Assembly: GCF_020097835.1 (NCBI RefSeq)
Contig: NZ_CP083666.1
Coordinates: 1,488,001-1,552,000 of the forward strand
Length of the DNA stretch: 64,000 nucleotides
DNA from: Haloprofundus halobius
GTDB lineage: Archaea; Halobacteriota; Halobacteria; Halobacteriales; Haloferacaceae
Direction of reading: 5' to 3'
The position numbers were made by a program, and so were the translations under genes. The notes under the pieces were generated by a model. It worked only from the letters and a program-made list of their open reading frames with translations, was not told the origin of the DNA and made no database searches. Below are positions 1 through 64,000 of this stretch, one piece after another. Within the stretch, counting starts at the first letter, position 1. Every line of letters starts with the position of its first letter.

Positions 1-253
1 CCGCAGTGAGTCCGACGGCCGCGAGGATGACGCGGCGTTCGCCGAATCGTTCGCCGAGGACGCCGCTGGGAAACTGCATTGTCGCGTAGGCGGCCCACAT
101 TCCCGCGAGCGCGAGGCCGACCGCACCGTTCGAGACGCCGAACTGCGCCGTAATGTCGGGGACGACCGGACTGATGGCGAGGCGCGCGACCATCGTCGCG
201 AAGAACGCGAGCGTACAGAGGACCAGTACGGTGTTCCGGTAGCGCCAGTTCAC
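1..253 (-). CDS. MFS transporter, N-terminal part (cut by window edge)
   Basis: The reverse strand stays open from a GTG codon at 253 to the window edge and encodes about 84 residues. It opens with a short polar stretch (VNWRYRNT), then a hydrophobic helix, then VVPDITAQFGVS and a second helix. GVLGERFGERR follows, matching the loop between helices 2 and 3 of major facilitator superfamily carriers. This is the first part of a secondary transporter in the cell membrane; the substrate cannot be told from this fragment. The GTG start is chosen because helix 1 begins directly after it, and no ATG lies upstream in frame before the neighbouring promoter. It is divergent from the oxidoreductase gene at 359, so the two share a roughly 100 nt intergenic region. 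Confidence 0.75.
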   Translation of the reverse strand, partial: MNWRYRNTVLVLCTLAFFATMVARLAISPVVPDITAQFGVSNGAVGLALAGMWAAYATMQFPSGVLGERFGERRVILAAVGLTA

Positions 254-358
254 GCCGAGCGTTGTCGGCGCCGGGCGAAGTGGGTTCTGATAGCGGAACT
301 CCGCACGAGAGACTGTAACACGAGTAACATTTTTTGCCGTGCGTTTGGCCTCACTCCT

Positions 359-1360
359 ATGCGCGTATTCGTAGCCGGTGCGACAGGTGTGTTGGGGCGG
401 CGTCTCGTCTCGCAGTTCACAGAGAGCGGTCACGACGTGGTCGCTCTGACGCGGGACGCCGAAGGGGACGAACTCGTCGCTGACCGCGGCGGCGAACCGT
501 ATCGAGGTGACCTCTTCGACGCGGACTCGCTCGCGCTCGCCGCCGAGGGCGCGGATGTCGTTATCCACGCGGCGACCGCTATTCCGACCGACCCGAACCC
601 GACGACGGAGGCGTGGAACCGAAACGACCGCGTCCGCCGAGAGGGTGCGCGCGCGCTCACGACCGCCGCCGCGTCGGTCGGGGCGGAACGCTACATCCAG
701 CAGAGCGTCGTCTGGGTAGCCGCGAACTCTCGGGGCGACCCGTTCGACGAGTCGTCGCCGCCAGAGCCGACGCGCATTACGCAGTCGGCCGTCGACGCCG
801 AACAGATAGCGATGGCCGCGAGTCACGACGCGCCGTTTTCGGCCTCCGTGTTGCGCTGCGGCGTCCTCTACGCGCCGGACGCGGCGCACACTCGCCAGTA
901 CGCCGAGCGGCTCCTGCGGCGTCGCCTCCCCGCTCTCGGACGAGGGCCGCTCGGCCGCGACGAGGTCGTCGTCGCGCCGATCCACGCCGACGACGCCGCG
1001 AGCGCGTTCGTCGCCGCCGCCGAGTCGGGAGCCGACGGCATCTGGCACGTCGTCGACGACGAACCGGTGTCGACCCGAGAGTTCCTCCGAACGTTCGCCG
1101 ACTATCTGGACGCGCCGAGGCCGCTTCCGGTACCCGCGTGGCTCGCGCGAGCGACCGTCGGGTCGGAGGCCGTCTCGCAGTTCACCACGTCGATGCCGAC
1201 GACGAACGAGCGATTCCGCGCGGCGACCGGTTGGGAGCCGACGTACCCGACCTACCGCGAGGGGCTCCGGCAGGTCGTCGACGAGTGGCGCGAGGACGAG
1301 ACGCTCGAGGATCTGCGGTCGGGGGCAGCGGCGGAGCGACCGGACGCCGGGACGTCGTGA
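359..1360 (+). CDS. NAD(P)-dependent epimerase/dehydratase-like protein (atypical SDR)
   Basis: This 333-residue protein has an N-terminal Rossmann fold with the dinucleotide-binding motif AGATGVLGRRL near residues 7-17. It continues with DLFDADSL and ADVVIHAATA, as in extended SDR proteins. The usual catalytic Tyr-x3-Lys is not visible where it should be: the region after SVVWVAANSRG reads QSAVDAEQIA, with no Tyr. It is therefore probably an atypical SDR that binds NAD(P) but may reduce a different substrate or act as a sensor, as in the NmrA or NDUFA9-like groups. Substrate unknown. The ATG at 359 directly follows a T-rich promoter region and agrees with the family start. Confidence 0.8.
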   Translation: MRVFVAGATGVLGRRLVSQFTESGHDVVALTRDAEGDELVADRGGEPYRGDLFDADSLALAAEGADVVIHAATAIPTDPNPTTEAWNRNDRVRREGARALTTAAASVGAERYIQQSVVWVAANSRGDPFDESSPPEPTRITQSAVDAEQIAMAASHDAPFSASVLRCGVLYAPDAAHTRQYAERLLRRRLPALGRGPLGRDEVVVAPIHADDAASAFVAAAESGADGIWHVVDDEPVSTREFLRTFADYLDAPRPLPVPAWLARATVGSEAVSQFTTSMPTTNERFRAATGWEPTYPTYREGLRQVVDEWREDETLEDLRSGAAAERPDAGTS

Positions 1361-1438
1361 CGCGGGACGCGACAGACGCGAACGGCACGTGGCGGGAGCG
1401 ACGCGAACAGTCAAGGCCCGACCGCGAGAACGTGACCC

Positions 1439-2284
1439 ATGACCGAGAAACCGCTCGACGGGCGCGTCGCGTTCATCACCGGAACCAGTCGAGGCATCGG
1501 GAAGGCGCTGGCGCTCGCCTTCGCCGACGCCGGGGCCGCCGTCGTCTCGACGGGGAAGACGATGGACGAACACGAGCGCCTGCCGGGGACCGTCACCCAG
1601 ACGACCGAGGAGATACGCGAACGCGGCGGCGACTCCATCGCGCTGCAACTCGACGTGCGCGACGAGTCGAACGTCGAGGAGGCCATCGAACGGACCGTCG
1701 ACGAGTTCGGCGGGCTCGACATCGTCGTCAACAACGCCGGTGCCATCCAGTTTGGCGGCGTCGACGAGATTCCCGCGAAACGGTTCGACCTCCTGATGGA
1801 TGTCAACGCCCGCGGGGCGTACGTGACGTCGCGCGCGGCGCTGCCGTACCTCCGCGAGAGCGACCACGCCCACGTCGTGATGAACTCGCCGCCGACGACG
1901 ATGGAACCGTCGCCCGGAAAGGCAGCGTACGCGCTCTCGAAGTACGGGATGACGTTCCTCGCACGCTCGCTCGCCGACGAGCTCCAGAGCGACGAGATCG
2001 CCGTCAACAGCATCTGGCCCGTCTCGGCCATCGAGACGGAGGCGACGCGGCACTTCGAACTCGGCCAACCCGAGGACTGGCGTACTCCCCAAATCGTCGT
2101 CGACGCGATGCTCGAACTCGTGACGCGCGACCCGACCGAGTGCACGGGTAACGAGTTCTACGACGAGGAACTGCTTCGGGAGGCCGGAGTTTCGGAGTTC
2201 TCGCAGTACGCCGTCGTCGAGGGGACCGACCCCGGCCCCACGTCGGCGCGGCTATTCGATTCGGGTTACGGGCAGAACGGGTAA
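1439..2284 (+). CDS. Short-chain dehydrogenase/reductase, HSDL2-like
   Basis: The 281-residue protein shows the classical SDR signature: TGTSRGIG cofactor loop (about residues 15-22), NNAG (about 98-101), and YALSKYG carrying the catalytic Tyr and Lys (about 164-170). MNSPPTT precedes it and holds the likely catalytic Ser. The long insertion after strand 2 (STGKTMDEHERLPGT) and the overall order resemble the HSDL2/hydroxysteroid dehydrogenase-like group. It is cytoplasmic, reduces or oxidises a hydroxyl/carbonyl with NAD(P), and its substrate is unknown. It sits 78 nt after another oxidoreductase on the same strand and converges with the M24 peptidase gene, from which it is separated by only 19 nt. 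Confidence 0.88.
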   Translation: MTEKPLDGRVAFITGTSRGIGKALALAFADAGAAVVSTGKTMDEHERLPGTVTQTTEEIRERGGDSIALQLDVRDESNVEEAIERTVDEFGGLDIVVNNAGAIQFGGVDEIPAKRFDLLMDVNARGAYVTSRAALPYLRESDHAHVVMNSPPTTMEPSPGKAAYALSKYGMTFLARSLADELQSDEIAVNSIWPVSAIETEATRHFELGQPEDWRTPQIVVDAMLELVTRDPTECTGNEFYDEELLREAGVSEFSQYAVVEGTDPGPTSARLFDSGYGQNG

Positions 2285-2303
2285 CGACCGAGGCTCGGCG
2301 ACC

Positions 2304-3482
2304 TCAGTCGACGACGAGTTCGACGGGGTAGTCGGTGAAGTTCTCGTAGCCGTCCTCGGTGACGACGGCGATGTCCTCGATGCGGACGCCGCCGACCGCC
2401 GGGTCGTAGAGGCCGGGTTCGATGGTGACGACGTGGCCGGGTTTCAGCTCCTCGCCGTCGGGGCTGAGCCGGGGGCCTTCGTGGACGTCGAGGCCGACAC
2501 CGTGGCCGGTGCTGTGGATGAATCCTGTTTCTGTGGTCGGGTCGCTTCGGAACGTCGCGTGGCCCGCGTCCTCGTACACGTCGCAGACCGCGTCGTGGAC
2601 GTCCGCCCCCGTCGCGCCGGGTTCGAGCGCGTCGAACGCCGCGTCCTTCGCCTCGGCGGTCAGTTCGAACCACTCGCGAATCTCGTCGCTCGGTTCACCC
2701 TTGACGAACGTCCGCGTCATGTCCGCGTGGTACTTCGTGGCTTTGCTCCGCGGGAAGATATCGACGATGATGGATTCGTTCGCCAGAAGAGGCCCACTCC
2801 CGCGGTCGTGCGGGTCGGCCGCGTGCTCGCCGCAGGCGACGATGGTCTCGTCGAGCGCACAGCCCTCACGCAGGAGCGTAATCTCGATCTCTTGCTGGAC
2901 GCGCTCGCTCGTGAGCGGTTCGCCCTCGTAGACGAGTGTGCCGTCGGCGGCGATGTCGGCGGCGCGGATGAGATTCTCGGCGGCTCGCATCGCCGCTTCG
3001 TTCGCCTTCTGGGCGGCGCGCACGTTGTCGACTTCCTCGTCGGTCTTCACCGCGCGGATGTCGCCGAGCACGTCGCGCGACTCGGCGGTCACGTCGCCGC
3101 CCTGTTCGCGGAGGCCGTCGGCGGTGCCGAGCGGGAAGCGTTCGGGCGCGAGCACGGATTTTACCTCCGCGTCGTCCAGAAACGCGGCGATAGTTCGGGC
3201 ACGACCCTCCTTCGGGCCGTACTCGGCGAGTCGCTGCCGGAAGTCGTAGTCGGCGAATCGGAAGACGGCGTCGGCGCGACTCTCCTTCTTCGCGCGACCG
3301 TACTCCAGTCCGCTGACGAGCAGACGGGTCTCGTCGCCGGTGAAGACGGTGACGAAGGGGTCGGGCGCGTCGAACCCCGAGAGGTACAACTGGTTGGAGT
3401 CGCCGCCGTCGGCGTCGAGGAGGTAGCCGTCGAAGCCTTCGGAGCCGAGATGCTCGGAGAGCGAGGAGAGGTCAGGTTCCAT
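2304..3482 (-). CDS. M24 family metallopeptidase (Xaa-Pro dipeptidase-like)
   Basis: The 392-residue protein has the creatinase/prolidase layout: an N-terminal domain to about residue 150, then a pita-bread catalytic domain. All five metal ligands of the family can be seen: Asp in IIVDIFPRS, Asp in HADMTRT, His in [15 protein letters not shown], Glu in [10 protein letters not shown] and Glu in [10 protein letters not shown]. It should therefore bind two divalent metals and cleave an amino acid in front of proline, or a related bond, in the cytoplasm. The ATG at 3482 is preferred over upstream codons because [12 protein letters not shown] matches the usual short haloarchaeal N-terminus. A second M24 gene lies at 20779; the two are diverged paralogues. 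Confidence 0.9.
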
Positions 3483-3594
3483 ACCTCCGAGGGGACGCCG
3501 CGACGGTAAAGTGGTTGGCTTCCCGGAAGCAAGAGACAAGAGGCAATGTCTCCGCCTTCGGTACGCTGATACCGACTCGCACGGACACCGCGGT

Positions 3595-4890
3595 ATGGAC
3601 GCGGAACTCTCTCAGTCTCGGGTACGCGGCACAGCCCGCGCGCCGCCGTCGAAGAGCTACACGCATCGGGCGATTCTCGCCGCCGGCTACAGCGACGGTG
3701 CGACCGTCTACGACCCGCTCGTGAGCGCGGATACGGAAGCGACGATGCGCGCCGTCGACGCCTTCGGCGGCGACGTGACCCGCGAGGGCGACACGCTCGA
3801 AGTCGACGGCTTCGGCGGCCGTCCGGATGTTCCAGACGACGTCATCGACTGCGCGAACAGCGGGACGACGATGCGCCTCGTCACCGCCGCCGCGGCGCTC
3901 GGCGACGGTATCACCGTGCTGACCGGTGACGACTCGCTCCGCTCACGGCCACAGGGACCGCTGCTCGACGCGGTTTCGGAGCTGGGTGGCCGCGCGGAGA
4001 GCACCCGCGGCAACGGACAGGCGCCGCTCGTCCTCAAAGGGCCGATTTCTGGGGGGACGGTGTCGATTCCGGGCGACGTGTCTTCGCAGTACATCTCGGC
4101 GCTGCTGATGGCCGGAGCAGTCACCGAGGAGGGTATCGACATCGAACTGGAGACACAGCTCAAATCCGCGCCGTACGTCGACATCACGCTCGAAGTGTTA
4201 CGTGACTTCGGTGTGAGCGCCGAATCGACCGAGCGCGGCTTTTCGGTCGCCGGCAGGCAGTCCTACGACCCCGACGGCGGCGAGTACCGCGTCCCCGGCG
4301 ACTTCTCGTCCATCTCGTACCTGCTCGCCGCAGGTGCCGTCGCCGCCGAGGAAGACCACGAGGTGGTCGTCGAGGGCGCGCATCCGAGCGCGCAGGGCGA
4401 CGCCGCCATCGTCGAGATTCTCGAACGCATGGGCGCGGCTATCGAGTGGGACCGCGAGAACGGCCGCATCACGGTTCGGAGATCTCAGTTATCGGGCGTC
4501 ACCGTCGACGTCGGCGACACGCCAGACTTGCTCCCGACAATCGCAACACTCGGCGCTATCGCCGACGGCGAGACGCGCATCGAGAACTGCGAGCACGTCC
4601 GGTACAAGGAGACCGACAGAGTGAGCGCGATGGCAGACGAGTTGACCGAGATGGGCGCAGTCGTCGAGGAAGAACGGGACGTGCTGACGGTGAAGGGTGG
4701 CGAGACTGCGCTCGCGGGCACGACGGTCGACGGTTACCACGACCACCGTATCGTGATGGCGCTTTCCGTCGCCGGACTCGTCGCCGACGGGACGACTCGG
4801 ATTCGGGGTGCCGAACACGTCGACGTCTCGTTCCCGAACTTCTTCGACGTGTTCACCGGACTCGGCGCGGACGTGCGGTTGCGGGAGTAG
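3595..4890 (+). CDS. aroA: 3-phosphoshikimate 1-carboxyvinyltransferase (EPSP synthase)
   Basis: This enzyme joins phosphoenolpyruvate to shikimate 3-phosphate, the sixth step of the shikimate pathway. The 431-residue length is normal. Recognisable elements are [11 protein letters not shown] near residue 17 (Lys and Ser bind shikimate 3-phosphate), NSGTTMRL near residue 88, [34 protein letters not shown] and DHRIVMALS near the C-terminus. The ATG at 3595 starts [12 protein letters not shown], the usual length before the SKS motif; in-frame codons further upstream overlap the divergent peptidase promoter. The gene is 112 nt from that peptidase and is followed, after a small membrane gene on the other strand, by aroC of the same pathway. 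Confidence 0.96.
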
Positions 4891-5104
4891 CGCGACGGGC
4901 GCGAGAGAGAGAGAGTGCTTGGCCGAATTGGCTGACAGACGGCGCTTCGAACGTCGACTGACGCGAACCGGTGCGCCGTGCACCCGCCTCGTCCGGTTCG
5001 CGGCGGTTCTCAGAGTATGGGCGGTCTGGTTCCGTTTTCGTACAAGAAGGTTCGCCGAACACGGCGTCGGTTCTCGGCACGAGATATGAGCGGAAATAAC
5101 CGAC

Positions 5105-5578
5105 TCACCGCTCGCTGACGCCGGTTCGTCGCCGAATCGCCTCGACCCACCACGTCTTGAACACGAGTATGCCAGCGGTGCCGACGACAGTACCTACCGG
5201 CTTCCGTCGAATCGCGGAGACAAGCGCCAAGATTCCGGAAACGGCGTTCACTACGTTGAGGACGTTCGGGTAGCTGAAGTCCATCGTTCCGTTTCCTTCG
5301 TCGAGCCACGTTTCTTCGGCGAGGACGACTTCGCTGAGCCAGTTATCGGTGCGCTCAGGTTCGGAGAACAGCACCGGGTTGACGATTGTGAACGCGACAG
5401 CGGCGGCGAGCAGACGCCACTTGCGATGGTAGATAGCGTACATCAGCACCGGCGTGATGGTGAAGCGCGTGCCCGCACTCCACGGGTTCGAATGTCTGCG
5501 CCAGAACTTGTCTTGGAGTCGCGCGCGCAGTGAGCGCTGGTCGATGTTCGACGAGTCGACGACGGCGGGATCGGTCAT
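5105..5578 (-). CDS. Small multi-pass membrane protein of unknown function (DUF6653-like)
   Basis: The gene encodes 157 residues starting MTDPAVVDSSN. About four hydrophobic stretches are visible: FTITPVLMYAIYH, LLAAAVAFTIVNPVLF, VLNVVNAVSGILALVSAI and VGTVVGTAGILVF. It is therefore probably an integral membrane protein. The motif KFWRRHSNPWSAGTR before the first helix, and the phrase PVLFSEPERTDNWLSEVVLAE, recall a small haloarchaeal family that I remember as DUF6653; that assignment is from memory and not certain. It lies between aroA and aroC on the opposite strand, divergent from aroC by 97 nt, and nothing suggests a role in aromatic synthesis. Confidence 0.7.
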   Translation of the reverse strand: MTDPAVVDSSNIDQRSLRARLQDKFWRRHSNPWSAGTRFTITPVLMYAIYHRKWRLLAAAVAFTIVNPVLFSEPERTDNWLSEVVLAEETWLDEGNGTMDFSYPNVLNVVNAVSGILALVSAIRRKPVGTVVGTAGILVFKTWWVEAIRRRTGVSER

Positions 5579-5675
5579 AGGTGCAGAAATGATTGCCGAC
5601 GAGATGAGGTTTCCCCGTCGCCACGATTGCGCCTTTCTGCAAACACTAAATGGCCGCGACACCGACGCCCCCGTA

Positions 5676-6833
5676 ATGAACGGCAACGGCTTCGGACGAC
5701 TGTTCCAGTTTTCGACCTACGGCGAGAGCCACGGCGACGCGATGGGCGTCGTCGTCAGCGGCTGTCCCGCGGGCGTCGAACTCGACGAGGAGGAGATTCA
5801 GCGAGAACTCGACCGGCGCAAACCCGGCCAGTCGATGATAACGACGAGCAGAGGCGAACCCGACGAGGTGGCCATCCACAGCGGGCTCCAAAATGGATAT
5901 ACGACGGGCACGCCCATCGGGATGACCATCGAGAACAAGGACGCGCGCTCGGGCAAGTACGAACCGTTCGTCACCGCGCCGCGACCCTCCCACGGCGACT
6001 TCACGTACTCTGCTAAATTCGGCACGCGCAACTGGGGCGGCGGCGGGCGCTCGTCCGCGCGCGAGACGGTGAACTGGGTCGCCGCGGGCGCGGTCGCCCG
6101 GCAAGTCTTGGAGCAGTCCGAATACGGTATCCAGATCAAAGCGCACGTCAACAAAATCGGCGACGTCGAGGCTCCCGAGGTGACGTTCGAGGAGATGCTC
6201 GAACACACAGAGGAGAACGACATCCGCTGTGCGCACCCCGAGACGGCGGAGAAGATGCGCGAACTCACCGACGAGTACCAGAAACAGGGCGACTCCATCG
6301 GCGGGAGCATCTACTTCGAGGCCCGCGGCGTTCCGCGAGGCCTCGGTGCGCCGCGCTTCGAGTCGTTCCCCTCGCGCCTCGGCCGGGCGATGTTCTCGAT
6401 TCCGGCGACGACGAGCGTCGAGTACGGCCTCGGCAAGGAGGCCAGCGAGTGGACCGGTCACGACCGTAACGAGGACTGGGAGTTCGGAGAAGAGGGCGAC
6501 CCAGTCCCCGTGGGCAACAAACACGGCGGCCTGCAGGGCGGCATCACGACGGGCCAACCGATCTACGGCGAGGCGACGTGGCACGCGCCCACGTCGATTC
6601 CGAAAGAGCAGACGACCGTCGACTGGGAGACCGGCGAGGAGAAAGAGGTGCAGGTCGTCGGCCGCCACGATCCGGTGCTGCCGCCACGTGCGGTGCCCGT
6701 CGTGGAGGCGATGCTGTGGGTGACAGTACTGGACTTCATGCTGTTGGCGGGGCGCATCAATCCCGACCGCTTGGACGGACAGGTCGGCGAGTACGACACC
6801 GAGTACCACCCGAGTAGTCCGGAGAACCAGTAA
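5676..6833 (+). CDS. aroC: Chorismate synthase
   Basis: Chorismate synthase removes phosphate from EPSP with reduced FMN, giving chorismate, the branch point to Phe, Tyr and Trp. The 385-residue protein carries the family signatures: TYGESHGDAMGVVVSGCPAG near residues 14-33, RRKPGQS near residue 50, NWGGGGRSSARET near residue 117, and RGLGAPRFESFPSRLGRAM in the second half. The region after it (NKHGGLQGGITTGQPI) is also typical. MNGNGFGRLFQFS is the conserved start, so the ATG at 5676 is used. Archaeal shikimate genes are often scattered, so aroA and aroC within 800 nt of each other here is a meaningful association. Confidence 0.97.
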   Translation: MNGNGFGRLFQFSTYGESHGDAMGVVVSGCPAGVELDEEEIQRELDRRKPGQSMITTSRGEPDEVAIHSGLQNGYTTGTPIGMTIENKDARSGKYEPFVTAPRPSHGDFTYSAKFGTRNWGGGGRSSARETVNWVAAGAVARQVLEQSEYGIQIKAHVNKIGDVEAPEVTFEEMLEHTEENDIRCAHPETAEKMRELTDEYQKQGDSIGGSIYFEARGVPRGLGAPRFESFPSRLGRAMFSIPATTSVEYGLGKEASEWTGHDRNEDWEFGEEGDPVPVGNKHGGLQGGITTGQPIYGEATWHAPTSIPKEQTTVDWETGEEKEVQVVGRHDPVLPPRAVPVVEAMLWVTVLDFMLLAGRINPDRLDGQVGEYDTEYHPSSPENQ

Positions 6834-7080
6834 CGTCGGCGCTGCGTTCGTTCTCGACTGACTATCGCCCCATTATGATAGAAATTTAACCCGACTTTTC
6901 GTCGAATGCATTTGTAAACGTAGAACTCGATTCGTAGTTGTAAACGGCTGCAAATTCCGGCAACCGACGGGCGTTTCTTCGATTCTTCATAATCATTCTA
7001 TGACAACCTATAGCAAAGACTTTACTTGGTAGATGGCTACAATCGCACACTGGCGGCCCGACACGGGCCAGGACTCAAAT

Positions 7081-8982
7081 ATGACTAACGACGAACTCAT
7101 CTGGCGAATCGCAGGGGGATCCGGGGACGGGATCGCCTCGACGAGCCAGAACTTCGCGAAGGCCCTGATGCGCTCGGGCCTCAACGTTTTCACGCATCGA
7201 CACTATCCGTCGCGGATTCGCGGCGGCCACACGTACACCGAGATTCGGGCCTCCGCCGACCCCGTCAAGTCCCGTGGGGACGGCTACAACTTCCTGCTCG
7301 CGCTGGGTGACTCGTTCGCCCGGAACCCGCAGCAGAACGCCTACTACGGCAACGAGGAGATCAAACCGCTCTCGGAGAACCTCGACGAACTCCGCGAGGG
7401 CGGCGTCATCATCTACGACTCCGGCTTGCTCGACGCGTCGGAAATCGAAGACTTCGACGAACGAGTCGAGGAGAACGACTGGCACGTCTACGACCTCGAC
7501 CTGCGCACGATGGCCCGCGAACACGGCCGCGAGGTCATGCGCAACACCGCCGGCGTCGGCGCGACCTGCGCGCTCGCGGGCATCGACCTCGAGTGGATCG
7601 AGGAACTGATGACCGACGCGATGCCCGAGAAGATTCTCGAACCGAACCTCGAGATTCTCCACGAGGCGTACGAGATGGTCGAATCGGAGTACGACGTCGA
7701 CGCCCACGACGTGAAGATTCCCGAGGGCGAACACGACGAAGAGCAGGTGCTCATGTCCGGGTCGGACGCCATCGCCTACGGCGCCATCGACGAAGGCTGC
7801 CGCTTCATCGCGGGCTACCCGATGACGCCGTGGACCGAGGTGTTCACCATCATGTCGCAGAACCTGCCCGAACTCGGCGGCATCTCCGAGCAGGTCGAAG
7901 ACGAGATCGCCGCGGCGGCGCTCGCACTCGGCGCGAGCCACGCGGGCGTCAAGGCCATGTCCGGGTCGTCCGGCGGCGGCTTCGCGCTGATGTCGGAGCC
8001 GCTCGGCCTCGCGGAGATGACCGAGACGCCCGTCGTCCTCATCGAGGCGATGCGCGCCGGGCCCTCGACCGGGATGCCGACGAAACCCGAACAGGGCGAC
8101 CTCGAACACGTCCTGTACACCTCGCAGGGCGACTCGCACCGCATCGTCTTCGCGCCCGGCACGGTCGCCGAGGCGTACACGCAGACGCGCAAGGCGTTCC
8201 AGATCGCCTACGAGTACCAGATTCCGAGCATCGTGCTCTACGACCAGAAGCTCGGCGGCGAACTCGTGAACGTGCCGGCGAGCCACTTCGACGAGGAGCC
8301 GAACCCGTCGCTGGGTTCGACCTTGACGGAGGCCGAAATCGCGGACGCGCCGCACGACGACTCCGGCAAGTTCTCCCGCTTCAGCTACGACACGCCCGAG
8401 GACAACGGTGTCGCGCCGCGGTCGATTCCCGGCCAGAAGGGCGGCCGCTTCCTCGCCACCGGTAACGAGCACATGCCCGAGGGGCACATCAGCGAGGACC
8501 CCGAGAACCGCGTGTTCCAGATGAACAAGCGGATGCGCAAACTCGAAGCTATCCGCGAGGAACTCGACGGCGAGGTCGTCAACAACTCCGAGTACGGCGA
8601 GGAGGACGCCCAGTACGGTTTCCTCACCTTCGGCAGCCAGCAGGGTACCGTCGAGGAGGCCGTCGACCGTCTCAACGAGGACGGCCACTCGGTGAAGATG
8701 CTCGGCGTCAGCGAGATGGCGCCGTACCCGGTCGAACAGGTGAGTGAGTTCATCGAGAGCGTCGACGAGGTGCTCGTCGTCGAGATGAACGCCTCCGCGC
8801 AGTTCCGCGGGCTGACCCAGAAGGAGGTCGGACGCTACGGCGACAAGCTCTCGAGCCTCTTGAAGTACAACGGCAACCCCTTCGAGCCCCAAGACATCGT
8901 CGAGGGCTTCGAGGTCAACATCGTCGAGAACGACGACCATCCCCACACGCGAACCAAGTACGTTCCAGCAGCGGGTGACTAA
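7081..8982 (+). CDS. porA: Pyruvate:ferredoxin oxidoreductase, fused gamma-alpha subunit
   Basis: With PorB this cytoplasmic enzyme oxidises pyruvate to acetyl-CoA and CO2 and reduces ferredoxin, replacing pyruvate dehydrogenase in haloarchaea. The 633-residue chain starts with a gamma domain (IAGGSGDGIASTSQNFAKAL near residue 7, then YPSRIRGGHTYTEIRAS). It continues with the alpha (pyrimidine-binding) domain from about residue 225 (GSDAIAYGAIDEGCRF and AGYPMTPWTEVF). Length and the pairing with a 312-residue beta subunit fit the pyruvate enzyme better than the shorter 2-oxoglutarate paralogue; that choice is from remembered family lengths. The ATG at 7081 gives the standard MTNDELIWRIAGG; an in-frame ATG at 7033 would add 16 unusual residues. 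An AT-rich stretch precedes the gene. Confidence 0.92.
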   Translation: MTNDELIWRIAGGSGDGIASTSQNFAKALMRSGLNVFTHRHYPSRIRGGHTYTEIRASADPVKSRGDGYNFLLALGDSFARNPQQNAYYGNEEIKPLSENLDELREGGVIIYDSGLLDASEIEDFDERVEENDWHVYDLDLRTMAREHGREVMRNTAGVGATCALAGIDLEWIEELMTDAMPEKILEPNLEILHEAYEMVESEYDVDAHDVKIPEGEHDEEQVLMSGSDAIAYGAIDEGCRFIAGYPMTPWTEVFTIMSQNLPELGGISEQVEDEIAAAALALGASHAGVKAMSGSSGGGFALMSEPLGLAEMTETPVVLIEAMRAGPSTGMPTKPEQGDLEHVLYTSQGDSHRIVFAPGTVAEAYTQTRKAFQIAYEYQIPSIVLYDQKLGGELVNVPASHFDEEPNPSLGSTLTEAEIADAPHDDSGKFSRFSYDTPEDNGVAPRSIPGQKGGRFLATGNEHMPEGHISEDPENRVFQMNKRMRKLEAIREELDGEVVNNSEYGEEDAQYGFLTFGSQQGTVEEAVDRLNEDGHSVKMLGVSEMAPYPVEQVSEFIESVDEVLVVEMNASAQFRGLTQKEVGRYGDKLSSLLKYNGNPFEPQDIVEGFEVNIVENDDHPHTRTKYVPAAGD

Positions 8983-8984
8983 TC

Positions 8985-9923
8985 ATGAGTGCATTCAGCG
9001 CAATCGGAGAAGGCAAAGAAATCGACCGCAACGACTACACGCCCGGTCTCGAACCGCAGGCGACGTGGTGTCCCGGCTGTGGTGACTTCGGCGTCCTGAA
9101 GGCGCTGAAGGGCGCGGCCGCGGAACTCGGCAAATCGCCCGACGAGATGCTGCTCGTCACGGGTATCGGCTGCTCGGGGAAGCTCAACAGCTACTTCGAG
9201 AGCTACGGCTTCCACACCATCCACGGCCGCTCGCTGCCGGTCGCTCGCGCGGCGAAGCTCGCCAACCCCGGCCTGCAGGTCGTCGCCGCCGGCGGCGACG
9301 GTGACGGCTACGGTATCGGCGGCAACCACTTCATGCACAGCGCCCGCGAGAACCACGACATGACCTACATCGTGTTCAACAACGAGATCTTCGGCCTCAC
9401 GAAGGGCCAGACCTCGCCGACGAGCCCGATGGGTCACAAGTCGAAGACTCAGCCGCACGGCAGCGCCAAGCAGCCGCTTCGGCCGCTGTCGCTGTCGCTG
9501 ACCTCCGGCGCGTCGTACATCGCGCGCACCGCGGCGGTCAACCCGAACCAGGCGAAAGACATCATCGTCGAGGCGATGGAGCACGACGGCTTCTCGCACG
9601 TCGACTTCCTGACGCAGTGTCCGACGTGGAACAAGGACGCCCGACAGTACGTCCCGTACGTCGACATCCAGGACTCCGAGGACTACGAGTTCGACAACAC
9701 CGACCGCCGCGAGGCCGCGGAGATGATGCACGAGACCGAGGACGCCCTCCACGAGGGCACCGTCCTCACCGGTCGCTACTACGTCGACAGCGACCGCCCG
9801 TCCTACCAGCAGGAGAAACAGCAGATTGGCGAAATGCCCGAGGAACCGCTGGCGGAGCGCTACTTCGACGACAGCTACGAGTGGGAGCGCTCGTACGACA
9901 ACTTCCTCGACAAGCACAAGTAA
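8985..9923 (+). CDS. porB: Pyruvate:ferredoxin oxidoreductase, beta subunit
   Basis: The 312-residue subunit holds thiamine diphosphate and the iron-sulfur cluster. WCPGCGDFGVLKALKG near residues 28-43 gives two cysteine ligands, VTGIGCSGKLNSY another. GGDGDGYGIGGNH is followed by YIVFNNEIFGLTKGQ, the GDG...NN motif that binds thiamine diphosphate through magnesium. QTSPTSPMGHKSKTQPHGS is characteristic of this family. The start codon lies 2 nt after the porA stop codon, so the two subunits are made from one mRNA. Without PorA the subunit is inactive. The Lrp-type gene that follows on the same strand has its own promoter. Confidence 0.95.
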   Translation: MSAFSAIGEGKEIDRNDYTPGLEPQATWCPGCGDFGVLKALKGAAAELGKSPDEMLLVTGIGCSGKLNSYFESYGFHTIHGRSLPVARAAKLANPGLQVVAAGGDGDGYGIGGNHFMHSARENHDMTYIVFNNEIFGLTKGQTSPTSPMGHKSKTQPHGSAKQPLRPLSLSLTSGASYIARTAAVNPNQAKDIIVEAMEHDGFSHVDFLTQCPTWNKDARQYVPYVDIQDSEDYEFDNTDRREAAEMMHETEDALHEGTVLTGRYYVDSDRPSYQQEKQQIGEMPEEPLAERYFDDSYEWERSYDNFLDKHK

Positions 9924-10029
9924 GCGACCGACCCGTCGCTCTCGTTCGATTCTTTCGCGAACCGCCTCGGGAGCGACCGCCATCGCGACAGCCATTTCAC
10001 ATCCCGAAGAACTGATTTCGCGTTCGCAA

Positions 10030-10037
10030 CATATTTT
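10030..10037 (+). promoter_or_regulatory. TATA element for the Lrp-type gene
   Basis: The AT-rich octamer CATATTTT stands out in GC-rich DNA and is centred about 28 nt before the ATG at 10062. That is the archaeal distance for transcription starting at or next to the start codon, so the mRNA is probably leaderless and expressed apart from porAB. Confidence 0.6.
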
Positions 10038-10061
10038 TGCCGGGAAACGAAACAAAAGCGC

Positions 10062-10490
10062 ATGGGTGCCATATCTACGGAGGACCGCATCCTCGCCGTG
10101 TTGGAGCAGGATGCGCAGGCCTCCTACGCCGATATCGCCGAACGAGCGGGGGTGTCGAAACCGACAGTCCGGAAGTACATCCGGAAACTGGAGGACAGCG
10201 GAGTCATCGTCGGCTACTCAGCCGACGTCGACCCCAAGAAACTCTCCGGACAGTCCATCGCGCTGGTCGGCGTCGACGTCGAGAGCGAGCGGTACGTCGA
10301 GGCCACGCGCGCGATGAAAGACCTCGACGCGGTGGAGGCGCTGTACACCTCGTCGGGCGACCACATGCTGATGGCCGAGGTCCGCGCGAAGGACGGCGAC
10401 TCGCTCGGCGACGTCATCAGCGACGAGATTCTGAGCATCGACGGCGTCACGGCCGCACACCCGTCGTTCCTCCAAGAGCGGTTGAAGTAG
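10062..10490 (+). CDS. Lrp/AsnC family transcriptional regulator
   Basis: This 142-residue regulator has an N-terminal helix-turn-helix (ILAVLEQDAQASYADIAERA then VSKPTVRKYIRKLEDSGVI, residues 9-50). A beta-alpha-beta ligand-sensing domain of the RAM/AsnC type follows (IALVGVDVESERYVEAT through HMLMAEVRAKDGDSLGDVI). Such proteins form dimers or octamers and switch amino-acid or central-metabolic genes when they bind an amino acid. It lies 138 nt behind porB on the same strand with a separate promoter, so control of porAB is a reasonable guess but not shown by sequence. It converges with a small membrane gene only 8 nt away. Confidence 0.9.
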   Translation: MGAISTEDRILAVLEQDAQASYADIAERAGVSKPTVRKYIRKLEDSGVIVGYSADVDPKKLSGQSIALVGVDVESERYVEATRAMKDLDAVEALYTSSGDHMLMAEVRAKDGDSLGDVISDEILSIDGVTAAHPSFLQERLK

Positions 10491-10498
10491 TCGAACGC

Positions 10499-10816
10499 TC
10501 AGTACCGTCGACCGAATCCGGCGAAGGCGGCGGCGCCGACGACCCCTGCGAGAACCGTCACCGCGTATCCCGCCCAGAGAACCGCGTTCAAGCCGCTCGT
10601 CGCGGCGAGAATTCCATACACGACAGTCACGATGCCGACGAAAAACGAGAGGCCGCCGGCCAGACGCGCCACCCGTCGGTCGTCGGCCGCGGTCTTCGAG
10701 CGAGCGTCCGTGAACCGGTCGGCTCCGTCGCCGAAGACGATGTAGTAGCCAACCCAGAGGACCACGGTGCCGGCGACGAACAACGCGCCGCCCGTCACGA
10801 GTCGTTCGCCGACCAT
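10499..10816 (-). CDS. Small membrane protein of unknown function
   Basis: I do not recognise this 105-residue protein. It begins MVGERLVTGGALFVAGTVV, has a first helix up to about residue 25, a charged loop (DRFTDARSKTAADDRR), and then two more hydrophobic stretches (LSFFVGIVTVVYGIL and VLWAGYAVTVLAGVV). It ends in FAGFGRRY. A three-helix inner-membrane protein is the simplest reading. A GTG at 10834 would add six residues; the ATG at 10816 is used because the hydrophobic segment begins soon after. It is convergent with the Lrp gene and divergent from dinB. Confidence 0.6.
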   Translation of the reverse strand: MVGERLVTGGALFVAGTVVLWVGYYIVFGDGADRFTDARSKTAADDRRVARLAGGLSFFVGIVTVVYGILAATSGLNAVLWAGYAVTVLAGVVGAAAFAGFGRRY

Positions 10817-10920
10817 AGCAATCGTGGTTCTCACACCGATATGAACGTTCGGACCCGGCGCGGACCAGTTTCACTCCGGTTGGGAAACACTAAGAACGCT
10901 CCGACGCCAACCCCGAACTG

Positions 10921-12339
10921 ATGAGCGGCGAGACGCTCCCCGGCGCGAGATGCGACGCCGAGGAGCGTATCGTCCTCCACGTCGACATGGACTGCTTCTA
11001 CGCGTCCTGCGAGCGCCTCAGGGAACCCGAACTCGAAGGGAAACCCGTCGTCGTCGGGATGGGCTACGAACCCGGCGAAGGCCACGGCGCTGTCGCCACC
11101 GCGAGTTACGAGGCCCGTGAACACGGCGTCGACAGCGCCCAACCCATCACGGGAGCACTCAACGCGCTCCCCCGGGCGGAGGACACCGAACTGGACGCCG
11201 ACGGCGACCCCATAGCCCCCGACATCCCCGCGGTCGGCCACTACCGCCCGGTCGACATGGCGTTCTACAAGGAGGTGAGCGCGCAGGTCAAGGAGATTCT
11301 CCACGACTGCGCCGACGTGGTCCGCGAGGTGAGCATCGACGAGGCGTATCTCGACGTCACCGAGCGGACGGCGTGGCAGACGGTGGGCGGTGGAGACGAC
11401 GAGAGACGAACCCTCGCAGAGGGGTACGCCCGCCACGTCAAGCAACGAATCGACCGCGACGTCGGCGTCACCGCCAGCGTCGGCGTCGGCCCGAATATGA
11501 GCGTCGCCAAGGTGGCCAGCGACTACGACAAGCCGAACGGCCTCGTGGTCGTCCGACCCGACGAGGTCCGGTCGTTTCTCGACCCGCTCGACATCGAAGA
11601 GGTCCACGGCGTCGGCCCCGTCACGGCGCGTGAACTCCGCGAGATGGGTATCGACACCGCGGGTGATCTCGCGGCGGCCGAGCCTCGTCTCTTGGGGGAG
11701 AGATTCGGCGAGCGCGGCCGCGAACTGCATCGCCGCGCCCGCGGCGACGACGACAGGGCGGTGACGCCGACGGGTCTCCCGAAGAGCCTCTCGCGGGAGT
11801 CGGCGTTCACGAAGCCCACCTCGGAGACCGAGGCGATGCGCGAGAAAGTGCGCGCGCTCGCGGCCGACGTCGCAGAGCGCGCGCGGAGTCGCGGCGCGCT
11901 CTACCGGACCATCGGCATCAAAGTCGTCCAACCGCCGTTCGAGGTGAACACTCGCGCGATGTCGCTTCCGGGGCCGGTCGACGACCCCGGGCTCGTCGAG
12001 TCGGTGGCGCTGAAACTGCTGACGGAGTTCGACGGGGACCGGGTTCGGAAGGTGGGTGTCCGCGTCTCGAACCTCGACTTCGCCGAGAGCGACCAGGCGA
12101 GTCTCGACGGCTGGGAGCAGGCGGCGGGCGCGTCGACCGCCCCGGAGTCGGCCGGAGGCGGGACCGAACGCGACGACCCGTCAGGGGCCGACGCTCGCAC
12201 GAGCGAGACCGACTGGCCGACGCTCGGCGACTGGGCGAACCGAGTCGCCGGAGACACCGACGACGGGGGTTCGACCGACTCGTCTGACCCGGTCGCCGAG
12301 GCGACTGACGGGCAGGCGTCGCTCACCGAGTTCGAGTAG
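10921..12339 (+). CDS. dinB: DNA polymerase IV (Y-family translesion polymerase)
   Basis: Y-family polymerases copy past damaged bases with low fidelity. The 472-residue protein shows the catalytic motifs HVDMDCFYASCERL near residue 21 and EVSIDEAYLDVT near residue 140 (the SIDEAY acidic pair). YDKPNGLVVV and a helix-hairpin-helix-like stretch (IEEVHGVGPVTARELREMGI) follow, then the little-finger domain. The last about 90 residues are acidic and probably disordered. The protein ends QASLTEFE, which fits the PCNA-interacting box Q-x2-L-x2-F. That places it at the sliding clamp. It starts 104 nt from the divergent small membrane gene; a weak TATA (CACTAAGA) lies about 32 nt before the ATG. Confidence 0.94.
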   Translation: MSGETLPGARCDAEERIVLHVDMDCFYASCERLREPELEGKPVVVGMGYEPGEGHGAVATASYEAREHGVDSAQPITGALNALPRAEDTELDADGDPIAPDIPAVGHYRPVDMAFYKEVSAQVKEILHDCADVVREVSIDEAYLDVTERTAWQTVGGGDDERRTLAEGYARHVKQRIDRDVGVTASVGVGPNMSVAKVASDYDKPNGLVVVRPDEVRSFLDPLDIEEVHGVGPVTARELREMGIDTAGDLAAAEPRLLGERFGERGRELHRRARGDDDRAVTPTGLPKSLSRESAFTKPTSETEAMREKVRALAADVAERARSRGALYRTIGIKVVQPPFEVNTRAMSLPGPVDDPGLVESVALKLLTEFDGDRVRKVGVRVSNLDFAESDQASLDGWEQAAGASTAPESAGGGTERDDPSGADARTSETDWPTLGDWANRVAGDTDDGGSTDSSDPVAEATDGQASLTEFE

Positions 12340-12384
12340 ACCGTCGTCCACCACGGGGCTCATCCGAAGTACTTTGAGACCCGT

Positions 12385-12396
12385 TATTTTTATTTA
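12385..12396 (+). promoter_or_regulatory. TATA element for the Ser/Thr-rich exported protein gene
   Basis: TATTTTTATTTA lies 22-33 nt upstream of the ATG at 12418 in otherwise GC-rich DNA. Position and composition fit a strong archaeal TATA box with transcription beginning at the start codon. Confidence 0.65.
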
Positions 12397-12417
12397 CTGC
12401 TGGTTCCGGTTCGAATC

Positions 12418-13026
12418 ATGGAGAGAAGAGGGCTTCTCGGCGTCGTCGCCGGCGTCGCTATCGGGTGGGGGGCGGCGTCCTCCGGCCTGCTCGGGAGCGA
12501 CGGGACCGAACGCGACGCCACTACACGCGACGAGTCGGCGACCCGGACCTCAGCGGCGGCCGGACTCGCGTCCACCGCCACCGGGACGCCCGCCCGAACG
12601 TCGGAGAGCGGCGCGGCGGCCGACGAGGAAACCGCGACGGCCGTCGAGACTGAAGCGAGTCCGGAGTCGACGCCGACGCCGGATTCGACGTCGACGGCCG
12701 TACCGGAGTCGACGCCGACCGCGACGCCGGAACCGGAGAACCTCCAGGAGAACCTCGACGTCCATACCAACTCCACCGGCGTCGGCGACGATCCGGGCGA
12801 CGAGGTGTCTATTGTCTACGTCATCAGAAACGGCCACGAGTTCGCCGTCGACGTCTCCTTTCAGGCGACGCTTCGCCTCGCGGACGGCGAGCACCACCGG
12901 ACGACCCGGTTCACGCGCATCGACGCCGGGTCGCTCGTCAGCGGAAAGATCCTGTTCGACGCCCACGAACAGCGCGCGTCCGGGTGGGGGTTCTCGCTGC
13001 GTCGGGTCGACCGGGCGTCGGAGTGA
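12418..13026 (+). CDS. Exported or membrane-anchored protein with Thr/Pro/Glu-rich linker
   Basis: The 202-residue protein starts MERRGLLGVVAGVAIGW, a twin-arginine followed by a hydrophobic stretch. It looks like a Tat-type signal or anchor without a lipobox cysteine. Residues about 25-105 are low-complexity Thr/Ser/Glu/Pro/Ala with repeated ESTPTP-like units, probably a flexible linker and possible O-glycosylation site. The last 90 residues form a folded domain (VSIVYVIRNGHEFAVDVSFQ ... HRTTRFTRIDAGS), probably a beta-sandwich of the kind seen in haloarchaeal surface proteins. No function can be assigned. The promoter is its own; the next gene has a separate TATA. Confidence 0.7.
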   Translation: MERRGLLGVVAGVAIGWGAASSGLLGSDGTERDATTRDESATRTSAAAGLASTATGTPARTSESGAAADEETATAVETEASPESTPTPDSTSTAVPESTPTATPEPENLQENLDVHTNSTGVGDDPGDEVSIVYVIRNGHEFAVDVSFQATLRLADGEHHRTTRFTRIDAGSLVSGKILFDAHEQRASGWGFSLRRVDRASE

Positions 13027-13088
13027 GGGGGACCGGCGCGCGCGGGTCGACGTCGCGGTGCTCAGCGAAGGAGGCAACGACAGCAGGA

Positions 13089-13095
13089 ACTATAG
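13089..13095 (+). promoter_or_regulatory. TATA element for the HerA-like ATPase gene
   Basis: The heptamer ACTATAG is about 36 nt upstream of the ATG at 13128, giving an expected transcript start only a few bases before it. It supports the choice of that ATG over longer in-frame readings that begin before this element. Confidence 0.5.
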
Positions 13096-13127
13096 GGTCC
13101 GACTCTGAGGTGCCACCAACGACCAAC

Positions 13128-15257
13128 ATGACGGACGTAGAAACCATCACCGTCGCGGACGTGAGCGACGGACCGGGCGGGACCGACGACGCCGAACCGG
13201 GAACGACCGTCCGCCTTCCAGCGGTCGAAATTCTCACCGGACGCGGCTTCATCACCGGCAAATCCGGGTCGGGGAAGTCGAACACCGCGAGCGTCGTCAT
13301 CGAGAAGCTGCTCGACTCGCAGTTTCCGGTGCTCATCGTCGACACCGACGGCGAGTACTACGGGCTGAAGGAGGAGTACGAGATCCTCCACGCCGGTGCC
13401 GACGAGGAGTGCGACATCGTCGTCAGCCCCGAGCACGCCGAACGAATCGCGACGCTGGCGCTCGAACAGAACGTCCCCATCATCCTCGACGTGTCGGGCT
13501 ATCTCGACGAGAACGACGCCGACGAGATGGTGCTACAGACGGCGCGCCAACTGTTCGCTAAGGAGAAGAAGCTGAAGAAGCCGTTTCTGATGCTCGTCGA
13601 GGAGTGTCACGAGTACATCCCCGAGAAGGGCGGGATGGGCGAGGCGGGCAAGATGCTCATCAAGATCGGTAAGCGCGGGCGAAAACACGGCCTCGGCATC
13701 GTCGGCATCAGCCAGCGTCCCGCCGACGTGAAGAAGGACTACATCACCCAGTGCGACTGGCTGGTGTGGCACCGGCTCACCTGGGGGAACGACACGAAAG
13801 TCGTCGGACGCATCCTCGGCAAGGAGTACGCCGACGCCATCGAGAGCATGAACGACGGCGAGGCGTTCATGATGACCGACTGGAGCGAGACCCTGCGTCG
13901 GGTGCAGTTCCGCCGCAAGCAGACGTTCGACGCGGGGGCGACGCCCGGCCTCGACGACTTCGAGCGCCCGGAACTCAAATCCGTCAGCGGCGACCTCGTC
14001 TCGGAACTGCGCGATATCTCCGACGAGCAAGCCCGACGGGAGAGCACCGTCGCCGACCTCCGACAGGAACTCGACAAGAAGGACGCCGAGATTCGGCGGC
14101 TGAAATCCGAACTGGCGGAGGCGCAGGACTTGAGTCGGATGGCAGACCAGTTCGCGCAGGCGCTGCTCCAGAAAGCAGAAGCCCCGTACCGCGGCGGCGA
14201 GGGGCGCAACCTCGCTCGGCCGGAGAACGGCCAGTCGGCGCTCGGCGAGTACGAGTCGAACGCGGAGGACGGACCGCAGCTGGTGGGGCCGGTCGACTCC
14301 GGAGTCGACACCGGAAGCGACGCCGACTCCGAACCCGAACGCGTGAACGGGTCCGCGGCAGCGTCGCTTTCGCCGGAGAGCGCCGGCGAGAGCGGTTCCG
14401 AAGCGAACGAAGCGGGAGAGACGACCGCCGAGACGGAAGCGCGAGCGGAGTCGACGGAGCCGTCTCCGGCGGGACGGTCGGACCGAGACGGCCGGTCGAC
14501 CGCCGTCGAGGGCTCCCGACGCGCCATCGTCGACGAACTCCGCGATGTCGTCGAGTCGCTGGACGACGTGACGCGCGAGATGCTCGCGCACTACCGCGCG
14601 ACGGACCTGAGCACGCCCGTCGACGCCCACGTCGGCGCGGGCCACTCCGGCGACCAGCAGCTCGCCTACGGTCGGAACCGGGCGCTCCGACAGGCGGGGT
14701 TCATCGAACACGTCGGCCGCGGTCGCTACCGGTACACGCTGCCCGAACTCGTCCGCGACGAGTACGCAGACCGCCTCGCCGACGGCGAGTTCGCCGCCAC
14801 CGTCACCGCTGTCGAATCGTCGTTCGCGAACGTCTCTCTCGGTCGAACGGGTGTCGCGAGCGACGCTGACAGGGTGAGCGACACGGTCGGCACGGTCGAT
14901 ACGGCCGACGGCGACACCACCGTCGACGCCGACTCGGACGACGGGACGGAGACGGCGGCCGCGGGCGAGAACGACGACCGAGAGAACGGAGAGAACGAAA
15001 CAGACCGGACCGACCGCCGGGAGAACCGGTCGACGGAGGAGGAGACTGACACGGATGGGACGACGCTCGCCGACGTCGGACAGGTGGTCGAGGACGCCGA
15101 ACTCGTCGACGACGGTGCGGAAGCGGGGCGGGCGACCGGTTCCCCGACCGAGACCGAGAGCACACCCTCGGACGACTCCGAGTCGTTCGAAGACGGTGAC
15201 GCGAAAGCGGACGAGACAGGGGCGACACCGTCGGACGACGCGGAGATCATCGACTGA
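13128..15257 (+). CDS. HerA/DUF87-type ATPase with coiled coil, winged helix and acidic tail
   Basis: The first about 300 residues form an ATPase of the HerA/FtsK-like helicase class: Walker A in FITGKSGSGKSNT (residues 40-52), Walker B in FLMLVEECHEYIPEKG (about 152-167), an arginine-containing GIVGISQRPADVKK, and TWGNDTKVVGRILG. Known HerA proteins form hexamers on DNA and work with NurA in end resection, but no nurA is nearby. After residue 300 a heptad-like segment (LRQELDKKDAEIRRLKSELA) predicts a coiled coil. A winged-helix-like part lies around 465-545 (GRNRALRQAGFIEHVGRGRY). The last about 150 residues are almost entirely Asp/Glu/Thr/Ser. It may be a DNA-translocating ATPase or a regulator. 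The ATG at 13128 fits the TATA. Confidence 0.85.
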   Translation: MTDVETITVADVSDGPGGTDDAEPGTTVRLPAVEILTGRGFITGKSGSGKSNTASVVIEKLLDSQFPVLIVDTDGEYYGLKEEYEILHAGADEECDIVVSPEHAERIATLALEQNVPIILDVSGYLDENDADEMVLQTARQLFAKEKKLKKPFLMLVEECHEYIPEKGGMGEAGKMLIKIGKRGRKHGLGIVGISQRPADVKKDYITQCDWLVWHRLTWGNDTKVVGRILGKEYADAIESMNDGEAFMMTDWSETLRRVQFRRKQTFDAGATPGLDDFERPELKSVSGDLVSELRDISDEQARRESTVADLRQELDKKDAEIRRLKSELAEAQDLSRMADQFAQALLQKAEAPYRGGEGRNLARPENGQSALGEYESNAEDGPQLVGPVDSGVDTGSDADSEPERVNGSAAASLSPESAGESGSEANEAGETTAETEARAESTEPSPAGRSDRDGRSTAVEGSRRAIVDELRDVVESLDDVTREMLAHYRATDLSTPVDAHVGAGHSGDQQLAYGRNRALRQAGFIEHVGRGRYRYTLPELVRDEYADRLADGEFAATVTAVESSFANVSLGRTGVASDADRVSDTVGTVDTADGDTTVDADSDDGTETAAAGENDDRENGENETDRTDRRENRSTEEETDTDGTTLADVGQVVEDAELVDDGAEAGRATGSPTETESTPSDDSESFEDGDAKADETGATPSDDAEIID

Positions 15258-15343
15258 GCGGCGCTTGACGCTCCCCGTTCGACGCTCGCCGGGAGCGGCG
15301 GTAACGAAGCGTTGTCGGTCCAACACCTTCGTCTAGGTGTCCC

Positions 15344-15988
15344 TTACAGTTCGGAAACGAGGTCTTCGAGCGCCGCCCGCGGGTCGGCCGCTTTCGCGAC
15401 GCCGCTGGCGAGGAGAATCCCTTCCGCGCCCAACTCGGCGGCGGCAGTCACGTCGTCGCCCGTCGAGACGCCCGCGCCGCAGAACAGGTCGACGTCGTCG
15501 TCGACGGCGTTCACCGCGTCGACGGCGTCGCGAACGATGTCGGGGTCGGCGCTGCTGACGGACACGTCGCCGCCGATGAGTTCCGGCGGTTCGACGGCGA
15601 CAGCGTCGGGGCCGAGCGCCGCGACTGCGCCGGACTGCTCGGGGTTGTTCGCACAGACGATCGTGTCGAGGCTCGCGCGCTCGGCCGCCTGCATCGACGC
15701 GTCGATGTCGGCGAGTTTGAGGCGGTTCTCCGAGTGGTTGAGCAGCGTCCCGGTCGCGCCGGCCTCGGCGGCCGCCTCCGCGAGCGTGCTACCGGTGTGG
15801 CTGCCGTACCCGACGGGGCTGACGTGTTGGGCCCACGTCTCGACGTCGGTTTCGGCGACGCGCGTGAGATGTGCCGCCTGCGGGGAAACGGCGATTCGGA
15901 CGCCGGAGTCGTCGGCGACGTCACGGGCGGCCGACGCTACTTCGACGGGGTCGCACGGGTACGCCTTCAGGTTCACCAGGATGAACAT
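15344..15988 (-). CDS. tpiA: Triosephosphate isomerase
   Basis: This enzyme interconverts dihydroxyacetone phosphate and glyceraldehyde 3-phosphate. The 214-residue chain is the compact archaeal form, about 30 residues shorter than bacterial enzymes. The three catalytic residues are visible: Lys in [11 protein letters not shown] near residue 8, His in [13 protein letters not shown], and Glu in [11 protein letters not shown]. The phosphate-binding loop GAGVSTGDD and LLASGVAKA near the end are also present. The ATG at 15988 gives [10 protein letters not shown], the usual archaeal start. The gene converges with the HerA-like ATPase gene and is divergent from a small membrane gene. No other glycolytic gene is adjacent. 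Confidence 0.94.
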
Positions 15989-16117
15989 ACCGATAAGAGG
16001 CGGCGGGGATGGCAAATAGGTTCGTCTTCGAGGAAACGATGCCGCTGTCGGCCGAATACGGCGAGCTACGACGAGGTCGGGGCCCCGGTATTCACCGCTT
16101 ACACCGAGTAAGAGACG

Positions 16118-16128
16118 TATAGCTATAT
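16118..16128 (+). promoter_or_regulatory. TATA-like element before the 81-residue membrane protein
   Basis: TATAGCTATAT lies 14-24 nt before the ATG at 16142. The spacing is slightly short for that codon but supports transcription beginning near it. Confidence 0.5.
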
Positions 16129-16141
16129 CCGCTCCACGAGT

Positions 16142-16387
16142 ATGCGAGCGTATGCAGGGGGGGTCGTCGTGACTACTGGGAGTTCGCCGCAGGTCGAGGA
16201 GGTCGCTCAGGCGCTTCAGCCCGTCGTCCGAGCGTTCGCGTTCTGGGCGGCGGTGCTGATTCCGATAGTACTCATCGGTCTGGTGGCGACGAAGCCCGGG
16301 TTACAGGGGCAGCGGGGGACGTGGTTCGTCGTCCTGTTGGTGTTGAACGTGGTGGCGCTCATCGTCGGCCACCGACATAAGCGATAG
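16142..16387 (+). CDS. Two-helix small membrane protein, unknown function
   Basis: The 81-residue protein has two hydrophobic segments, [18 protein letters not shown] and [16 protein letters not shown], joined by a short loop ([11 protein letters not shown]), and ends with a basic tail HRHKR. It is probably a two-pass membrane protein with both ends inside. I do not recognise a family. The start is uncertain: the ATG at 16142 fits a leaderless transcript from the upstream TATA, while a GTG at 16169 ([12 protein letters not shown]) preceded by a G-run could also be used and would remove the odd MRAYAGG start. It converges with the MBF1 gene, 39 nt away. Confidence 0.55.
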
Positions 16388-16426
16388 TTCGGCAGTCCGG
16401 ATTTCGGCGGCTCGGTCTTCGACAGT

Positions 16427-16948
16427 TCAGTCCTTCCGCTTGACCACGTCGCCGAGCGTTGTCGTGGTGGTGTCGCCGCCGGACCAGTCGGTGTCGTCGA
16501 CGTCGCTCCCCTCGGTAAGTGCGATGTCGAGTTCGCGCTCCAGTTTCTTCTGCACGCCGTCGCTGGGGAGGATGTCCCCCCGTTCGAGTTTGCGGATGAG
16601 GCTCGCTTTCTCGTTGAGTTTCTTCGCGAGGTCCTCCTGACTGAGTCCGCTGGACTCGCGGGCCTGCCGGATTCGGTCGTCGTAGTCGCCGGCAATCTCG
16701 TCCATGTCGTCGAACATGTCGCGGCGACGGCGCGACCCGCCGGACGAGGAGGACGAAGACGAGGAGGACGAAGAGCCCGAATTGCCGCTCGACGAAGTGG
16801 AGTACTTCGTGGAGGCGGAACTCGTCGATTCAGTGCGGACCTCGGTCCCGAACCCCTTGCAGTTCTCACAGAGCTGGAGTTCGGCACCTTCGACTTTCGT
16901 GGTTGTGAGCGATGCCTGTTCGGCACCGCACATCTCGCACTGTGGCAT
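16427..16948 (-). CDS. Multiprotein bridging factor type 1 (MBF1), archaeal
   Basis: Archaeal MBF1 links TATA-binding protein to regulators or to the ribosome. The 173-residue protein starts with a four-cysteine zinc ribbon (MPQCEMCG and LCENCKGFG). A very long serine-rich spacer follows, including a run of eleven serines around residue 60. It ends with a helix-turn-helix of the XRE type (RIRQARESSGLSQEDLAKKL then EKASLIRKLERGDILPSDGV). This order is diagnostic of the family. The poly-serine linker is longer than I would expect and its length may vary between strains. The ATG at 16948 gives the conserved MPQCEMCG start. It is convergent with the small membrane gene and lies downstream of the hisC operon on the same strand. 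Confidence 0.92.
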   Translation of the reverse strand: MPQCEMCGAEQASLTTTKVEGAELQLCENCKGFGTEVRTESTSSASTKYSTSSSGNSGSSSSSSSSSSSGGSRRRRDMFDDMDEIAGDYDDRIRQARESSGLSQEDLAKKLNEKASLIRKLERGDILPSDGVQKKLERELDIALTEGSDVDDTDWSGGDTTTTTLGDVVKRKD

Positions 16949-17085
16949 ACGCCCCCGTAGACGACGACGTGGTATAAAATACACGACGAGGGAATCGCGA
17001 GTCGGCCCGCGATTTTCCCCAGAAAACGGTCAAGCGCTCCGAGCGGTCCGAACGCTTCGACGGCCGAGCGGCCGGGTGTACGGAC

Positions 17086-17700
17086 TCAGTCGAGGTCCGA
17101 CCACGCGCCCCAGAAGCGCTGGAGCGCCGTGAGGTGGCCGACGACGGCGAACAGAACGAGCAACAGACCGACCAGCGAGAGGCCGGCGACCAGCGGTCCG
17201 GGGACGACGGCGGCGACGACGCCGACGATACCGACGAGCGCCAGTCGGTCCGCCCGGCCCAACAGTCCGCCGTACTGCCGACCCAATCCGACCGCCTGAA
17301 TCTGCGTGCCGAGGTAGGAGGTCATCAACACACCGGTCACGGCGGCGAGACCGAGGCCGTAGCGGCCGATTCCCGCCGCCAGACCGACCAAAACGGCGAT
17401 GTCGGCGTAGCGGTCGAGCACGTGGTCCAGCAGGTCGCCGCCCGAGGAGGCGACGCCCTGCTCGCGGGCGAGGGCGCCGTCCAAGAGGTCGAGCCAGCCG
17501 TTGACGAAGACGAAGAACGCGCCGAGGGCGTACCACAGCGTCGCGTCGGCGGACGCGACCCAGAACGCGCCGCCGGCGGCGACGGCGAACCCGAAGGCGA
17601 TGACGCTCACGCCGTCGGGCGTCAGACCGAGCCTGTTGGCCCCCGAGACGAGCGGGTCGAGCATCCGATCGGCGACGGGTCGCAGTTGGTCCAGCGTCAT
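17086..17700 (-). CDS. CDP-alcohol phosphatidyltransferase family enzyme
   Basis: Members exchange CMP on a CDP-lipid for a polar alcohol in the membrane, making phospholipid head groups. The 204-residue protein shows the family motif as DLLDGALAREQG, then G and two spaced Asp in GGDLLDHVLDRYAD (D-x2-DG-x2-AR-x8-G-x3-D-x3-D). Six hydrophobic segments surround it. In archaea the lipid donor would be CDP-archaeol and the acceptor could be inositol phosphate, serine or glycerol phosphate; the size suits the archaetidylinositol-phosphate synthase group, but I would not commit. Its ATG overlaps the stop codon of the kinase gene in ATGA, the third gene of a coupled operon. A second, sequence-diverged member lies at 56791. 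Confidence 0.85.
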   Translation of the reverse strand: MTLDQLRPVADRMLDPLVSGANRLGLTPDGVSVIAFGFAVAAGGAFWVASADATLWYALGAFFVFVNGWLDLLDGALAREQGVASSGGDLLDHVLDRYADIAVLVGLAAGIGRYGLGLAAVTGVLMTSYLGTQIQAVGLGRQYGGLLGRADRLALVGIVGVVAAVVPGPLVAGLSLVGLLLVLFAVVGHLTALQRFWGAWSDLD

Positions 17701-18239
17701 AGATACTCCAGGTAGTCGACCGTCCCCGCGGAGGGCTCCCGGTCGCCTTCGACGACGGCGCGAACCGCGTCGGCGACGGCTTCGGGCGACTGCTCCGTCG
17801 TCTCGACTTCGTACACGGCCTCGACGCCGTGCTCCTCGACCGCTTCGGCGAGAATCACGTCGAGCGCTTCGCTCTCTCGGTTCTCGCTCGCTTTCTCGTC
17901 GTTCTCGCCTCTATCGAGCAGGCGGGATTCGAGCACGTCGGGACGACAGCGGAGGACGACGACGCGGTCGGCAGGCAGGAGGTGTGCGAGGTGTGATTCG
18001 ACGATGGTCACGTCGTCTGTGCCGTCTTCCGAATCGCCCGCCGCACCGTACTCCTCGTCGACCCACGTTTCCAACCTCTCGACGTCGACGACGAGCGAGT
18101 CGCGCTCCTCGTCGCGCTCGGTCCAGAACTCCCGGTCACGGACCTCGTCGTTGAGGTGGGCGACGGAGAACTCGTCTTCCAGGAGCGCCGTCGCGCTCGT
18201 CTTCCCCGTCCCGGGCGTGCCGGTGACGACGACTCTCAC
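17697..18239 (-). CDS. AK6/Fap7-type adenylate kinase family protein
   Basis: The 180-residue P-loop protein starts directly with VRVVVTGTPGTGKTSATALL, placing Walker A at residues 7-14. HLNDEVRDREFW and VVDVERLETWV follow, then the lid-like VESHLAHLLPADRVVVLRCR and LLDRG. This short architecture, with little N-terminal extension, is that of the AK6/Fap7 family. In eukaryotes the family works in 40S ribosome maturation; in archaea it is thought to act in ribosome assembly and nucleotide balance. An Asp/Glu-rich insert (GDSEDGTDD) is haloarchaeal. The GTG start at 18239 overlaps the hisC stop codon as GTGA, and its own stop overlaps the next gene as ATGA. Confidence 0.85.
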   Translation of the reverse strand: MRVVVTGTPGTGKTSATALLEDEFSVAHLNDEVRDREFWTERDEERDSLVVDVERLETWVDEEYGAAGDSEDGTDDVTIVESHLAHLLPADRVVVLRCRPDVLESRLLDRGENDEKASENRESEALDVILAEAVEEHGVEAVYEVETTEQSPEAVADAVRAVVEGDREPSAGTVDYLEYL

Positions 18240-19327
18240 GCCGTTGCCTCCGCGAGCACGCGGTTGAGCGTCTCCACCGCTCGCTTCGTCTGCTCCTCGC
18301 TGCCGCAGGAGATACGGATACAGGCGGGGAGACCGAAACTCGAACAGTCGCGGACGATGACGCCCTCGCGCTGGCAGGCGTCGGCGACGGCGCTGGCGTC
18401 TCCGACTTCCGCGAGCACGAAGTTGCCTGCGCTCTCCCACGTCGGCGCGTCGAGGTTCTCGTAGAGGTACTCGCGCGCCCAGCGTGCGCTCTCGACGCTC
18501 TTCTCGACGTGTCCGTCGTCGTCAAGGGCGGCGAGCGCCGCGCGGCAGGCGAGTTCGTTCGCCGCGAACGGGGTGTTGACTCGGGCGTACGCGTCGGCCC
18601 ACGCCTCGGGGACGACGCCGTACCCGATGCGGAGGCCGGCGAGGCCGTACGCCTTCGAGAACGTGCGCAGGACCGCGAGGTTGTCGGGTCCGTCTCGACC
18701 GTCGAGCAACCCGACGGCGCTGGGTTGCTCGGCGTACTCGCCGTATGCCTCGTCGACGACGACGAGGGTGTGGTCCTCGACGGCGTCGAGAAGCGAGACG
18801 AGTTCCTCGCGCGGGAACTCCGAGCCAGTCGGGTTGTGCGGCGAGGTGAGATAGACGACGCGCTCGCCGTCGTAGGCGTCGAGAAGTCCGTCGGCACTCT
18901 GCGCGAAGTCGTCGTCCTTCGAGAGGCCGTAGGAGGACGAACCGCCGTGGACGTACCGCGCGCTCATCGAGTAGTACGCGAAGCCGGGTTCGGGGACGAG
19001 AATCTCGTCGCCGGGGTCGAGCATCGCGCGGTGGAGGTAGTCGATCGCGCCGTCCGCGCCGGGGCTGACCCACACCTGCTCGGGCGCGACGTCCCACTTC
19101 GACGCCAGTCTCTCGGTGAGGTCGGCGTGCGAGGTGGTCGGGTAGACGTCGAGGTCCGGTGCCGCGGATTCGACCGCCGCGACCGCGTCCGGACTCGGCC
19201 CGTGGGGGTTCTCGTTCGAGGAGAGTTTCACGAGGTCGTCGGGGTCGAGACCGAGTTCGCGGGCGACCTCCTCGATTCCCCGGCCGGGGACGTACGGTGA
19301 GTTCGCAGAGAGGTCCCGTGGTTCCAT
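18236..19327 (-). CDS. hisC: Histidinol-phosphate aminotransferase
   Basis: This PLP enzyme transfers an amino group from glutamate to imidazole-acetol phosphate, a late step of histidine synthesis. The 363-residue protein has KLSSNENPHGPSP near residue 33 and GADGAIDYLHRAML, then FAYYSMSARYVHGG and the PLP region LTSPHNPTGSEF. VVVDEAYGEYA precedes the PLP-binding lysine in TFSKAYGLAGLRIGYG. The C-terminal RISCGSEEQTKRAVETL is typical. It is the first gene of a three-gene operon held together by overlapping start and stop codons, although the other two genes are not histidine genes. The ATG at 19327 gives MEPRDLSANSPYVPG, the normal start. The aspartate-type aminotransferase at 42963 is a different family branch. 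Confidence 0.94.
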   Translation of the reverse strand: MEPRDLSANSPYVPGRGIEEVARELGLDPDDLVKLSSNENPHGPSPDAVAAVESAAPDLDVYPTTSHADLTERLASKWDVAPEQVWVSPGADGAIDYLHRAMLDPGDEILVPEPGFAYYSMSARYVHGGSSSYGLSKDDDFAQSADGLLDAYDGERVVYLTSPHNPTGSEFPREELVSLLDAVEDHTLVVVDEAYGEYAEQPSAVGLLDGRDGPDNLAVLRTFSKAYGLAGLRIGYGVVPEAWADAYARVNTPFAANELACRAALAALDDDGHVEKSVESARWAREYLYENLDAPTWESAGNFVLAEVGDASAVADACQREGVIVRDCSSFGLPACIRISCGSEEQTKRAVETLNRVLAEATA

Positions 19328-19565
19328 GTTCGGTACGTGTTTGTGGCGGGTCTTAAGGGTGCTTACACCGGACGAGAGGCGGGTACGACGACGGTGGTTC
19401 GTCGGCCCACAGACGGGCGCCTCGACCAGTACGAGACCTCGAAGGTTTATGACCGAGAAGGGAACCACCCGCTCCCGTGAACTGACTCACGCCGTGATGG
19501 GGTCGAGGCGGGTGTACGGTGCGCCCCTCACGGAAAATAGAGCCGACGCGCCGTCTGTTCGCAGA

Positions 19566-20297
19566 TTACGGAATCCGAACGTCGTGTTCGAGCGTTCCGA
19601 CACCTTCGATTTCGACTTCGACGCGGTCGCCGTCCGACAGTGGGCCGACGCCCTCGGGCGTGCCAGTCGCGATGACGTCGCCCGGTTCGAGCGTCAGGTA
19701 CGTCGTTATCTCCTCGATGAGCGTCGGGATATCGAACACCATCTGGTCTCGGCTGCCGTCTTGTTTCGTCTCGCCGTTTACGCGTAGCGTCACGCGGGCG
19801 TCGTCGGGAACGTGTTCGGGGTCGGCGAGCACCGGTCCCATCGGTGCACTGCCGTCGAACGCCTTGCCGCGCACCCAGTTTTGCTCCGCTCTCTGGTCAT
19901 CGCGGTTCGAGATGTCGTTGAAGCAGGTGAACCCGGCGACGACGTCCATCGCGTCTTTGGCGGCGACGTTCCGGCACTGCTCGCCGATGACGACGCCGAT
20001 TTCGGCTTCCCAGTCGAGACGCTCTTTGCCCGCCGGAAGCGTCACGGTGTCGCCGTGGCCAGCGAGCGTGTTGGGGCCCTTCAAGAAGAGCATCGGCCGG
20101 TCGGGAACGTCTGCACCGTGTTCGGCCGCGTGGTCGGCGTAGTTCCGCCCGATGCAGACGATTTTCGACGGCTCGGACGGCGGCAGAATATCGACATCGT
20201 GGTGGTCGTACGTCTCGCCGGCGAACGTTATCGCGTCTTCGTGCCACTCGCCAGTTCGGACTGCTCCCGCTGGGTCGCGAAATCGGACGTGGTACAT
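19566..20297 (-). CDS. Fumarylacetoacetate hydrolase family protein
   Basis: The 243-residue protein has the FAH fold: KIVCIGRNYADHAAEHG near residue 46, PMLFLKGPNTL, then the metal-binding Glu residues in RLDWEAEIGVVIG and an Asp in FNDISNRDDQ. It ends with TGTPEGVGPLSDGDRVEVEI, the standard C-terminal signature. Such enzymes are Mg-dependent hydrolases, decarboxylases or isomerases acting on beta-diketo or 2-oxo acids, for example in aromatic degradation. No degradation gene lies beside it, and haloarchaea often carry it as a stand-alone gene that may act as an acylpyruvase or oxaloacetate decarboxylase. The exact substrate is not inferable. It is divergent from a small acidic gene at 20404. 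Confidence 0.88.
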   Translation of the reverse strand: MYHVRFRDPAGAVRTGEWHEDAITFAGETYDHHDVDILPPSEPSKIVCIGRNYADHAAEHGADVPDRPMLFLKGPNTLAGHGDTVTLPAGKERLDWEAEIGVVIGEQCRNVAAKDAMDVVAGFTCFNDISNRDDQRAEQNWVRGKAFDGSAPMGPVLADPEHVPDDARVTLRVNGETKQDGSRDQMVFDIPTLIEEITTYLTLEPGDVIATGTPEGVGPLSDGDRVEVEIEGVGTLEHDVRIP

Positions 20298-20403
20298 GGG
20301 TAGAGATGTGGCGTTCGGCGCTTAGTTCTTTGTGAGGCGGCGACGCGGACGGCCGAAGAGACGCTGCCCCAGCGACTATCGTGTTCCTCGTTGACGGGTA
20401 CCT

Positions 20404-20727
20404 ATGCTGGTCTACCTGCATCAGTATCGCGAATCGGACGCCGACGAGACTGTCGGCGGCGCAACGAGTGACGCAGACGAAGAGTCGTACTTCGGCGAAC
20501 GACTCGACGCGACCGAGGACCAAGAGTGGAAGTCCGTCGACTACGGTGACCGGACGGTGTTGCGACGCGCGCTCACGTTCGAGGACGTCACCGCCGTCTC
20601 GGTACCCAGAGACGTCGAAGCACCCGACGGCGGACTCCCCGGCGTGACGGTCCAACTCCGAAAGGACGGCGACGAGGAGTACGTCGACGACGCCGTCGTC
20701 GTCGAGGTCACGGACGAGAATCCGTAA
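20404..20727 (+). CDS. Conserved-looking acidic small protein, unknown function
   Basis: This 107-residue cytoplasmic protein has no membrane segment and no cysteine. It starts MLVYLHQYRESDADE and has an acidic central part (TSDADEESYFGERLDATEDQE). It then forms a probable beta-rich region (VDYGDRTVLRRALTFEDVTA, VTVQLRKDG, AVVVEVTDENP). Codon use and the short 51 nt gap to the next gene on the same strand suggest it is real. I do not recognise a family and no motif points to a function. It is divergent from the FAH-type gene and might share regulation with the following M24 peptidase, which has its own TATA. Confidence 0.6.
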   Translation: MLVYLHQYRESDADETVGGATSDADEESYFGERLDATEDQEWKSVDYGDRTVLRRALTFEDVTAVSVPRDVEAPDGGLPGVTVQLRKDGDEEYVDDAVVVEVTDENP

Positions 20728-20778
20728 CCAACCACCGGGAGGCATACACTTAGTAGGCGTCGTCCGCCTCGCTCACGC

Positions 20779-21891
20779 ATGACAGAGCGATACGCTAACC
20801 GACGGTCGGCGCTGTTCGAGGAACTCCCCGAGTCGGTCGGGACGGTGTACGTCGCCCCGAGCGAGACGCTTCGCTACCTCTCGGGGCTGTCGATGCACCA
20901 GAGCGAGCGCCCGACGCTGCTCGTCCTCTCGCGAGCGGAGGGTCCGGCGGTCGTCCTCCCGGAACTGGAGACCGACCGTGTCGCCGACGTCCTCGGCGAC
21001 GACGTGCCGTTCTACACCTACGGCGACGCGACGGACCCGACGCAGGCGGCGAGGGAGGCGTTCGAGAGACTCGCAGACGGGAGGGAACTGTCGGGCGACG
21101 CCGCCGTCGAGTACCGGTCGACGCGCGTCCTCGAATACAACCTGCTCACCGACCACCACGACCCCGAGTCGATACAGGACCTCGAACCCGCGGCGGCGGC
21201 GCTGCGCGCCCGCAAGGACGAATCCGAGCGCGAGTCGATGCGGAAGGCGGCGCGCATCACCGACCACGTCCTGCAGGAGACGTTCGAGGAGATCGAAGTC
21301 GGGTGGAGCGAGCGCGATGTCGAACGCGCCATCGAAAAGCGCGTCATCGACAGCGACGCCGACACGTACAGCGGCGGCATCGTCACCGTCGGCGAGCGAA
21401 CCGCGTTCCCGCACGCGAACACCGGGCACACGGAAATCGAGAGGGGTGACCTCGTGATGATCGATTTCGGTGTCCGGGTCGACGGCTACTTTTCGGACAT
21501 CACGCGCACCGTCGCCGTCGGCGACCCGGGCGAGGAGTGTCGTCAGATATACGAGGTCGTCCGCGAGGCCGCCCGCGCGGGTCGCGAGGCAGTCGCCGAA
21601 GGCGTCCAGTATCAGGAACTCGACCGCGCTGCCCGAGAAGTCGTCGACGACGCCGGCTACGGCGACTACTTCCCGCACCGTCTCGGCCACGGTCTCGGGC
21701 TGGAGGGTCACGAACCGCCGTATCTGGTCGACGGTAACGAGGCGACGCTCGACGTCGGCAACGCGTTCACCGTCGAACCGGGCGTCTACGTCGACGGCGT
21801 CGGCGGCGTCAGAGTCGAAGACGACGTGTTGTTGACCGAGGACGGGGCGGAAGTGCTGACCGAGACGCCGCGGGAGCTTCGGATTCTGTAA
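20779..21891 (+). CDS. M24 family metallopeptidase, Xaa-Pro aminopeptidase type
   Basis: The 370-residue protein is a second pita-bread metallopeptidase in this window. Metal ligands are seen as Asp in [12 protein letters not shown], Asp in [11 protein letters not shown], His in [14 protein letters not shown], Glu in VEPGVYVDG and Glu in [10 protein letters not shown]. The N-terminal part ([20 protein letters not shown]) recalls the substrate-gating domain of bacterial PepQ. It should remove N-terminal residues before proline in the cytoplasm. It is clearly diverged from the M24 gene at 2304, so the two may differ in substrate. A TATA-like ACTTAGTA lies about 30 nt before the ATG. The protein ends LRIL just after the last strand, as usual. 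Confidence 0.9.
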
Positions 21892-22030
21892 ACTCGCTTC
21901 GTCGGTCGGTCGCCTCGTCGGTCGGTCGTCCCGTCAGTCGCTCGTCTCGACGTGGGGCGACTCCGAGCGGTCGGCGCTCGTGTGCGCCGTTTTTGTGCGT
22001 TTTGCCGTCAGCGAATCCGACCGCCGGACG

Positions 22031-22038
22031 TATTTTTA
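22031..22038 (+). promoter_or_regulatory. TATA element for the UPF0173 hydrolase gene
   Basis: TATTTTTA lies about 34 nt before the ATG at 22068. It supports that start; a more upstream in-frame ATG at 21993 would precede the promoter. Confidence 0.65.
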
Positions 22039-22067
22039 TGCGTAACTGCTCCGTAAATCGATACGCA

Positions 22068-22802
22068 ATGGAACTCACCTGGCACGGACACTCCTGCTGG
22101 TACGTCACCGTCGGCGACACCGACCTGCTCATCGACCCGTTCTTCGACAATCCGAAGACGTCGCTGGAACCCGACGACGTCGACGACCCCGACTACGTGC
22201 TGTTGACGCACGGCCACGCCGACCACATCGGCCACGCCGGCGAGTTCTCCGACGCGACGCTCGTCGCGGTGCCGGAACTGGTCTCCTACGCTCAGGAGGA
22301 GCTAGGCTTCGAGGACGCCGTCGGCGGCATGGGGATGAACATCGGCGGCACCGTCGAGTGCGGCGACGCCTACGTGACGATGCACCGCGCCGACCACACC
22401 AACGGCGTCAACACCGGCTACGAGTACGACGTCGGGATGCCGGGCGGGTTCGTCATCTCCGACACCAAGCCGACGCAGGTGTCCGACGAGGAGTCGACCA
22501 CCTTCTACCACGCGGGCGACACCGGACTGATGACCGAGATGCGCGAGGTCATCGGTCCGTACCTCGAACCCGACGCCGCGGCGCTGCCCATCGGCGACCA
22601 CTTCACGATGGGCCCGTGGCAGGCGGCTATCGCCGTCGACTGGCTCGACGTCGACTACGCGTACCCGATGCACTACGACACGTTCCCGCCCATCGAGCAG
22701 GACCCCGAGGAGTTCGCCCGCGAGGTGGAGGCGACCGGGTCCGACACCGAGGTCGTGGTCCCCGAAGCGGACGAGCCGTTCACCCTCGAAGAGGGAGACT
22801 GA
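22068..22802 (+). CDS. UPF0173-type metal-dependent hydrolase (beta-lactamase fold)
   Basis: This 244-residue protein belongs to the metallo-beta-lactamase fold, YtkL/UPF0173 branch. It starts [20 protein letters not shown] and has the metal-binding core [16 protein letters not shown] (H-x-H-x-D-H, about residues 46-51). Further His residues sit in [11 protein letters not shown], the late Asp in [10 protein letters not shown] and a His in [10 protein letters not shown]. The family is widespread and hydrolyses an unknown ester or phosphoester; it has no proven physiological role. There is no signal peptide. It is a single-gene unit with its own TATA, followed 99 nt later by the OsmC pair. Confidence 0.88.
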
Positions 22803-22901
22803 ACCGCCGGGATCGGTCGGCGTCCACGACTGTTCAGATTCCGCGCCGTTCACCCCGCTGAAACGACCATTTTTGTGAACGGCGGTGGTTGAAAGAGGTG
22901 T

Positions 22902-23297
22902 ATGGCGAAAGAAGTACACACCGTTTCCGAGGAAGGGTACAGCGCGACCAGTCAGATACGGGAGTTCGAGGTGGATATCGACTCGAACGGCGAGGAGGCC
23001 CCCGACACGCTCGAGAGCCTGCTGGCGGCGTACGCGTCCTGCTTCGTCCCGGCGCTCCGCGTCGGGGGGAGCCAGCGGGGCGTCGACGACCTCGGCCGCA
23101 TCGAGATCGACGCGATCGGAGAGCTGAACGACGACGACAAGCTCGAATCGGTCGCCTTCGACGTCCGCGTCGAACCGGCGCTCGAAGACGGCCAGGGCGA
23201 GGAGATCCTCGAGCGCGCCTTCGAACTCTGCAAGGTCCACGACGCGCTCAAGGAGAGCCTCCACGCGGAGACGACCATCGAAGGCGGGTCAGTCTAA
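22902..23297 (+). CDS. OsmC family protein (first of a tandem pair)
   Basis: OsmC/Ohr proteins reduce organic hydroperoxides with a reactive cysteine pair. This 131-residue protein keeps a cysteine in AAYASCFVPALRVGGSQRG near residue 47 and a second in FELCKVHDALKESL near residue 107, at the spacing expected of the pair. The GGSQRG segment replaces the more usual wording of bacterial OsmC, so it belongs to a haloarchaeal branch. TATA-like CATTTTTGTG lies about 33 nt upstream. A close relative follows 202 nt downstream on the same strand, clearly a gene duplication. The family may act on lipid or cofactor peroxides in the cytoplasm. Confidence 0.88.
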   Translation: MAKEVHTVSEEGYSATSQIREFEVDIDSNGEEAPDTLESLLAAYASCFVPALRVGGSQRGVDDLGRIEIDAIGELNDDDKLESVAFDVRVEPALEDGQGEEILERAFELCKVHDALKESLHAETTIEGGSV

Positions 23298-23499
23298 CCC
23301 GCGGCGGTCGGATTCGCGGCGGTGGAGTCGCGTCGCCCCCGCACCCGGGGCCGGTTCGATCGGCGATTCCGCCGCCCCCGAGCGGATCCGTCGAACCGTT
23401 AGGGAGGACGGGCAGGCGATTATTTTCCAGGCGAACGCGCAGTCATTTGGTCGCCGATGAAGCAATCTTTAGGACGTTCCAGTTCCACGCTCAGTACGT

Positions 23500-23895
23500 A
23501 TGACGGACATCCAGACGACCACGGTCAGCGAAGAGGGCTACGCGAGTACGAGCGAAGTCAGCGACTTCGAACTCTCCATCGACGCGACGAGTGAACAGGG
23601 GCCGGACCCGAACTCGGTGCTCGTCGCGGACTACGCGTCGTGTTTCCTGCCCGCGTTCCGCGTCGGCGGGTCCCAGCGCGGCTTCGACGACCTCGGGAAG
23701 CTTCAGATCGACGCGGAGGCCGACCTCGACGACGACGACGACCTCACGGGCATTCGCTTCGACATCTACGTCGAAGCCGACCTCGGCGACGAAGTCGACG
23801 AAGTCGTCTCGCGCGCAGAGGACATCTGCCACGTCCACGCGGCGCTCCGCGAGGAACTTCAAGCCGACATCGCGGTCAACGACGGCGCGTTCTGA
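23500..23895 (+). CDS. OsmC family protein (second of a tandem pair)
   Basis: This protein is also 131 residues and aligns with its neighbour end to end without gaps: VSEEGYASTSEVSDFEL matches VSEEGYSATSQIREFEV, and DYASCFLPAFRVGGSQRGFDD matches the neighbour in the active-site stretch. The second cysteine is in EDICHVHAALREEL. Both cysteines are thus kept, so both copies may be active peroxidases. The middle region is more acidic than in the first copy (ADLDDDDDLTG). It has its own TATA-like ATCTTTAGG about 35 nt upstream, so the two copies can be expressed independently. The duplication is old enough for divergence at roughly half of the positions. Confidence 0.87.
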   Translation: MTDIQTTTVSEEGYASTSEVSDFELSIDATSEQGPDPNSVLVADYASCFLPAFRVGGSQRGFDDLGKLQIDAEADLDDDDDLTGIRFDIYVEADLGDEVDEVVSRAEDICHVHAALREELQADIAVNDGAF

Positions 23896-23946
23896 GCGCG
23901 CTCGATATCGAATTTTTGCGGAAGTGGAGGACGAAGAACCGAGTCG

Positions 23947-24078
23947 TTACTGTCGACGATAGCTTCGGTAGCTCATCGCGTAGCCGTCGACGATGACCGT
24001 CTCGCGCTCTTCGGGGTCGTACACGGGGCTCGTCGTCCGCTCGTCGCGGAAGCGGTAGGGACTGTCGTCACCTTCCAT
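23947..24078 (-). CDS. Very small basic/acidic protein, unknown function
   Basis: A 43-residue open frame beginning MEGDDSPYRFRDERTTSP and ending AMSYRSYRRQ. It contains the phrase VYDPEERETVIVDGYAMSYR, which reads like a genuine conserved peptide rather than antisense noise. Codon positions are GC-rich in the third base, as in real genes here. No function can be given. It lies between the OsmC pair and the truncated DJ-1-type gene, on the same strand as the latter. Confidence is moderate because of the short length. Confidence 0.5.
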   Translation of the reverse strand: MEGDDSPYRFRDERTTSPVYDPEERETVIVDGYAMSYRSYRRQ

Positions 24079-24163
24079 ACCCGCTATTCGTCGTTCTCGT
24101 ACAAAATAGTGAGGCGTGTTCTCACGAACCACGACACTCTCTCGGGTTCGGGTGACGACCGGT

Positions 24164-24454
24164 TCAGTCGTCGGCCGCGACGGCGGTCGGATCGTGGTCG
24201 ACGCTCGTCCCGAGCACGTCGAGGAACTGCGCGAGCCACTCGGGGTGGTCCGACCAGTCGTGGCCGCGCTCCTCCAGATACGTCTGGTCGCCGCGGAAGT
24301 CGTGGACGGCGGTCTTGACCGTGTCACCGGTTTCCTTCTCGGGACAGACGGCGTCCACCCCGTGGCCGACCATCTCCAGCGCCTGGAACGGTACCATGAG
24401 TTCGAGGTCTTCGCCGAAGTCGCCGACGATCATGAGGAGTTTCTTGCCTGCCAT
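24164..24454 (-). pseudogene. Truncated DJ-1/PfpI family gene (N-terminal half only)
   Basis: The first about 67 residues ([63 protein letters not shown]) match the start of haloarchaeal DJ-1/PfpI proteins, which are usually near 190-200 residues. After that the sequence changes to [17 protein letters not shown] and stops at 96 residues. The family's nucleophilic cysteine, in the second half, is therefore absent and is not encoded elsewhere nearby. It is likely a remnant, or a shortened protein with a new tail that could still be translated. The ATG at 24454 gives the expected family start. The neighbours are unrelated small genes. Confidence 0.7.
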
Positions 24455-24590
24455 AGCGTGAGAGGGTGCCGCACGAAGCGAGCTAACGTTTCGTCGGCCC
24501 GGAGGTCGTCTGCGCGTGGACGAGAGCACCGATTCCGAAGCAGCAGTCCACTCCCGAAGACAGTAGGACGTGCCCACCGACAGAGAACGC

Positions 24591-25154
24591 ATGAGACGAA
24601 CCGCCGTCGATGATGCCGATCCGATAGTCTTCGACGACGGTACAGCGCGTCGTAAACTCGCCGACCTACTGGCGACGACCGGCGTCGCACTCAACCGCTA
24701 CCGCGTCCCGCCCGGAAGCGGACTACCCGGCGGTTTGCACGCACACGCTGACCAGGAGGAGCTGTTCCTCGTTACGGCGGGCGAGGCGACGTTCGAGACC
24801 CTGGACGGCGAGATGCTGGTCGAGGAGGAGGAGGCGATTCACTTCGCGCCCGGCGAGTTCCAATCCGGGAAAAACGATTCGGACGACGAACTCGTACTGT
24901 TCGCCGTCGGCGCACCCCGTGAGAGCCGCGACATCCGGGTCCCGCTTCGGTGCCGCGAGTGCGGCTACGACGACCTCCGTTTGGGATCCGTCGACGACGA
25001 ACCCGGACTCGTCTGTCCCGCGTGTGACGCCACGTTTTCGCCGCAGCCGTGTCCCGCGTGCGGCCACGAGGAGATGCGTGTCGAACTGGGCGACGCCGGT
25101 CGACCCGTCACCGCGTGTCCCGGTTGCGGAGCCGAGTTCGAAGACCACATCTGA
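24591..25154 (+). CDS. Cupin domain protein with C-terminal zinc ribbons
   Basis: The 187-residue protein has an N-terminal cupin barrel with metal-ligand pattern H-x-H...E in [20 protein letters not shown] (about residues 48-67) and a closing His in [10 protein letters not shown]. From about residue 118 two zinc ribbons follow: [12 protein letters not shown] with CPACDATF, and [10 protein letters not shown] with [12 protein letters not shown], eight cysteines in four CxxC pairs. A cupin may bind a small ligand or metal and the ribbons could bind nucleic acid or another protein, so a regulator or assembly factor is possible. Substrate unknown. The ATG at 24591 is used; a GTG at 24570 would add seven residues. 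Confidence 0.8.
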
Positions 25155-25185
25155 GCGGGTGCGAGAGCGGCGGTCCGATCGGCGA

Positions 25186-25974
25186 CTACCCGTCCGCCAA
25201 CACCCGCCCGATATCCGCGATGGAGTCGAGCACGTAGTCGGGGTCGACCGACGACTCGGCGAGCGCGCGGTCGTCGGTGATGCCCGTCTTGACGACCACC
25301 GTCGTCAGCCCCGCCGCCGCGCCGAGTGCGATGTCGGTGTCGAGTCTGTCGCCGACGACCAGACAGCGGTCGGCGTCGTGGCCGAGACGTTCGAGGGCCA
25401 AGTGACGGGCGTGCGCCGAGGGCTTGCCGAGCGTCGCGTCGGGCGAGCGGCCGGCGACGCCCGCGACGGCGTGGGTCATCGCCCCCGACCCCGGCACGTC
25501 GCGGTCGACCGCGGGAATCGTCATGTCGGGGTCGGTGCTCAGGAAGGGAACCGCCTCGTCTTCGAGCGCGACCATCGCCGCCACGAGGTCGTCGTAGTGA
25601 AAGTCGCGGTCGATGGAGACGACGACGGCGTCGGCCGCCGCGGGGTCGGTCGTCACGGTCAGTCCCGCGTCCCGGAACTGCTCTGTGAGTCCCGCCTCGC
25701 CGACGACGAAAAGCGAGTCGGCGGCGTGTTCGGCCTCGAGGTACGCCGTCGTCGCCGTCCCGGAGGTGAGCACCTCGTCGGGAGCGACATCGATACCGGC
25801 GCGGGCGAACCGCTCGGCGTACACCGGCGGCGCTTTCGCCGGGTTGTTCGAGAAGAAGACGCGGTCGACGCCCGCCGCTTCGAGCACGTCGAGTCCGTCG
25901 GTCGCGCCGGCGATCCGTTCGTTCCCTCTGAGCACTGTCCCGTCGACGTCGAGTATCGCCCCGCGAAACTCCAT
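25186..25974 (-). CDS. HAD superfamily hydrolase, NagD/p-nitrophenyl phosphatase type
   Basis: The 262-residue protein has HAD motifs in order: GAILDVDGTVLRGNERI (nucleophile Asp, residues 5-20), VFFSNNPAKAPP (motif II), GKPSAHARH with its Lys (motif III), and VVGDRLDTDIALGAAAGL with the metal-binding Asp residues (motif IV). The large cap between motifs II and III is of the C2/NagD type. It is a Mg-dependent phosphatase acting on a sugar phosphate, nucleotide or similar small substrate; archaeal members include phosphoglycolate-like phosphatases. It is divergent from arfA by 136 nt. The ATG at 25974 begins MEFRGAILDVDGT, the normal start. Confidence 0.9.
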   Translation of the reverse strand: MEFRGAILDVDGTVLRGNERIAGATDGLDVLEAAGVDRVFFSNNPAKAPPVYAERFARAGIDVAPDEVLTSGTATTAYLEAEHAADSLFVVGEAGLTEQFRDAGLTVTTDPAAADAVVVSIDRDFHYDDLVAAMVALEDEAVPFLSTDPDMTIPAVDRDVPGSGAMTHAVAGVAGRSPDATLGKPSAHARHLALERLGHDADRCLVVGDRLDTDIALGAAAGLTTVVVKTGITDDRALAESSVDPDYVLDSIADIGRVLADG

Positions 25975-26110
25975 CGGACTCGGTACGCAGGTCGTGGAGT
26001 TGAATCCGGCGATGCGGCCCCGACAACGACTGCGCAAGCGACGGTGTCGTACGGCTACGACCGGTTCCGAACCAAAGAACAATGTAGCACGCATGCTTTT
26101 ATCGGATACC

Positions 26111-26890
26111 GTGACGAACACGCAGTTGACGCTCATCCAGATAGACAACTACGGACCCTGGACGGTCACGCCCGAACCGCGACGGGAGATGGACCTCCAG
26201 ACGCTGCAATCTCGCCTCTTTGCCGACCTCGCGCAGTTCGTCGGGAGCCGCGACGGCTACGTCTTCTTCACCCGCTTCGACAACATGGTCGCGGTGACCA
26301 ACGGTCTCGACCGGACGGACCACGAACTCCTCCAGGAGTCGATCCGCAACCGCTACCCCGTCTCGCTGAGCCTCGGCGTCGGCGTCGACCAGAAACCCAT
26401 CGACGCGCTCGAACGGGCGACGGAGGAGATCCAACTCGCCGGCAGCGCCCAGGACGGCGACCGCCGCGAAGTGCTCGGCGGCGAGTTTCACGCCCCGACC
26501 GGGAGGGACGACCTCCACATCGCTCACTTCGACGTGAACGACGCGACGGGCAAGTACACCGACCGACTCAACGAGTTTGACTCGTTCATCCACATCGAGC
26601 AGGGGTACGCCAGCCTGATGCGCCACATGCGCGAGGCGCACGGCGCGCTCTCCTTTTTCGTCGGCGGCGACAACATCATCTCCGTCTGCCCCGAACTCTC
26701 CGAGAACGAGTACCGAAGCGCCATCGACCACGTCGAGTCGGCGGTCGGCGTCGAGCTGAAAGTCGGCGTCGGCACCGGCGAGAGCGCCCACGTCGCCGGC
26801 TTCGCGGCCAAACACGCCCTCGAAGCGTGTCGCCACCGCGGCACGGTCGTCGAGTTCGAGGCCGCGCCGGCGTGCGTCGGCGACGACTGA
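26111..26890 (+). CDS. arfA: GTP cyclohydrolase III (GTP cyclohydrolase IIa)
   Basis: This archaeal enzyme opens the ring of GTP to a formylamino-pyrimidine phosphate, the first step toward riboflavin and coenzyme F420. The 259-residue chain has the family start TNTQLTLIQIDNYGPWTVTP and two internally similar halves, with FFTRFDNMVAVTN near residue 60 and FFVGGDNIISVCPE near residue 185; the GGDN-type motifs resemble nucleotidyl-cyclase folds. The GTG at 26111 is used because it gives the family N-terminus; an ATG at 26093 would add six atypical residues. It is followed 8 nt later by the dehydrogenase gene, so it may be the first gene of the pterin-like cluster. Confidence 0.93.
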   Translation: MTNTQLTLIQIDNYGPWTVTPEPRREMDLQTLQSRLFADLAQFVGSRDGYVFFTRFDNMVAVTNGLDRTDHELLQESIRNRYPVSLSLGVGVDQKPIDALERATEEIQLAGSAQDGDRREVLGGEFHAPTGRDDLHIAHFDVNDATGKYTDRLNEFDSFIHIEQGYASLMRHMREAHGALSFFVGGDNIISVCPELSENEYRSAIDHVESAVGVELKVGVGTGESAHVAGFAAKHALEACRHRGTVVEFEAAPACVGDD

Positions 26891-26898
26891 ACCCGACG

Positions 26899-27945
26899 AT
26901 GCCCACCCGAACCGTGACGTTCACGGCCCCGCGCGAAGTCCGCGTCACGGAGTCGCCGGTTCCCACCCCCGAGGCTGACGAACTGCTCGTCGAGACGGAG
27001 TACTCGGGCGTCAGCCCCGGGACGGAACTGCTCATCTACCGCGGAGAGGCCCCCAAGAGCCTCGACGCCGACGAGACCATCGGCGCGCTCGGCGGGTCGC
27101 TCGACTACCCGCTCCGGTACGGCTACGCCGCTGTGGGCACCGTCGCCGCCGCCGGCGACGCCGTCGACGACGACTGGCTGGATCGGCGCGTGTTCGCGTT
27201 CAACCCCCACGAGAGCCACTTCTGTGCCACGCCCGACGAACTCCACACGGTACCCGACGACTGCTCGATGGCGGCGGCGTCGCTGCTGCCGAACGTCGAG
27301 ACGGCCGTCAACTTCGCCATGGACGGCCGCCCGATGGTCGGCGAGCGCGTCGTCGTCTTCGGACAGGGTCTGGTCGGTCTGCTGACGACCGCCGTGCTCT
27401 CGTCGTTCCCGCTCGACGAACTGGTCACCGTCGACAGAATCGAGACGCGACGCGACCTCTCGCGGGCGTTCGGTGCCGACGAGAGCGTCCCACCCGACGA
27501 GGTCGAAGACCGTTTCGACCCCTCGGGACCGTCGGTGGACGGCGACGCACCCGGACGCACCAGCGGCGGCGCGGACCTCACCTTCGAACTCTCGGGGAAT
27601 CCGGAGGCGCTGAACACCGCCATCGGCGTGACGGAGTACGACGGTCGCGTCGTCGTCGGGTCGTGGTACGGGACGAAACCGGCGACGCTCGACCTGGGCG
27701 GCCGGTTTCACCGCAGTCGAATCCGACTCGAAAACAGCCAGGTGAGCACGCTCGACCCGTCGCTGCGCGGACGCTGGGACAGCGACCGACGGCTCGACGT
27801 GGCGTGGGACCGCCTCGCCGAACTCGACGTCGAGCGCCTGCTCACTCACCGCGTCCCCGTGACGGAGGCGGCGCGCGCCTACGAGCGACTCGACACGGAG
27901 CCGTCGGACGCCGTGGGAATTCTCTTTACGTACCGCAACCCGTAG
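26899..27945 (+). CDS. Medium-chain dehydrogenase/reductase, zinc-binding dehydrogenase family
   Basis: The 348-residue protein has the MDR GroES-like domain (ETEYSGVSPGTELLIYRGEA, GYAAVGTVAAAGDAVDD) and a Rossmann domain with VVVFGQGLVGLLTTAVLSS (GxGxxG near residue 155). No catalytic zinc cysteine is visible in the first domain (the usual site reads VFAFNPHESHF with His residues). It resembles the SAGTE-type MDR group that includes sugar and tetrapyrrole dehydrogenases. It probably oxidises a hydroxyl with NAD(P). It starts 8 nt after arfA and ends 7 nt before the PTPS-like gene, so it should be cotranscribed. An insertion (GPSVDGDAPGRTSGG) is haloarchaeal. Confidence 0.85.
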   Translation: MPTRTVTFTAPREVRVTESPVPTPEADELLVETEYSGVSPGTELLIYRGEAPKSLDADETIGALGGSLDYPLRYGYAAVGTVAAAGDAVDDDWLDRRVFAFNPHESHFCATPDELHTVPDDCSMAAASLLPNVETAVNFAMDGRPMVGERVVVFGQGLVGLLTTAVLSSFPLDELVTVDRIETRRDLSRAFGADESVPPDEVEDRFDPSGPSVDGDAPGRTSGGADLTFELSGNPEALNTAIGVTEYDGRVVVGSWYGTKPATLDLGGRFHRSRIRLENSQVSTLDPSLRGRWDSDRRLDVAWDRLAELDVERLLTHRVPVTEAARAYERLDTEPSDAVGILFTYRNP

Positions 27946-27952
27946 CGAGAGT

Positions 27953-28330
27953 ATGTACTCGGTGACCGTCCGTCGCTCGTTCATCGCCCAGCACTTTCTG
28001 ACGGTGCCCGACCCCGGTCCGGAGGGCGAACTCCACTCTCACCGCTTCCGCGTCGAACTGCGCTTCGAGGGGCCAACGTTGAACGAGTACGGCTATCTGG
28101 TCGACATCGACGAGGTGAAGGCGGCGTTGACGCCCGTCGTCGACCGCTACCGCGACGCGACGCTGAACGACCGACCCGAGTTCGAGGGGACGAACCCGAG
28201 CGTCGAGCGGTTCGCCCGTATCCTCTGTGAGGCGGTTCTCGACGAGGCGACGCTCGACGGACCCGAGCGCGTCCGCGTGACGATGTGGGAGGACGACGAG
28301 GCGTCGGCGGCCTACGAGACGGCGCTCTGA
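27953..28330 (+). CDS. 6-pyruvoyl tetrahydropterin synthase/QueD-like protein
   Basis: The fold acts on dihydroneopterin triphosphate in pterin, queuosine or folate synthesis. In this 125-residue protein the three zinc-binding histidines are present: His14 in SFIAQHFLTV and His28 and His30 in GELHSHRFRV. The catalytic Cys normally four residues before the first of the paired His is replaced by Glu24. The Gly of the usual HGH is Ser. The C-terminal VTMWEDDEASAAYE keeps a Glu where one binds the pterin. A canonical QueD reaction is therefore unlikely; a PTPS-III-like or new activity is possible. It lies between a dehydrogenase (7 nt) and a glycosyltransferase (0 nt). Confidence 0.85.
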   Translation: MYSVTVRRSFIAQHFLTVPDPGPEGELHSHRFRVELRFEGPTLNEYGYLVDIDEVKAALTPVVDRYRDATLNDRPEFEGTNPSVERFARILCEAVLDEATLDGPERVRVTMWEDDEASAAYETAL

Positions 28331-29428
28331 ATGCGCGTCGGTTTTCTCGTCTACGGCGACCTCGACGAGCGCTCCGGGGGCTACCTCTACGACCGTCGAA
28401 TCGCGGACGCCCTCCGGAGACGCGGCGACGAGGTCGTGACCTTCTCGCTACCCGAGCGGGGCTACCTCCGCTCGACGGCGGACAACTTCGACGCGTCCCT
28501 CCGGCGGCGCATCCGCTCTGCGAACCTCGACGTGCTGCTGCAGGACGAACTCTGCCACCCGTCGCTACCGTGGTTCAATCGCCGGCTGGATCTCGACGCG
28601 CCCGTCGTCGCCGTCGTCCACCACCTCCGCGCCGACGAACGACGGTCGCGGTGGCGAAACGCGCTCGTGAGACGGCTCGAACGGGCGTACCTCCGCTCGG
28701 TCGACGCGCTCGTGTGCAACAGCCAGGCGACGCGCCGGTCCGTCTCGCTGACGGTCGGCGACACTGAAGGCGAGGTCGACCGGAAACCCTCGGTCGTCGC
28801 CTACCCGGCGGGCGACCGATTCGAGTCGTTCGCGGGAACGGTCTCACCTACTCGCGTCCGCGAGCGGGCCGAAGACGGGCCGCTCCGCATCGTCTGCGTC
28901 GGCAACGTCACGAGGCGTAAGAACGTCGAGATACTGCTGGCCGGGCTGGAGCGGGTTCGAGACCCGTGGGAACTCGTCGTCGCTGGGAGCCTCGACGGGG
29001 ACCCCGAGTACGTCGCGTCGCTTCGGGAGACGGTCGACCGACTCGCCCTCGACGACCGTGTCCGGTTCACCGGGCGGATAGACGACTCGGCGCTTGCAGC
29101 GCTGTACGAGCGCAGTCACCTCTTCGCGATGCCCTCGACGCACGAGGGATTCGGTATCGCCTACGTCGAGGCGATGGGGTTCGGACTCCCGGTCGTCGCC
29201 TCTGTTTCGGGCGGCGCGACCGAACTCGTCGCCGACGGGACGAGCGGCTATCTGGTCGACCCGCTCGACCCCACGGAGATCACCGACGCCGCCGCGCCGC
29301 TGTGTCGGAACCGGAACCGCCTCGCGCGGATGGGGCTAGCCGCGCTGGCGACGTACGAGGCGCATCCGACCTGGGCCGAGAGCGGCGCGCGCGTCGGCGC
29401 GTTTCTCGACTCGCTCGTCGGCGGGTAG
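28331..29428 (+). CDS. GT4-family glycosyltransferase
   Basis: The 365-residue protein has the GT-B fold: MRVGFLVYGDLDERSGGYLY at the start, an acceptor domain with LLQDELCHPSLPWFNRRL and VVHHLRADERR, and a nucleotide-sugar domain with IVCVGNVTRRKNVEILLAGL. RFTGRIDDSALAALYERS and the E-x7-E donor motif in STHEGFGIAYVEAMGFGLP follow. It should move a sugar from a nucleotide donor with retention of configuration at the membrane or in the cytoplasm. The ATG begins at the base after the stop codon of the pterin synthase-like gene, which suggests the acceptor may be a pterin-like molecule; this is inference from position. No other glycan or S-layer glycosylation genes are nearby. Confidence 0.9.
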   Translation: MRVGFLVYGDLDERSGGYLYDRRIADALRRRGDEVVTFSLPERGYLRSTADNFDASLRRRIRSANLDVLLQDELCHPSLPWFNRRLDLDAPVVAVVHHLRADERRSRWRNALVRRLERAYLRSVDALVCNSQATRRSVSLTVGDTEGEVDRKPSVVAYPAGDRFESFAGTVSPTRVRERAEDGPLRIVCVGNVTRRKNVEILLAGLERVRDPWELVVAGSLDGDPEYVASLRETVDRLALDDRVRFTGRIDDSALAALYERSHLFAMPSTHEGFGIAYVEAMGFGLPVVASVSGGATELVADGTSGYLVDPLDPTEITDAAAPLCRNRNRLARMGLAALATYEAHPTWAESGARVGAFLDSLVGG

Positions 29429-29546
29429 CGAAACGAGATGAAGTGCTGACGACGGGACGGGAGCGATCGACGGGACGTATGGGAGGTGGACGTCGAAAAG
29501 CGGTCGAGGAGGAGGAGCGACGTTCGGAGACGCCCTGTCAGCAGGG

Positions 29547-29756
29547 TTACTTGCGCTCGCGGTGTCGGTGCTGGGCGTCGGTCCCCGACACGAGTTCGAG
29601 TTCGGGGACCTGCTCGTGCACGGCGAGCGGCCCGTGCACCTCGCGGACGTGCTGTCGAAGGTGTGGGATGTCCATGCCGACGAACTGCTCCTCGCAGTCG
29701 TCGACCGGGCACGAGCCGGTGTACTGGTACGGTTCGCCTCTGGGTCGGTCGCTCAT
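29547..29756 (-). CDS. C2H2-type zinc-finger small protein
   Basis: The 69-residue protein has a single classical finger: CPVDDCEEQFVGMDIPHLRQ then HVREVH (C-x4-C-x12-H-x4-H). A short acidic tail ends RHRERK. The start MSDRPRGEPYQYTGS is typical of small haloarchaeal zinc-finger proteins, which bind DNA, RNA or a protein partner; some act in biofilm or lipid control, but this one has no known role. It converges with the glycosyltransferase gene. The ATG at 29756 is well separated from the tail of the neighbour. Confidence 0.7.
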   Translation of the reverse strand: MSDRPRGEPYQYTGSCPVDDCEEQFVGMDIPHLRQHVREVHGPLAVHEQVPELELVSGTDAQHRHRERK

Positions 29757-30247
29757 CGCCGCTTCTTCCCGTTCATGGAGACGCCTACGTTTCCCCCTAT
29801 GTAAACCTTCTTTTCTGCCGTGGTGAGCGTCACCGTACGAGGTTGCTCGAACCGGATTCCGAGTCGTCTGTCTCCGAGGGGGGCGGGTGGTCTCAGGCCG
29901 GTACGTCTCGGTCGTAGTCACCGTCCTATCGCTCTCGGTGCACCGCTGCACGTAGCGTGGGGCGGTCGATGTGCGGCGCCGAGGTCGGGTACTGCCTGCC
30001 CCTCCAAGCGCCACGCACGGTAACGTCACGTAAGCCCCAGTCCGAGACTCTCAGAGTCGTCACCGACCGCTCTAATCGGGCAGTGTGGCCGTGAGTTCTG
30101 TGACATTGTATTAACAGGCGTAGGCATTTTCCGTTGGAAAGGAGATTGTGTGAGTACTACTTTCGGACGGTGCGGGAGACCGTACTATCGGTGCAATCGA
30201 TTCGAACGACGCGCAAGTACCTCGGAACATCAAACTGGAGAACAAGT
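29757..30247. other. 491-nt stretch without a convincing gene
   Basis: No reading frame here looks like a conserved protein. It holds a perfect 13-nt palindrome GACTCTCAGAGTC at 30046-30058 and an AT-rich element GTATTAAC near 30107-30114 that could be the TATA of the following transporter operon; if so, the message would carry an untranslated leader of roughly 110 nt. Confidence 0.5.
30046..30058. repeat. Palindrome GACTCT-C-AGAGTC upstream of the ABC operon
   Basis: Perfect inverted repeat with 6-nt arms around a single C. It is about 50 nt before a TATA-like element, so an operator role is possible, but one such palindrome could occur by chance. Confidence 0.4.
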
Positions 30248-31195
30248 GTGACTTGGACACGACGCGCCTTTCTAAAGCGCGGTTGTGCCGCCGGTGCAAC
30301 CGCTGGGATGACCGCGACGGCCGGTTGTACAAGCGTGTCCGGCATCGGGGCAACGAACGCGGTGAAGGTGAGTTCGATGCGCTTCACCGAGGATATCGTC
30401 CTCGGGTACATGGCCCTCGAATCGCTACGTGCGAACACTAGTCTCACCGTTCTGGACGAGACGGGACTCGGCGGCGTTACGATGAACTTCCGCGCCGTCG
30501 ACAACAGCGAGGTGACGCTGTACTGGCTGTACACGGGCGGCGCGTGGGCGACGATTCCGCCGAAACACGACCGCGTGATCCCCGACGCCGAGAAACTGTA
30601 TCGAGCGGTGAAACGGGAGTTCGAGCGCGTGTACGACCTCCAGTATCTGAACCGGGCGCCGTTCAGTAACACGTACGTCCTCGTCGCGGACCCTCAGTGG
30701 GTCGAACAGACTGGCGTGAAGACGATGAGCGACTTCGCACGCTACGTCGACGGGGGGAACACCGACTTCACGGTCGTGATGGGCCCAGAGTTTCAGCAGC
30801 GTTCGGACGGGTGGCCGGGGCTGGCGAAACACTACGGCTTCGAGAAGCTGCGCGGCGAGTTGAACGTCCGCAACGTCGGCCCGTCGCTCACGTACCAGAT
30901 AGCCGGCCAGGGGGGAGCCGAGGTCGGCATGGGGTTCAGCACCAATCCGAAGATCCGCAAGTACGGGCTGGAGACGCTCGAAGACGACGAACGGTTCTTC
31001 CCGATCTACAACCCCGCGCCGCTGGTCGACGGCGAGGCGCTCGACGCGATGCCCGCGATGCGCGAGCCGCTGAACGCCATCGGACCGACGCTCGACACGG
31101 ACACGATCGTACGGCTCAACGATCTCGTCTCGCTACAGGGGCGGGACCCGCAGAACGTCGCGCGCGAGTACCTCCGGTCGGAGGGGTTGATATGA
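30248..31195 (+). CDS. Glycine betaine/choline-type ABC transporter, substrate-binding lipoprotein
   Basis: This 315-residue protein captures a quaternary-amine osmolyte outside the cell and hands it to the permease. It starts VTWTRRAFLKRG, a twin-arginine signal for export in folded form, followed by a lipobox TAGC with the lipid-bearing Cys27. The mature part has the OpuAC-like fold (FTEDIVLGYMALESLRANTS, WLYTGGAWATIPPKHDRVIP, NRAPFSNTYVLVADPQW). The GTG start at 30248 is chosen because the Tat motif begins there; upstream in-frame codons encode no signal. It is the first gene of four that are joined by ATGA overlaps, in the order binding protein, permease, ATPase, permease. In a halophile this system would supply compatible solutes. 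Confidence 0.87.
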   Translation: MTWTRRAFLKRGCAAGATAGMTATAGCTSVSGIGATNAVKVSSMRFTEDIVLGYMALESLRANTSLTVLDETGLGGVTMNFRAVDNSEVTLYWLYTGGAWATIPPKHDRVIPDAEKLYRAVKREFERVYDLQYLNRAPFSNTYVLVADPQWVEQTGVKTMSDFARYVDGGNTDFTVVMGPEFQQRSDGWPGLAKHYGFEKLRGELNVRNVGPSLTYQIAGQGGAEVGMGFSTNPKIRKYGLETLEDDERFFPIYNPAPLVDGEALDAMPAMREPLNAIGPTLDTDTIVRLNDLVSLQGRDPQNVAREYLRSEGLI

Positions 31196-31905
31196 TCGCC
31201 GCCGGGTCGTTTCTCGGCGAACTCGTCTCGTTCGCCGTGGAGAACGCCGGACGACTCGCGCGACTATCGTACGAACACGTCGTGATCACGCTCTGGACGC
31301 TCCTCATCGCGCTCCCGATCGCCATCTCGCTCGGCGTGCTCATCAGCTACTACGAGCGGGCCGCGACGGTCGTCCTCTGGGTCGCAGGGGTGCTGATGAC
31401 GATTCCGGCGATCGCCTTCTTCGGCGTCCTCGTGCCCGTTCTCGGCATCGGCAACCCCCCGACGATCGCCGCGCTGGTCGCCTACACGCAGTTGCCGGTC
31501 ATTCGGAACACGTACATCGGGCTCACTCGAGCCGACGACGCCGCCATCGAGGCCGGGACGGGACTCGGAATGACCCGGTTCGAACGCCTCCGACGCGTCC
31601 GACTCCCGGTGGCGCTGCCCGTGATGATGGCCGGCGTCAGAAACGCCGTCATCATCCTCGTCGGCCTCGCCGCGATCGGCGCGTTCATCGGCGCCGGCGG
31701 CCTCGGCGACTTCATCTTCTACGGGATCAGCGCCGGTGATACGGCGATGATCGTCGTCACCACGGTCGTCCTCTCGGTACTCGCGCTCGCGTTCGACTAC
31801 GTCTTTGGGGTAATCGAAGAGGGGCTTCGGCTCCGCAACGGCGAGGAGGTCGACCGGGCGCTCCTGACTCGACTGCTCGCGACAGTTCACGCAAAACTCA
31901 CATGA
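31192..31905 (+). CDS. ABC transporter permease (glycine betaine/choline type)
   Basis: The 237-residue permease has about six membrane segments, including ITLWTLLIALPIAISLGVLI and VVLWVAGVLMTIPAIAFFGV. The cytoplasmic EAA-type loop is EAGTGLGMTRFERLRRVRLP (about residues 122-141), which couples to the ATPase. A further segment is PVMMAGVRNAVIILVGLAAI. Its ATG overlaps the stop codon of the binding protein, and its own stop overlaps the next start, as ATGA. It forms the membrane channel together with the second permease at 32897, from which it has clearly diverged, so the channel is probably a heterodimer. Confidence 0.9.
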   Translation: MIAAGSFLGELVSFAVENAGRLARLSYEHVVITLWTLLIALPIAISLGVLISYYERAATVVLWVAGVLMTIPAIAFFGVLVPVLGIGNPPTIAALVAYTQLPVIRNTYIGLTRADDAAIEAGTGLGMTRFERLRRVRLPVALPVMMAGVRNAVIILVGLAAIGAFIGAGGLGDFIFYGISAGDTAMIVVTTVVLSVLALAFDYVFGVIEEGLRLRNGEEVDRALLTRLLATVHAKLT

Positions 31906-32900
31906 TCCGATTCGAAAACGTCCACAAGCGGTACAGCGACGGAACGCACGCGGTCGACGGGCTCGATTTCGAGGTCGAGGACGGAACGACGACCGTCCTC
32001 GTCGGTCCCTCCGGCTGTGGCAAGACGACGACGATGAAGCTCGTCAACCGCCTGGAGGAACCGACCGATGGGGCCGTCTACTACGAGGGAACGGACGTCA
32101 GAGAACTCGAAGCGACCGAACTCCGCCGGCAGATCGGCTACGTGATCCAAGACATCGGTCTGTTCGACCACATGACCGTCGGGGAGAACGTCGCGACGGT
32201 GCCCGAACTGAAAGGGTGGGACGCCGAGCGCACCGACGAGCGGGTGGACGAACTGCTCGACCTGATGGGACTCCCGCCCGCGGAGTATCGCGAGCGCTAC
32301 CCGTCTGACCTCTCCGGCGGCCAGCGCCAGCGCGTCGGCGTCGCCCGGGCACTCGCGGCCGGTCCCGACGTCATGCTGATGGACGAGCCGTTCGGCGCGC
32401 TCGACCCGATCACCCGGGAGGAACTGCAGGACGAGTTCATCGACATCCAACGGGAGATCGAGACGACGATTCTCTTCGTCACCCACGACATCGACGAGGC
32501 GCTGAAGATGGGAGACCGGATCGCGATCATGAAGGACGGCGAACTCGTCCAGTACGACACGCCGACCGCACTGCTGGACGCGCCGAAGACGAAGTTCGTC
32601 GAGGAGTTCATCGGCCCCGACCGGACGCTGAAACGGCTCCGCGTGCTCCGCGTCGAGGAGATCATGCGACCCGAGGTGCCGGACGAACACGCCGACGTTG
32701 TCGACGCGTTCCGGGGAAACGACGCCTTGATGGCCGACGGTGGCGAGATCGTGCCGGTGAGCCCCACGGACAGCGCCCAGGTCGCACTTTCGCGGTGCAT
32801 CCAAGCCGGCGTGGAGGCGCTGCCCGTCGTCGAGGGAGCGGAGGTCGTCGGCGTCGTCACGGAGTCGGCGATCAGGAACCGCCAGTCGGGGGACAGATGA
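31902..32900 (+). CDS. ABC transporter ATPase (OpuAA/ProV type)
   Basis: This 332-residue subunit powers osmolyte uptake. Walker A is VGPSGCGKTTTMKLV (about residues 37-51), the Q-loop is GYVIQDIGLFD, the ABC signature is LSGGQRQRVGVARAL and Walker B is VMLMDEPFGALD. The switch His is in FVTHDIDEALKMGD. The C-terminal about 90 residues (from IMRPEVP) look like a single CBS-type segment, ending SRCIQAGVEALPVVEGAE; a complete CBS pair would be longer, so the regulatory part is probably reduced. Start and stop overlap the neighbouring permeases as ATGA. The ATPase gene lies between the two permease genes, so all three are made in step. Confidence 0.94.
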   Translation: MIRFENVHKRYSDGTHAVDGLDFEVEDGTTTVLVGPSGCGKTTTMKLVNRLEEPTDGAVYYEGTDVRELEATELRRQIGYVIQDIGLFDHMTVGENVATVPELKGWDAERTDERVDELLDLMGLPPAEYRERYPSDLSGGQRQRVGVARALAAGPDVMLMDEPFGALDPITREELQDEFIDIQREIETTILFVTHDIDEALKMGDRIAIMKDGELVQYDTPTALLDAPKTKFVEEFIGPDRTLKRLRVLRVEEIMRPEVPDEHADVVDAFRGNDALMADGGEIVPVSPTDSAQVALSRCIQAGVEALPVVEGAEVVGVVTESAIRNRQSGDR

Positions 32901-33574
32901 CGGGATTCTTCGGGCTGCTCGCGGCGACGTGGACGTATCTGATCGCGAACCTCGATCGGTTCCTCGAACTGTTCCGCGAACATCTCGTGCTCGTGTTCGT
33001 CTCCGAGGCGCTGGCGGTGGCCGTCGCGATTCCCCTCGGAATCCTCGCGACCCGGGACGACCGCGTGAAGCGCGTGGTCGAGACCGTCGGCAACGTCGCT
33101 CAGACGATCCCCACACTCGCGATCATCGCGCTCATGTTCCCGCTTCTGGGACTGGGCTTTCTCCCCGCTCTGACGGGTCTGTTCGTGTACGCTCTGTTGC
33201 CGGTGCTGACGAACACCATCGTGGGGATCGAGAGCGTCGACGCCGGTACCGTGGAGGCAGCTCGCGGGATGGGGATGTCGGAGTGGACGCTCCTGCGAAA
33301 GATCCGCCTGCCGCTCGCGGTCCCCGTGATCTTCGCCGGTATCCGGACCAGTACGGTACTCAACGTCGGTACCGCGTACCTCGCGTTCTTCATCGGCGGC
33401 GGGGGACTCGGCGTCTGGGTGATCGGCGGGATCAAGCTGTTCAACACGCCCCAGCTCCTCGCCGGCGCGATCAGCGGTGCGTTGCTCGCTATCGTCCTCG
33501 ACGGACTGCTCGCGCTGGTAGAACGACGGACCGGAGACGAGACGAGCGTCACCCAAACCGCCTCGACGAGTTGA
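32897..33574 (+). CDS. ABC transporter permease, second subunit (OpuAB-like)
   Basis: The 225-residue protein has six hydrophobic segments and the coupling loop EAARGMGMSEWTLLRKIRLP (about residues 118-137), followed by LAVPVIFAGIRTSTVLNVGT and GGGGLGVWVIGGI. It differs from the first permease in sequence but matches it in layout, as in heterodimeric choline/betaine systems. The ATG at 32897 overlaps the ATPase stop as ATGA. The last 20 residues are polar (RRTGDETSVTQTASTS) and probably hang in the cytoplasm. It is the last gene of the operon; a tRNA gene on the opposite strand follows. Confidence 0.9.
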   Translation: MTGFFGLLAATWTYLIANLDRFLELFREHLVLVFVSEALAVAVAIPLGILATRDDRVKRVVETVGNVAQTIPTLAIIALMFPLLGLGFLPALTGLFVYALLPVLTNTIVGIESVDAGTVEAARGMGMSEWTLLRKIRLPLAVPVIFAGIRTSTVLNVGTAYLAFFIGGGGLGVWVIGGIKLFNTPQLLAGAISGALLAIVLDGLLALVERRTGDETSVTQTASTS

Positions 33575-33731
33575 TCGGAGACGGGGAAGCTCATCGAGCG
33601 TGTGGGCGTGTCTGTTTCGGTGCTCGAATCGCCCAGAGCTTCAACTCTACCTCGAAATCCGAGAAAATGGAAATCGTCGGAAAGGGCGCGAGGCTCACGT
33701 CTTGCGGTTTTGGGTGTAGAACGTGAGGGTA

Positions 33732-33906
33732 TGGGGTCGGAGGGATTTGAACCCCCGATCGACTGATATCTCCGGTCCGCCTCGGAACTCCAGAGGGTCG
33801 TCGTCGCGAACCGATGATCAGTCGGTCGCTCAGTATATCAGTCTGGAGTTTCGTCCCGGGCGTTGCCTCTGGAGTCAGTCGCCATGCCGGGCTTGGCCAC
33901 GACCCC
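33732..33906 (-). tRNA. trnW: tRNA-Trp (CCA) with a 101-nt intron
   Basis: Read on the reverse strand, acceptor GGGGTCG pairs with CGACCCC next to discriminator A. The D-arm is GCCAAGCCCGGCATGGC. The anticodon stem ACTGA pairs with TCAGT, and the loop CTCCAGA contains CCA. The T-arm GGGGGTTCAAATCCCTC is complete. The mature tRNA is 74 nt. The 5' exon covers 33906-33869 and the 3' exon 33767-33732; splicing falls one base 3' of the anticodon, the archaeal position. No CCA end is encoded. A TATA-like CTTTAGT lies about 28 nt upstream (33931-33937). Haloarchaeal tRNA-Trp is known for just such a guide-bearing intron. Confidence 0.95.
33768..33868 (-). ncRNA. Box C/D guide RNA within the tRNA-Trp intron
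   Basis: A box D-like CCGA lies at 33785-33782 and a D'-like CTGA at 33833-33830; TGATCA at 33820-33815 suits box C'. The 10 nt before D (CTCTGGAGTT) are complementary to the anticodon loop ACTCCAGAG, and the fifth base pairs with C34. The bases before D' are complementary to the 3' exon (ATCAGT), and the fifth base pairs with U39. By the box D plus 5 rule this predicts 2'-O-methylation of C34 and U39 in the tRNA's own precursor, as established for this intron in related haloarchaea. The box C candidate GGGACGA is imperfect. Confidence 0.85.
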
Positions 33907-33930
33907 TCGTCAGTTCATTGTCGCAAAACC

Positions 33931-33937
33931 ACTAAAG
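33931..33937 (-). promoter_or_regulatory. TATA-like element of tRNA-Trp
   Basis: CTTTAGT on the reverse strand, about 25-31 nt before the tRNA 5' end at 33906, is the only AT-rich segment at the proper distance. Confidence 0.5.
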
Positions 33938-33951
33938 GGGTTTCGATTCGA

Positions 33952-34173
33952 TTACCGGTCGTCGTCGGCCCACTCGCAGTCCTGACATTTGTAGCCGGTG
34001 ACGAACTCGGTGACGCTCGGCATGTAACCGACGCTGAGGACGTTCCCGCCGCACTCCGGGCAGTCGAAGTCGGCGTCGTCGATGCTGTCGGCCTCCATCG
34101 GGCGTTCCCCCTCGACGAGTTCGGCGAGTCGCTCGGCGGTCACCATCCGACCCTCCACGACGCGGTTGCTCAT
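33952..34173 (-). CDS. Small zinc-ribbon protein, DUF5795-like
   Basis: The 73-residue protein starts MSNRVVEGRMVTAERLAELV. It has two CxxC pairs, CPECGG and CQDCEW, separated by a turn (SVGYMPSVTEFVTGYK), and should bind one zinc. The opening is what I recall for a haloarchaeal family labelled DUF5795; that name is from memory. The ribbon recalls domains that bind nucleic acid or other proteins. Function unknown. It lies upstream of the tRNA-Trp gene on the same strand and is divergent from a membrane hydrolase gene. The ATG at 34173 is used because it gives the family start. Confidence 0.75.
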   Translation of the reverse strand: MSNRVVEGRMVTAERLAELVEGERPMEADSIDDADFDCPECGGNVLSVGYMPSVTEFVTGYKCQDCEWADDDR

Positions 34174-34253
34174 ACACGTCCCAGACGACGAACCCACCTA
34201 AGTTCTCTGTCTTCGTCGACACCTCGCTGTCGGCCCCGAATCTTACCAGTCTA

Positions 34254-34269
34254 CGGAGTGAATACTCCG
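34254..34269. promoter_or_regulatory. Inverted repeat CGGAGT-GAAT-ACTCCG just before a start codon
   Basis: Perfect 6-nt arms around a 4-nt loop, ending 2 nt before the ATG at 34272. It could be an operator near the transcript start or a small hairpin at the 5' end of the message. Confidence 0.45.
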
Positions 34270-34271
34270 CT

Positions 34272-34796
34272 ATGGTTGACGTTAGTGGACATCTCGGACT
34301 TGCATTGCTAGCGCTCTCACCGGCCTGGTTCCTCGTCGACCGTGACTCCGCAGCGCTGTTCGTCGCACTCGGACTCCCGTTCGGGATGCTTCCCGACGTC
34401 GACTTGTATCTGAGCAACGCGATAGGAACAGTCCAGCACCACGGCGTCACGCACACGCTTTTGTTCGTCGGAATCGTGAGTCTCCTCCTCGGACCGATTC
34501 TGGGTCGAACAGTCGTCCCGTGGCTCGCAAACCGCGGCTCGTTGTCGAGACCCGCCGACGCGCTCGACAGGCCAGCGACGTTCGCCACGCTCGCGGTGTT
34601 CGTCGGCGGTACTGCCCACATCTTCGGCGACATCCTCTCTGCGCCGGACGTCTCGCAGCCGATCGAGCCGCTGTGGCCGCTCGTTCCGGGGAGTGTCGGA
34701 ATCGAGCTCGTCTACTACAACTCGAATCCGGTGAACTTCGGGCTGCTCACCGCCGGTATCCTGCTCAATGTCGGTCTCCGGTGGTGGCAGAAGTAG
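34272..34796 (+). CDS. YdjM-like membrane-bound metal-dependent hydrolase (DUF457 type)
   Basis: The 174-residue protein begins MVDVSGHLGLALLALSPAWF, with an early His in a hydrophobic setting. It keeps FGMLPDVDLYLSNAIGTVQH and HHGVTHTLLFVGIVSLLL, then AHIFGDILSAPDVSQPIEPL. This is the H-x(n)-PDxD-x(n)-HRG/THT pattern of the YdjM/DUF457 family of inner-membrane hydrolases. Four or five helices are visible. The metal ligands sit close to the membrane surface, but the substrate is unknown in any organism. An inverted repeat touches the start codon. It converges with a membrane protein of unknown function. Confidence 0.85.
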   Translation: MVDVSGHLGLALLALSPAWFLVDRDSAALFVALGLPFGMLPDVDLYLSNAIGTVQHHGVTHTLLFVGIVSLLLGPILGRTVVPWLANRGSLSRPADALDRPATFATLAVFVGGTAHIFGDILSAPDVSQPIEPLWPLVPGSVGIELVYYNSNPVNFGLLTAGILLNVGLRWWQK

Positions 34797-34832
34797 CGGC
34801 GGAGCCGAAACGGGGTAGTGAACCGTCGGTGC

Positions 34833-35825
34833 TCAGAGCCACGGCGCCCGCGAGTCGTCCTCGCCGGGGTAGCCGTACGCGGGACCGGACTCTTCTTCGG
34901 GGTCGTCGTCGCCGTGAACCGCCGACTGCGGGGCGTCGCCGCCGTCGGCGACCGGGTTGTCGACGACGCGGCCGTCCGAAGCCCGGTCGTCGGACACCCG
35001 ACCGGTGGACGGCTGGTCCTCGTAGTCGCTCGGTTCGTCCGTCTCCGTGGCGTCGGCATCGTCGGACGCGCCGGGGTCGTACGAGAACACCGCCGTCACG
35101 CAGAGCACGCCGAGCGCGACGGGGTAGTGGGTGTTCATGATGCCCAGCACCGACAGCGCCAGCATCGCCAGCGCGACCGAACTTCCGAAGCGGAACAGGT
35201 CGATGTCGACTTTCCCGCGCAGGTGGTCGCCGAAGACGGCGACGCCGAGCGCGAAACCGACGCCGACGCCCGCGGCGGCCGCGCCCGCCAGCACGGTCAC
35301 GGGGTCGAGGTCGACGACCAACTGCGCGCCCGCGGGGTCGAAACTCGCCACGAGCCCGAGGCCGATGATGACGCCGGGTCCGGGCAGATACTTGCCGATC
35401 TCGGCGCTCGCGGTCTTCGCCGCGATGGCGACGATGACGACGCCGGCGAAGCGCTCGAAGATGTCGATGTTGAGGAGGCTCTCGATGGTTCCGGCGAGCG
35501 CGGCTTCGACGGCCGCCAGCGGAATCAGCACCGCCCCCAAGAGGAGCACCGACTGTATCTGTTCGCGCCGCGTCCCGTCCATCTCCGCGAGGATGACCGC
35601 CATCGTCGCGGAGCCGCCGAAGATGAGCAGACCCGTCTCGACGATTCCCACCGGTGAGAACCCCGTCGCGCCGCTCGCCGTCGTCGTCGTCAGCGCGCCC
35701 GCTAACACGAGCGCGGGGAAGATACCGTCGACGAGCGGCAGCGCCATCACCGTCGCGAGCAGGCGCGTCGCGCCGCCGACCTGCTGCTCTAAACGCAGCG
35801 CAATCGGGTGCTGTGAGACACTCAT
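34833..35825 (-). CDS. Multi-pass membrane protein of unknown function (DUF5794-like)
   Basis: This 330-residue protein has about seven hydrophobic segments, e.g. LLATVMALPLVDGIFPALVL, VGIVETGLLIFGGSATMAVI and FAGVVIVAIAAKTASAEIGK, then GVIIGLGLVASFDP. The last 75 residues are highly acidic and polar (SDDADATETDEPSDYEDQ, DDPEEESGPAYGYPGED) and should be a cytoplasmic tail. The gene resembles a haloarchaea-restricted family I recall as DUF5794. No transport motif is visible. It is a single gene; a long stretch without genes lies on its upstream side. Confidence 0.78.
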   Translation of the reverse strand: MSVSQHPIALRLEQQVGGATRLLATVMALPLVDGIFPALVLAGALTTTTASGATGFSPVGIVETGLLIFGGSATMAVILAEMDGTRREQIQSVLLLGAVLIPLAAVEAALAGTIESLLNIDIFERFAGVVIVAIAAKTASAEIGKYLPGPGVIIGLGLVASFDPAGAQLVVDLDPVTVLAGAAAAGVGVGFALGVAVFGDHLRGKVDIDLFRFGSSVALAMLALSVLGIMNTHYPVALGVLCVTAVFSYDPGASDDADATETDEPSDYEDQPSTGRVSDDRASDGRVVDNPVADGGDAPQSAVHGDDDPEEESGPAYGYPGEDDSRAPWL

Positions 35826-36323
35826 CTGAGACTAACGGCCGTCACCTTCGGCCGAGCGGCGATACGAGCGCAAGCCCGAGGATGCGGACCACCACGGTCG
35901 TCCGCCGCCTACAAACCCCGATTTGATTGTGAGCCACATCGCTGTAAAGAGGGTGCCGGAGTTGCAGTCTGGTCGACCGGCAGTGCGCAGTGCGGCTGAA
36001 CTCTCGGAGTTCATGGCTCAACTAATTCGGACAGAACTATTAAGTGTTGTGTGGGAAGCGAGGGCATACGTCAGCGTACTCGCGGCCTACTTTATAACAG
36101 TCGCCTACGATTTCACGAATAGTTACTCGCTGAGCTGTAGTATCCACACCACGACGCTTTGTATCGGGCGAATATTGCACCGGTTCCGCAGGGGCTCGTC
36201 CGTCGGTCGCATCGCGCCCGGTGTTGCACACAATCGTGGATATTCAGTACGCGCCGAGTGTGAAACATCCCCAAGAGGATGCTATCTCGCAACGTTTTTG
36301 TCGGGACGGCCAGGACCACTTAC
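35826..36323. other. 498-nt intergenic stretch between a membrane gene and guaB
   Basis: No conserved protein or RNA is recognised. The middle (about 36030-36180) is visibly richer in A and T than the neighbouring genes, with GGCCTACTTTATAACAG near 36081 as a possible TATA and a stretch ending in ATTGCACCGG. A short frame starting at 36013 could encode a 55-60 residue hydrophobic peptide, but nothing about it is convincing. The guaB promoter lies at its right end. Confidence 0.5.
36291..36298 (+). promoter_or_regulatory. TATA-like element for guaB
   Basis: GTTTTTGT lies about 29 nt before the ATG at 36324, the distance expected for a leaderless message. It supports [10 protein letters not shown] as the start over an in-frame ATG at 36279, which lies upstream of the element. 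Confidence 0.55.
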
Positions 36324-37817
36324 ATGGCGAACGACGTTCCCGACGACACGTTCTCGGAGAAACTACGAGTACCGGACGCGCTGACGTTCGACGACGTCCT
36401 TCTGCGCCCGATGGAGAGCCGCGTCGAACCCGACGACGCGGACGTAGCGACGCGCGTTTCGAGAAACGTCGAACTCAACATTCCCGTGCTCTCGGCGGCG
36501 ATGGACACCGTCACCGAGAGCGGCATGGCCATCGGGATGGCCCGCGAAGGCGGCCTCGGCGTGCTGCACCGCAACATGCCCGTCGAGGCGATGGTCGCCG
36601 AAGTCGAGAGAATCAAGCGCGCGGACGAACTCGTCATCCGCCGCGAGAACGTCGTCACGGCGAACCCGAGTCAGACTGTCCACGACGTCGACGAGATGAT
36701 GGAGTCCGAAGGCGTCAGCGGCGCACCCGTCGTCGACGACGACGACGTGGTTCTTGGCATCATCTCCGGGACCGACATCCGCCCCTATCTCGAAGTCGGC
36801 GAGCGCGACGAAGTGCGCGAGGCGATGACCGACGAGGTCATCACCGCCGGCGAGGACGTCACCGCGCGCGACGCGCTCGAACTGATGTACGACTACAAGA
36901 TCGAGCGCGTCCCCATCGTCGACGAGAACGACCGCCTGGTGGGACTGGTGACGATGCAGGGCATCCTCCAGCGCCGCGAACACGAGCACGCCGCCCGCGA
37001 CGACGAGGGACGACTCGTCTCCGGCGTCGCCGTCGGCCCCTTCGAGACCGACCGCGCCGTCGCCGCCGACGAGGCGGGCGCGGACGTGCTGTTCATCGAC
37101 TGCGCGCATGCGCACAACCTCAACGTCATCGACAGCGCCCGCGAGATCAAAGCCGAGGTGGACGCCGACGTCGTCGTCGGCAACATCGGCACACGCGAGG
37201 CCGCCGAAGCCGTCGTCGACTTCGCCGACGGCGTGAAGGTCGGCATCGGACCCGGTTCCATCTGTACGACGCGCGTCGTCACCGGGTCGGGGATGCCCCA
37301 GATCACGGCCGTCGCCGAAGTCGCCGACGTCGCGAGCGAGGAGAACGTCCCGGTCATCGCCGACGGCGGGATTCGCTACTCCGGCGACGCCATCAAGGCC
37401 ATCGCCGCGGGTGCCGACGCGGTGATGCTCGGTTCCTACTTCGCGGGTACCGAGGAAGCGCCCGGGCGCGTCATCACGATGAACGGCAAGAAGTACAAGC
37501 AGTACCGCGGCATGGGCAGCGTCGGCGCGATGCGCTCGGGCGGCGGCGATCGCTACCTCAAGGACGCCGACGAGGACGAGGAGTTCGTCCCCGAGGGCGT
37601 CGAGGCTGCCACCCCGTACAAGGGGACGCTCGCCTCCGAACTCCACCAGCTCGTCGGCGGCATGAAGTCCGGGATGGGCTACGTCGGCGCGGAGACGCTC
37701 CCCAAATTCAAGGAGCGCGCCCGGTTCGTCCGCGTCTCCTCGGCGGGACAGACCGAAGGCCACCCCCACGACGTGATGATCACCGACGAAGCGCCGAACT
37801 ACAGTCCGCAGGAGTAG
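36324..37817 (+). CDS. guaB: IMP dehydrogenase
   Basis: IMP dehydrogenase makes XMP with NAD, the committed step of GMP synthesis. The 497-residue chain has the TIM-barrel start [19 protein letters not shown] near residue 17. A CBS pair is inserted at about residues 95-220 ([40 protein letters not shown]). The active-site loop [19 protein letters not shown] carries the catalytic Cys, preceded by [45 protein letters not shown] and the flap [10 protein letters not shown] complete it. The CBS domains allow control by purine nucleotides. purA, of the other purine branch, is at 61553. Confidence 0.97.
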
Positions 37818-37896
37818 TCGACGCCGCCGAGAATCGAGGCTCGACCGTCCCGCGACGCGGTCTTCGTGACGGAGAACCGAACGGACCGAAGGAACA

Positions 37897-37906
37897 GTTA
37901 TTAATC
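37897..37906 (+). promoter_or_regulatory. TATA element for the TrmB-like regulator
   Basis: GTTATTAATC is about 29 nt before the ATG at 37930 and lies in the short gap after guaB, so this regulator is transcribed independently and probably leaderless. Confidence 0.65.
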
Positions 37907-37929
37907 GTTATGTTGTCGATTCGTCTCTG

Positions 37930-39012
37930 ATGGATACCGCGGAGCTACGCCGGGCACTTGAGGACGCGGAGCTGTCGCCGTACCAGGCCGACGCCTACAC
38001 GGCGCTGCTCCGGTTAGGGTCAGCCAGCGCCACCGGACTCGCCGACGCGTGTTCGGTGCCGACCGCTCGCATCTACGACGTCCTCCGCGACCTGGAGGCG
38101 AAAGGCTACATCGAAACGTACGAGCAGGACAACCTGCACGCGCGCGCGAACGAACCGCATTCGGTGCTCGCTTCCCTCCGCGGCAAGGCCGACCGGTTCA
38201 CCGCCGCCGCCGCCGAGATCGAGGAGCTGTGGGAACAACCCGCCGTTGACGACCACATGGTTAGCATCGTCAAGCGGTTCGAGACGGTGTTCGACCGCGC
38301 CTGCGCCATCGTCCGCGAAGCGGAGACGGAGGTGCAGGTGTCGGCGACGACCGAGCAGTTCCGCCAACTCCGACCAGCGCTCGCGACGGCGTATAGCAAC
38401 GGTGCAATCGTCAGCGTCTCGATACACACCGAGTCGGGCACGAACGCCAGCGAACTGCCGGACACGCTATCGTACGAGTCCGTCGCCACCGAGGTCCGAC
38501 ACCGGACGTTACCGGCCCCGTTCATCGTGCTCGCCGACCGGAGTCGGACGTGTTTCACGCCGCACGAGCGGTCGGTCAACCAGTACGGCGTCCTCGTCGA
38601 CGACTACACGCTCACCTACGTCTTCCACTGGTACTTTCAGACTTGTCTCTGGGAGGTCTGGGAACCGATGTACGACGCGCGGCCGACCGAACCGCCGCTC
38701 GTCTACGCCGATATCAGACGGTTCGTTCGAGAGATGGAACCGCTTCTCACCGACGACACGACCGTCCGCGTCAGCGTGGAGGGGTTCGACACCGGGAACG
38801 GGGAACCGGTGTCGTTCGTCGGGACGCTCACCGAGGTCTCGTACGCGGGCGAGTCCACGAGCGGCGAACCGCCGCTCTCGCAACTGGCCGGCGAGACCGC
38901 TATCACCGTCGCCGTCGGCGACGACGTCCGAACCGTCGGCGGGTGGGGCGCGGTCGTCGAGGACGTCGAGGCGAACCGACTGACCGTCGAGGCGCTCACG
39001 TCCGCCCCGTAA
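37930..39012 (+). CDS. TrmB-like transcriptional regulator
   Basis: The 360-residue protein has an N-terminal winged helix with LSPYQADAYTALLRLGSASA and CSVPTARIYDVLRDLEAKGY (residues 15-55), the pattern of the sugar-responsive TrmB family. A coiled segment follows (GKADRFTAAAAEIEELWEQP). After it a phospholipase-D-like sensor part reads AIVREAETEVQVSATTEQFR and FIVLADRSRTCFTPHERS. The C-terminal third (from TEPPLVYADIRRF) is beta-rich and fits the TrmB C-terminal sugar-binding domain. In haloarchaea TrmB-type proteins control glycolysis and sugar genes. The next gene is a HalX response regulator. No sugar operon is adjacent. Confidence 0.87.
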   Translation: MDTAELRRALEDAELSPYQADAYTALLRLGSASATGLADACSVPTARIYDVLRDLEAKGYIETYEQDNLHARANEPHSVLASLRGKADRFTAAAAEIEELWEQPAVDDHMVSIVKRFETVFDRACAIVREAETEVQVSATTEQFRQLRPALATAYSNGAIVSVSIHTESGTNASELPDTLSYESVATEVRHRTLPAPFIVLADRSRTCFTPHERSVNQYGVLVDDYTLTYVFHWYFQTCLWEVWEPMYDARPTEPPLVYADIRRFVREMEPLLTDDTTVRVSVEGFDTGNGEPVSFVGTLTEVSYAGESTSGEPPLSQLAGETAITVAVGDDVRTVGGWGAVVEDVEANRLTVEALTSAP

Positions 39013-39127
39013 AAGTCAAATTACTGACTTGTTCGCCGCTGCTATTTCGTCCACAAGAGGTATCTTGATATAGCGTCGTCCGACAAAGAGGTGATATGGG
39101 CGTTTGCCGGGCAACGGGGAGAGACAG

Positions 39128-39727
39128 ATGACCGACGAAGCGCCGCTGGTCCTCGTCGTCGAAGACGAGTCGGACCTCGCGAACCTCTACGCGGCGTGGT
39201 TGGACGACGAGTACCGCGTCCGAACCGCCTACGGCGGTCACGAGGCCCTCTCCGAACTGGACGAGGACGTCGACGTCGTGCTTCTCGACAGACGGATGCC
39301 GGGCCTCTCGGGCGACGAAGTGCTCAGCGCAGTCAGAGACCGCGGTATCGACTGCCGCGTCGCGATGGTGACCGCCGTCGAACCCGACTTCGACATCGTC
39401 GAGATGGGGTTCGACGACTACCTCGTCAAACCCATCACACGCGAGTCGCTGCAGCGCACCGTCTCGAACCTCCTGCTCCGCAGCGAGTACGACGACGGCG
39501 TCCGCGAACTGTTCGCGCTCGCCTCGAAGAAAGCCGTACTGGAGGCCGAAAAGGACGAGTCGACGCTCGCCGAGACCGCCGAGTACCGGCAACTCGACGA
39601 CCAACTCAGCGAAGTGCGGTCGCAACTCGACGAACGGTTGCAGGACGGCGACCACAACAGTTTCGTCGGGATGTATCGAGACATCGACCGCGACGACGAG
39701 TTCGGCTTCGACGAGTTCGACGAGTGA
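39128..39727 (+). CDS. Response regulator with HalX domain
   Basis: The 199-residue protein has a receiver domain (PLVLVVEDESDLANLYAAWL, residues 6-25, with the acidic pocket; phosphorylated Asp in VDVVLLDRRMPGLSGDEVLS; conserved Lys in YLVKPITRESL). The HalX domain follows: SNLLLRSEYDDGVRELFALA, SKKAVLEAEKDES, and the coiled end QLDDQLSEVRSQLDERL. HalX regulators are typical of haloarchaea and act with histidine kinases in phosphorelays, probably through protein contacts rather than DNA. No kinase gene lies next to it. The ATG at 39128 is used because MTDEAPLVLVV matches the family. Confidence 0.92.
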   Translation: MTDEAPLVLVVEDESDLANLYAAWLDDEYRVRTAYGGHEALSELDEDVDVVLLDRRMPGLSGDEVLSAVRDRGIDCRVAMVTAVEPDFDIVEMGFDDYLVKPITRESLQRTVSNLLLRSEYDDGVRELFALASKKAVLEAEKDESTLAETAEYRQLDDQLSEVRSQLDERLQDGDHNSFVGMYRDIDRDDEFGFDEFDE

Positions 39728-39880
39728 ACGGACGGCCGGCGACCGACTCATCCGACACCCGGATCTCCGCTCCCCGACCGACTCACCCGCGTTCGATTCT
39801 CTCCGCCGGACCACGCCGGCAGTCAGTTCATCTCTCCGCGGAGTCGCCGTCCGTTAACTACCGCGCCTCCTCTCGGCTGA

Positions 39881-40279
39881 CTACCGCCGTCCGTACCCCC
39901 ACTCTTCCATCACGTCGACGACGTCGTCGACGTTTCTGAGTCCGGCCGTGACGACCGCTTCGCGCACGTCGAGCGACATCACGTCGTCGCCGTCGAATCG
40001 GCCGTCGAGGTCGCGTTCGAGCGCGTCGAGTCGCTCCGTCGTCGTCGGCCTGACGTAGACCGGCAACGCGTCGCGGTCGGCTTTCACCGTCCGACGCGCG
40101 AAGATGAACGGCAGCGAGGCGGTTCCGTTCGTCTCCTCTCCCTCTTCGCCGGTCGACTCCGTCTCGGCCGGCGAGTCACGGTCAGGAGACGACACCTCGG
40201 TACCGTTCTCGGCCGCCTCGGGCGTCGGGACGTCGCCGTAGGTGTCGCCGGCCGCGCCGTAACGATCGTCTTTCGTCAT
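39881..40279 (-). CDS. ParA-associated acidic protein (possible ParB-like partner)
   Basis: The 132-residue protein is coupled to parA by an ATGA overlap of its start with the parA stop. The first 60 residues are acidic and probably disordered (AENGTEVSSPDRDSPAETES). The second half has LPVYVRPTTTERLDALERDL and VMSLDVREAVVTAGLRNVDD, which could fold into helices like a small DNA-binding or adaptor domain, ending VVDVMEEWGYGRR. Partner genes of archaeal ParA proteins are usually short, poorly conserved and placed just so. A DNA-binding or adaptor role is likely, but no known helix-turn-helix or ribbon can be proven. Confidence 0.75.
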   Translation of the reverse strand: MTKDDRYGAAGDTYGDVPTPEAAENGTEVSSPDRDSPAETESTGEEGEETNGTASLPFIFARRTVKADRDALPVYVRPTTTERLDALERDLDGRFDGDDVMSLDVREAVVTAGLRNVDDVVDVMEEWGYGRR

Positions 40280-41121
40280 TGCGCCACCTCCACGTCGACG
40301 GCCGCCTCGACGCTCCCGCGTTCGACGATGCGGGCGACGGTGTCGAACTGGTCGAGTAGGTCCTCCTCGTACGGTCGGAGGTCTCTCGTTTCGGGACTGT
40401 CGGCGAACTCGAAGACGTTCATGTGGTTGCGCCACGCCTCCTTCAGCACGTCGCGCTTCCGGATGCCGAACGGCGTCACCGGTTTGCCGTTCGACTCCAG
40501 TTCGTCGCGGACTTCCCTATAGATGTTCGAGTCGCCGACTTCGTTGGGGACGACGGCCAAGATGCCGAGCGCGAACGACTCGTCGAACGTCCGGAAGCCG
40601 CGTTCCATGCTGTCGAGGGTGTCCTCCAGTCCGTCGATGGAGACGCTCCCCTTCCGCGTCAACTCGATAGGGATGACGACGTCGCGCGCGGCGACCAGCG
40701 CGTTGTCGACGAGGACGTTCAGCGTCGCCGGCGGGTCGACGAGGAAGTAGTCGTACTCGCTCGCCAGCGGCGCGAGCGACGAGCGCAACTGGAACTCCCG
40801 CAGCGAGGTGTTGCGCGCGGCCATCTCGCTCTCGATGTTCGCCAACCCCTCGTGTGAGGGAACTAAATCGAAGTGGCCCGCGTCGACGACGAGTTCGCTC
40901 GCGTCGCGCTCCTGGTCGAGGAGTACGTCGCCGAGGTGGTCGTCGTCGGTCGTCTTCAGATCGCCGAAGCCGACGTGGTCGGTCAGACTGCCGAGTTGGG
41001 GGTCCAAGTCGACGACGAGAACGTCCGCGTCCCGTCGTCCGAGCGCGGCGGCCGTGTTCGTCGCCATCGTCGTCTTCCCGACGCCGCCGGATTCGCTCCA
41101 CATCGTCACTGCCCGTTTCAT
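40276..41121 (-). CDS. parA: ParA family ATPase
   Basis: ParA proteins are deviant-Walker ATPases that move DNA or protein cargo over the nucleoid. The 281-residue chain starts MKRAVTMWSESGGVGKTTMA, with a deviant Walker A (ESGGVGKTT, about residues 9-17). LVVDLDPQLGSLTDHVG carries the Asp of Walker A', and YFLVDPPATLNVLVDNALVA carries Walker B. It lacks an N-terminal HTH, as in type Ib ParA. The ATG at 41121 has a clear TATA 27 nt upstream. The following gene overlaps by 4 nt. Such pairs occur beside replication origins or on secondary replicons, but no orc1/cdc6 gene is in the window, so a chromosomal positioning role is possible. Confidence 0.9.
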   Translation of the reverse strand: MKRAVTMWSESGGVGKTTMATNTAAALGRRDADVLVVDLDPQLGSLTDHVGFGDLKTTDDDHLGDVLLDQERDASELVVDAGHFDLVPSHEGLANIESEMAARNTSLREFQLRSSLAPLASEYDYFLVDPPATLNVLVDNALVAARDVVIPIELTRKGSVSIDGLEDTLDSMERGFRTFDESFALGILAVVPNEVGDSNIYREVRDELESNGKPVTPFGIRKRDVLKEAWRNHMNVFEFADSPETRDLRPYEEDLLDQFDTVARIVERGSVEAAVDVEVAQ

Positions 41122-41142
41122 GCGCGGTGTTTCCGTGGACCT

Positions 41143-41153
41143 GCATATAAAGC
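41143..41153 (-). promoter_or_regulatory. TATA element for parA
   Basis: GCTTTATATGC on the reverse strand is centred about 27 nt before the parA ATG at 41121, a textbook leaderless spacing. Confidence 0.75.
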
Positions 41154-41196
41154 TCCGTCAGACGGTCGTACCCTCCGGTCTCCCCAGTAAGCCCTG

Positions 41197-41265
41197 TAGA
41201 TAGCCATCTACCGATATATACAGAGATATATCTATACAGCTCTCCGAAACGGTTAGCAGATAACC
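41197..41265. repeat. AT-rich cluster of palindromes upstream of parA
   Basis: Within 69 nt there are three inverted repeats: TAGATAGCCATCTA (41197-41210, 5-nt arms), AGATATATCT (41224-41233, perfect), and GGTTAGCAGATAACC (41251-41265, 5-nt arms). Runs of TATA between them make this the most AT-rich spot around. It lies between the end of thiC and the parA promoter, so it could be a partition (parS-like) site, an operator for parA, or partly a thiC terminator. Nothing similar is seen elsewhere in the window. Confidence 0.5.
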
Positions 41266-41335
41266 GGCAGACTGCTCCGCGATAGGGCGGGCGTGTAGAG
41301 ATCGAACGTCCGACTGTCACTCCCGCGCGCCGTGA

Positions 41336-42778
41336 CTACTCCGGCGTCGACTCCGACGCTTCGCGCTCGTCGGCGTCTCCAGCAACCGTCCGAGTCGGGA
41401 GGCGACTCGTGTCGTGGGTTCCGGTCGGCGGGAGGTTGGTCACGGCCGCCTCGGACGCGTCGAGGTCCGTCCGCTCGCCGAGAGCGCTCAGCCCGTCGCC
41501 GGCATCGCGGGCGTCCCGGTCGATACGCATCGAGCAGAACTTCGCGCCGCACATCGAGCAGAACTTCGCCTCTTTGTAGTTGTCGCCGGGGAGCGTCCGG
41601 TCGTGGAAGGCGCGTGCGCGCTCGGGGTCCAGTGCCAGGTCGAACTGGCGACGCCAGTCGAACTCGTAGCGGGCTTCCGAGAGCGCGTCGTCCCAGTCGC
41701 GAGCACCGGGCAACCCGTTCGCGACGTCTCCCGCGTGGGCGGCGATTCGGTACGCGGCGAGTCCCTCCCGGACGTCCGACTCCTCGGGCAGTCCGAGATG
41801 CTCCTTCGGGGTGACGTAACAGAGCATCGCCGCCCCGGCTTCCGCGGCGATGGCCGCGCCGATGGCGCTCGTGATGTGGTCGTACCCCGGGGCGATGTCG
41901 GTCACGAGCGGCCCGAGCAGGTAGAACGGAGCGCCGTCGCAGAGCTCCCGCTGCCGGTCGACGTTCGCCGCCACCTGATGCATCGGCACGTGGCCCGGCC
42001 CCTCGACCATCACCTGCGCGCCCCGCTCTCGGGCGACCCGCGTGAGTTCGCCGAGCGTGTCGAGTTCGGCGAACTGCGCCTCGTCGTTCGCGTCGGCGAT
42101 AGAGCCCGGTCGGAGCCCGTCGCCGAGGCTGAAGGTGACGTCGTGCTCGACGAAGATGTTGCAGATATCCTCGAAGTTCGCGTACAAGGGGTTCTGCATC
42201 CCGTTCTCCTCGATCCACTTGGCGAGAATCGACCCGCCGCGGGAGACGATACCCGTCTTGCGACCGTCGGTCAACGGCAGGTGCTCCATCAGCACGCCCG
42301 CGTGGATAGTCATGTAATCGACGCCCTGTTCGGCCTGTTTCTCGATGACGTCCAACAGCAACTCGCGGGTGATGTCCTCCGGCTCGCCGGCCCGCTTGAG
42401 CGCTTCGTATATCGGGACCGTCCCGACGGGCACCGGCGAATGGTCGACGTTCGCCCGCCGAATCGCGTCGAGGTCGCTGCCGGTGCTCAGGTCCATCACC
42501 GTGTCCGCACCGTACGAGACCGCGGTGTGAAGCTTCCGGAGCTCTCCGTCGAGGTCGCTCGTGGTGTCGCTGTTTCCGATGTTCGCGTTCACCTTCGTCG
42601 CGAACGCCTCGCCGATTATCATCGGGTCGAGCCCGTCGTGGTGTCCGTTGTTCGGAATCACCGCCCGTCCGCTGGCGACCGCCTCGCGGACGAACTCCGG
42701 GTCCCGGTTCTCGCGCTCGGCGACTCGCTTCACGGCGTCCGTCAGCTCTCCGCTTCGCGCACGCTGTAGTTGTGTCAT
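41336..42778 (-). CDS. thiC: Phosphomethylpyrimidine synthase (thiamine pyrimidine)
   Basis: ThiC is a radical SAM enzyme that rearranges aminoimidazole ribotide into the pyrimidine part of thiamine. The 480-residue protein is the short archaeal form without the bacterial N-terminal domain. [60 protein letters not shown] and [19 protein letters not shown] are the core signatures. The iron-sulfur ligands are in [12 protein letters not shown] (C-x2-C-x4-C) near residue 418. The last 50 residues are acidic and variable. A TATA (TTTATC on the reverse strand, 42804-42809) sits 28 nt before the ATG and a perfect palindrome lies between them. Confidence 0.96.
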
Positions 42779-42782
42779 CGAT

Positions 42783-42794
42783 TACCAAGTGGTA
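42783..42794. promoter_or_regulatory. Candidate operator TACCAAGTGGTA between thiC TATA and start
   Basis: TACCA-AG-TGGTA is a perfect 12-nt inverted repeat positioned over the expected transcription start, 5-16 nt before the thiC ATG at 42778. A protein bound here would block transcription, so it is a candidate site for a thiamine-responsive repressor such as archaeal ThiR. No TPP-riboswitch features are present. Confidence 0.55.
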
Positions 42795-42803
42795 TCATCC
42801 GGT

Positions 42804-42809
42804 GATAAA
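42804..42809 (-). promoter_or_regulatory. TATA core of thiC
   Basis: On the reverse strand GAATTTATCACC includes the core TTTATC about 28 nt before the start codon, supporting a leaderless thiC message. Confidence 0.65.
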
Positions 42810-42962
42810 TTCTGGGTATCGACCGGCCGGTCGAAGCGGAACGAACGTCGAGAAAACGCCAATCGTGGGAGTGCTCACCGACGACACATTCGAAAGATCC
42901 CCGAAACGAGGTGGTTCGTCGGCTTCTCGACTTTGTATCGTCGTATCTCGTTTATAGGGTGC

Positions 42963-44102
42963 TCACCGAGCGTCGACGAACGCCTCGATGCGGTTCATCG
43001 CGGTCCGCAACTCGTCGAGACCCGTCGCGTAGGAGATGCGGAGATGGCCCTCGCCACCGGTTCCAAAGACGCTCCCCGGGACGACAGCCACGTCTTCCTG
43101 GCGAAGCAACTCTTCGGCGAAGCGCTCGTCGTCGCCGCCACAGTATGGGAAGGCGTAGAACGCGCCCCGAGCCTCGAAGCACTCTACACCCATCTCGTCG
43201 AACCGCGAGAGGACGAACCGGCGGCGGCGGTCGTACTGATCGCGCATCTCGACGACCGCCTCGCCGCACGACTGCAGCGCCTCCAGCGCGGCGTACTGCG
43301 CCGTCGTCGGCGCCGAGAGCATCGAGTACTGGTGGATGCGGTTCATCGCCCGAATCGCCTCCGGCGGTCCCAGCGCGTAGCCGAGACGCAGCCCCGTCAT
43401 CGCGTATGCTTTCGAGAACCCGTTGAAGACGACCGTTCGCTCACGCATACCGGGGAGCGTCGCGATGGAGGTGTGTTCACCTTCGTAGGTAAGCGCGGCG
43501 TAAATCTCGTCCGACAACACCATCAGGTCGTGTTCGACGGCGAACTCCGCCACCTCGGCGAGTTCGGAGCGACTCATCGTCGCCCCTGTGGGGTTGTTCG
43601 GATAGCAGAGCATCAACACCTCGGCGTCCTCCGCCCCGGCGTTCGCCAGGTCCTCGTAGGTGAGCGCGAAGTCGTTCTCCGGGCGCGTCGGCACGGCGAG
43701 GGGGTCGCCCCCGGCGAAGACGACGCCCGGAACGTAGGAGATGTACGACGGCTGGTGGACGGCGACGCGGTCGCCGGGGTCGACGAACGCTCGCATCGCC
43801 ACGTCGAGCGCCTCGCTCGCGCCGGTGGTCACGAGAATCTCCTCGTCGGGGTCGTAGTCGAGGTCGTAGCGCCGGACGTGGTCGGCGATCTCGGCGCGGA
43901 GCTCGCGCATGCCACGGTTCGCCGTGTACGACGTTCGGCCGCGTTCGAGCGAGTCGATGGCGGCCGTTCTGGCGGCCCACGGCGCGCTGAAGTCCGGTTC
44001 GCCGACGCCCAGCGAGATGACCTCCTCTTTCTCCTCGGCGAGTTCGAAGAAGCGCCGAATCCCCGACGGCGGGACGCGCTCGACCCGGTCGGCGATTCTC
44101 AT
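42963..44102 (-). CDS. Aspartate-type pyridoxal-phosphate aminotransferase
   Basis: The 379-residue class I aminotransferase has GVGEPDFSAPWAARTAAIDS near residue 32, YTANRGMRELRAEIADHV, TTGASEALDVAMRAFVDPGD, the pocket CYPNNPTGATMSRSE, then VLSDEIYAALTYEGEH and the PLP lysine in FNGFSKAYAMTGLRLGYALG. A C-terminal Arg for the substrate carboxylate is in LRISYATG. It exchanges amino groups between an amino acid and a 2-oxo acid. The start codon overlaps the stop of the Lrp-type gene as ATGA. In Halobacterium an aspartate aminotransferase gene (aspB3) is paired with LrpA1; this pair may be the same, which is an inference from arrangement. Confidence 0.92.
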   Translation of the reverse strand: MRIADRVERVPPSGIRRFFELAEEKEEVISLGVGEPDFSAPWAARTAAIDSLERGRTSYTANRGMRELRAEIADHVRRYDLDYDPDEEILVTTGASEALDVAMRAFVDPGDRVAVHQPSYISYVPGVVFAGGDPLAVPTRPENDFALTYEDLANAGAEDAEVLMLCYPNNPTGATMSRSELAEVAEFAVEHDLMVLSDEIYAALTYEGEHTSIATLPGMRERTVVFNGFSKAYAMTGLRLGYALGPPEAIRAMNRIHQYSMLSAPTTAQYAALEALQSCGEAVVEMRDQYDRRRRFVLSRFDEMGVECFEARGAFYAFPYCGGDDERFAEELLRQEDVAVVPGSVFGTGGEGHLRISYATGLDELRTAMNRIEAFVDAR

Positions 44103-44587
44103 GGCGAGATGGAGAGGCGGTCATCGTCGTCCTTCTCGCCGAAGGAGACGCCGCGTTCTTTGTACGTCTCCATGACGAAGTGCGTCACCGTCTGGGTCAC
44201 TTCGGGAATCGGCGCGATCTGCTCGGCGACGAATCGCGAGACGTCGTGCATCGAGTCGCCTTCGACGCTCACGGCGAAGTCGTAATCGCCGGAGATGAGC
44301 CGCAACGACGCGACCTGTGGGAACTTGGCGATTCGCTGCGAGATGTCGTCGTATCCGGTCTCCCGGTCGAGTTCGACGTTGAGTTCGATCTCGGCTTGCA
44401 CGTGTTCTTCGTCCAGTCGGCTCCAGTCCACGATGGCCTGGTAACCGCGGACGACGCCGTCGGTTTCCAACGACTCGATACACTCTTCGACGGTTTCCTC
44501 GTCGAGTCCCGTCTGTCGGGCGAGGTCGGTAGTGTCTTCGCGAGCGTTCGACAAGAGGAGTTCAAGAATCTCCCGTCTGTCGTCCAT
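44099..44587 (-). CDS. Lrp/AsnC-type regulator coupled to an aminotransferase
   Basis: The 162-residue protein has an N-terminal helix-turn-helix (REILELLLSNAREDTTDLAR, TGLDEETVEECIESLETDG) and a ligand domain (AIVDWSRLDEEHVQAEIELN to SGDYDFAVSVEGDSMHDVSR). A longer C-terminal tail (TVTHFVMETYKERGVSFGEK) is unusual for the family. Its gene overlaps the aminotransferase gene by 4 nt, so regulator and target enzyme are made together. This arrangement is that of LrpA1, which activates an aspartate aminotransferase in Halobacterium salinarum; identity is inferred. A palindromic ATATA...TATAT element lies about 55-70 nt upstream. Confidence 0.9.
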   Translation of the reverse strand: MDDRREILELLLSNAREDTTDLARQTGLDEETVEECIESLETDGVVRGYQAIVDWSRLDEEHVQAEIELNVELDRETGYDDISQRIAKFPQVASLRLISGDYDFAVSVEGDSMHDVSRFVAEQIAPIPEVTQTVTHFVMETYKERGVSFGEKDDDDRLSISP

Positions 44588-44638
44588 AGGCCTCCGTTAT
44601 CGGCGTCGGTCAAAGGGTTTGCCCACGACGCAATGAAC

Positions 44639-44655
44639 GATATACCGATATATGG
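44639..44655. promoter_or_regulatory. AT-rich near-palindrome GATATACCGATATATGG upstream of the Lrp gene
   Basis: It contains ATATACCGATATAT, with 5-nt arms around ACCG-type centre, in GC-rich DNA. It lies about 52-68 nt before the start codon of the Lrp-type gene, beyond the probable TATA (CCCTTTGACC), so an upstream regulator-binding site is a fair guess. Confidence 0.4.
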
Positions 44656-44794
44656 AATGCGCTCGTTGCCTCTCGAACTCGGTCGAGTCGACTCCCCGTC
44701 CTCCTCGATGCTCCCTCGGTCGTAATCGGAGTTCGTCGACCGAGTTCTGACTCCTTCGTCACCTCTATGCGCCAAGATTTACTATACGAAGGCG

Positions 44795-45435
44795 ATGCAC
44801 ACACCTGACGGATTTCTCCATCCCTGGATGGCAGGTGCGTTTCTCGAACTCTCCGGAGTCGTACTGACGTACGCTGCGCACCGCTCGCGCGCGCAACTCA
44901 CCGAACACCGGATTCGACTGTTCGGCGTCGTCGCGGGGGCGGTGTTCGCCGCGCAGATGCTCAACTGGCCCATTCCCGGCGGAACGAGTGCTCACTTCGT
45001 GGGTGGCGCGTTCGCGGCGGTCGTCCTCGGCCCGCATCTCGGCGCGCACTCGCGGTCGGCATCGCCGTCGCCGTGCAGGCGTTCGTCTTCGGCGACGGCG
45101 GCATGCTCGCCGTCGGGGCGAACGTCTGGAACATGGCTATCGTCGAAGCCTACGTCGGCTACGGCGTCTACCGACTGCTCGCGCCGCGAAGTGAGTCGCT
45201 CGCGATGGTCGTCGGTGGCTGGGTCGGTATCGCCGCCGCGGCCGCGTCCGCGAGCGTCCAGATGGGACTCTCACCCGCGTTCGGTGGCGAACTGCTCGCG
45301 GTCATGACGGTGATGGTGGCCGGTCACGCCGCTCTCGGCGTCGGTGAAGGCGTGCTCACCCTCGTCGGTGTGCGGTTGCTCAACCGCGCCGGTGTCGAGC
45401 GGGAGACCGTCCTCACGGGAGGAGTTCGAGCGTGA
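44795..45435 (+). pseudogene. cbiM: cbiM-like cobalt transport permease gene with a frameshift
   Basis: CbiM is the substrate-specific membrane part of energy-coupling-factor cobalt or nickel transporters. The frame from the ATG starts MHTPDGFLHPWMAGAFLELS, the exact family start with the metal-binding amino-terminal His. It reaches GPHLGA, then continues out of frame. In the +1-shifted frame the expected continuation RALAVGIAVAVQAFVFGDGG, LAVGANVWNMAIVEAYVGYG and FGGELLAVMTVMVAGHAALG follows. One base is missing near 45055-45060; with it the gene would be 214 codons. The stop overlaps the next start as GTGA. The break may be true decay or a sequencing error. Confidence 0.82.
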
Positions 45436-45737
45436 GCGCGGAGTCGTTGCGGCACTCCGAGTGGCAAAGGCGCTCGCTCGTCGGGCTGTTCGGACTCGCC
45501 GTGCTCGCGCCCGCCTTCGGGTGGGCAGCGTCGAAAACTGGCTACGCCGAACCGATGGAGAACGCGGCGGAGGCGGTCGGTGCCGCATCCGCGCCGACGA
45601 CCGCGAGTATCCTGTCGGGGTACACGCTCCCGGGAGCGGGTCCGCACGTCGGAACCTTCGGCGCGGCGCTCCTCGGCACTACGCTGACGCTCGGACTCGC
45701 GGTCGGATTCGCCCGCCTGCTGGCGAAAACGGAGTGA
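45432..45737 (+). CDS. PDGLE-domain membrane protein (CbiN-like partner)
   Basis: The 101-residue protein starts at a GTG that overlaps the stop of the cbiM-like gene. It has one hydrophobic segment near the start (LVGLFGLAVLAPAFGWAA), an extracellular-like loop with YAEPMENAAEAVGAASAPTT and SGYTLPGAGPHVGTF, and a second segment (LLGTTLTLGLAVGFARLLA). This is the PDGLE/CbiN pattern of an accessory subunit that works with CbiM. It was made with CbiM in this operon, but no cbiQ or cbiO (ATPase) gene follows. The start/stop overlap and intact frame show it is still selected or only recently orphaned. Confidence 0.8.
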   Translation: MSAESLRHSEWQRRSLVGLFGLAVLAPAFGWAASKTGYAEPMENAAEAVGAASAPTTASILSGYTLPGAGPHVGTFGAALLGTTLTLGLAVGFARLLAKTE

Positions 45738-45773
45738 ACGGCGGGTCGAAGCAGTTCACCGACACGCGGTCGG

Positions 45774-45842
45774 TTGTCGATCGTTTTCGATCGTTTTCGA
45801 CCATTGTCGACCATTGTCGGTCGATTGCCGGACGGTTGCCGG
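45774..45842. repeat. Degenerate 10-nt tandem repeat
   Basis: Consecutive 10-nt units read TCGTTTTCGA twice, CCATTGTCGA and CCATTGTCGG, then TCGATTGCCG and GACGGTTGCC. The 10-nt period fits one DNA turn. It follows the orphan cbiN-like gene and precedes the MmgE/PrpD gene; it does not overlap a credible protein. Confidence 0.6.
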
Positions 45843-45968
45843 TTCGGACCCCGTCGTCTCCGAGACCGACTCCGAAGCGAGACAGACCCCGTCGCGAATC
45901 GGTCACGCGCGGAGGTAGTCCGCAACAGTCGGAACACCGCTTTTCACCGGATTCGTGGTAGTCGCCGT

Positions 45969-47315
45969 ATGACGACCACGGCCGAACTCGTCGACTTCGC
46001 GCTCGACTTATCGTACGACGACCTCTCCGAGGAGACGCGAGACGCGCTGAAACGCCGCATTCTCGACTCCGTCGGTATCGCCGTCGGCGCGATGGGTTCC
46101 GAGACCACCGAGAAGATTCGAAGGACCGTCGAGTCGATGAACGACGACGGGGGGTGTCGCCTCTGGGGGAGCGACCGGTACGCGTCGCCACCGGACGCGG
46201 CGATGCTGAACACGGCGCTCGTCCGGTATCTCGACTACATGGACTCGTATCTCGCCCCCGGTGAGACGCCGCACCCGAGCGACAACATCGCCGCCGTACT
46301 GGCGTGCGGCGAACTCGCCGATGCGTCGGGCGAGGAACTGTTGACCGCTATCGGCGTCTCCTACGAGGTCCAAGGCGCACTTGGCTACACCGCCCCGGTT
46401 CGCGCCAGAGGATGGGACCACGTCACGCACACGGTGATTTCGGCCGCCGCAGGCGCGGCGAAGATCCTCGGCCTGGAACGCGAGCAGTTCCGAAACGCCA
46501 TCGGCATCGCCGCGACGGCGCACAACGCGCTCCGGGTGACGCGCACCGGCGGGATCAACGAGTGGAAAGGCGTCGCCTCGGCCAACGCCGCGCGCAACGC
46601 CGTCTACTCGGTACTCCTCGCGCGCGACGGTCTCGAAGGACCGGTCGACGTGTTCGAGGGACAGAAGGGCTGGAAGCAGGTCATTTCGGGCGAGTTCGAG
46701 GTGGAGTACACGCCCGCCGAGCGCGTCCACGACGTGATGGCCAAGAAGTACGTCGCCGAGACGTACGCGCAGTCGGCCATCGAGGCCGTTGTCGAACTCA
46801 CCGCGGTGGAGGATATCGACCCGACCGACATCGACGCCATCCGTCTCGACACGTTCGCCGGGGCGAAACTCATCATCGGCGGCGGCGAAGGGAGTCGCTA
46901 CGAGGTCGAGCGGAAAGCGCAAGCCGACCACTCGTTACCGTATATGCTCGCCGTCGCCGCTCTCGACGGCGAGGTGACCACGGCGCAGTACACACCCGAG
47001 CGAATCGGGGAAGGCGACGTACAGCGCCTGTTGCAGCGGGTCGAAGTCCGGGAGGACCCCGAACTCACCGACCGGTTCGAGACGGGCGAGATGCCCGCAG
47101 TCGTCGAACTCGACGTCGGCGACGAGACGTACCGAATCGAGAGAGACGAGTTCCCCGGTCACCCGAACGACCCGATGCTGTGGGCGCAGGTGACAGAGAA
47201 GTTCGAGACGATGACGCGCGAACGATACGAGGCGGACCACCGTCAGCGTATCGTCGAGACGGTTCGGACGCTGGAGGACGCCGACGCAGCCGAACTCGTC
47301 TCGCTTCTCGACTGA
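45969..47315 (+). CDS. MmgE/PrpD family protein
   Basis: The family includes 2-methylcitrate dehydratase and cis-aconitate decarboxylase. The 448-residue protein has ALKRRILDSVGIAVGAMGS near the start. DYMDSYLAPGETPHPSDNIA (substrate-site Asp and His), YEVQGALGYTAPVRARGWDH and HTVISAAAGAAKILGL follow, then FEGQKGWKQVISGEF and HPNDPMLWAQVTEKF near the end. These match dehydratase members. No prpB or prpC is beside it, so a dehydratase acting on methylcitrate or another hydroxy-acid is possible but unproven. The ATG at 45969 is used because upstream in-frame codons are in the repeat. Confidence 0.9.
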   Translation: MTTTAELVDFALDLSYDDLSEETRDALKRRILDSVGIAVGAMGSETTEKIRRTVESMNDDGGCRLWGSDRYASPPDAAMLNTALVRYLDYMDSYLAPGETPHPSDNIAAVLACGELADASGEELLTAIGVSYEVQGALGYTAPVRARGWDHVTHTVISAAAGAAKILGLEREQFRNAIGIAATAHNALRVTRTGGINEWKGVASANAARNAVYSVLLARDGLEGPVDVFEGQKGWKQVISGEFEVEYTPAERVHDVMAKKYVAETYAQSAIEAVVELTAVEDIDPTDIDAIRLDTFAGAKLIIGGGEGSRYEVERKAQADHSLPYMLAVAALDGEVTTAQYTPERIGEGDVQRLLQRVEVREDPELTDRFETGEMPAVVELDVGDETYRIERDEFPGHPNDPMLWAQVTEKFETMTRERYEADHRQRIVETVRTLEDADAAELVSLLD

Positions 47316-47402
47316 CGCGGACGGACGACTCTGGCGACGGCGGCGCACTCGCGCGCTGAGGCTATCTCCGCGCACGACCTACTTCCAAGATAGTGGTACA
47401 CC

Positions 47403-47906
47403 ATGTCACAGGCATACCCCTTTCGGATGCCGACCGAGACAGGCTCACGGGTCTGGACCGCGTCGGTGCTGGCGGGCCTCGTCGCCGGAATCGCGATGGG
47501 GCTCGTCATGCAGTTCGTCATGAACGCCATGCCCCTCATCGGGGCGTTGATCGGACAACCGACCGTCGTCGGCGGGTGGGTTCTCCACCTCGTCATCAGC
47601 GTCGTCTTCGCGCTGGCGTTCGCGGCGATAGTCACGCGAACGTCGCTGTCGCGCTACGGTCGAACGACCCTCGGGATGGTCGGACTCGGACTCGCCTACG
47701 GCGCGGTTCTCACCGTCGTCGCCGGGTGGTTCGCGCTGCCCATCTGGGCGAACGCAGTCGGTGCAGGGCCGCTCCCCGTTCCCCTGCTGATACCGATGGG
47801 CGTGGTCACGCACCTGCTCTACGGAGCCGTCCTCGGCGGCGTCTACGCGTACGCTCGGGGAACGACTGAGTCGACGCCGACGGAAGAAGCGGAGATCCCG
47901 GCCTGA
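47403..47906 (+). CDS. Four-helix membrane protein, unknown function
   Basis: The 167-residue protein has a short polar start (MSQAYPFRMPTETGSRVW), then four hydrophobic stretches, including VLAGLVAGIAMGLVMQFVMN, VGGWVLHLVISVVFALAFAA, GMVGLGLAYGAVLTVVAGWF and PLLIPMGVVTHLLYGAVLGG. The end ESTPTEEAEIPA is acidic. The Gly-rich helices and the AIWAN-like segment resemble small haloarchaeal proteins often mislabelled as histidine kinase; I see no kinase motif. It is probably a stand-alone gene between MmgE/PrpD and ComA. Confidence 0.65.
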   Translation: MSQAYPFRMPTETGSRVWTASVLAGLVAGIAMGLVMQFVMNAMPLIGALIGQPTVVGGWVLHLVISVVFALAFAAIVTRTSLSRYGRTTLGMVGLGLAYGAVLTVVAGWFALPIWANAVGAGPLPVPLLIPMGVVTHLLYGAVLGGVYAYARGTTESTPTEEAEIPA

Positions 47907-47996
47907 GCGACGGCCTCTCTTTTCTCCACGCGACTGAACCGATTCCTAACACGACTGAACCGCTAAGTCGCCGTCTCTGGTTCGTCTCCACGGACC

Positions 47997-48833
47997 ATGA
48001 GCGACCGAGCATTCGACTTCCTTACCCGAAACGACCGCCCCGAGAAACCGCGCGAGCGAGGTATCACCGAGATTCGCGGGCCGTACTACGACCCGATGGG
48101 GAAACGCGAACTGCGCGACATCCTCGAAACCGTCGGCCGATACGTCGATATCTACAAGTTCTCCGGCGGGTCGTTCGCGTTGATGGACGAGGAACCGCTT
48201 CGAGAGCTCATCGACACCTGCCACGAGTTCGACGTGGAGGTGTCCACCGGCGGGTTTATCGAGCGCGTCCTCGTACGCGACCAGGGGCACGTCGACGACT
48301 ACCTCGCCGCCGCCGAGGAGTACGGGTTCGACATCGTCGAAATCTCGTCGGGGTTCCTCGCCATCGACGCCGACGACCTGGTCGCGCTGACCGAGCGCGT
48401 CCAAGAGTACGACATGAAGGCAAAACCCGAGGTGAACGTCCAGTTCGGCGCGGGCGGTGCGTCGAGCGTCGAGGCACTGGAGGAGGAGGGCGCAATCGAC
48501 CCCCAGCAGGCCGTCGACGAGGCGAACCGCCACCTCGACGCGGGCGCGTACAAGGTGATGGTCGAATCCGAGGGAATTACCGAACGCGTCCACGACTGGC
48601 GAACCGACGTCGCGTTCGCCATCGCCGAGGGCGTCGGCATCGAGAACTGCGTCTTCGAGGCGGCCGACCCCCCTGTTTTCGAGTGGTACGTCAAGAACTT
48701 CGGACCGAACGTCAACCTGTTCGTCGACAACTCCCAGATCGTCGAGTTGGAGTGCATGCGCTCGGGACTCTGGGGGAAGAAGGGGACGTGGGGACGTATC
48801 GCGTCGTACGCCGGGCCGGACGCCGACGAGTAG
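47997..48833 (+). CDS. comA: Phosphosulfolactate synthase (ComA) homologue
   Basis: ComA adds sulfite to phosphoenolpyruvate, giving phosphosulfolactate, the first step toward coenzyme M in methanogens. The 278-residue protein is a TIM barrel with ITEIRGPYYDPMGKRELRDI near the start, VDIYKFSGGSFALMDEEPLR, VSTGGFIERVLVRDQGHVDD, FDIVEISSGFLAIDADDLVA and MKAKPEVNVQFGAGGASSVE. FGPNVNLFVDNSQIVELECM comes near the end. The match is strong. Haloarchaea do not make methane, so the product may feed sulfolactate or another sulfonate. No comB, comC or comDE is present here. A weak TATA (CGCTAAGT) lies about 30 nt before the ATG. Confidence 0.9.
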   Translation: MSDRAFDFLTRNDRPEKPRERGITEIRGPYYDPMGKRELRDILETVGRYVDIYKFSGGSFALMDEEPLRELIDTCHEFDVEVSTGGFIERVLVRDQGHVDDYLAAAEEYGFDIVEISSGFLAIDADDLVALTERVQEYDMKAKPEVNVQFGAGGASSVEALEEEGAIDPQQAVDEANRHLDAGAYKVMVESEGITERVHDWRTDVAFAIAEGVGIENCVFEAADPPVFEWYVKNFGPNVNLFVDNSQIVELECMRSGLWGKKGTWGRIASYAGPDADE

Positions 48834-48910
48834 CCGTCGGACCGACGGTTCTCGGACCGGCAAGTCTCGAACCGGCGGGTCTGTGACCGACAGTTCGGCG
48901 AGGGAACCGT

Positions 48911-49105
48911 TCAGGCGACCCAGCCGTCGACGACGAGTTCACCGACCTGTTGTTCCCAGTCGTCGAACTCGACCGAACAGTACGGGCTCCGCGAGAGATG
49001 GGTCGGAAACGTCTCGACGCCGCCGTCGAGCGCCGAGAGACAGAACGGGCAGCGGGACGGGTCCTCCCACGCGTGGGTGAGATGCGAGATGTGAGGCGCG
49101 TGCAC
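48911..49105 (-). CDS. Small CxxC/His protein, unknown function
   Basis: The 64-residue protein contains SRCPFCLSALDGGVETFPTH then LSRSPYCSVEF, which gives one CxxC pair with a following His and Cys at zinc-finger-like spacing. The start is GTG at 49105 (VHAPHISHLTHAWEDP). It could be a zinc-binding adaptor. I do not recognise a family. It is divergent from the EamA-type gene by 83 nt, and the shared upstream region carries the 14-nt direct repeat. Short length makes the call moderate. Confidence 0.55.
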   Translation of the reverse strand: MHAPHISHLTHAWEDPSRCPFCLSALDGGVETFPTHLSRSPYCSVEFDDWEQQVGELVVDGWVA

Positions 49106-49130
49106 AGATCCGAGATGACCGCGGGGGGTA

Positions 49131-49172
49131 GTTATACCCCGACGGTTCGCATCGAAACGTTATACCCCGACG
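49131..49172. promoter_or_regulatory. 14-nt direct repeat GTTATACCCCGACG with 28-nt period
   Basis: Exact copies start at 49131 and 49159. The second includes TTATAC about 28 nt before the ATG at 49189, so it overlaps the probable TATA of the EamA-type gene. A tandem site at a promoter suggests a dimeric regulator or a doubled core promoter. Confidence 0.6.
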
Positions 49173-49188
49173 AGTGACCCCACTCTAC

Positions 49189-49614
49189 ATGAACTATCTG
49201 CCGTGGGCACTCTTGGCGCTCGTCACCTACACGCTGGTCGCGCCGCTGATGAACTTCGCGACGACCGGCAACTCGGCGGTGCCGAGCAACGTCGCGACGC
49301 TGATGTCGAACACGATTCTCGTCCTCGTCACGCTCGGACTCGTCGCGTTCACCGACGAGAACGCGGTGAGCTACATCGCGCACCCGAAGTCGCCGTACGT
49401 CTATATCGCCGGTCTCTGTCTCTCCATCGGCATTCTCTCGTACTACCGAGCGCTCTCACTCGGCGACGTGAGCGTCGTCACCCCCGTCTTCGGTATGTTC
49501 CTCGTGACGAGTTCGGTCCTCGGAATGCTCTTTCTGAACGAGTCGGTCACCGCGCGCAAGGTCGCCGGAATCCTGCTCGCCGTCGTCGCCGTCTACCTCG
49601 TCTCCGTCGAGTGA
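49189..49614 (+). CDS. Half-size EamA/DMT-type transporter
   Basis: The 141-residue protein begins MNYLPWALLALVTYTLVAPL and has four or five hydrophobic segments, including VATLMSNTILVLVTLGLVAF and YVYIAGLCLSIGILSYYRAL. The final pair is VSVVTPVFGMFLVTSSVLGM and VTARKVAGILLAVVAVYLVS. The motif RALSLGDVSVVTPVF is typical of EamA repeats in drug/metabolite transporters. Because it is one repeat only, it would act as a dimer. Its ligand is unknown. The ATG at 49189 is preferred to a GTG at 49174 because a TATA lies about 28 nt upstream. A 14-nt direct repeat covers that promoter. Confidence 0.8.
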   Translation: MNYLPWALLALVTYTLVAPLMNFATTGNSAVPSNVATLMSNTILVLVTLGLVAFTDENAVSYIAHPKSPYVYIAGLCLSIGILSYYRALSLGDVSVVTPVFGMFLVTSSVLGMLFLNESVTARKVAGILLAVVAVYLVSVE

Positions 49615-49769
49615 GTCCGCTCGGCGCACTCCGTCGGCGGTGCGGAACTGCGCTCCTCCCCATCCGTGCATACGTCAGTAAGGATACCTCCCAATATATC
49701 TGGAAAGGTATACAGAAATACAGGAGGCTATCCACGGAGATGCGGCCGAGCGAACCCGCTCACGGAGCG

Positions 49770-50207
49770 CTACTGCTCCGCGCGGATCGATTCGAGCGTT
49801 CCCCGAGCGTTCTCGACGGCGGTCTCGCGTTTGGCCGGATACGCTTCGACCTTCGCGCGGAGCGTGATTCCCTCGCCGAGTCGCACGTCGCCTTTGAACG
49901 CCGCCTGCTTGTCGAGGCGGACGAAGAAGGAGCAGTTGTCGTCGACCCTGTCATCGAGTTCCGCGAGGAGGCGGTCGAGTTCGTCGAGTTCGCTCAGTCG
50001 CGAGAGCACGTGTCGAAGGTCGTCAGCCTTCTCGACGCGCGTCGAGAGGATGACGATTCGGTCGCCGTGGTAACCCGTGTTCTCGACACGCTCCAACTCG
50101 AACTCCTCGGGGAGAAACGTCCGAAGCGCCTCCTCCACCCGCTTCTCGTCTTCGGTCGCGTAGCAGAAACTCCGCAGGTCGATGTAGTGAAACGGAACGC
50201 TCGCCAT
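49770..50207 (-). CDS. RNA-binding protein, COG1325-like (L5-type fold)
   Basis: The 145-residue protein starts MASVPFHYIDLRSFCYATED, the opening of an archaeal family predicted to bind RNA with an L5-like fold and linked by context to the exosome in some archaea. Next come KRVEEALRTFLPEEFELERV, NTGYHGDRIVILSTRVEKAD and LDDRVDDNCSFFVRLDKQAA. The KLDKQ-type strand and the end GEGITLRAKVEAYPAKRE are shared features. It is cytoplasmic and has no membrane segment. The gene converges with the EamA-type gene and lies downstream of a small DUF1918-type gene on the same strand. The exact RNA target is unknown. Confidence 0.78.
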   Translation of the reverse strand: MASVPFHYIDLRSFCYATEDEKRVEEALRTFLPEEFELERVENTGYHGDRIVILSTRVEKADDLRHVLSRLSELDELDRLLAELDDRVDDNCSFFVRLDKQAAFKGDVRLGEGITLRAKVEAYPAKRETAVENARGTLESIRAEQ

Positions 50208-50240
50208 GGTCACGATAGGCGGAGCGAAGGGAAAAAAGCC

Positions 50241-50438
50241 CTACTCCTCGGTCTCGTCGTCGTCCGCGGCCTCCAGGGCGTCGGCCGGAACGCCGGTCTC
50301 CTGTCCGTCCTCGAAGCTCACCGTGTACGTCGCCTCGCCGAACATCGTCTCCATCACCTGCGTGACGGTGCCGACTTCCTCGTCGAACTCGCTGTGCTTG
50401 TCGTGGAACACGACGCGGTCGTCTTTCTCGAAGCTCAT
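50241..50438 (-). CDS. DUF1918-like small protein (SH3-like)
   Basis: A 65-residue cytoplasmic protein starting MSFEKDDRVVFHDKHSEFDE. It has an SH3-like beta pattern: VGTVTQVMETMFGEATYTVS then FEDGQETGVPADALEAADDD. The end is acidic. The match to DUF1918-type small proteins is moderate. It lies 33 nt upstream of the RNA-binding protein gene on the same strand, perhaps cotranscribed. No catalytic residues are visible, so it may be a binding module for a nucleic acid or small ligand. Confidence 0.7.
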   Translation of the reverse strand: MSFEKDDRVVFHDKHSEFDEEVGTVTQVMETMFGEATYTVSFEDGQETGVPADALEAADDDETEE

Positions 50439-50662
50439 ACGACCTGTTCCCGTCGATGGCGTAAAAGGACGGTGGTTCGACGTGCCGCCGGGACGCGTTT
50501 CGATGCCGTCGACCCGGCGTCTGGTGACACCGAGTCGGAGTTCGACGCTGACGATTCGACGCACTCGCGAACGTCGAAGCCTTATTTTTCCCGGAGTCGC
50601 AATCTTCTCGCGATGATTCACCGGCACCGTGCGGGGAGCGACACGCTCTGGCACGCGCTCCG

Positions 50663-51226
50663 ATGACGACGCTCAGCGACCTCTGGTTTCTGGCCGACGA
50701 GGCGCGACGTCGCGCCGAGCGAGCGTACCACACGCTCGACGACCGATACGACTCGTTTCTGGAGCGGCCGCGGACGAGACGCGTCTCCCGGCCGCGGTTC
50801 CGCACGCTTGCGACCCGTATCCGCGCGACGGGCGCACCGTTCGGCGCGCAGACCGTGGTCTACCGGACCGACGGACGGGTGTTGTTAGTGCGCCACGACG
50901 CGGTCGACAGGTGGGTCCTCCCCGGCGGCGGCGTCGACGACGGAGAGACGTTTCTCCAGGCGGCCGAGCGCGAACTCGCCGAGGAGGCGGGCGTCGACGC
51001 GTCGTACGACGGCCTCGCGATGCTGAACCGCGTTCACGTCGTCTTCGACGACCATCGGACGTGGGGCGTCCTGCCGGTGTTCGCCGCCGAGGCCGAGACG
51101 ACGCAGACGCGCGTCTCCGACCCCGACGACGAGATCTCGGCGGCCGACTGGTTCCGCGTCGAGGCGCTCCCGGACGACACCCGCGACGCGGAGGATATCG
51201 TCGCGTGGTTCCGGCAGGCGTTCTAG
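50663..51226 (+). CDS. Nudix hydrolase
   Basis: Nudix enzymes cleave nucleoside diphosphates linked to another group. The 187-residue protein has a 55-residue N-terminal helix-rich extension ([20 protein letters not shown]), then [20 protein letters not shown]. The Nudix box is [20 protein letters not shown] followed by EAGV, matching G-x5-E-x7-RE-x2-EE-x-[21 protein letters not shown] follows. The N-terminal extension may set the substrate, perhaps a nucleotide sugar or dinucleotide. It is a single gene with no clear partner; no signal peptide is seen. The ATG at 50663 fits the family. Confidence 0.9.
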
Positions 51227-51512
51227 CGCCCGCGACTCCGGATAGATACGTCTCCCGTCAGCGTCGGTCGTTCCGTCCGCGACGCGTCGGCGTCTGTCTC
51301 GCGTTTCACCGGTCGACGGTTCGTGACGGCCGAAACCGGCGGGGGCGTCGACAGCGGACGCTCGACGGAGCGATAGCGAACAGGCGGCCCCTGGTTCCGC
51401 ACGGCTTCGGCGCGGCGTCTGCACCGTCGTCGGCGGGCCGCACACCCGCCTCGACCGACGACGGTAGTTCTCAGCGCACGCGGACGAGTGGCCCCGTAAC
51501 CCTACTTGAAGT

Positions 51513-51908
51513 TCAGGTAACGACCGCGTAGACGAACAGGAAGCCGAAGTAGAGGACGACGAGCGCGCCGAGTGAGACGAGGCGGAACCGTTTGAGGTCG
51601 GCCTCCTCGTCCGCGTAGGCGTCGCGGTACGCCTCCCGTTCCGTCTCGGTGAGGTCGTTCGCGTGGTTCAGTCCCCGGTGAAGCGCGAGATGCCGCTCCT
51701 CGACGAAGGGGTCGCCGCAGTACCGACAGCGGAAGGCGACGTCGTCCTCGCTGTCGCCCTCGACGCGACGCGGTCGAACGGCGCGACCGTCTCCGGTACG
51801 GCCGGTCCCGACGGGCGAACGCGCGCTCTCGGTCGTCCGCTCGCCGCCGGCGGGCGCGTCGATGCGGTCGGTGCGGTCGGTCCGTTGGGTCGGGTCGGAG
51901 TCGGTCAT
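51513..51908 (-). CDS. C2H2 zinc finger with a C-terminal membrane helix
   Basis: The 131-residue protein has an acidic, disordered first half (TDRTDRIDAPAGGERTTESA), a single finger FRCRYCGDPFVEERHLALHR followed by GLNH (C-x2-C-x12-H-x4-H), an acidic helix (ETEREAYRDAYADEEADLKR), and a C-terminal hydrophobic anchor (LVSLGALVVLYFGFLFVYAV). A zinc finger tethered to the membrane is unusual. It starts inside the stop codon of a large membrane protein gene (ATGA overlap), so the two are coupled and probably work together. The partner lies beside cytochrome oxidase subunit III, which hints at respiratory complex assembly, but this is only context. Confidence 0.8.
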   Translation of the reverse strand: MTDSDPTQRTDRTDRIDAPAGGERTTESARSPVGTGRTGDGRAVRPRRVEGDSEDDVAFRCRYCGDPFVEERHLALHRGLNHANDLTETEREAYRDAYADEEADLKRFRLVSLGALVVLYFGFLFVYAVVT

Positions 51909-53434
51909 ATGTAGGGGGGTGTCGCAGGCGGTTCGCTGACGATCCAGAGGCTGGCCATCGTGTACAGCACCATCACGACGGTGACACCGTACTGGCTGTG
52001 GATGGCCTGCAGTCGGTCCGGAAAGAGGTCGTACGCCACCGCGTGGGCGACCCAGACGGCGACGAGGTGACCGAGGAGGACGAAGAACAGTTCGAGGCCG
52101 CCGAACCACGACGGCAGCGACGCCAGCGTGAGCGGGTTCTGCGGCGGCGAGATGGCCGAGAGCGTCGCGAGGTCGACGAGCGTCGAACCGCCGACGTCGA
52201 GTAGCGTGGGCGACAGCGACAGCAACACGCCGAGGTTGTGCGCGAGGTGGTAGCCCGCCGCGATGGCCAGCAGCGACGGCGCGAACCGCTCGGCGAGATA
52301 CTCGACGCCGTAGTACGTCTCGGCGTAGCGTCGGGCGAGGCGCGCCGACCACCAGTAGACGCGCAGAAACGCCAGGTAGCCGAGGACGTAGACCCCGAGA
52401 TAGCCGAGCAGCGGCGGGACGCCGACGGCGACCAGTTCGATGACGAGCCACGCCCAGAGGTTCGTGCCGACGAAGCCGTCGTAGGTGGTGACGTAGACGA
52501 CGGCGACGACGAACGCCACCTGGTCGCGGCCGACGACGAGGCCCGCCTCGGAGAGACCCGCCCCGGGGAGTCGAAACCGGAGGCCGTCGTCGGTTCGCTC
52601 CAGCGGCGCGGCGCGGCCGTAGAACTCGAACGTCCGCGAGATGGGATCGACCGTCCCGAACCAGCGGTCGGGACCGAAGACGACGCTCCCGGCGAGCGAC
52701 ACAATGGTGTAGGCGACGATGACCGCCGCGAGTATCCGCGGTTCGTCGCCGACGGGGGCGACGACCTCCACGAAAATGAGCGCGAGGAGGCCGACGACGG
52801 CGGGCCACGTGCCGTAGCGCGCGGGGTACTCGCGGTCGAGCGACGGGAGCAGTTCGGCGAGCGCGCGGAACGGGTTCAGCGTCGGCCACGTGTCGCCGAC
52901 GAGGTAGACCGAGGCGACGTAGCCGCCCCACCACCCCACCCAGACGACGAGAATCGCGAGGTTCCGGAGCTGCGTATTCGGACCGACGAAGCCCACGTAG
53001 ACGGTCACCGCGAGCAAAACGACGGAGGCCGCCCGGGCGACGAGACGGACGAGTCGGCCCGGCGACGGAAGCGCGCCGCCCCAGTCGTGAATCGAGCGAA
53101 TGAACCGCCGGTCGGTGACGAAACTCGCGAGCAGAAACGACGCGCCGACGGCCCCGCCGCCGGTGAGCAGGAACAGCCACGTCGGGATGTCGAGCGTGCC
53201 CGGCGCGGCGCTGCGAACCGCACCGGCGTGGGCGGCGGCGACGCCCGTCACGGCGACGAACGTCGAGAGGACGGCCGCCGCGACGACGAGCGCGCGGGCG
53301 AATCGGGCGGCGGGTCGTCGGTCGTCGCGAACCGGGGAAGCGTCGCGGCCGCCGAGAGCGACGGCGTCGCCCCCGCCGGGAGACGCCGAGTCCGAGCGAC
53401 CGCCACGACCGGACGACCGGGGACGTTGAGCCAT
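51905..53434 (-). CDS. Large multi-pass membrane protein, unknown function
   Basis: The 509-residue protein has about 12 hydrophobic segments after a polar, glycine-rich start (SSGRGGRSDSASPGGG). The first is ALVVAAAVLSTFVAVTGVAA, then WLFLLTGGGAVGASFLLASF. ILVVWVGWWGGYVASVYLVG, NPFRALAELLPSL and HSQYGVTVVMVLYTMASLWI are also visible. His residues near HLAHNLGVLLSL and HIVAVWVAHAVA could bind metal, though this is not proven. I do not recognise a family; the size resembles a small multi-pass oxidase-like or copper-handling membrane protein. It is divergent from coxC and is followed by a membrane-anchored zinc finger gene in ATGA overlap. Confidence 0.75.
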   Translation of the reverse strand: MAQRPRSSGRGGRSDSASPGGGDAVALGGRDASPVRDDRRPAARFARALVVAAAVLSTFVAVTGVAAAHAGAVRSAAPGTLDIPTWLFLLTGGGAVGASFLLASFVTDRRFIRSIHDWGGALPSPGRLVRLVARAASVVLLAVTVYVGFVGPNTQLRNLAILVVWVGWWGGYVASVYLVGDTWPTLNPFRALAELLPSLDREYPARYGTWPAVVGLLALIFVEVVAPVGDEPRILAAVIVAYTIVSLAGSVVFGPDRWFGTVDPISRTFEFYGRAAPLERTDDGLRFRLPGAGLSEAGLVVGRDQVAFVVAVVYVTTYDGFVGTNLWAWLVIELVAVGVPPLLGYLGVYVLGYLAFLRVYWWSARLARRYAETYYGVEYLAERFAPSLLAIAAGYHLAHNLGVLLSLSPTLLDVGGSTLVDLATLSAISPPQNPLTLASLPSWFGGLELFFVLLGHLVAVWVAHAVAYDLFPDRLQAIHSQYGVTVVMVLYTMASLWIVSEPPATPPYI

Positions 53435-53539
53435 CGTCGAGAGTAGGACGACTCGCCACGAGTATGTTGCGACTTCGCGCCACCTATCGAGAGTCGAACC
53501 ACTCGCAGACGGTCCCCGCGTGCGCCGCAAGTAGGGAGG

Positions 53540-53547
53540 TTTTTTAG
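53540..53547 (+). promoter_or_regulatory. TATA element for the oxidase subunit III gene
   Basis: TTTTTTAG is centred about 27 nt before the ATG at 53571. It supports that codon over an in-frame ATG-like start at 53547 that overlaps the element. Confidence 0.6.
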
Positions 53548-53570
53548 TGGACCGACGGCAACGCACGGAC

Positions 53571-54431
53571 ATGAGTACGCAAGAATCACACGAGGACCAC
53601 GGGCATCACCTCCCGGCGGTCGAGGACTGGCCCCACGGGTTCGGTGAGGCGTCGTGGTGGCCGTTCGTCACCGCCGTCGGCGGCGCGGGGTTGTACATCG
53701 GCGCGGCGCTGTACATCATCGCGTCGGGGAACCCCCAACTGCTGCCGCCGATCGCCGGCCCCGCCGTCTTCGTCGGCAGCGTCGGCCTGTTCCTCGTCGG
53801 CGTCTACGGCTGGGTGTACCACGCCTTCGTGAGCCACTTCTGGTCGCGCGACACGCACGCGAACGGGTCGCTCGCCCTGAAGTGGGGGATGGTCGCGTTC
53901 CTCGGTTCCGAACTCGCGACGTTCGGCGCGGTGTTCACGTACTACTTCTTCATCCGTGCGGGGACGTGGCCGCCGCAGGAGCTTCCGCCACTACTCAGTT
54001 CGCTCGTGCTGGCGAACACGGCGCTGCTCATCGCGTCGAGTTTCACGCTCCACTGGGCGCACGTCGCCATCCGCCGCGAGAACCGCCGCCAGTTCATCCT
54101 CGGCCTCGTCGTGACGCTCGTGCTCGGCGTGGTGTTCATCGGCGGACAGGTGCTCGAATACTACGAGTTCATCGCACACGAGGGCTTCACGCTCACGAGC
54201 GGCATCTTCGCCAGCGCGTTCTTCGGCCTGACGGGTCTCCACGGTCTCCACGTCAGCCTCGGCGCGGTGCTTCTGGGCATCGTTCTCGTCCGTGCGCTCG
54301 CCGGACAGTACTCCGCCGACCGTCACGTCTCGGTCAGCACCGCCTCGATGTACTGGCACTTCGTCGACATCGTCTGGATCTTCCTCGTCGTCGTGCTGTA
54401 CGCCGGTGCCGTCGTCGGCGGCGGCGCGTAA
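53571..54431 (+). CDS. coxC: Cytochrome c oxidase subunit III (heme-copper oxidase)
   Basis: Subunit III is an accessory membrane part of heme-copper terminal oxidases that stabilises proton uptake. The 286-residue protein has seven hydrophobic segments. They include FVTAVGGAGLYIGAALYIIA and GPAVFVGSVGLFLVGVYGWV. KWGMVAFLGSELATFGAVFT carries the conserved Glu, then HWAHVAIRRENRRQFILGLV and TGLHGLHVSLGAVLLGIVLV with the paired His. The end MYWHFVDIVWIFLVVVLYAG is the family signature. Subunits I and II are not in the window. The N-terminal HEDHGHHLP is His-rich. The gene is divergent from a membrane protein gene of unknown function. Confidence 0.92.
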   Translation: MSTQESHEDHGHHLPAVEDWPHGFGEASWWPFVTAVGGAGLYIGAALYIIASGNPQLLPPIAGPAVFVGSVGLFLVGVYGWVYHAFVSHFWSRDTHANGSLALKWGMVAFLGSELATFGAVFTYYFFIRAGTWPPQELPPLLSSLVLANTALLIASSFTLHWAHVAIRRENRRQFILGLVVTLVLGVVFIGGQVLEYYEFIAHEGFTLTSGIFASAFFGLTGLHGLHVSLGAVLLGIVLVRALAGQYSADRHVSVSTASMYWHFVDIVWIFLVVVLYAGAVVGGGA

Positions 54432-54515
54432 TCACGGACGACCAGACAGCCCGCATTTTCGGTCGTTCTCGCCTCCGAGCGGCCGCACCGTTTTTCGACG
54501 ACCCGACACCGTCTC

Positions 54516-54715
54516 TCACCCGAACCGCGTCTCCGGCGGCGGAGTCGTCTCCGTGAGTACCAGCGTCAACAGGACGAAGTACGTCGCGAGCCCGGAGACG
54601 AGCGCCGCGAGCACCCACCGAGACCGAGCACGACACCTGCAACAGCGACGGCGAAGACGGCGAGAACCGACGTCAGTTGTACCCCGGGCCGCCGCCAGAG
54701 GCGCGCGCTCGTCAT
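54516..54715 (-). pseudogene. Small membrane protein gene with a single-base frameshift
   Basis: From the ATG at 54715 the frame encodes MTSARLWRRPGVQLTSVLAV and a first helix (FAVAVAGVVLGLG), then loses sense. In the next frame the second helix follows: WVLAALVSGLATYFVLLTLV then LTETTPPPETRFG to a stop at 54516. One base appears to be missing near 54613-54621; with it the protein would be 66 residues with two helices. The ATG overlaps the stop codon of the upstream DUF998 gene as ATGA, showing it is a real, translationally coupled gene. It is either decaying or hit by an assembly error. Confidence 0.7.
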
Positions 54716-55287
54716 CGACGCGAACCGACCGACGCCGTCGCGACAGGGCTCAGCGCCAGCACCCACGCGGCGAGAATCACCGCCCCGACCAGTTCGGGAA
54801 GCGCGAGACCGGGCCCCGGAAACCACCCGGCGGCCCACGCTGCCCACGAGAGCAGGTGGACGACGACGAGCGTGAGCGAGCGTCGTCCGGTCGTCGCGCG
54901 ACGACGGACCACGCCATCCGCGGCGAGCGTCGCCGTCAGGAGCAGGTAGAACGCGACGGCGACGGCGAAGTGCGGCGACGTGTCCATCGGGAAGACGCCG
55001 ACGAGACCCATCGCGACGGCCGTGAGCGCGAAGAGAACGGCGACGACGCGGGATGCACGCGACACCGCCGCGCGCCACAGCGGAACCGCGTACGGAAGCG
55101 CCAGCAGCGCACCGACGACGAGGCCGCCGTTGAACAGCAGCGCCGTCACCGGGTCGACGCCAAGTTCGGAAAGAGCGTCGCGCGACCACGAGAACCACGG
55201 CGCGACGACGGTAGCGGTCAGAATCGCCCCGAGTGTGACGGCGGGCGCGACGCGACCGAGTCGGCGAGCGAGTTCGACGCGTTGCAT
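54712..55287 (-). CDS. DUF998-type membrane protein
   Basis: The 191-residue protein has six hydrophobic segments and the typical DUF998 order: APAVTLGAILTATVVAPWFS, then WSRDALSELGVDPVTALLFN (SxxxxSELG motif), FNGGLVVGALLALPYAVPLW, GLVGVFPMDTSPHFAVAVAF (with the FPxDxxPxxH pattern) and VHLLSWAAWAAGWFPGPGLA. The conserved Asp and His residues face one side and might form a catalytic site; the function is unknown. Its stop overlaps the start of a frameshifted small membrane gene. It is divergent from a DUF488-type gene. Confidence 0.87.
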   Translation of the reverse strand: MQRVELARRLGRVAPAVTLGAILTATVVAPWFSWSRDALSELGVDPVTALLFNGGLVVGALLALPYAVPLWRAAVSRASRVVAVLFALTAVAMGLVGVFPMDTSPHFAVAVAFYLLLTATLAADGVVRRRATTGRRSLTLVVVHLLSWAAWAAGWFPGPGLALPELVGAVILAAWVLALSPVATASVGSRR

Positions 55288-55390
55288 CGTCGACTATCGA
55301 GGAGAGCGAACGATAGTGGTTGCGGAGTTGATGGGTCGGCAGGTGGAGGGTGTTCGCCGAAACACCGGCGTATCGCGGTCGCCGAAACAG

Positions 55391-55399
55391 TTCTTATCC
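55391..55399 (+). promoter_or_regulatory. TATA-like element of the DUF488-type gene
   Basis: TTCTTATCC is centred about 25 nt before the ATG at 55419, suitable for a leaderless transcript. Confidence 0.5.
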
Positions 55400-55418
55400 G
55401 CGAGCGGGGACGATACCT

Positions 55419-55877
55419 ATGAGCAGCGAAGAGACGGGAGACCTGTACGACACGTACGTCGCCGCGCTCCAACACGGGTTGGTCGAACTTCCCGAGGACG
55501 TGCGTCTGGTCGGCGTCGTCCGCCGGCCGACGCGGTGGTTCCACGCCGCCGTCGACGAGAATCGTCCGTCGCTCGCGCCGCCGGAGACGCTCTTAGACGA
55601 GTTCTCACGGGAGCGAGACGACCTGAAGATGGCCGGGCTCTGCGACGAGGGCGCGCACAACGCCGCGTGGGAGAACATCGGATTCGGGGGACGCTATCGG
55701 GAGTATCTCGAAACCGCCGAGCCTGAGTCGACGCTAGAGTCGCTGACGGCCGAACTCCGCGCAGGCGACGACGCGGCGCTCGTCTGCTACGAGAACACCG
55801 AGAAGAAACGCTGTCATCGGACGATTCTGCGGGACGTACTCGCCGAACGCCTCCAAAGCTCGTCCCGGTCGGAGTGA
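55419..55877 (+). CDS. DUF488-related protein
   Basis: The 152-residue cytoplasmic protein carries GLVELPEDVRLVGVVRRPTR near the start and ends with AALVCYENTEKKRCHRTILR, the C-x...-CHR signature of the DUF488 family (usually LLCYE...CHR). The two cysteines and a histidine could form a catalytic or metal site; no biochemical role is established. The middle segment LDEFSRERDDLKMAGLCDEG and FGGRYREYLETAEPE is helical. It opens a run of four + strand genes (hypothetical, membrane protein, CDP-alcohol transferase) with partial overlaps. Its own TATA is present. Confidence 0.78.
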   Translation: MSSEETGDLYDTYVAALQHGLVELPEDVRLVGVVRRPTRWFHAAVDENRPSLAPPETLLDEFSRERDDLKMAGLCDEGAHNAAWENIGFGGRYREYLETAEPESTLESLTAELRAGDDAALVCYENTEKKRCHRTILRDVLAERLQSSSRSE

Positions 55878-55941
55878 CGGCGGAACGCGCCGTTCTCATC
55901 ATCCGAGCAACACTTATTCGCCAACAGTACACGTGTTCACT

Positions 55942-56373
55942 ATGCATTCGAACCCGTGGCGGGTCGCGCTCAGCGCCGTCCTCGCTGGCGCGCTCGTCGC
56001 CTCGGCGATGAACCGAACCGCCGAGCGAATCGACACGACCGGCTACGGGACGTACGGCGACTACAACCGCCTCGACCAGAACCACCCGTTCGGGCAGGCG
56101 TTCCTCGACTACCCCGAACGACCGATGGACGGGTCGCCGTCCACCGTGTTCAACTGCCGAACCGACAGCCAAGTCGGCAGCAGCCTCCGGATGGTCGTCG
56201 GGTTCGAGAACGACTCCTCGGTGATTCTCCCCGGCGACAGCTCCGGCAACCCGTGGTCGCCGCAGTACGACGACCAACTTGATATGTGGGCCGACGGTGA
56301 GTACAGACGGATGACGCTCGATTCGCCCGGGGGCGACCCCGACCTCGTGTTCGTCGCGGAGGAGTCGTCGTGA
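55942..56373 (+). CDS. Exported or anchored protein of unknown function
   Basis: The 143-residue protein begins MHSNPWRVALSAVLAGALVA, a short basic start and one hydrophobic stretch that looks like a signal anchor. The rest is polar (NRTAERIDTTGYGTYGDYNR, VFNCRTDSQVGSSLRMVVGF, WADGEYRRMTLDSPGGDPDL) and should lie outside the cell. A single Cys is present. I do not recognise a family. A TATA-like CTTATTC is about 27 nt before the ATG at 55942. Its stop overlaps the GTG of the next gene as GTGA, so the two are translated together and may interact at the membrane. Confidence 0.65.
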   Translation: MHSNPWRVALSAVLAGALVASAMNRTAERIDTTGYGTYGDYNRLDQNHPFGQAFLDYPERPMDGSPSTVFNCRTDSQVGSSLRMVVGFENDSSVILPGDSSGNPWSPQYDDQLDMWADGEYRRMTLDSPGGDPDLVFVAEESS

Positions 56374-56720
56374 GCACCGGTACGCGCACGGACTCGGCGC
56401 TCGCGCCGGTCCGCACCGGCCGGTACGCCGAACTCGCGCTGACTCTCGCCACCGTCGTCGGCGTCGCGGCGACGGTGGTTCACTGGGCGGGCCTCGTCGT
56501 CGGCGGCGTTCTCGTCGGCCTCGTCGCCACCTCGCTCTCGCGCGCCGTCGTCAACGGTCTCACGTTCGGCTTGGTCGTCCTCTTCGCCTTCGGGGCGTGG
56601 TTGCTGTACGAAGGGGCGCTCTCGACGGCGCTGGAGACGGGACAAATCGGCGCGTTGACCGTCGCTGCCGCGTTCGGACTGCCGCTCGCGGCCGCCGTTG
56701 CGGTTCGCGCGCTGGTCTGA
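56370..56720 (+). CDS. Three-helix membrane protein, unknown function
   Basis: The 116-residue protein starts at a GTG in overlap with the previous stop. Segments ALTLATVVGVAATVVHWAGL, VVGGVLVGLVATSLSRAVVN, LTFGLVVLFAFGAWLLYEGA and ALTVAAAFGLPLAAAVAVRA are hydrophobic, three or four helices. No motif is recognised. The coupled arrangement with an exported protein suggests a small membrane complex. The N-terminal tail (STGTRTDSALAPVRTGRYAE) is polar. It is followed after 70 nt by a CDP-alcohol phosphatidyltransferase gene on the same strand. Confidence 0.65.
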   Translation: MSTGTRTDSALAPVRTGRYAELALTLATVVGVAATVVHWAGLVVGGVLVGLVATSLSRAVVNGLTFGLVVLFAFGAWLLYEGALSTALETGQIGALTVAAAFGLPLAAAVAVRALV

Positions 56721-56790
56721 ACGCGGCCCATCTCGCGTCGGGGGGAGGGGTCACGCGCGGCCATAGAATTATACTTCAAGCACCCTATAT

Positions 56791-57618
56791 GTGCGTGTGT
56801 TCGAGAGCAATCGCGTCCGTCGCGAGAGTGCGCTCGCCAGTCTCCGCCGTCGTCTCGGCGGGTTCGCGGGCGTCGCCGCGCTGTCGACGCTGTTCGTCGG
56901 CGGCGTGCTCTCGACGACCCGCGCCGTGGCGACCACGACGGTCGGACGCTGGTTTTGCGTCGCCGCGGTGGTGCTTGCGCTTGAACTCGGGTGGACGGCT
57001 CGTCACCTCGGCCGGAACCGACGAACGGGCGAGGCGCTGTTCACCCGACTCGGGGCTGGCACCCTCGTCACGCTCGGGCGGGGTGTCCTGCTCGCGTGGG
57101 TCGCCGCGTTCGTCGTCGTCGACTGGCCCACCTCGACGGCGTTACTGTGGATTCCCGCCGTCCTCTACGGCACCGCCGCGGTGCTCGACGCCGTCGACGG
57201 TGCGCTCGCGCGTCGGACCGACCGCGTGACCGAACTCGGCGCGTCGCTGGACCTCGAATACGACGCGCTCGGCGTGCTCGTCGCCTGCTCCGTGGGCGTC
57301 GTCGCCGGCCTCCTTCCCGTCTGGTACCTCTCGGTCGGTCTCGCGCGCTACGCGTTCGGACTCGGCCGCTACCTGCGCCGCCGCCGCGGCGCGCCCGTCC
57401 ACGACCTTCCGCCGCGCGTCAGTCGCCGTCTGCTCGCCGGACTCCAGATGGCGTTTCTCGCCGTCGCGCTGTCGCCGCTCGTCGGTCCGGCAGTGAGAAC
57501 TACCGGCGCGACGGTGTTCGGCGGGGCGCTTCTGCTCGGGTTCGCCCGCGATTGGCTCTACGTCTCCGGCCGCGTCGGCGACGACGCGCCGAAGCCAGCC
57601 GAACACGCCGTCGATTGA
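56791..57618 (+). CDS. CDP-alcohol phosphatidyltransferase family protein (larger type)
   Basis: The 275-residue protein has the family motif DAVDGALARRTDRVTELGAS followed by LDLEYDA (D-x2-DG-x2-AR, Gly, and two spaced Asp) near residue 133. Seven hydrophobic segments surround it, e.g. LVTLGRGVLLAWVAAFVVVD and GVLVACSVGVVAGLLPVWYL. An N-terminal extension with two helices makes it longer than the 204-residue member at 17086, and their similarity is limited to the motif. It may build an unusual archaetidyl lipid. The start is GTG; an AATTATAC about 20 nt upstream may be the promoter. It converges with the SAM methyltransferase gene. Confidence 0.82.
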   Translation: MRVFESNRVRRESALASLRRRLGGFAGVAALSTLFVGGVLSTTRAVATTTVGRWFCVAAVVLALELGWTARHLGRNRRTGEALFTRLGAGTLVTLGRGVLLAWVAAFVVVDWPTSTALLWIPAVLYGTAAVLDAVDGALARRTDRVTELGASLDLEYDALGVLVACSVGVVAGLLPVWYLSVGLARYAFGLGRYLRRRRGAPVHDLPPRVSRRLLAGLQMAFLAVALSPLVGPAVRTTGATVFGGALLLGFARDWLYVSGRVGDDAPKPAEHAVD

Positions 57619-57641
57619 GCGGTTCGGTCCGAGGACGTCTG

Positions 57642-58580
57642 TCAGCAGCGGCCGTACACGTCGAGGTGGTGGGCGACGAAGGAGAGTTCGCCCCGCTCGA
57701 CGGCCGCGTGTCGCTCGTCGACCCACGCGCCGAACCCGTCGATTTCGTCCGCGCCGCCCACCGAGCCCTCGAAAAACGAGAGCAGGTGGTGCAGGAAGTA
57801 CGCCTCGTCGCCCGCGTACGGCGGCGTGACCACCCAGTCGGACCCGCCCGCCGCGAGCACCTCCCCGCCGAACTCGGGGACCGCCGCGAGCAGTTCTCTC
57901 CCCGTGCGGCTCCCGCCGGGTCGGTCCGGTGCGTCCATCGTCGCGTGGTAGGCGTCGACGATTCGCGCGTCGCGTTCGGGATCGGCCGTCGGCGCGAACC
58001 CCGTCTCGCCGTCGAAGGTGACCGGGAAGTACCAGCGGCCGTCGGCGGCGAGCGCCGAGAAGAGAGCGGCGAGCGCCGAGTCGAGGTCGACGACGTCCAG
58101 AAACGCGGCGGCGACGACGAGGTCCCACGTCTCGCCGGTCTCGGCGAGGTAGTCGAAAGCGTCAGCAGCGACGAACGAGACGGCGATACGCTCGGTCGGC
58201 GTCGAGAGAACGAGGTCGGCATCCGGTTCGTCACCGGCGCTCTCGTCGACTGCGTACCCCGCGTCCGGGGCCCACTCGACGCACCGCTCGCGGCCGCGTT
58301 CGAGACTCGCCGCGTCCCGGTCGACGAGCGTGTAGGAGACGCGGTCGGGGAGCCGATTCCAGTCGAGCAGCCGGCGGAGCATCGACCCGAGGCCGCCGCC
58401 GATATCGAGGACTCGAACCCCGCCGAAGGAGTCGCGTTCCTCGCCGGCGTCCACCGACCGAGCGAGGTCCGCGAGGTCCGCGGTCACCGCGTCGAGCGTC
58501 GGGCGGTGGAGCGCCCGGTCGTCGACGCGCTCTTTGGCGGCGAGATAGCGCTGAAACGAGTACGAGTCGGGACGTGACAC
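57642..58580 (-). CDS. Class I SAM-dependent methyltransferase
   Basis: The 312-residue protein has motif I GVRVLDIGGGLGSMLRRLLD (about residues 54-73), motif II YTLVDRDAASLERGRERC (Asp for ribose), an acidic motif near VSFVAADAFDYLAETGETWD, and motif IV DLVVAAAFLDVVDLDSAL. The C-terminal part is longer than a minimal methyltransferase (HHLLSFFEGSVGGADEIDGF, GELSFVAHHLDVYGRC). It should methylate a small molecule or lipid head group. It converges with a CDP-alcohol phosphatidyltransferase gene (23 nt between stops), so they are not one transcript, but the pair may act in the same lipid or cofactor path. The ATG at 58580 begins MSRPDSYSFQRYLAAKE. Confidence 0.85.
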   Translation of the reverse strand: MSRPDSYSFQRYLAAKERVDDRALHRPTLDAVTADLADLARSVDAGEERDSFGGVRVLDIGGGLGSMLRRLLDWNRLPDRVSYTLVDRDAASLERGRERCVEWAPDAGYAVDESAGDEPDADLVLSTPTERIAVSFVAADAFDYLAETGETWDLVVAAAFLDVVDLDSALAALFSALAADGRWYFPVTFDGETGFAPTADPERDARIVDAYHATMDAPDRPGGSRTGRELLAAVPEFGGEVLAAGGSDWVVTPPYAGDEAYFLHHLLSFFEGSVGGADEIDGFGAWVDERHAAVERGELSFVAHHLDVYGRC

Positions 58581-58683
58581 GACCGTACGTCGGTGGCGGG
58601 GGCCAAAGAGCTACTGACGGCACGTTCACAGGTGACAGACGGGTGGCTGACGGACGACTGACAGCCGCTCACGCGTCCGGAAA

Positions 58684-58690
58684 GTATTTG
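58684..58690 (+). promoter_or_regulatory. TATA-like element for the 760-residue protein
   Basis: GTATTTG is about 30 nt before the ATG at 58717 in the gap shared with the divergent methyltransferase. Confidence 0.5.
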
Positions 58691-58716
58691 CTTCGGGTGT
58701 GGTGAAGTAGCATCAA

Positions 58717-60999
58717 ATGGACAGCAACGTAATCGAGACAGTCACCGGGTGGGAGGAGCGACCGTTCGCCGACGGCTACGCCGGTCTCTCCGACCTCGCG
58801 GCCGCGGGGTTCACCGGGGCCGTCAGCGCCGAGATGGCGTGGGCGTTCTTCGTCAACGGTCGCGTCGTCGGCGTCTTCGAGGGGACCATCGAGTCCTTCG
58901 AGAACGCCGAGGGAACCGCCTACACCGCACCGGACCCCTCGCTGCCGCTTCTGTTCACGATGCGAGAGCAGGGCGGCGAGACGCGCGCGAGCTACTACAC
59001 GAACGAGACGTCGATTTCCGAGGCTGACGCCACCCTGAAGTCCGGGAAGTTCACGGGCTACATCGAACTCTCCGAGAACGTCCTCTCGGGCGACTACTAC
59101 GTCGTCTACCACGGCGGCAAGTCGATGAGCGCCGCGTTCGTCGGCAACAACCGAACCCTCCTGACGGGCGAGGAGGCGTTCGAGCGCGCCGACGACGAGG
59201 TGGGCATCTTCGAGGTGAAAGCCGTCGACATCGAGATCGTCGAGATTCCGGAACCCGAGGAGCCGGTCGAGGCGGCCTCCGAACCCGAACAGGAGGACGT
59301 GACGTTCGGTGCCGCAGGGACCGCCGGGGGCGCCGGTGCAGCCGGTGCTGCAGAGGCCGCCGGGTCGGCCGCATCGGAACCGGGCGAGTCGGCCGACACA
59401 GCCGAGGCGGCCGACGCATCCGAGAGCGGAACGGAGCCGACGGCGGACGAGCCGACCGCTTCGGAGGCGACGGACCCGCTCTCGGACCCCATCGCCGAGA
59501 CGGAGGAAGTCGACGCCGAGACGCCGACCGACCCGACGCCGTCGGAAGCGGAGGCCGCCGCACACGCCGCAGCGGAGCAGGCGAGCGACGAACCGCCGTC
59601 CGACGTCGACGTCCCCGCAGAGCGTCCCGAGGGCGACGGGTACGACGACGTCTCGGCCGACACCGTTGGCGACGAACCCGAGCCGGGAGGGACGACCGCC
59701 GAGACACCGGCGGACCCCCTCGGTTCGGCCGACGACTCCGGAACCGAAGCCGCGGCCGAGAGTGCGAGCGCGGCCAACGGCGCCGTGGACCCCGACGTGT
59801 TCTCCGAGGAGGCGGAGTGGCGCAACGCCAAGTCGATACCGGCGTTGGACCCCGAGCAGACGGACGTGAGCCTCCCGTCCGGCGACGAGAGCCGACAGCG
59901 TCGGCGGCGGATGCAACGCCGCAGACAGACCGCGCGGGCAGACCGGTCGGGCGACGACGGGACGCAGTCGGGACGGCGGGCCGGTCGGGGGAGACAGGCC
60001 GCCGCGCAGCAGCAGTCGAGTCGCGGAGAGTCGGCGCTCGAACAGCGACTCGAACGCACCGTCGCTGCGAAGGAGAAAGCCGAGACCGAGCGCCAGCAGG
60101 CGATCGAGCGACTCTCCGAGGTCGAAGCCGAGCGCGACGAACAGCGCGAACGCGCCGAGCGCCTCGCGGAGACGGTCGAGCGGTTGGAAAAGAACGTCGA
60201 ATCGCTCGAAGAACGACTCGCTGCCGCCGAAAGCGGGAGCGACGACGGGGGCGCTACGTCGTCGCCGGCGCAGACGATGGGCCGCAAGGAGGCGCTGGAG
60301 GGGACGAACCTGTTCGTCCGCTACGGCACGAAAAGCGGCGGGACGCTGGAGAAAGCCCACGCGGGCGAAGTCGACCGCGACGAGGTAGTCGAGAACCTCC
60401 GACTCGAACACCACACGCGCTTCGAGACCGACGACCTCCACGTCGAGGGAGAGCCGTACGAGACGTTCCTCGAAGGGACTGTCGAGTACGGCTTCGTGAA
60501 GTGGGTCGTCGACGACCTGCTGTACGAGATCCGTGACACGGGAAACGTCGCCGCGATGCAGGAACTGTTCGACGCGATTCCGAAGGTAGACCGGACCGAA
60601 CTCGGCGGTGACGTCTCCGTGCAGTACGTCGAGAACGGCGAGGAACACCGCGAGCAGCGGACGTTCGACGTCGTGTTGCGCGACCGGATGGGCAACCCGC
60701 TTCTGGTCGCCGACCTCAACGACTCGCGGGCGGCGGCGTCGGAGACGATGATGTCCTCGCTCGTCCAGAACGCCGGACAGGTCGGTGAGACGAGCGACAC
60801 GCTGGGCGCGGCGTTCCTCGTCACGACGAGTTACTTCGAACCGGAAGCGTTAGAGACGGCCGCCGACGCGACGGGCGGTGGGTTGCTCAGTCGCGGCAAG
60901 CGAAAGAGCCTGGTGCGACTCTCCAGAAAGCGGGGATTCCACCTCTGTCTCGTCGAGACCCGTAACGGCGACTTCCATCTGAACGTTCCCGAGCTCTGA
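58717..60999 (+). CDS. Large mosaic protein: N-terminal domain, acidic linker, coiled coil, C-terminal domain
   Basis: The 760-residue protein has an N-terminal alpha/beta domain (residues 1-185, TGAVSAEMAWAFFVNGRVVG, GYIELSENVLSGDYYVVYHG). A long acidic Ala/Glu/Thr-rich linker follows (185-390), then a basic patch (RQRRRRMQRRRQTARADRSG near 392), a coiled coil (about 438-507, rich in KEKAETERQQAIERLSEVEA) and a C-terminal domain from about 520. That domain has FDVVLRDRMGNPLLVADLND (about 649-668), which loosely resembles a PD-(D/E)xK nuclease core but lacks the final Lys. It ends VETRNGDFHLNVPEL. No known function; a scaffold or nucleic-acid-associated protein is plausible. Confidence 0.75.
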   Translation: MDSNVIETVTGWEERPFADGYAGLSDLAAAGFTGAVSAEMAWAFFVNGRVVGVFEGTIESFENAEGTAYTAPDPSLPLLFTMREQGGETRASYYTNETSISEADATLKSGKFTGYIELSENVLSGDYYVVYHGGKSMSAAFVGNNRTLLTGEEAFERADDEVGIFEVKAVDIEIVEIPEPEEPVEAASEPEQEDVTFGAAGTAGGAGAAGAAEAAGSAASEPGESADTAEAADASESGTEPTADEPTASEATDPLSDPIAETEEVDAETPTDPTPSEAEAAAHAAAEQASDEPPSDVDVPAERPEGDGYDDVSADTVGDEPEPGGTTAETPADPLGSADDSGTEAAAESASAANGAVDPDVFSEEAEWRNAKSIPALDPEQTDVSLPSGDESRQRRRRMQRRRQTARADRSGDDGTQSGRRAGRGRQAAAQQQSSRGESALEQRLERTVAAKEKAETERQQAIERLSEVEAERDEQRERAERLAETVERLEKNVESLEERLAAAESGSDDGGATSSPAQTMGRKEALEGTNLFVRYGTKSGGTLEKAHAGEVDRDEVVENLRLEHHTRFETDDLHVEGEPYETFLEGTVEYGFVKWVVDDLLYEIRDTGNVAAMQELFDAIPKVDRTELGGDVSVQYVENGEEHREQRTFDVVLRDRMGNPLLVADLNDSRAAASETMMSSLVQNAGQVGETSDTLGAAFLVTTSYFEPEALETAADATGGGLLSRGKRKSLVRLSRKRGFHLCLVETRNGDFHLNVPEL

Positions 61000-61009
61000 G
61001 GGAGAACAG

Positions 61010-61315
61010 TTATCCTTCGACTTCGACCGCGTCTTCTATCTTCATCGTGTCGAGTTTGTCGACGATCTCGTCGAGTTTGCCGTCGAGTTCGTCGACGAAC
61101 TCGGCCGTGCGCTCGGTCGTGATCGCACCCTGGCTCGACGGCTCGATGAGGTTCTCCTCTTCGAGGACGCGCAGCGAGTAGCGGACCTTGTGGTGGGGGT
61201 ACCCGGTCTCGTTCGACATCTTCACGATACCGATAGGTTCGTTCTCGATGACCATCTTCAGGACTTGGAGGTGTCGTTCGAGCATATCCACCTCTTTTTC
61301 GAGTCTGTCTATCAT
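61010..61315 (-). CDS. Winged-helix transcriptional regulator-like protein
   Basis: The 101-residue protein starts MIDRLEKEVDMLERHLQVLK, a coiled N-terminal helix. A winged helix follows (IENEPIGIVKMSNETGYPHH then KVRYSLRVLEEENLIEPSSQ, residues 21-60). It ends with an acidic dimerisation helix (ELDGKLDEIVDKLDTMKIED). This resembles small haloarchaeal regulators that act as dimers. A clear TATA (CTTTTAAAGG on the reverse strand) is 30 nt before the ATG at 61315, a leaderless spacing. It converges with the 760-residue protein gene and is divergent from purA by 237 nt. No target is apparent. Confidence 0.82.
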   Translation of the reverse strand: MIDRLEKEVDMLERHLQVLKMVIENEPIGIVKMSNETGYPHHKVRYSLRVLEEENLIEPSSQGAITTERTAEFVDELDGKLDEIVDKLDTMKIEDAVEVEG

Positions 61316-61340
61316 GCCATTTGTTAACTTGTCTTCGTTC

Positions 61341-61350
61341 CCTTTAAAAG
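61341..61350 (-). promoter_or_regulatory. TATA element for the winged-helix gene
   Basis: CTTTTAAAGG on the reverse strand is centred about 30 nt before the ATG at 61315 and supports that start over an upstream in-frame codon at 61399. Confidence 0.7.
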
Positions 61351-61524
61351 TTGCTGTCGAAGCCGACGAGAAACGGTAGTGGTTGTCATTGTACACCACG
61401 TGTATTGTTAACCGTTTGGATTCGTCCTGCGGCGCGGGGAATACACGTTCGTGTTCAACGACAGCCGAGCTGTCGAACCGCTGTGCGCACCCGTGTTCAT
61501 TTTCCGACGACGGACCGTAACCGG

Positions 61525-61530
61525 TTTAGC
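61525..61530 (+). promoter_or_regulatory. TATA-like element for purA
   Basis: TTTAGC lies about 26 nt before the purA ATG at 61553. Confidence 0.5.
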
Positions 61531-61552
61531 GAGTCGCGCAGAATCGGCGACT

Positions 61553-62887
61553 ATGACTGTCACGATCGTCGGCTCGCAGTTGGGCGACGAAGGCAAGGGC
61601 GCGCTCGTCGACCTCTGGGGCGGCGACGCCGACGTGGTCGTCCGCTATCAGGGCGGCGACAACGCCGGCCACACCGTCGTGGAGGACGGCACCGAGTACA
61701 AGCTCTCGTTGGTTCCCAGCGGCGCGGTGCGGGGCAAAATCGGCGTGCTCGGCAACGGCTGCGTCGTCAATCCCGAGACGCTGTTCGACGAGATGGACGC
61801 GCTGCGCGAGCGCGGCCTCGACCCCGACGTCCGCGTCGCCAAGCGCGCGCACGTCATCTTCCCGTACCACCGCCGCCTGGACGGTATCGAGGAGGAGGCG
61901 AAGGCCGATTCGGGCGTGAAGGTCGGGACGACCGGCCGCGGTATCGGCCCGACGTACGAGGACAAGGCGGGCCGTCGCGGCATCCGCGTCGGCGACCTGC
62001 TCGACCCCGACATCCTGCGCGACAGACTGGAGTACGCCGTCCCGCAGAAACGCGCACTCGTCGAGGACGTCTACGGCCTCGAAGCCGGCGAGGAACTGGA
62101 CATCGACGCCCTCCACGAGCAGTACGTCGAGTACGGCCGGCGACTCGCCGAGGAGGGGATGCCCGTCGACTGCGGCGACTTCCTATACCGGCGCCGCGCC
62201 GACGGCGACGAGGTGATGTTCGAGGGCGCGCAGGGCACGCTCATCGACGTCGACCACGGCAACTACCCGTACGTCACCTCCTCGAACCCGACGGCGGGCG
62301 CCGCGGCCGTCGGGTCGGGCGTCGGACCGACCGTCGTCGGCCGCGGCGAAGTCGTCGGCATCGTCAAAGCCTACCTCTCGCGGGTCGGCGAGGGGCCGCT
62401 GCCGACCGAACTCGACGGCGACGAGCGCGAGGAGGAACTCGCCGACTTCATCCGCGAGAAGGGCGGCGAATTCGGCACCGTCACGGGTCGACCGCGGCGC
62501 ATCGGCTGGCTCGACGTGCCGATGCTCCGCCACGCCTCGCGTACGAGCGGCTTCACCGGCGTCGCCGTCAACCACGTCGACGTGCTCGCCGGACTCGACG
62601 AGCTGAAAGTCGGCCACGCCTACGAACTCGACGGCGAGGAGATCCGGACGATTCCGTCGACCACCGAGGAATGGGCGCGCTGCGAGCCCGTGCTGAAGGA
62701 GTTCGAGCCGTGGCCGGAAGTCGACTGGAGCGAAGTGGCAGAGGAGGGCTACGAGGCCATTCCCGAGGCCGCCCGCGACTATCTCGACTATCTGAGCGAG
62801 CAGGTCGACGCGCCCGTCTACGCCGTCGGTGTCGGCCCGGACCGCGAGCAGTCCGTCGAACTGGCGAACCCGTTCGAGTCGCAGTAG
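61553..62887 (+). CDS. purA: Adenylosuccinate synthetase
   Basis: PurA joins aspartate to IMP with GTP, the first committed step toward AMP. The 444-residue chain has the P-loop-like start VGSQLGDEGKGALVDLWGGD (catalytic Asp and Lys) and RYQGGDNAGHTVVEDGTEYK with the catalytic His. GTTGRGIGPTYEDKAGRRGI, FEGAQGTLIDVDHGNYPYVT and GRPRRIGWLDVPMLRHASRT follow. The aspartate loop is within HASRTSGFTGVAVNHVDVLA. Length and order are normal. The ATG at 61553 gives MTVTIVGSQLGDEGK. With guaB at 36324, both branches after IMP are represented in this window, though not in one operon. Confidence 0.97.
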   Translation: MTVTIVGSQLGDEGKGALVDLWGGDADVVVRYQGGDNAGHTVVEDGTEYKLSLVPSGAVRGKIGVLGNGCVVNPETLFDEMDALRERGLDPDVRVAKRAHVIFPYHRRLDGIEEEAKADSGVKVGTTGRGIGPTYEDKAGRRGIRVGDLLDPDILRDRLEYAVPQKRALVEDVYGLEAGEELDIDALHEQYVEYGRRLAEEGMPVDCGDFLYRRRADGDEVMFEGAQGTLIDVDHGNYPYVTSSNPTAGAAAVGSGVGPTVVGRGEVVGIVKAYLSRVGEGPLPTELDGDEREEELADFIREKGGEFGTVTGRPRRIGWLDVPMLRHASRTSGFTGVAVNHVDVLAGLDELKVGHAYELDGEEIRTIPSTTEEWARCEPVLKEFEPWPEVDWSEVAEEGYEAIPEAARDYLDYLSEQVDAPVYAVGVGPDREQSVELANPFESQ

Positions 62888-63033
62888 ACGGCCGATAGCG
62901 CCGACTGGACGTCGCTGCCACGGTTTTCACAGAGCCACTCGATAGTTCGCCGAACCGACACGCTCTTGCCGTTCCCCCGAGTCCGGCCGCTATGTTCGTC
63001 TCACCGACGGCGAGCGACCGGTCAGCGTCGCTC

Positions 63034-63040
63034 GGGAGGT
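63034..63040 (+). promoter_or_regulatory. Shine-Dalgarno-like GGGAGGT before the PAP2 gene
   Basis: GGGAGGT ends 4 nt before the ATG at 63045. Most genes here look leaderless, so a strong ribosome-binding motif suggests this message has a leader, or starts within a longer transcript. Confidence 0.5.
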
Positions 63041-63044
63041 CCCG

Positions 63045-63893
63045 ATGAACGCGTTCCGCCTCGTCGCGTTCTCCGAAGCGGTTCGGGAGGCGATTCCGCC
63101 GGAGCTCGGCGGCTGGTTCGTCCCGGCGACGGAGCTCGGCGGCGTCGCCTTCTCGCTCGCGTTTCTCTGTCTGTTCTACTGGCTCACCGACCGCGAGCGG
63201 GCGGCGACACTCACGGCGCTCGTCCTCGGCGGAGCCGCCCTTGCCGTCGGACTGAAGGCCGGGTTCGCGCTCCCGCGGCCGCCGGCTGAGACGGCACTCG
63301 TCGCGGAGACGGGGTACGGCTTCCCGAGCGGACACGCCGTCATTGCGACGGTGCTGTACGGTGGTCTCGCGACGCTCGTCGACGTCGGCCACCGTGGGGT
63401 TCGCTACGCGGCCGCCACCGTGCTCGTCCTCGTCGTCTCGCTCTCGCGGGTCGTCATCGGCGTCCACTACGTCGGCGACGTGCTCGCGGGCGCGGCGTTG
63501 GGGGCGGCGTTTCTCTGGGGCGCGCTCCGCATCACCCGGCGAGAGCCCTTACGGGCGTTCGCCCTCGCGGCCGGTCTCGGCGCGGTCGGCTACGCGCTCG
63601 CCGGACCGACGGTCAACGCCGTGACCGTCTTCGGCGCGAGCGTCGGCGGCGCGCTAACGTGGTACGCCCTCGAACCGACCGCGCGCCCGGTATCCCGACT
63701 GGAGGCGGCGACGCTCGCGCTGGTCGGCCTTCCTGCAGTAGTCGGCATCCGCGTCGCCACCGAAGCCGCCGGGGCACTCTTTCCGCTGGTGTTCGCGCTC
63801 AGCGTGCTACTGGTCGGGTTCGTCGTCGCGTTCCCGGTCCTCGTGACGGAACTCGGTACGCGCGTCGGCGACGACGTCGCCGAATCCGGGTGA
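63045..63893 (+). CDS. PAP2-type membrane phosphatase
   Basis: The 282-residue protein has the three PAP2 phosphatase motifs: KAGFALPRPP (about residues 71-80, K-x6-RP), GFPSGHAVIATVL (PSGH, about 93-98), and SRVVIGVHYVGDVLAGAALG (SR-x5-H-x3-D). Nine or ten hydrophobic segments surround the site, more than the usual six, with an extra C-terminal set of four helices. It should remove phosphate from a lipid phosphate or an isoprenoid diphosphate on the outer side of the membrane. In archaea the substrate may be a geranylgeranyl or dolichyl phosphate. The ATG at 63045 has a ribosome-binding motif just upstream. Confidence 0.88.
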   Translation: MNAFRLVAFSEAVREAIPPELGGWFVPATELGGVAFSLAFLCLFYWLTDRERAATLTALVLGGAALAVGLKAGFALPRPPAETALVAETGYGFPSGHAVIATVLYGGLATLVDVGHRGVRYAAATVLVLVVSLSRVVIGVHYVGDVLAGAALGAAFLWGALRITRREPLRAFALAAGLGAVGYALAGPTVNAVTVFGASVGGALTWYALEPTARPVSRLEAATLALVGLPAVVGIRVATEAAGALFPLVFALSVLLVGFVVAFPVLVTELGTRVGDDVAESG

Positions 63894-63923
63894 GTGAGAA
63901 CGGAGAACCGGCGAACCCGCACG

Positions 63924-63932
63924 CTTTTTATC
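63924..63932 (+). promoter_or_regulatory. TATA element for the Trm112-type gene
   Basis: CTTTTTATC is about 27 nt before the ATG at 63955. Confidence 0.6.
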
Positions 63933-63954
63933 CAGCGCATCTACCTCTCGGACG

Positions 63955-64000
63955 ATGAAGGAATCCCTCATGGACATCCTCTGCGACCCGCTCGACAAGA
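63955..64000 (+). CDS. Trm112 family protein, N-terminal fragment (cut by window edge)
   Basis: Only 15 full codons are present, MKESLMDILCDPLDK. This is the characteristic start of the haloarchaeal Trm112 family, a small zinc protein that activates several methyltransferases acting on tRNA, rRNA and release factors. The cysteine in DILCDP is the first zinc ligand. The rest lies outside the window. A good TATA is present about 27 nt upstream, so the ATG at 63955 is reliable and the message is probably leaderless. Confidence 0.8.
   Translation, partial: MKESLMDILCDPLDK

Follow-up and report, generated by a model that had tools for sequence, protein, structure and literature searches.

In Sulfolobus, the sites of SegB, a protein with a ribbon-helix-helix fold (PMC9178275), are single 13-bp palindromes (TCTAGASTCTAGA), approximately 83% of which are intragenic, with some 46 sites per S. 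solfataricus chromosome (PMC12284271). ParA-type ATPases carry a deviant Walker A motif, KGGxxK[S/T], with a signature lysine (PMC9178275), and the plasmid partition system ParF/ParG is treated in the same work. In type Ib partition, exemplified by ParF/ParG of TP228 and delta/omega of pSM19035, a small partner protein with a variable N-terminus is encoded after parA, and short phased centromere repeats are located upstream. For haloarchaeal ParA proteins, no target site has been reported in the open-access literature that we searched, and how DNA is handed out at division in haloarchaea, with their many chromosome copies, is the open question addressed here.

We analyzed a locus of Haloprofundus halobius at which a parA gene is preceded by an array of 12-bp units. 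The array is likely (probability approximately 0.77) to be a parS-like site, one of about six that make up a multi-site chromosomal centromere of ParA and its partner protein, although binding by the partner and a function in segregation are inferred and no binding data are available. The genera concerned have been cultured, and for them the analysis supplies exact coordinates of candidate centromeres, together with a mutable code and a protein that is a candidate for binding it.

An array of 12-bp units upstream of parA

The window, that is, the whole stretch of DNA analyzed (64,000 nucleotides, G000:C1:1488001-1552000), is part of the 3.226-Mb contig C1 of a genome of 5 contigs. A preliminary description of the window reported 3 inverted repeats at 41197–41265, in the most AT-rich part of the neighborhood and adjoining a parA gene with a coupled partner, and all 3 observations held. 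The repeats are TAGAT-N4-ATCTA (41197–41210), GATATAT-N6-ATATATC (41213–41232), and CGGTTA-N5-TAACCG (41250–41266, called as 41251–41265 by the greedy count). When perfect repeats with arms of at least 5 and loops of at most 8 were counted greedily, 3 repeats were reached by 7 of 5000 shuffles and, among 2768 further 69-nt windows from the same 64 kb, by 28; the summed arm length was equalled by 1 of 5000 shuffles and 12 of 2768 windows. The GC content of the 69 nt is 39%, and the 69-nt window with the lowest GC content between 36 and 46 kb begins at 41195.

The wording "palindrome cluster" held only in part, because the palindromes belong to a larger structure, a degenerate array in which six units follow one another with a 12-bp period. 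It occupies 41191–41262 on the minus strand, immediately upstream of the parA promoter, and is recognized by a position weight matrix (PWM) and, over most of its length, by model R1. In the parA orientation, the units read TATCTGCTAACC GTTTCGGAGAGC TGTATAGATATA TCTCTGTATATA TCGGTAGATGGC TATCTACAGGGC, with a consensus of approximately TATCTRGATAGC. The 12-bp PWM, trained on 13 loci, all of them outside Haloprofundus, converged to TATCTAGATAGC (parA orientation), in which TATC-NN-GATA and GATA-NN-TATC are both palindromic, and this accounts for the palindromes noticed initially. The PWM score of 41191–41262 is 31.9 bits, a value not reached by any of 2000 shuffles of these 72 nt (mean −13.1, sd 5.2, maximum 20.0). 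R1, a sequence-only model of 16 parA-upstream arrays from which the site under study was left out and which was searched in whole genomes, matches the window at 41193–41245 with 21.6 bits (E 1.1e-5); E-values of R1 are rough, owing to a short calibration. The array is worn and, taken by itself, displays the 12-bp period only weakly: the best lags were 20 and 8 in one analysis and 9 in another, with lag 12 in third place. The unit is better described as a 12-bp quasi-palindromic iteron than as a cluster of palindromes.

The parA gene, its promoter and the partner protein

The parA gene (40276–41121, minus strand) encodes a Walker ATPase of 281 aa (Pfam AAA_31, 9.7e-31; CbiA, 1.5e-16). The PDB chains closest to it are those of ParA/Soj, as expected of a ParA/MinD-superfamily ATPase; bacterial ParA/Soj chains match at E 2.6e-21, compared with E 1.7e-6 for 7dut_A, which we take to be SegA. 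The P-loop, SGGVGKT, is devoid of the signature lysine and fails the KGGxxK[S/T] motif. In the 44 ParA proteins compared, the corresponding position is occupied by S (26 proteins) or A (18) and never by lysine. Whether these proteins follow the canonical ATP cycle is therefore uncertain, and their ATPase cycle may depart from it, a possibility inferred from the sequences only.

A TATA-box-like element (TTTATATGC; 41143–41151, minus strand) is located approximately 22–30 nt before the parA ATG, and the promoters of orthologues have a TTTAT element at the corresponding place; judging from sequence alone, the parA transcript is probably leaderless. Upstream of this element, 42 nt before the ATG, lies GTCTGAC (41157–41163, minus strand), which is conserved among parA promoters. 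It was found in 36 of 44 parA loci, always at −42 to −45 from the parA start and nowhere else within up to 600 nt, and is common to loci with 12-bp arrays and to those with the 13-bp arrays described below. It could be a promoter element or a second operator.

The partner gene (39881–40279, minus strand; 132 aa) overlaps parA by 4 nt, and we propose its product as the centromere-binding protein, for which there are no binding data. A partner ORF follows parA directly in all 25 loci examined, with an overlap of 4 nt in 18 and 1 nt in 7, and a hypothetical protein comes next after ParA in 18 of 18 annotated plasmid records. The partner begins with a conserved segment, which reads MTKDDRYG in most of its close relatives; its middle part is acidic and variable, and its C-terminal domain is again conserved. 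In the AlphaFold monomer, the N-terminus is acidic and modelled with low confidence, and the C-terminal domain is confident (block means 76–91) and consists of an extended segment followed by helices 78–94, 102–112, and 117–126. No curated Pfam or NCBIfam family, ParB-type families included, convincingly matched the partner or its 26 relatives, so that among the curated families searched it belongs to none that has been described. Foldseek with the partner model returned no structure at E ≤ 0.001. The best VIA match was an HBS1-like domain (Z 6.0, rmsd 5.6, 64 aligned), followed by UBA domains, which are common arrangements. Partner profiles A1 and A4 matched no PDB chain named SegB, and a direct sequence comparison with SegB was not made; phage relatives of the partner were not found. 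A ribbon-helix-helix fold, plausible by eye, was not borne out, as hhalign to 7 RHH_1 domains of the same genome yielded probabilities of only 0.8–1.0%. That the partner might be a ribbon-helix-helix protein like SegB is no more than a guess by analogy.

In Haloprofundus, Halegenticoccus, and Halogranum, the module is consistently followed, as far as the loci extend, by genes for a HalX response regulator, a TrmB regulator, and IMP dehydrogenase, and its chromosomal position is therefore old. We also considered the array as a target of the HalX regulator and rejected this candidate, because the HalX gene was not found at the Haladaptatus and Halomicrococcus loci, which have arrays too.

Arrays precede parA orthologues in several genera

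Arrays of the 12-bp type precede the close parA orthologues that we found in Haloprofundus, Halegenticoccus, Halogranum, Haladaptatus, and Halomicrococcus, on chromosomes or plasmids, the latter including plasmids of 394–540 kb. Upstream of orthologues of at least 75% identity, the letters vary and the AT-rich array is retained. Self-similarity across 18 such parA-upstream regions peaks at lag 12 (mean z 3.85), followed by lag 24 (2.35); lag 12 ranks first in 13 of the 18 and has z ≥ 1.3 in all of them. Under strict cut-offs, parA matches were obtained in 11 of 148 genomes of the family (one being only 46% identical) and in 9 of 391 genomes of the class; most haloarchaea live without this orthologue.

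Strong arrays are present in 12 of 12 genomes with a parA orthologue. When R1 was searched in 28 further genomes, all 7 with an orthologue (two Halegenticoccus, three Halogranum, and two Haladaptatus-like) were strongly matched, with best E-values of 3.4e-7 to 7.0e-11. The other 21, lacking the orthologue, had no match at E ≤ 0.01, and 18 of them had none at E ≤ 0.1; the best E-values in the remaining 3 were 0.015–0.057. For 4 of the 21, the first pass scored only 150 of a larger number of candidates.

The chromosome of Haladaptatus pallidirubidus has two parA loci (L022, L023) with identical upstream DNA. All three Halogranum genomes have an array of the chromosomal code approximately 7–9 kb from a second, 45%-identical parA (L103, L099, L112). 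A further 45%-identical parA on Halogranum contig C8 (L013) has no array, and the next protein is unrelated-looking, with a C-terminal hydrophobic stretch.

Dispersed arrays occupy conserved places of the parA replicon

The check for the same repeats elsewhere on the chromosome, proposed in the preliminary description, was run and showed the array to be one of about six. Within the window, the 12 best PWM positions per strand, both strands of the 64 kb being scanned, form only two clusters, the parA site and approximately 49647–49754. The second array, S+8, has the same code and spans 49659–49742 (R1 match at 49693–49720). It lies between the convergent 3' ends of 49174–49614 (plus strand), the product of which is possibly transporter-like as read from its translation, and 49770–50213 (minus strand), and is for this reason no ordinary operator. 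The S+8 place was matched in 4 other Haloprofundus and 2 Halegenticoccus genomes; its genome-wide E-value is only 0.053 here, and its counterparts in the four other species reach 4.8e-4 to 5.7e-7.

Genome-wide, R1 identified six places, all on C1: 1,073,372; 1,234,300; 1,529,193 (parA); 1,537,693; 1,576,632; and 1,719,201. All have E ≤ 0.01 except S+8. They span an arc of 646 kb, or 20% of C1 (p 0.0018 for six random places that close). The 5 Haloprofundus genomes, each of which has R1 places, total 32 at E ≤ 1, and 29 of these fall into six groups according to our own grouping by distance from parA: the parA site itself and approximately +8, +47 to +57, +165 to +194, −257 to −295, and −415 to −456 kb. 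The three places outside all groups are weak (G010 935721, G010 9389, and G055 2111079). At the five non-parA places, the flanks had a blastn match between this genome and the other Haloprofundus species at 18 of 19 loci; the long flank matches are 82–91% identical, and 12 of the 18 alignments are interrupted at the array, whereas 6 continue through it. Among individual places, no S+190 place was found in G070 at E ≤ 1, that of G036 is supported by distance only, its flanks having no match to the locus studied here, and just one flank matches at the S-295 locus of G070. Thus, the places of the arrays are conserved while, in most comparisons, their letters turn over, which marks the sites as old and under selection.

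Of the 28 non-parA places retrieved from Halegenticoccus and Halogranum, which did not include G042:C9:54426 (E 0.098), 27 belong to nine synteny clusters defined by flanking proteins, and the remaining one is a TA run. Each cluster comprises two to five genomes, never with two places per genome, and two clusters correspond to the Haloprofundus places S+8 (both flanks) and S-455 (one flank). In the set of 51 dispersed arrays, from which the TA run L158 was excluded, the lag-12 signal has a mean z of 3.79 and exceeds 1.64 in 50 arrays, although the model that selected them already includes this period; for coding DNA, the mean z is 1.05, with 30 of 102 windows above 1.64. In the genome studied here as well as in G055, G036, and G365, every place is on the parA-bearing contig and none on another. 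The five places of G365 are all on its 364-kb parA contig, four of them within approximately 2 kb of parA.

Two orc1 genes of C1, at 0.949 and 1.751 Mb (L135, L136), are flanked by strong inverted origin-like repeats, which were also found at other orc1 genes of this contig.

Other haloarchaeal replicons have arrays of their own

We examined 18 other haloarchaeal parA loci, namely those of 16 plasmid records and of contigs C2 and C3 of the same genome (L034 and L035 duplicate the latter two and were not counted). In 14 of them the arrays have a period of 13 bp, the best lag being 13 or 26; the remaining 4 either belong to the 12-bp type or are ambiguous. The 13-bp arrays upstream of plasmid parA genes, including that of pNRC200, differ in their letters from the chromosomal code (L034/L039 for C2, L035/L040 for C3, L046-L054, and L056-L058), and C1, C2, and C3 bear three different array codes. 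Related parA/partner pairs with arrays of their own are frequent on haloarchaeal plasmids. No clear period was obtained for L014-L016 in the array analysis.

Only slightly more likely than not is a bolder reading in which several elements hold jointly for the haloarchaeal chromosomes of this lineage: a multi-site, ParA-driven centromere of 12-bp iterons read by an undescribed protein family, a separate code for each replicon (12 bp for the chromosome and 13 bp for the two plasmids) permitting independent sorting in polyploid cells, and ParA proteins that function without the signature lysine.

A proposed centromere-like site and its alternatives

The sequences compared show the array and its 12-bp period, the presence of such arrays ahead of close parA orthologues and at dispersed, conserved places on the parA replicon, and their joint occurrence with parA and the partner. 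Binding by the partner is inferred, as are its fold, the cycle of the ATPase, and segregation in the cell. The centromere-like reading of the preliminary description is strongly supported by genome comparison, because the arrays lie upstream of orthologous parA genes and at several conserved places, are confined to the parA replicon, and are absent (at E ≤ 0.01) where parA is missing. The 12-bp arrays also provide the cis repeats near the operon that are expected of type I partition, although their action as a centromere is an inference. Against this reading stand the lack of binding, localization, or stability data, the degenerate state of the array, the weak genome-wide score of S+8 in this genome, a partner without a DNA-binding family, ParA proteins devoid of the signature lysine, and the rarity of parA.

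If the reading is correct, partner dimers would occupy adjacent 12-bp quasi-palindromic units and so coat each array, and their flexible N-termini would contact nucleoid-bound ParA and stimulate its ATPase. ParA gradients would then draw apart the decorated regions of the chromosome copies. The 12-bp step would turn each bound unit by approximately 50 degrees (arithmetic on a 10.5-bp helix), so that the protein coat of an array would follow a helical path around the DNA. The promoter-proximal array probably doubles as an autoregulatory operator of parA.

One alternative to a centromere is that the arrays are chromosome-organizing (loop or compartment) sites which employ ParA and the partner without segregating DNA. 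The sites are dispersed on a single chromosome, SegB of Sulfolobus both organizes and segregates (PMC12284271), haloarchaea are highly polyploid (PMC5120986), such that strict segregation may matter less, and a general organizing role would produce an identical pattern. Nevertheless, we consider it unlikely, given that the same arrays accompany close orthologues on the 394–540 kb plasmids, where maintenance is the expected role, and that many haloarchaeal plasmids carry related parA/partner pairs, likewise preceded by arrays. Also unlikely is a role solely as the operator through which the partner represses parA. Partition operons are usually autoregulated, and the array is directly upstream of the parA TATA box; however, five more arrays are far from parA, and the one in the window, between convergent 3' ends, has no neighboring promoter to control.

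Sites of the Orc1/Cdc6 replication initiator, or origin iterons, would likewise be repeated and AT-rich, and the arrays of this genome are located between the orc1 genes at 0.949 and 1.751 Mb. Yet the repeats adjoining these two genes are different, being inverted and approximately 20–28 nt long (TTCACCGGAAACGTGGTGTGT; CACACCAGTTTGCAAATGTTC), the closest array is approximately 31 kb from them, and the arrays track parA, whereas orc1 is present in every Haloprofundus genome and in three well-known control genomes, which renders this explanation very improbable. Two others can be practically dismissed. A thiC transcription terminator, which the preliminary description had named as an explanation that would refute its reading, is suggested by the position of thiC, which is encoded on the same strand and has its stop codon approximately 73 nt before the array. 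However, thiC adjoins parA only in this genome, yet the orthologues have upstream arrays, no terminator-like pattern was found, and RNA of the thiC strand does not fold better than shuffles (z −0.83); RNA of the opposite strand folds somewhat better (z −2.44), as expected from DNA palindromes. Finally, short palindromes abound in AT-rich DNA and could have arisen by chance in an AT-rich spacer, but none of the 2000 shuffles attains the PWM score, the code and the places are conserved across genera, and the 21 control genomes are negative at E ≤ 0.01. A multi-site centromere of ParA and its partner thus remains our preferred reading.

Comparison with known partition systems

Bacterial chromosomal ParABS systems (ParA/Soj, ParB/Spo0J, and parS; PMC9178275) share with the haloarchaeal locus a ParA ATPase, an adjacent partner, and several cis sites per chromosome, but here the partner is no recognizable ParB, iteron arrays take the place of single parS sites, and the signature lysine is absent. 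The small partner with its variable N-terminus after parA and the phased repeats upstream resemble type Ib partition, from which the locus differs in its unit of 12 bp (13 bp in sister clades), its chromosomal location, and its multiple sites, and in that the partner has not been shown to be a ribbon-helix-helix protein. Direct repeats upstream of parAB also act in the maintenance of the secondary replicons of the bacterium Deinococcus radiodurans (PMC7671480). The AspA-ParBA system of pNOB8 is likewise an archaeal ParA partition system with a centromere-binding protein other than a classical ParB, but it comprises three genes, and AspA, a winged-helix protein, binds one 23-bp palindrome and spreads (PMC5120986).

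The likeness to SegAB of Sulfolobales extends to a ParA-type ATPase gene overlapping that of a small DNA-binding partner (binding being inferred in our case), to numerous partner sites scattered over the chromosome, some of which are close to the locus, and to a palindromic motif rich in TCTAGA (PMC12284271). TCTAGA, a palindrome frequent in the 51 dispersed arrays, likewise forms the half-unit of the Sulfolobus SegB site; this could reflect shared recognition or, just as possibly, coincidence. By contrast with SegAB, the haloarchaeal system has arrays of 12-bp units, about six in number and for the most part intergenic, its ParA is nearer to bacterial ParA/Soj than to 7dut_A, and no similarity of the partner to SegB was found in the profile searches of the PDB. 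SegAB is thus the closest precedent for the dispersed sites, but not for the way in which the sites are built, their intergenic location, or the partner. Partition of the ParA kind is already known; what is likely new, with the function inferred, are the multi-site arrays of 12-bp units and the undescribed partner in haloarchaea.
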